Assembly (NCBI GenBank): GCA_031288635.1
Contig: JAITQZ010000004.1
Span: 1-6,883 of the forward strand
Length of the DNA: 6,883 nucleotides
From: Candidatus Peribacteria bacterium
GTDB lineage: Bacteria > Patescibacteria > JAEDAM01 > Absconditabacterales > Absconditicoccaceae
Direction: 5' to 3'
Shown here: one piece after another, positions 1 through 6,883 of the stretch
Layout: each line of letters begins with the position of its first letter
How positions within the stretch are numbered: position 1 is the first letter of the stretch
Position numbers and translations under genes: made by a program
The notes under the pieces: model-generated
The model's database searches: none
What the model saw: only the letters and a program-made list of their open reading frames with translations
Told to the model about the DNA's origin: nothing

Positions 1-96
1 CTGAAAATTATTGATCTTTTGGGACTATCGCCCCAAAATCTCGTAAAAATAGCTCAGTTAGAAAGAGCTTGACCTATTCAGGAACCTTTGTTCTAA
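1..96 (+). CDS. C-terminal tail of an unidentified protein (5' end outside window)
   Basis: The first frame is open from base 1 to a TAA at 94-96 and gives 31 residues ending in IQEPLF. It is open only if the TGA at 70-72 is read as glycine (context RAGPI), as in the other genes here. The tail is too short to assign a family. It lies 115 bp before the next start, and a strong promoter sits in the gap, so it probably belongs to a separate upstream transcription unit. The chance of a 31-codon open frame is not small in AT-rich DNA, so the call rests mainly on frame continuity and protein-like composition. Confidence 0.55.
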
Positions 97-104
97 TTTT
101 TTTT
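82..104 (+). terminator. Weak candidate terminator (short stem plus T8)
   Basis: GAAC (82-85) and GTTC (90-93) can form a 4-bp stem over a CTTT loop. After AA this is followed by eight T residues (97-104). The stem overlaps the last codons of the upstream gene. The T-run at the gene end just before a strong promoter fits a terminator, but the stem is short and AT-rich DNA produces such T-runs by chance. Confidence 0.3.
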
Positions 105-135
105 CTTGGACAGCAGTGAAAATCCCCTAGAAAAA

Positions 136-164
136 TTGACAAATAGTCTTCTTTTGAGTATACT
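136..164 (+). promoter_or_regulatory. Sigma-70-type promoter for the DUF1846 operon
   Basis: A perfect -35 box TTGACA (136-141) is separated by exactly 17 bp from TATACT (159-164), which matches the -10 consensus at five of six positions. Transcription would start near 170-172, leaving a leader of about 40 nt before the ATG at 212. It sits in the gap between an upstream gene end and the first gene of a same-strand operon, which is where a promoter is expected. Confidence 0.75.
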
Positions 165-211
165 TAAAACAACTCTAATTAGCTTTTTATAAACATAAAT
201 AAAAAATCACT

Positions 212-1189
212 ATGACCACCTCTACCTTTGACTATCAGAATTATTTGAGAATTTTGGGGGAACAAATCCAAGATAAACTTAGCGAGTCCTCGAAACTCTA
301 TCTGGAGATTACGGGAAATCTCGTAGACCAGGGGAATATTACTGAATTGCTGCCTGCATTTGAGGCGGATACCTATAAAAAAGCGTTTGCTCCGTATAAA
401 TATGAGATGGATATTCTTTTTTGTATCAAGGCTCAGGATATTATTGATAATGTACCTACGGGAGATGATGAGAGGCCATTTTGTGACTTTCTGGAGATTT
501 ATCTGAAAAAAGTGGAAAATAATTTTGGAGTTAAACCACATATTGTGATAAATCTGATTGATATTGAAAATATGTACGATGTCGTTTTCAGCTTTGAAAC
601 GCATTTTCAAAAGTTGGGGTATAGAGTTTGGGAAAAATATAAAATTAGAGCATATTCTCATGATATTTCTCAGGTGTTGTCGGAGGATGGATTTGGAAAT
701 GATGACCATATCCCTGCTACCAAAAAGCTGAATCTCATTGCAGGGCTTACTCCAGAGTGTGGAAAATTGACGGTTGCTATTGCTCAAATCTATTTAGACC
801 AAGAAATTGGAATTGAAGCTGACTATGCAAAACTGGATATTTTACCGAATTATATTGAAAGCCCTGCGAGTCCGCTCAATATTATGGCGAGAGCTCAATA
901 TTTGGAAAAAGCGTATGAAGAAGAATTTGACTCTTTATTGACACAAAAAGACCTGTATGAGAGAGGGCTGGAAAAACACGCCTTTCTCCAGAAAGTATTT
1001 AAGCTCTTGGGAAAGGAGGTGCCAGAACTGATTTCTGATTATGTTTTTGGGCAGATTGCTATTGCGTGAATGGATGCAACTGCACTTCGTGAGACTGCAA
1101 AAACGTATGTGCAGCAGCTGATGAGTGCTACCAATAATGAAGAACTAAAGTCAGCATTGGAAAAACTTTTAGAAGAAGTAGAGGCATAA
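212..1189 (+). CDS. DUF1846/UPF0371 family protein, short form
   Basis: A 325-residue protein that resembles the N-terminal part of the DUF1846 (UPF0371) family, whose function is unsettled. Family-like segments occur in order: SKLYLEITGNL (about 27-37), a hydrophobic DILFCIKAQDI (67-77), LSEDGFGNDDHI (156-167, usually V-SDEG-GKN--I), GLTPECGK (178-185, where the family usually has a glycine-rich GPGSGK) and DYAKLDILPNY (204-214, compare GYAKFETFPVW). The ATG at 212 is the only plausible start because an in-frame TAA lies at 200-202. The TGA at 1067-1069 (residue 286) is read as glycine and the frame continues to TAA at 1187. Full family members are about 490-500 residues, so most of the C-terminal domain is absent. 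First gene of a three-gene operon. The family call is from memory of its motifs and was not searched. Confidence 0.7.
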
Positions 1190-1229
1190 CCTCTCTTGCA
1201 AACTGGTGATAAAACTGTATACTTTTGGT

Positions 1230-1832
1230 ATGAAGAAACATTTTTGTACTATTTTTCTTTTTTCTGTGAGCTGCTTTTGGGGGTCTGCTTTTGGCTATTT
1301 AGAAGATAAAGTGTATTGTAAATTCGAAGGGGAACAGTTAACGCTTTACGTAAAAAAGGAAGAAGGACTGACCAAGTGTGCCACCTATCTCAAGAGTTTG
1401 GAGCAACTTATCCAGCAGACGTATGATGAAATTTTGTTAACTATGCAATATCTCTATTCAGAGGAAGATGTCTTTTATCGAAAAGGGGTGTTTGAGGAAA
1501 AAAAGGAGGTGTTTCTAAATCTGTATCTTTACAAGACGAAATTGCTGGATGCTCTTGCCTCTTTTGAAGCTAAATTTTTTGCACTGTATCAGACGTATCT
1601 TACTCGTTCTTTGACTCCGTATGGAGAGACGCTACAGAAAATTCAGGACAGACTTTTACAAGAGACTCAAAAAAATCCTGAGGATAGAAAGATGCGTTCG
1701 CTCTACCAAGGGATTAGTGAGCAGGTAGAGGTTGTACGGAAACTGCTCAATGCTACTACGCTGGACGAAATTATGGAATATTTACCAGCTTATCTTTATT
1801 TCAAACAATCTCTGCAATGAAAATCGGCGTAA
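1230..1832 (+). CDS. Secreted alpha-helical protein of unknown function
   Basis: I do not recognise this family. The N-terminus (MKK, then a hydrophobic stretch to about residue 20) is a Sec signal peptide with likely cleavage after AFG (20-22). SVSC does not match a lipobox. The mature part has two cysteines (C30, C50) that could form a disulfide, followed by long charged helical segments rich in Leu, Glu, Lys and Tyr. I chose ATG 1230 over the in-frame GTG at 1206 because it places the signal peptide at the N-terminus. Two codons, CGA (residue 84) and CGG (170), would be Trp. The frame meets TGA at 1818-1820. Read as glycine, the protein gains G-K-S-A and ends at TAA 1830-1832, giving 200 residues and overlapping the next gene by 16 bp. 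It lies 40 bp after the DUF1846 gene, so it is probably co-transcribed. Confidence 0.75.
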
Positions 1833-2614
1833 TCAGTAATGGAAATGCTACTCTGGCTCTTTGGAAAGTCTTAACGAAGTATGATAATGAGTATTTGGTG
1901 TATCACGACCAGCTTCATTTTCCTTTTGGAGAGAGGGATTTTTTGTTTGTGGTGGAGGAGATAAAAAAAGCGGTTTGATTTTTGGTAGGACAGGGTGCGG
2001 AGGCGGTAATTGTTGATCCGATTTATGAGGTAGCAGTACGTAGTGAGATGTTACTGCCCATATTTCAAACCTATCTTAGTGAGTATGCTTTTCTGCATTC
2101 ATTGGTTGGAAAAATCTGATTGCTGACGGATTTTGGTAGCTGTGATGCTGTTCAAGGTCTTGTTGCCGACTTCGCGAAAGCATATCACCCCACCGAAAGC
2201 CAGATGAACATCAAAAAATTCAGCTTTCCATTCCAGTATCGAGTAAAAGCTGCGAAAGCTTGGTCTGCTGGTATCGCTGATTTAGGGGTGCACAATCCAT
2301 ATTTGATTAGGACACTGAAAAATGATTTGAGATATTTTAAGGACGCGAATGTGGATACGCTCGTGCCAATGCATTATCATTATTTCCGTATGCAGAGGAC
2401 GATAAAAGGGTTTTTCAATTTTCATCAGACGAGGTTTCACGATTTGGGTGTAGTGGAGGAGTGTTTTAGAAAGCTGATAGAGCAAAAGGAGTCGTCCCCG
2501 TATGGAGTGCAGGTGTGGACAAATCAGTCTCCTCATTTTCTCCTTAGAGAAAAAGAGCTGGTGTGGCTCTTGGAAAGGGGAAAACGTGTAAAGATGCAAG
2601 TAGAGAGGATTTAG
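1817..2614 (+). CDS. Glutamate-racemase-fold (MurI-like) protein lacking catalytic cysteines
   Basis: Reading TGA at 1976-1978 (residue 54) and 2117-2119 (residue 101) as glycine gives one 265-residue protein, the usual MurI length. MurI landmarks align: MKIGVISNG (compare IGVFDSGVGG), FPFGER at 35-40 (compare VPYGTR), GAEAVIV at 60-66 (compare VKALVIA), GKIGLLTD at 98-105 (compare RVGVIGT, with the second Gly a TGA codon) and DTLVPMHYHYF at 180-190 (compare DTLVLGCTHYP). Yet the first catalytic Cys (ACNT) aligns with D67, the second (GCTHYP) with H186, and the DSG aspartate with S7. MurI makes D-glutamate for peptidoglycan by cysteine acid-base catalysis, so this copy should not be a classical racemase. 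CGA at residue 142 would be Trp. ATG 1817 lies inside the end of the previous gene, suggesting translational coupling. The stop is TAG. Confidence 0.75.
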
Positions 2615-2820
2615 GTGGCAGGACGGAAAGTTTGATGAGTATTGATGGTTTGTCCTGCATAAGCGTGTTCTTTATCTGAAGTATCCACTAATGCACTAAT
2701 ATATTTTTCTACATCTTCATCTGTAGGATTTTTATTATCTGTATTGATAGTTAGAGAAATTCTAAAGCACTCAAAAATATTGGATGGCAATTTTTCTTTG
2801 AAAGTTTTTGTAGCATTCAT
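2611..2820 (-). CDS. Small protein of unknown function (69 aa)
   Basis: No family recognised. The product is 69 residues, starting MNATKTFKEK, with a central acidic segment (NPTDEDVEKYISAL, roughly 32-45) that looks helical. It contains no TGA, CGA or CGG codon and reads the same in any code. The start ATG (2820-2818) has no visible ribosome binding site. It lies 24 bp after the stop of the neighbouring minus-strand gene, which suggests one small operon. Its TAA (2613-2611) overlaps the TAG of the convergent racemase-like gene (2612-2614). It is more AT-rich than the flanking genes, which would fit recent acquisition. Confidence 0.55.
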   Translation of the reverse strand: MNATKTFKEKLPSNIFECFRISLTINTDNKNPTDEDVEKYISALVDTSDKEHAYAGQTINTHQTFRPAT

Positions 2821-2844
2821 TATTATTGAGTAATATAAATAAAG

Positions 2845-3162
2845 TTATGCTCGTAATCCATTACGAATAGCAGGAACAAAGTTATTGAGAACTAATTTAT
2901 TATAATTACTAGTATCCCTTTTATAAAGTTCATATTTAATTGCATCACCTCCAGCATCATCTAATATTTTTTTGTCGTTTTGTATTCCTTCACTAACGTT
3001 ATTTGCTAAATCACTAAGTTCTCGTGGATTCATCTTATCAATCTCTTTTCTCATTTGTTCTGTATCTTTGGGAGATACGTTTTGAGTTTCTTTGATAAGA
3101 CGGTCCAACTTAGTATTTGGATTTTCTGGATTGATATATATATAGTCAAGGGAATATGACAT
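2845..3162 (-). CDS. Small hydrophilic protein of unknown function (105 aa)
   Basis: No family recognised. The product is 105 residues, soluble and charged: an N-terminal part rich in Tyr, Asn and Pro (MSYSLDYIYINPENPN), a helical Lys/Glu region around 20-50, then an acidic middle (about 60-75). No signal peptide or membrane segment is seen. ATG 3162-3160 is the first start after an in-frame TAA at 3180-3178. CGA codons at residues 47 and 104 become Trp under the Absconditabacterales code, so the product would end GLWA. It is the first gene of a two-gene minus-strand unit with the 69-aa gene, divergent from uppS. A hypothetical accessory gene is the safest label. Confidence 0.6.
   Translation of the reverse strand: MSYSLDYIYINPENPNTKLDRLIKETQNVSPKDTEQMRKEIDKMNPRELSDLANNVSEGIQNDKKILDDAGGDAIKYELYKRDTSNYNKLVLNNFVPAIRNGLRA
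2851..2866. repeat. 16-bp palindrome at the end of the 105-aa gene
   Basis: TCGTAAT (2851-2857) and ATTACGA (2860-2866) are perfect inverted copies separated by CC. As RNA this would form a 6-bp stem with a 4-nt loop. It lies within the last codons of the minus-strand 105-aa gene, just before its stop, and upstream of the 69-aa gene. It might act as an intra-operon hairpin, or it may be chance. Confidence 0.4.
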
Positions 3163-3176
3163 TTTTAACGATTTAA

Positions 3177-3205
3177 TTTATATAGTCTATGCCTAAGCTT
3201 TCTAA
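3177..3205 (-). promoter_or_regulatory. Weak candidate promoter for the minus-strand small genes
   Basis: On the minus strand TTAGAA (3205-3200) is followed after 17 bp by TATAAA (3182-3177). The -10 is good but the -35 matches only three of six positions. The inferred start of transcription would lie only about 8 nt before the ATG at 3162, implying an almost leaderless message. In DNA this AT-rich, matches like this are common. Confidence 0.3.
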
Positions 3206-3222
3206 CTTTTTTTGGTAGTTTG

Positions 3223-3247
3223 TTAGCATCAAATGAAAAAATGCTAA
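3223..3247. repeat. Inverted repeat in the divergent intergenic region
   Basis: TTAGCAT (3223-3229) and ATGCTAA (3241-3247) are perfect 7-bp inverted copies around an 11-bp A-rich centre. The repeat lies between the divergent 105-aa gene and uppS, upstream of both candidate promoters. The position suits an operator for a dimeric regulator. It is not a good terminator because the stem is AT-rich and no adjacent gene ends there. Confidence 0.4.
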
Positions 3248-3289
3248 AAAATCGGATTTTCTAGCGGAATTTTACTACTATCTTTTTAT

Positions 3290-3317
3290 TTGAAAATCAT
3301 CTTCATTTCCATATAAG
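3290..3317 (+). promoter_or_regulatory. Candidate promoter for uppS
   Basis: TTGAAA (3290-3295) and TATAAG (3312-3317) are separated by 16 bp. The -35 matches four of six consensus positions and the -10 five of six. The start of transcription would fall near 3324, giving a leader of about 25 nt before the ATG at 3349. No Shine-Dalgarno sequence is visible in that leader. Confidence 0.5.
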
Positions 3318-3348
3318 TATGTCTTAACATTTTATTTCTCTCTTCCCA

Positions 3349-4032
3349 ATGCACATTTGAATTATCATCGACGGAAACCGCAGACGAGCTGCACAAAGAA
3401 ATCTCTCTCCCCGAGAAGGACACCTCACAGGAGCCGAAACCCTCAAAACCGCTGTACAACTCGTCTTTAATAGAGGCATTAAAACGCTGACCGTCTATGG
3501 CTTCTCCACAGAAAACCGAAAAAGAAGTCAGCCAGAAGTGGACGCTCTCCTCCAAATCTTCACCGACTACCTCATCGAAATGAACGAAAAACTCAAAAAT
3601 GAAGACATAAAGGTCAACATTTTGGGAAACATCAGCGATTTCCCTCCTGCTCTCCATCAAGCAATCCTCAACATCCAAGAAAACACCAAAAACAAGACTG
3701 CCCACACTTTCAACCTCTGCCTAAATTACGGTGGAAGGGCAGACCTCGTCCACGCATTCCAATCTCTCGCACAACAAGTACAACAAGGGAAACTGCAACC
3801 CACCGACATTGATGAAAAACTGATTTCTCACCAGCTCTCTACCGTCGGACAAGACGACCCTGACCTCATTATCAGAACAAGTGGAGAACAAAGACTCAGC
3901 GGATTTCTCACACGACAAAGTAGCTACTCCGAATTACTCTTTATTGATACCTTCCGACCAGATTTCGATGAAGCTATACTAGACAAATGCTTAGCCGAAT
4001 ACGAAAAAAGAACAAGAAGATTTGGTAGATAA
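3349..4032 (+). CDS. uppS: Isoprenyl transferase, undecaprenyl diphosphate synthase
   Basis: Condenses isopentenyl diphosphate with a farnesyl-type primer to make the C55 lipid carrier for envelope glycans (cytoplasmic, cis-prenyltransferase family). The 227-residue product has the whole family pattern: IIIDGNRRWA (5-14, catalytic Asp at 8), GHLTGAE (24-30), YGFSTENWKR (50-59), LNYGGRADLV, then RTSGEQRLSGFLTWQSSYSE ending near residue 194, TFWPDFDE (201-208) and a C-terminal RRFG. This holds only with TGA at 3358-3360 (residue 4) as Gly and CGA as Trp at residues 13, 57, 189 and 203. A fifth CGA at residue 22 lies at a variable position. The ATG at 3349 is the first after an in-frame TAA at 3325-3327. 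First gene of an apparent two-gene operon with the glycosyltransferase downstream. Confidence 0.95.
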
Positions 4033-4066
4033 ACGCTTGCAGTTTTATAAAGTTTCTATATACTTC

Positions 4067-4082
4067 AGAAGATTTATCTTCT
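4067..4082 (+). promoter_or_regulatory. Small hairpin just before the GT4 gene
   Basis: AGAAGA (4067-4072) and TCTTCT (4077-4082) form a perfect 6-bp stem over a TTTA tetraloop. It ends 8 nt before the chosen ATG at 4091, in the 58-bp gap after uppS. A stem there could modulate initiation or protect an mRNA end. It may also be chance. Confidence 0.4.
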
Positions 4083-4090
4083 CACAACCT

Positions 4091-5170
4091 ATGAGCTACC
4101 TCGGCATCTTTCTGACCACACTATTGCTCGCTTGGGCAGGGCTCTTGCTTTTCAAAAAGCGGAAAATTCTGGATAAACTTGGGAACGACCTCAAAAATAC
4201 CAGAAAACCCGTACCCACCTTGCAAGGAATTTTCGTGTACTTCATCGCACTTATCATCCTTGCACTTTTCCACCCAACCTTTTTCTTCTCTCCACTTGTT
4301 CAAGGATTTCTCGTTGGGGGGACACTCATCATCCTCGTCGAACTCCTCGCAGAGCTAGAATATATGGGCAGAATTCACCGAAAAATCCCTCCACGACTCA
4401 GATTTCTCGTCCATTTGCTTGCAGCAGGTATCGCATTACGAATGAGCGGAGTTTCCAACTATGAACTGTTGCTTTTCGGGGACATTTTTATCTTACCAAA
4501 TCGACTCCTCTATCTCGCTTTCGCCATTCGAGCGGTCTTTGTCATCAACGCAGTAAATCGGATTGACGGCATTTATGCTCAAGGAAACGGAATTTTAACC
4601 ATCTGATTGTTTACCATTTTTGCCCTCATCCAATGGGTCGTCTTCAAATCCTACACCGTTTTTCCTCCCGAATGGCTAGAAACGCTCCTTCTCGTAAAAG
4701 AGCTCGCACTAATGCTCGCCCTGATTTCTCTCGTATATACCGCTATCGAATACAAACCATTGGGACTCATCCGCGATGTAGGAACGATGTTTTTAGCATT
4801 TGGATTAGCCTATCTCTCTGTCATAGGAGGAACAAAAATCTGAACGGTCGTTGTAGCACTATCCCTCGTCATTTTCGATGCACTACGAGTAGGATTGTAT
4901 AGAATTTTTATCGCAAAAAAATCTCCTATGAAAGGAGACTATACTCACCTGCACCATCGCTTGCTCGGACTCGGACGAAGCAGAGGAGAAGTAAGAGCAT
5001 TCGTACGAATTTTCTCTATAGTAATGATGTTATTAATGCTAATGCAAGGGACCAATAGACTCCACAAACTCATCCTCTTCGTTCTAATGGCCCTCCTCTT
5101 TTTCGGCATCAATGCGTACCTATTCCTCTACAAAAAACTCCCCTACGGTCTCCCAGAAAAAAAAGAATAA
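4091..5170 (+). CDS. Glycosyltransferase family 4 membrane protein (WecA/TagO/MraY-like)
   Basis: A 359-residue, very hydrophobic protein with roughly ten membrane segments. Family members move a sugar-1-phosphate from a UDP-sugar to undecaprenyl phosphate. Visible motifs: KILDKLGNDLKNTRKPVPTLQG near the N-terminus (from residue 25), NAVNWIDGI (153-161), a FDALWVGLYR segment (near 262-271) and THLHHRLLGLGW (285-296). TGA at 4604-4606 (residue 172) and 4841-4843 (251) are read as Gly. CGA/CGG occurs at ten positions, including W157 in the NAVNWIDG motif and W296 in LGWS, where Trp is common in the family. Two family features are altered: the usual DD pair aligns with A87-E88, and the second Asp of DGxDG is Y162. 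ATG 4091 was preferred to the in-frame TTG at 4022, which would overlap uppS. Sugar specificity cannot be told. Confidence 0.85.
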
Positions 5171-5179
5171 CATCCTACA

Positions 5180-5224
5180 CCCCCTCTCTACACCCCCTTT
5201 CGTAAAGGGGGAAAGGGGGATTTT
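5180..5224 (+). repeat. Two-tier C/G hairpin, copy A, possible terminator of the uppS-GT4 operon
   Basis: CCCCCTTT (5193-5200) and AAAGGGGG (5204-5211) form a perfect 8-bp stem over CGT. An outer CCCCC (5180-5184) can pair with a second GGGGG (5215-5219), followed by ATTTT. It lies 10 bp after the TAA of the GT4 gene, so it may end the transcript, although the T-run is short. A related sequence at 5884-5950 suggests a dispersed palindromic repeat. The following 100 bp to 5333 are A-rich and hold nothing I recognise. Confidence 0.6.
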
Positions 5225-5333
5225 GAAAGAAATTTGAAAGAAAAACGCCCGTAATCTGGACAATAGCAAACGAAAAAAGAACAAAAAAAAGAAGAAGGAG
5301 AGATTCCTCAAGAAAAATAAGAATTTTCCAATA

Positions 5334-5579
5334 TTATTCCTTCTTACCAAGATAATCCAAAACCTCTTCTTTAGAAATCTCTGCCTACCTGAGAATAGAA
5401 AAGAGCGTTCATATTTTTATCTCTTTAGGTCAATGATTAGGAACTACTACTTGGTCATTTGAACGAGGACTATACCAAACCTCGTGAGATTTCTTATGTC
5501 ATCGCCTATCAAATTTACACCCGAAATGTTCCAAGACATTCTTAATATCTTTATATTTGAATGAGTTTCGTATAGGCAT
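5334..5579 (-). pseudogene. hicA: HicA-type mRNA interferase toxin, interrupted by an in-frame TAG
   Basis: HicA toxins are small double-stranded-RNA-binding-fold ribonucleases that cleave mRNA. Read from ATG 5579-5577, this gives 81 codons with the family pattern: YKDIKNVLEHFGCKF (9-23), the catalytic-region WGHKKSHEVWYSP (26-38, conserved His at 32) and VVVPNHGPKEIKIGTLFSIL (44-63). Three TGA codons are glycines (27, 50, 57). Those at 50 and 57 fall on the two family-conserved Gly of PNHG-KEIK-GTL. CGA codons 4 and 26 become Trp. Codon 65 (5387-5385) is TAG where the family usually has Gln (ILRQAGIS). The same frame continues with AEISKEEVLDYLGKKE to TAA 5336-5334. The product would be 64 residues without its last helices, so it is probably inactive unless TAG is suppressed. 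It follows hicB by 7 bp. Confidence 0.85.
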
Positions 5580-5586
5580 AATAAAG

Positions 5587-5850
5587 TTAGGCTAATTGTA
5601 AAGAGCTAGAAACAGAATAATTCAGAAAGAAATTAGTATACTGCAAAAGATGATTTTTTTTGGCATTCATAAGTCTATCTCTTTTCGCTTCTAAGAGATT
5701 TTTCATTACTTCAGGAGCGATTTTAATGGCTTCTTCCAAGGTCTCTGTTTCCAAAATGAACCCCGACACATCAGGACTACTTCAAAAATAGTATTTCTCT
5801 CCATCCTGCTCTAATTCTTCAATGATTATTCTAATAGTCTGTGGTGCTAT
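5587..5850 (-). CDS. hicB: HicB/DUF1902-like antitoxin, start codon unclear
   Basis: HicB antitoxins bind HicA and often repress their own operon. The frame ends in TAA 5589-5587 and reads upstream through a TGA (5784-5782, Gly) into TIRIIIEELEQDGEKYYFG, then SSPDVSGFILETETLEEAI, matching the partial RNase-H-like fold of HicB/DUF1902 proteins (SPDIPGLVLEADTLEE-type). No DNA-binding domain follows; the C-terminus is a helix plus a polar tail. No in-frame ATG, GTG or TTG lies in the expected N-terminal region: the frame opens at a TAG (5877-5875) and the first standard start is a GTG inside the domain (5769). ATA at 5850-5848 sits where ATG is expected, giving 87 residues. Either ATA is a rare start or the start was lost. 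Probably the partner of the damaged hicA just downstream. Confidence 0.65.
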
Positions 5851-5883
5851 TTGTTTATTGCTACAAAATAAAACCTAAATATT

Positions 5884-5950
5884 CACCCCTTTTCGTACTG
5901 CGTTCCATATTCACCGTGGGAAAGGGGAGATTTTCAAAAAAAATATTAAC
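5884..5950. repeat. C/G palindromic repeat, copy B
   Basis: CCCCTTT (5886-5892) and AAAGGGG (5921-5927) form a 7-bp stem around a 28-nt insert. The left edge (CACCCC, T-run, CGTA) and the right edge (GGGAAAGGGG, then ATTTT and an A-rich run) both match copy A at 5191-5230, while the centre differs. It lies immediately upstream of hicB, which may explain why hicB has no clear start or promoter. A dispersed intergenic repeat is the likeliest identity. Confidence 0.55.
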
Positions 5951-5998
5951 TATTTTTTTGTAAATTGCAAGATAAATCCCTTACTGGCAGTTCGCAAT

Positions 5999-6136
5999 AT
6001 GTCACAACAAGGTTATATTAAATTACAAGGATTAACGTATACAGTTAATGAGATGGGACAACAATATGCCTATACTTTAACTCCAGAATATGTGAATGTT
6101 GCTAAATGGGATATTTTAATCCTTCAAATAGACTAA
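5999..6136 (+). CDS. Small ORF, 45 aa, possibly frameshifted
   Basis: ATG 5999-6001 opens a 45-codon frame (MSQQGYIKLQGL at the start) ending in TAA 6134-6136. No family recognised. It is polar and rich in Gln, Tyr and Thr, without a signal peptide. A second frame from about 6106 continues with GYFNPSNRLKN and ends ERIN at TAG 6190-6192. One extra base near the GGG at 6108-6110 would fuse both into a protein of about 63 residues. So this may be a short gene, a broken gene or chance. No Shine-Dalgarno site is seen. Confidence 0.35.
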   Translation: MSQQGYIKLQGLTYTVNEMGQQYAYTLTPEYVNVAKWDILILQID

Positions 6137-6192
6137 AAAATACAACCATTAATCGTAAAAATACAGCAATTGGAGTAGAAAGAATAAACTAG

Positions 6193-6317
6193 CCTTCTCT
6201 TAAAAAAACAGTTCTCCTCCTAAAAGGACATAAACACATCATTACTCATCCGAATTCGACGAAAGCGGGTTTATCTACATAAAATCATTTCTATCCCGAT
6301 AACTATCCCCTTTGAAA
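6193..6317. other. Intergenic gap between convergent genes, no gene seen
   Basis: AT-rich spacer between the small plus-strand ORF and the minus-strand SLH gene. It contains an A7 run (6202-6208), which on the minus strand is a T7 tract downstream of the SLH gene, with a short TCCT/AGGA stem before it. That could be a weak terminator but is not convincing. A short palindrome CGAATTCG is also present. I see no RNA gene. Confidence 0.4.
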
Positions 6318-6883
6318 CTATACCTTTTGAGCCGTCCTCATTAACATCAACATCACATACCCTCTAATTTCCGTATTTCCAGGAACAGAGATATCTTTCA
6401 TAATTCAGAATTTTTGGAGCTGTTTGAGATGCCCTTCATAAAAAGTAGTTCCAGCACTATAGGTATCTCCCCGCAAAACTCTGGAAAGCACAGTTCCAAA
6501 CTCCGCTCTACTCATTTCTTTCTCTGGACTAAACGTGGACACTCCTACTCCCATAATCCCAAGCTGACAAGAAGTTTCCATCCATTGCGTCAAATCACCA
6601 TACCCAGAAATATCAGGATAGACACAAACCTTTTTCGTATCAGGCGTTTTCCCTAACTGCTGTATCGCAAACTGAGAAAGCATTTTTGCTGCCTGAGCTC
6701 TCGTAAGGGTTCCCATCAAATTTGCTTTATCCACATCAGACACCGTAGTAATCCCGACACTACGAGCATACGTATACGCTTGCAACAGCTCATCGCCATA
6801 TACCTCACGCTGAACATCAGTTGCCCGAGAAATATCTGGAAAAGTCTGTTTCGTAGAAGAATTTTCTGTAAGAAGGGTATTCA
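6318..6883 (-). CDS. S-layer homology (SLH) domain protein, 3' part
   Basis: The frame is open from the window edge to TAG 6320-6318 (187 residues visible, N-terminus missing). Three SLH-like repeats are seen: FPDISWATDVQ to AYTYARSVGIT and LTRAQAAKML (about 14-70), YPDISGYGDLTQW to LGIMG, FSPEKEMSRAEFGTVLSRVL and WG (88-138), and YEGHLKQLQKFGIMKDI to IRGYVMLMLMR (about 148-182). TGA at 6407-6405 is a glycine in the KFGIM motif, so the stop seen under the standard code is false. CGG at 6827-6825 and 6473-6471 are Trp (ISWA, VLWG), both fitting SLH patterns, while motif arginines (LTRAQ, MSRAEF) use AGA. SLH domains usually anchor proteins non-covalently to cell-wall polysaccharide. Here they are C-terminal, suggesting a surface protein with an unknown N-terminal part. 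Confidence 0.85.

What the first reader, a model, noticed from the sequence alone, without database searches (positions are those of the whole stretch)
3349..4032. CGA is read as tryptophan: all four conserved uppS Trp positions are CGA
In uppS the family-invariant Trp of GNRRW, STENW, the W-Q of the RLSGFL region, and the FWPDFDE motif are each encoded by CGA (residues 13, 57, 189, 203). Every arginine expected by the family uses AGA, AGG or CGC. Four out of four conserved Trp replaced by the same arginine codon is not credible as mutation. This is a sense-codon reassignment, known computationally for Absconditabacteria and very rare in bacteria.
Basis: partly seen in the sequence, partly recalled or inferred. 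Interest (0 to 1): 0.95.

Follow-up and report, generated by a model that had tools for sequence, protein, structure and literature searches.

The report
Arginine codon CGA read as tryptophan
In this DNA from an uncultured bacterium, all four positions of one enzyme where its family keeps tryptophan carry CGA, normally an arginine codon, so CGA very likely means tryptophan here; this change of the genetic code was already predicted for this group in 2021, and in two relatives (and, on small counts, here) the choice between CGA and the usual TGG follows the base composition of the gene's strand, which likely reflects DNA replication.

Summary
uppS (3349-4032) has five CGA codons and no TGG. CGA fills all four family Trp positions; family Arg positions use AGA, AGG or CGC. 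An HMM of 106 standard-code UppS scores CGA=Trp best of 20 amino acids (302.9 bits; Tyr 285.8; Arg 272.3). Between relatives CGA exchanges with TGG: of 374 aligned CGA codons of G001, 145 face TGG and 1 an Arg codon in G072. The UppS GNRRW column is TGG, CGA or CGG in 33 of 33 genomes of the order, but only TGG in 20 sister genomes with in-frame TGA and in 106 standard ones. The UCG tRNAs classified in 44 of 49 order genomes all carry G73 and lack A20. The code is already published as a prediction (Shulgina & Eddy 2021). Apparently new: in G001 CGA is used as often as TGG, and at conserved Trp sites CGA/CGG rises from 20% in genes on the G-rich strand to 78% on the C-rich strand, parallel to Leu TTG/CTR; G135 repeats this, G072 and G033 do not significantly. 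The window's uppS also appears horizontally acquired, then recoded. No peptide evidence; the window's genome and tRNAs were unavailable.

The parts
3349..4032 (+). uppS (undecaprenyl diphosphate synthase), read with TGA=Gly and CGA=Trp
   Evidence: PF01255 at 258.5 bits with CGA=W against 231.7 with CGA=R; five CGA, no TGG
3358..3360 (+). in-frame TGA, codon 4, read as Gly
   Evidence: Gly in P0005 and P0007 at this column
3385..3387 (+). CGA for Trp13 of GNRRW
3412..3414 (+). CGA at residue 22 (not family-invariant; TGG in 20 of the 27 class relatives tabulated)
3517..3519 (+). CGA for Trp57 of STENW
3913..3915 (+). CGA for Trp189 of LTWQ
3955..3957 (+). CGA for Trp203 of FWPDF
4022..5170 (+). 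MraY/WecA-like glycosyltransferase 4 gene with 8 CGA, 2 CGG, 3 TGG and two in-frame TGA (the start may be later, e.g. ATG 4091)
   Evidence: Glycos_transf_4 at 25 bits only with CGA/CGG=W, cut-off 27; G072 match at 41% identity
1..3000 (.). G-rich (+) strand part: genes at 212-1189, 1206-1832 and 1817-2614 use mostly TGG
   Evidence: GC skew positive to about 3 kb; TGG 6, CGA 2, CGG 1 in these three genes
3001..6883 (.). C-rich (+) strand part: uppS and the glycosyltransferase gene lie on its C-rich strand (CGA 13, CGG 2, TGG 3); the minus-strand SLH-like gene 6318-6881 lies on its G-rich strand (TGG 1, CGG 2)

Best explanation
In the organism of this window CGA, and likely CGG, is very likely translated as tryptophan, as already predicted for Absconditabacteria, and this is predicted to occur through tRNAs with UCG and CCG anticodons that would be charged by tryptophanyl-tRNA synthetase instead of arginyl-tRNA synthetase. 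Shown by sequence: CGA stands at the family Trp positions of uppS and at none of its Arg positions; it exchanges with TGG between relatives; and the UCG and CCG tRNAs that could be classified in the order carry Trp-type marks (G73, mostly A/G1:U72) and lack the Arg mark A20. Inferred: that this organism has these tRNAs, that one TrpRS charges them, and that the change followed from altered tRNA identity after CGA and CGG became rare. Second step: once synonymous, TGG, CGG and CGA drift with the composition of the strand. TGG to CGA needs T to C and G to A, both favoured on the C- and A-rich strand. This likely explains why uppS and its neighbour are CGA-rich while genes on the other strand mostly keep TGG. 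The replicative cause of the skew is inferred. uppS of this sublineage appears acquired from a standard-code bacterium and then recoded from TGG to CGA.
For: HMM reading test. UppS columns: W13 is CGA 20, TGG 12, CGG 1 in 33 order genomes; the six columns of the window's Arg residues hold no CGA or CGG in these 33; 20 sister genomes with in-frame TGA have TGG only at W13 and W203, and 17 CGA/CGG among 120 cells of the six Arg columns. Codetta-like test. Orthologue codons: G001 CGA to G072 gives TGG 145, CGA/CGG 23, Arg 1 of 374; G135 CGA to G072 gives TGG 50, CGA/CGG 4, Arg 1 of 111; window CGA to G072 gives TGG 6, CGA/CGG 1, Arg 0 of 12, and to G001 TGG 1, CGA/CGG 5, Arg 0 of 7; AGA control gives Arg 633 and TGG 2 of 1189. 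tRNAs. One TrpRS match in 44 of 49 genomes. Strand effect at conserved Trp sites: G001 0.78, 0.62, 0.44, 0.20 by skew bin, 0 of 10000 gene permutations; G135 18 or 19 of 10000; slope close to Leu TTG/CTR in G001 (-2.13 against -2.17). UppS tree.
Against: No peptide data. The window's own tRNAs and genome are not held. The UCG tRNA keeps C35 and G36, which ArgRS can use (recalled), so partial Arg charging is not excluded; 7 of 44 UCG tRNAs have G1:C72. A few CGA codons face Arg codons in orthologues (up to 6 of 192 and 3 of 86). In G072, 5 of 6 CGA/CGG-to-Arg matches against E. coli sit in one GC-rich dapD island that reads by the standard code, but one CGA in a murD-like gene remains. TGG of G001 faces R at 6 of 51 sites against E. 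coli (0 of 42 against other bacteria), so that comparison is noisy. The strand effect is not significant at conserved sites in G072 (788 of 10000) or G033 (1265 of 10000, and 9395 of 10000 against G001), where most genes have weak skew. Leu TTG/CTA alone is steeper than Trp (-3.16 in G001). CGG in the window is too rare to settle.
Confidence: 0.95

Rival explanations
1. CGA is decoded ambiguously, mostly as Trp with some Arg, because the UCG tRNA is charged by both synthetases.
For: UCG tRNAs keep C35 and G36, and 7 of 44 have G1:C72. A few CGA codons face Arg codons in orthologues: 1 of 374, 1 of 111, 3 of 148, 3 of 86, 6 of 192.
Against: No A20 in any of the 44 UCG or 25 CCG tRNAs classified. 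CGA fills Trp positions of many genes about as often as TGG in G001, which would be costly if much Arg went in.
Confidence: 0.07
2. CGA still means Arg and this uppS is a decaying or mutated gene.
For: Only that CGA is Arg in the standard code.
Against: Four of four Trp sites and no Arg site are affected; the 227-aa frame is otherwise intact; the same pattern is in the neighbouring gene and in relatives.
Confidence: 0.01
3. CGA encodes another aromatic residue such as Tyr or Phe.
For: At CGA codons relatives often show Phe or Tyr, as they do at TGG codons.
Against: HMM: Trp 302.9 bits, Tyr 285.8, Phe 285.1; the profile of CGA resembles that of TGG; TGG is the main partner codon of CGA.
Confidence: 0.01
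4. The link between CGA use and gene skew is not caused by replication-strand mutation but by transcription, expression level, gene origin or regional composition.
For: G072's cumulative skew has many switches, so replichores are not clean; strand was taken from four-fold sites of the gene itself; G033 and G072 show no significant effect at conserved Trp sites.
Against: Leu TTG/CTR, which needs the same base changes, moves in parallel in G001 and G135, and stays near flat in G033 against G072 (against G001 it reached 137 of 10000). This ties the effect to base composition, not to Trp, but does not show which process makes the skew.
Confidence: 0.3

Closest known systems
CGA and CGG to Trp in Absconditabacteria (Shulgina & Eddy 2021, eLife, PMC8629427; passages read)
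   Same: Same codons, same amino acid, TGA=Gly, GCG tRNA for Arg, UCG and CCG tRNAs reading CGA and CGG, both codons together.
   Different: They give CGA below 37 per 10,000 in all their species (Pfam-aligned codons), with CGA 30, CGG 24 and UGG 35 in the most advanced. Here, over ORFs of 100 aa or more, G001 has CGA 65 (equal to TGG), G135 43, G033 40, G072 11, and the window 94 on 15 codons; the measures differ. 'gc skew' and 'leading strand' occur 0 times in its main text.
NCBI code 25 (SR1 and Gracilibacteria, TGA=Gly)
   Same: TGA=Gly needed to read uppS and other window genes.
   Different: Code 25 leaves CGA and CGG as Arg; a 97% identical database protein (P0004) prints Arg at the five CGA sites.
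CGG to Trp in Anaerococcus and a Bacilli clade; CGG to Gln in Peptacetobacter (PMC8629427, passages)
   Same: Rare Arg codon captured in low-GC bacteria, with a tRNA of new identity.
   Different: There only CGG changes and the UCG tRNA is missing; here CGA changes too and a UCG tRNA is present in relatives.

Membership tests
Absconditabacteria code (TGA=Gly, CGA/CGG=Trp) | CGA at conserved Trp positions, not at Arg positions | tested here: met
   window uppS; other window genes
Absconditabacteria code (TGA=Gly, CGA/CGG=Trp) | CGG at conserved Trp positions | tested here: inconclusive
   five CGG in six window genes; 2 aligned to G001 (1 CGA, 1 CAA) and 2 to G072 (1 TGG, 1 ATA), 0 Arg
Absconditabacteria code (TGA=Gly, CGA/CGG=Trp) | in-frame TGA read as Gly | tested here: met
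   window genes need it; TGA aligns 49-69% with Gly in G001 and G072; the single uppS TGA alone does not discriminate by HMM (Ala 305.6, Gly 302.9)
Absconditabacteria code (TGA=Gly, CGA/CGG=Trp) | UCG and CCG tRNAs with G73 and without A20 | not testable with these tools
   window has no tRNA gene and no genome held; met in 44 of 44 UCG and 25 of 25 CCG tRNAs that could be classified in relatives, one more of each could not be
Absconditabacteria (lineage) | nearest relatives in the order | tested here: met
   UppS groups with G145, G001, G135 (99/97 support); DUF1846 gene 60%, 1817-2614 gene 56%, SLH gene 51% identical to G001.
UppS (PF01255) | family profile above cut-off | tested here: met
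   258.5 bits with CGA=W, 231.7 with CGA=R, cut-off 27
Proven sense-codon reassignment | peptide or charging evidence | not testable with these tools
   none held

The most novel reading that the evidence does not exclude
In this sublineage CGA has stopped being an exception and become an ordinary Trp codon: Trp is a three-codon amino acid whose codon choice is set by strand-asymmetric mutation, at about the slope of Leu TTG/CTR, so strand bias itself drives codon capture. The window's uppS, taken over from a standard-code bacterium, was recoded from TGG to CGA at every Trp site after its arrival.
Probability: 0.6. Interest if true: 0.75.

Novelty: new member of a known kind. Interest (0 to 1): 0.6.

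Why it matters
Sense-codon changes in bacteria are very rare, and in the papers I saw this one rests on prediction alone. The data here add an independent test on further genomes, place the switch between two groups that share TGA=Gly, and show a codon that has reached normal use. If strand composition sets the TGG/CGA ratio, genes on the C-rich strand are the best places to look for CGA-coded Trp by mass spectrometry, and to study how a reassigned codon spreads. In practice, the five database UppS proteins nearest to this one (P0004-P0008) all print Arg at the FWPDF Trp column, so such proteins are misread in public collections.

Tried and rejected
The viral-contig scan found no relative. The genome-contig scan by UppS gave one locus of this order among the 80 kept (L001). 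Genome-wide codon-pair slopes against skew do not tell Trp from Arg, because AGG/CGA is as steep as TGG/CGA (-1.96 and -1.93), and the sum test is weak, because Arg codons plus CGA/CGG are as flat as TGG plus CGA/CGG in G001; I therefore used conserved Trp sites. Six CGA/CGG-to-Arg matches in G072 looked like counter-evidence; five lie in a dapD homologue of GC 0.54 in a genome of 0.279, where a TGA sits at the likely true end of the gene, so this looks like standard-code DNA, a contaminant or a recent arrival. One ORF that matched an E. coli rRNA stretch and overlapping shadow ORFs were dropped before counting (139 of 147 ORFs with hits kept for G072, 71 of 75 for G001). The idea that UCG/CCG tRNAs descend from Arg tRNAs could not be settled: they are nearest to each other, and the next nearest is Trp-CCA for both in G072, but Glu and Met tRNAs in G001. 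A second TrpRS dedicated to these tRNAs is not supported: 44 of 49 genomes have one match, G141 two, G210 one plus a weak one, three none. In the UppS tree the group tested as one clade was named after seeing the first tree, and long branches are present, so p-AU 0.02 is weak support for horizontal transfer.

Full report
What is there. The window (6883 bases, GC 0.384) holds a DUF1846 gene (212-1189), two further plus-strand genes, uppS (3349-4032), an MraY/WecA-like gene (4022-5170), a HicA-like ORF on the minus strand (5385-5579) and an SLH-like gene on the minus strand (6318-6881; SLH 17.8 bits, below its cut-off). Several need TGA as Gly. It has no tRNA gene and its genome is not held.

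The observation. uppS has five CGA, no CGG and no TGG. CGA stands at residues 13, 22, 57, 189 and 203; four of these are the family's Trp positions. In 106 standard-code UppS (27 from class relatives, 79 from other bacteria) those columns are TGG in 106, 101, 103 and 83. An HMM built from these 106 gives 302.9 bits with CGA=Trp, 285.8 with Tyr, 285.1 with Phe and 272.3 with Arg; all 20 residues were tried.

Relatives. One genome-contig locus (L001, 59% identical) opened genome G001. The order of G001 has 49 genomes held, 33 with a UppS match. At the GNRRW column these 33 show CGA 20, TGG 12, CGG 1; at the LTWQ column TGG 24, CGA 9; at the columns of six window Arg residues none shows CGA or CGG (R12 is mostly Thr there). 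The STENW and FWPDF Trp are not kept by most of the order. I then took 20 genomes of the same class but outside the order with in-frame TGA in uppS, down the score list. They show TGG only (20 of 20) at GNRRW and at the FWPDF column, and CGA/CGG at 17 of 120 cells of the six Arg columns. So TGA=Gly is shared, and in this sample the CGA switch maps to the order.

Genome-scale tests. In 458 kb of G001, CGA codons aligned with E. coli proteins face W 15 and R 0 of 53, and with other bacteria W 20 and R 2 of 43; TGG faces W 18 and R 6 of 51, and W 21 and R 0 of 42; AGA gives 60% and 49% R. G072 (complete contig, 1,129,696 bases) has few CGA: W 8 and R 0 of 15 against other bacteria, W 3 and R 4 of 13 against E. 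coli, of which three R are in one foreign-looking dapD island. Between relatives, with TGG, CGA and CGG masked in the alignment, G001 CGA faces TGG 145, CGA/CGG 23 and Arg codons 1 of 374 in G072; G135 gives 50, 4 and 1 of 111; G033 gives 50, 9 and 3 of 148; AGA of G001 gives Arg 633 and TGG 2 of 1189. Window CGA gives TGG 6, CGA/CGG 1, Arg 0 of 12 against G072, and TGG 1, CGA/CGG 5, Arg 0 of 7 against G001.

tRNAs. G072 has one tRNA each for UCG, CCG, GCG, UCU, CCU, CCA and UCA among the anticodons of interest. A model of UCG/CCG tRNAs was searched in the 49 genomes and the best matches were read, not every match. UCG tRNAs could be classified in 44 genomes: all have G73, none A20; the 1:72 pair is A:U in 14, G:U in 23 and G:C in 7. 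CCG tRNAs in 25: all A:U, G73, no A20. One UCG (cut by a contig end) and one CCG could not be classified; genomes without one in hand were not shown to lack it. Arg-type controls, GCG in four genomes and UCU and CCU in two each, all have A20; seven have A73 and one GCG has G73. The marks used are those of Shulgina and Eddy (method passage). trpS has one match in 44 of 49 genomes, so one TrpRS would have to charge all three tRNAs; that step is inferred.

Strand composition. Window genes on the C-rich strand (uppS, skew at four-fold sites -0.82; glycosyltransferase -0.67) have TGG 3, CGA 13, CGG 2; the four on the G-rich strand (0.40 to 0.55) have TGG 7, CGA 2, CGG 3. Fisher p is 0.009 for TGG against CGA, and 0.045 with CGG. 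Over all genes with at least 3 Trp codons, the CGA share falls with skew in G001 (Spearman -0.58, 217 genes) and G072 (-0.25, 300 genes). In G001, at sites that are TGG in G072, the CGA/CGG share is 70/90, 39/63, 17/39 and 19/96 from the C-rich to the G-rich bin; 0 of 10000 gene-level permutations reach this (109 genes). In G135 it is 23/31, 22/44, 7/24, 8/20; 18 or 19 of 10000 (48 genes). At conserved sites the effect is not significant in G072 (788 of 10000) or G033 (1265 and 9395 of 10000); in G033 most genes have weak skew. Leu TTG against CTA+CTG, which needs the same base changes, gives slopes of -2.17 (G001), -2.27 (G135), -1.08 (G072) and -0.36 or -1.35 (G033); Trp gives -2.13, -1.58, -0.80 and -1.18 or +1.79. 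TTG against CTA alone is steeper (-3.16 in G001). So Trp codons follow strand composition where strand composition is strong. That this is replication strand is inferred; G072's cumulative skew has many switches.

Use of CGA. Per 10,000 codons in ORFs of 100 aa or more: G001 TGG 65.2 and CGA 65.4; G135 75.6 and 43.3; G033 79.8 and 39.6; G072 76.1 and 10.6; window 62.7 and 94.1 in 1594 codons of six genes. G001, G135 and G033 were sampled in part (458, 163 and 400 kb). The 2021 paper gives CGA below 37 in all its species, counted in Pfam alignments.

Origin of this uppS. UppS of the window, G145, G001 and G135 form one clade (99/97) apart from the other 30 of the order (100/99), among UppS of other bacteria; holding all 34 together is rejected at p-AU 0.02. 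The 106 standard-code and 20 sister sequences all have TGG at the GNRRW column. This suggests acquisition and later recoding; it is an inference from one gene tree with long branches.

Literature. PMC8629427: passages read. PMC13092985: passages read; it treats Absconditabacterales as reading both codons as Trp. PMC10746230, PMC11393006, PMC4079613: passages read. Searches that paired codon reassignment or reassigned codons with strand or skew terms (15 of 194 listed, 10 of 14 listed, none found) and Absconditabacteria or SR1 with code terms (2 of 2, 25 of 74, 15 of 1,481, 6 of 6, 9 of 9) listed no paper whose title or abstract start deals with strand-dependent use of a reassigned codon in bacteria or with peptide proof of CGA=Trp. 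Most subscription papers and all bioRxiv preprints are missing from the library.

Noticed in passing
G072 C1 about 111-113 kb (L180): GC-rich island (0.43-0.54 in a 0.279 genome) with a dapD homologue that looks read by the standard code: CGA/CGG at Arg sites and a TGA at its likely end. Contaminant or recent transfer into a recoded genome.
   Followed up: partly
G072, whole contig: TGA is the main Gly codon: 460 per 10,000 against 189 for all four GGN codons.
   Followed up: no
order of G001, UppS loci L111-L113, L141-L167, L172-L174: Two UppS types in one order: 48-63% identical to the window in three genomes, 26-35% in thirty.
   Followed up: partly
window 5385-5579 and 5587-5769 (minus strand): HicA-like toxin ORF (PF07927, 49.3 bits) with a small ORF beside it that may be its partner.
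   Followed up: no
window about 3000: GC skew changes sign beside two small minus-strand ORFs (2611-2820 and 2845-3162; the second has no Pfam match, the first was not scanned); a rearrangement point or replication landmark is possible.
   Followed up: no
P0004 (database protein, 97% identical to the window's UppS): Printed with Arg at all five CGA and Trp at the TGA, as if read by code 4.
   Followed up: yes
G141 C1:8115-9086 and C5:255139-256104: Only genome of the order with two trpS matches over the cut-off.
   Followed up: no
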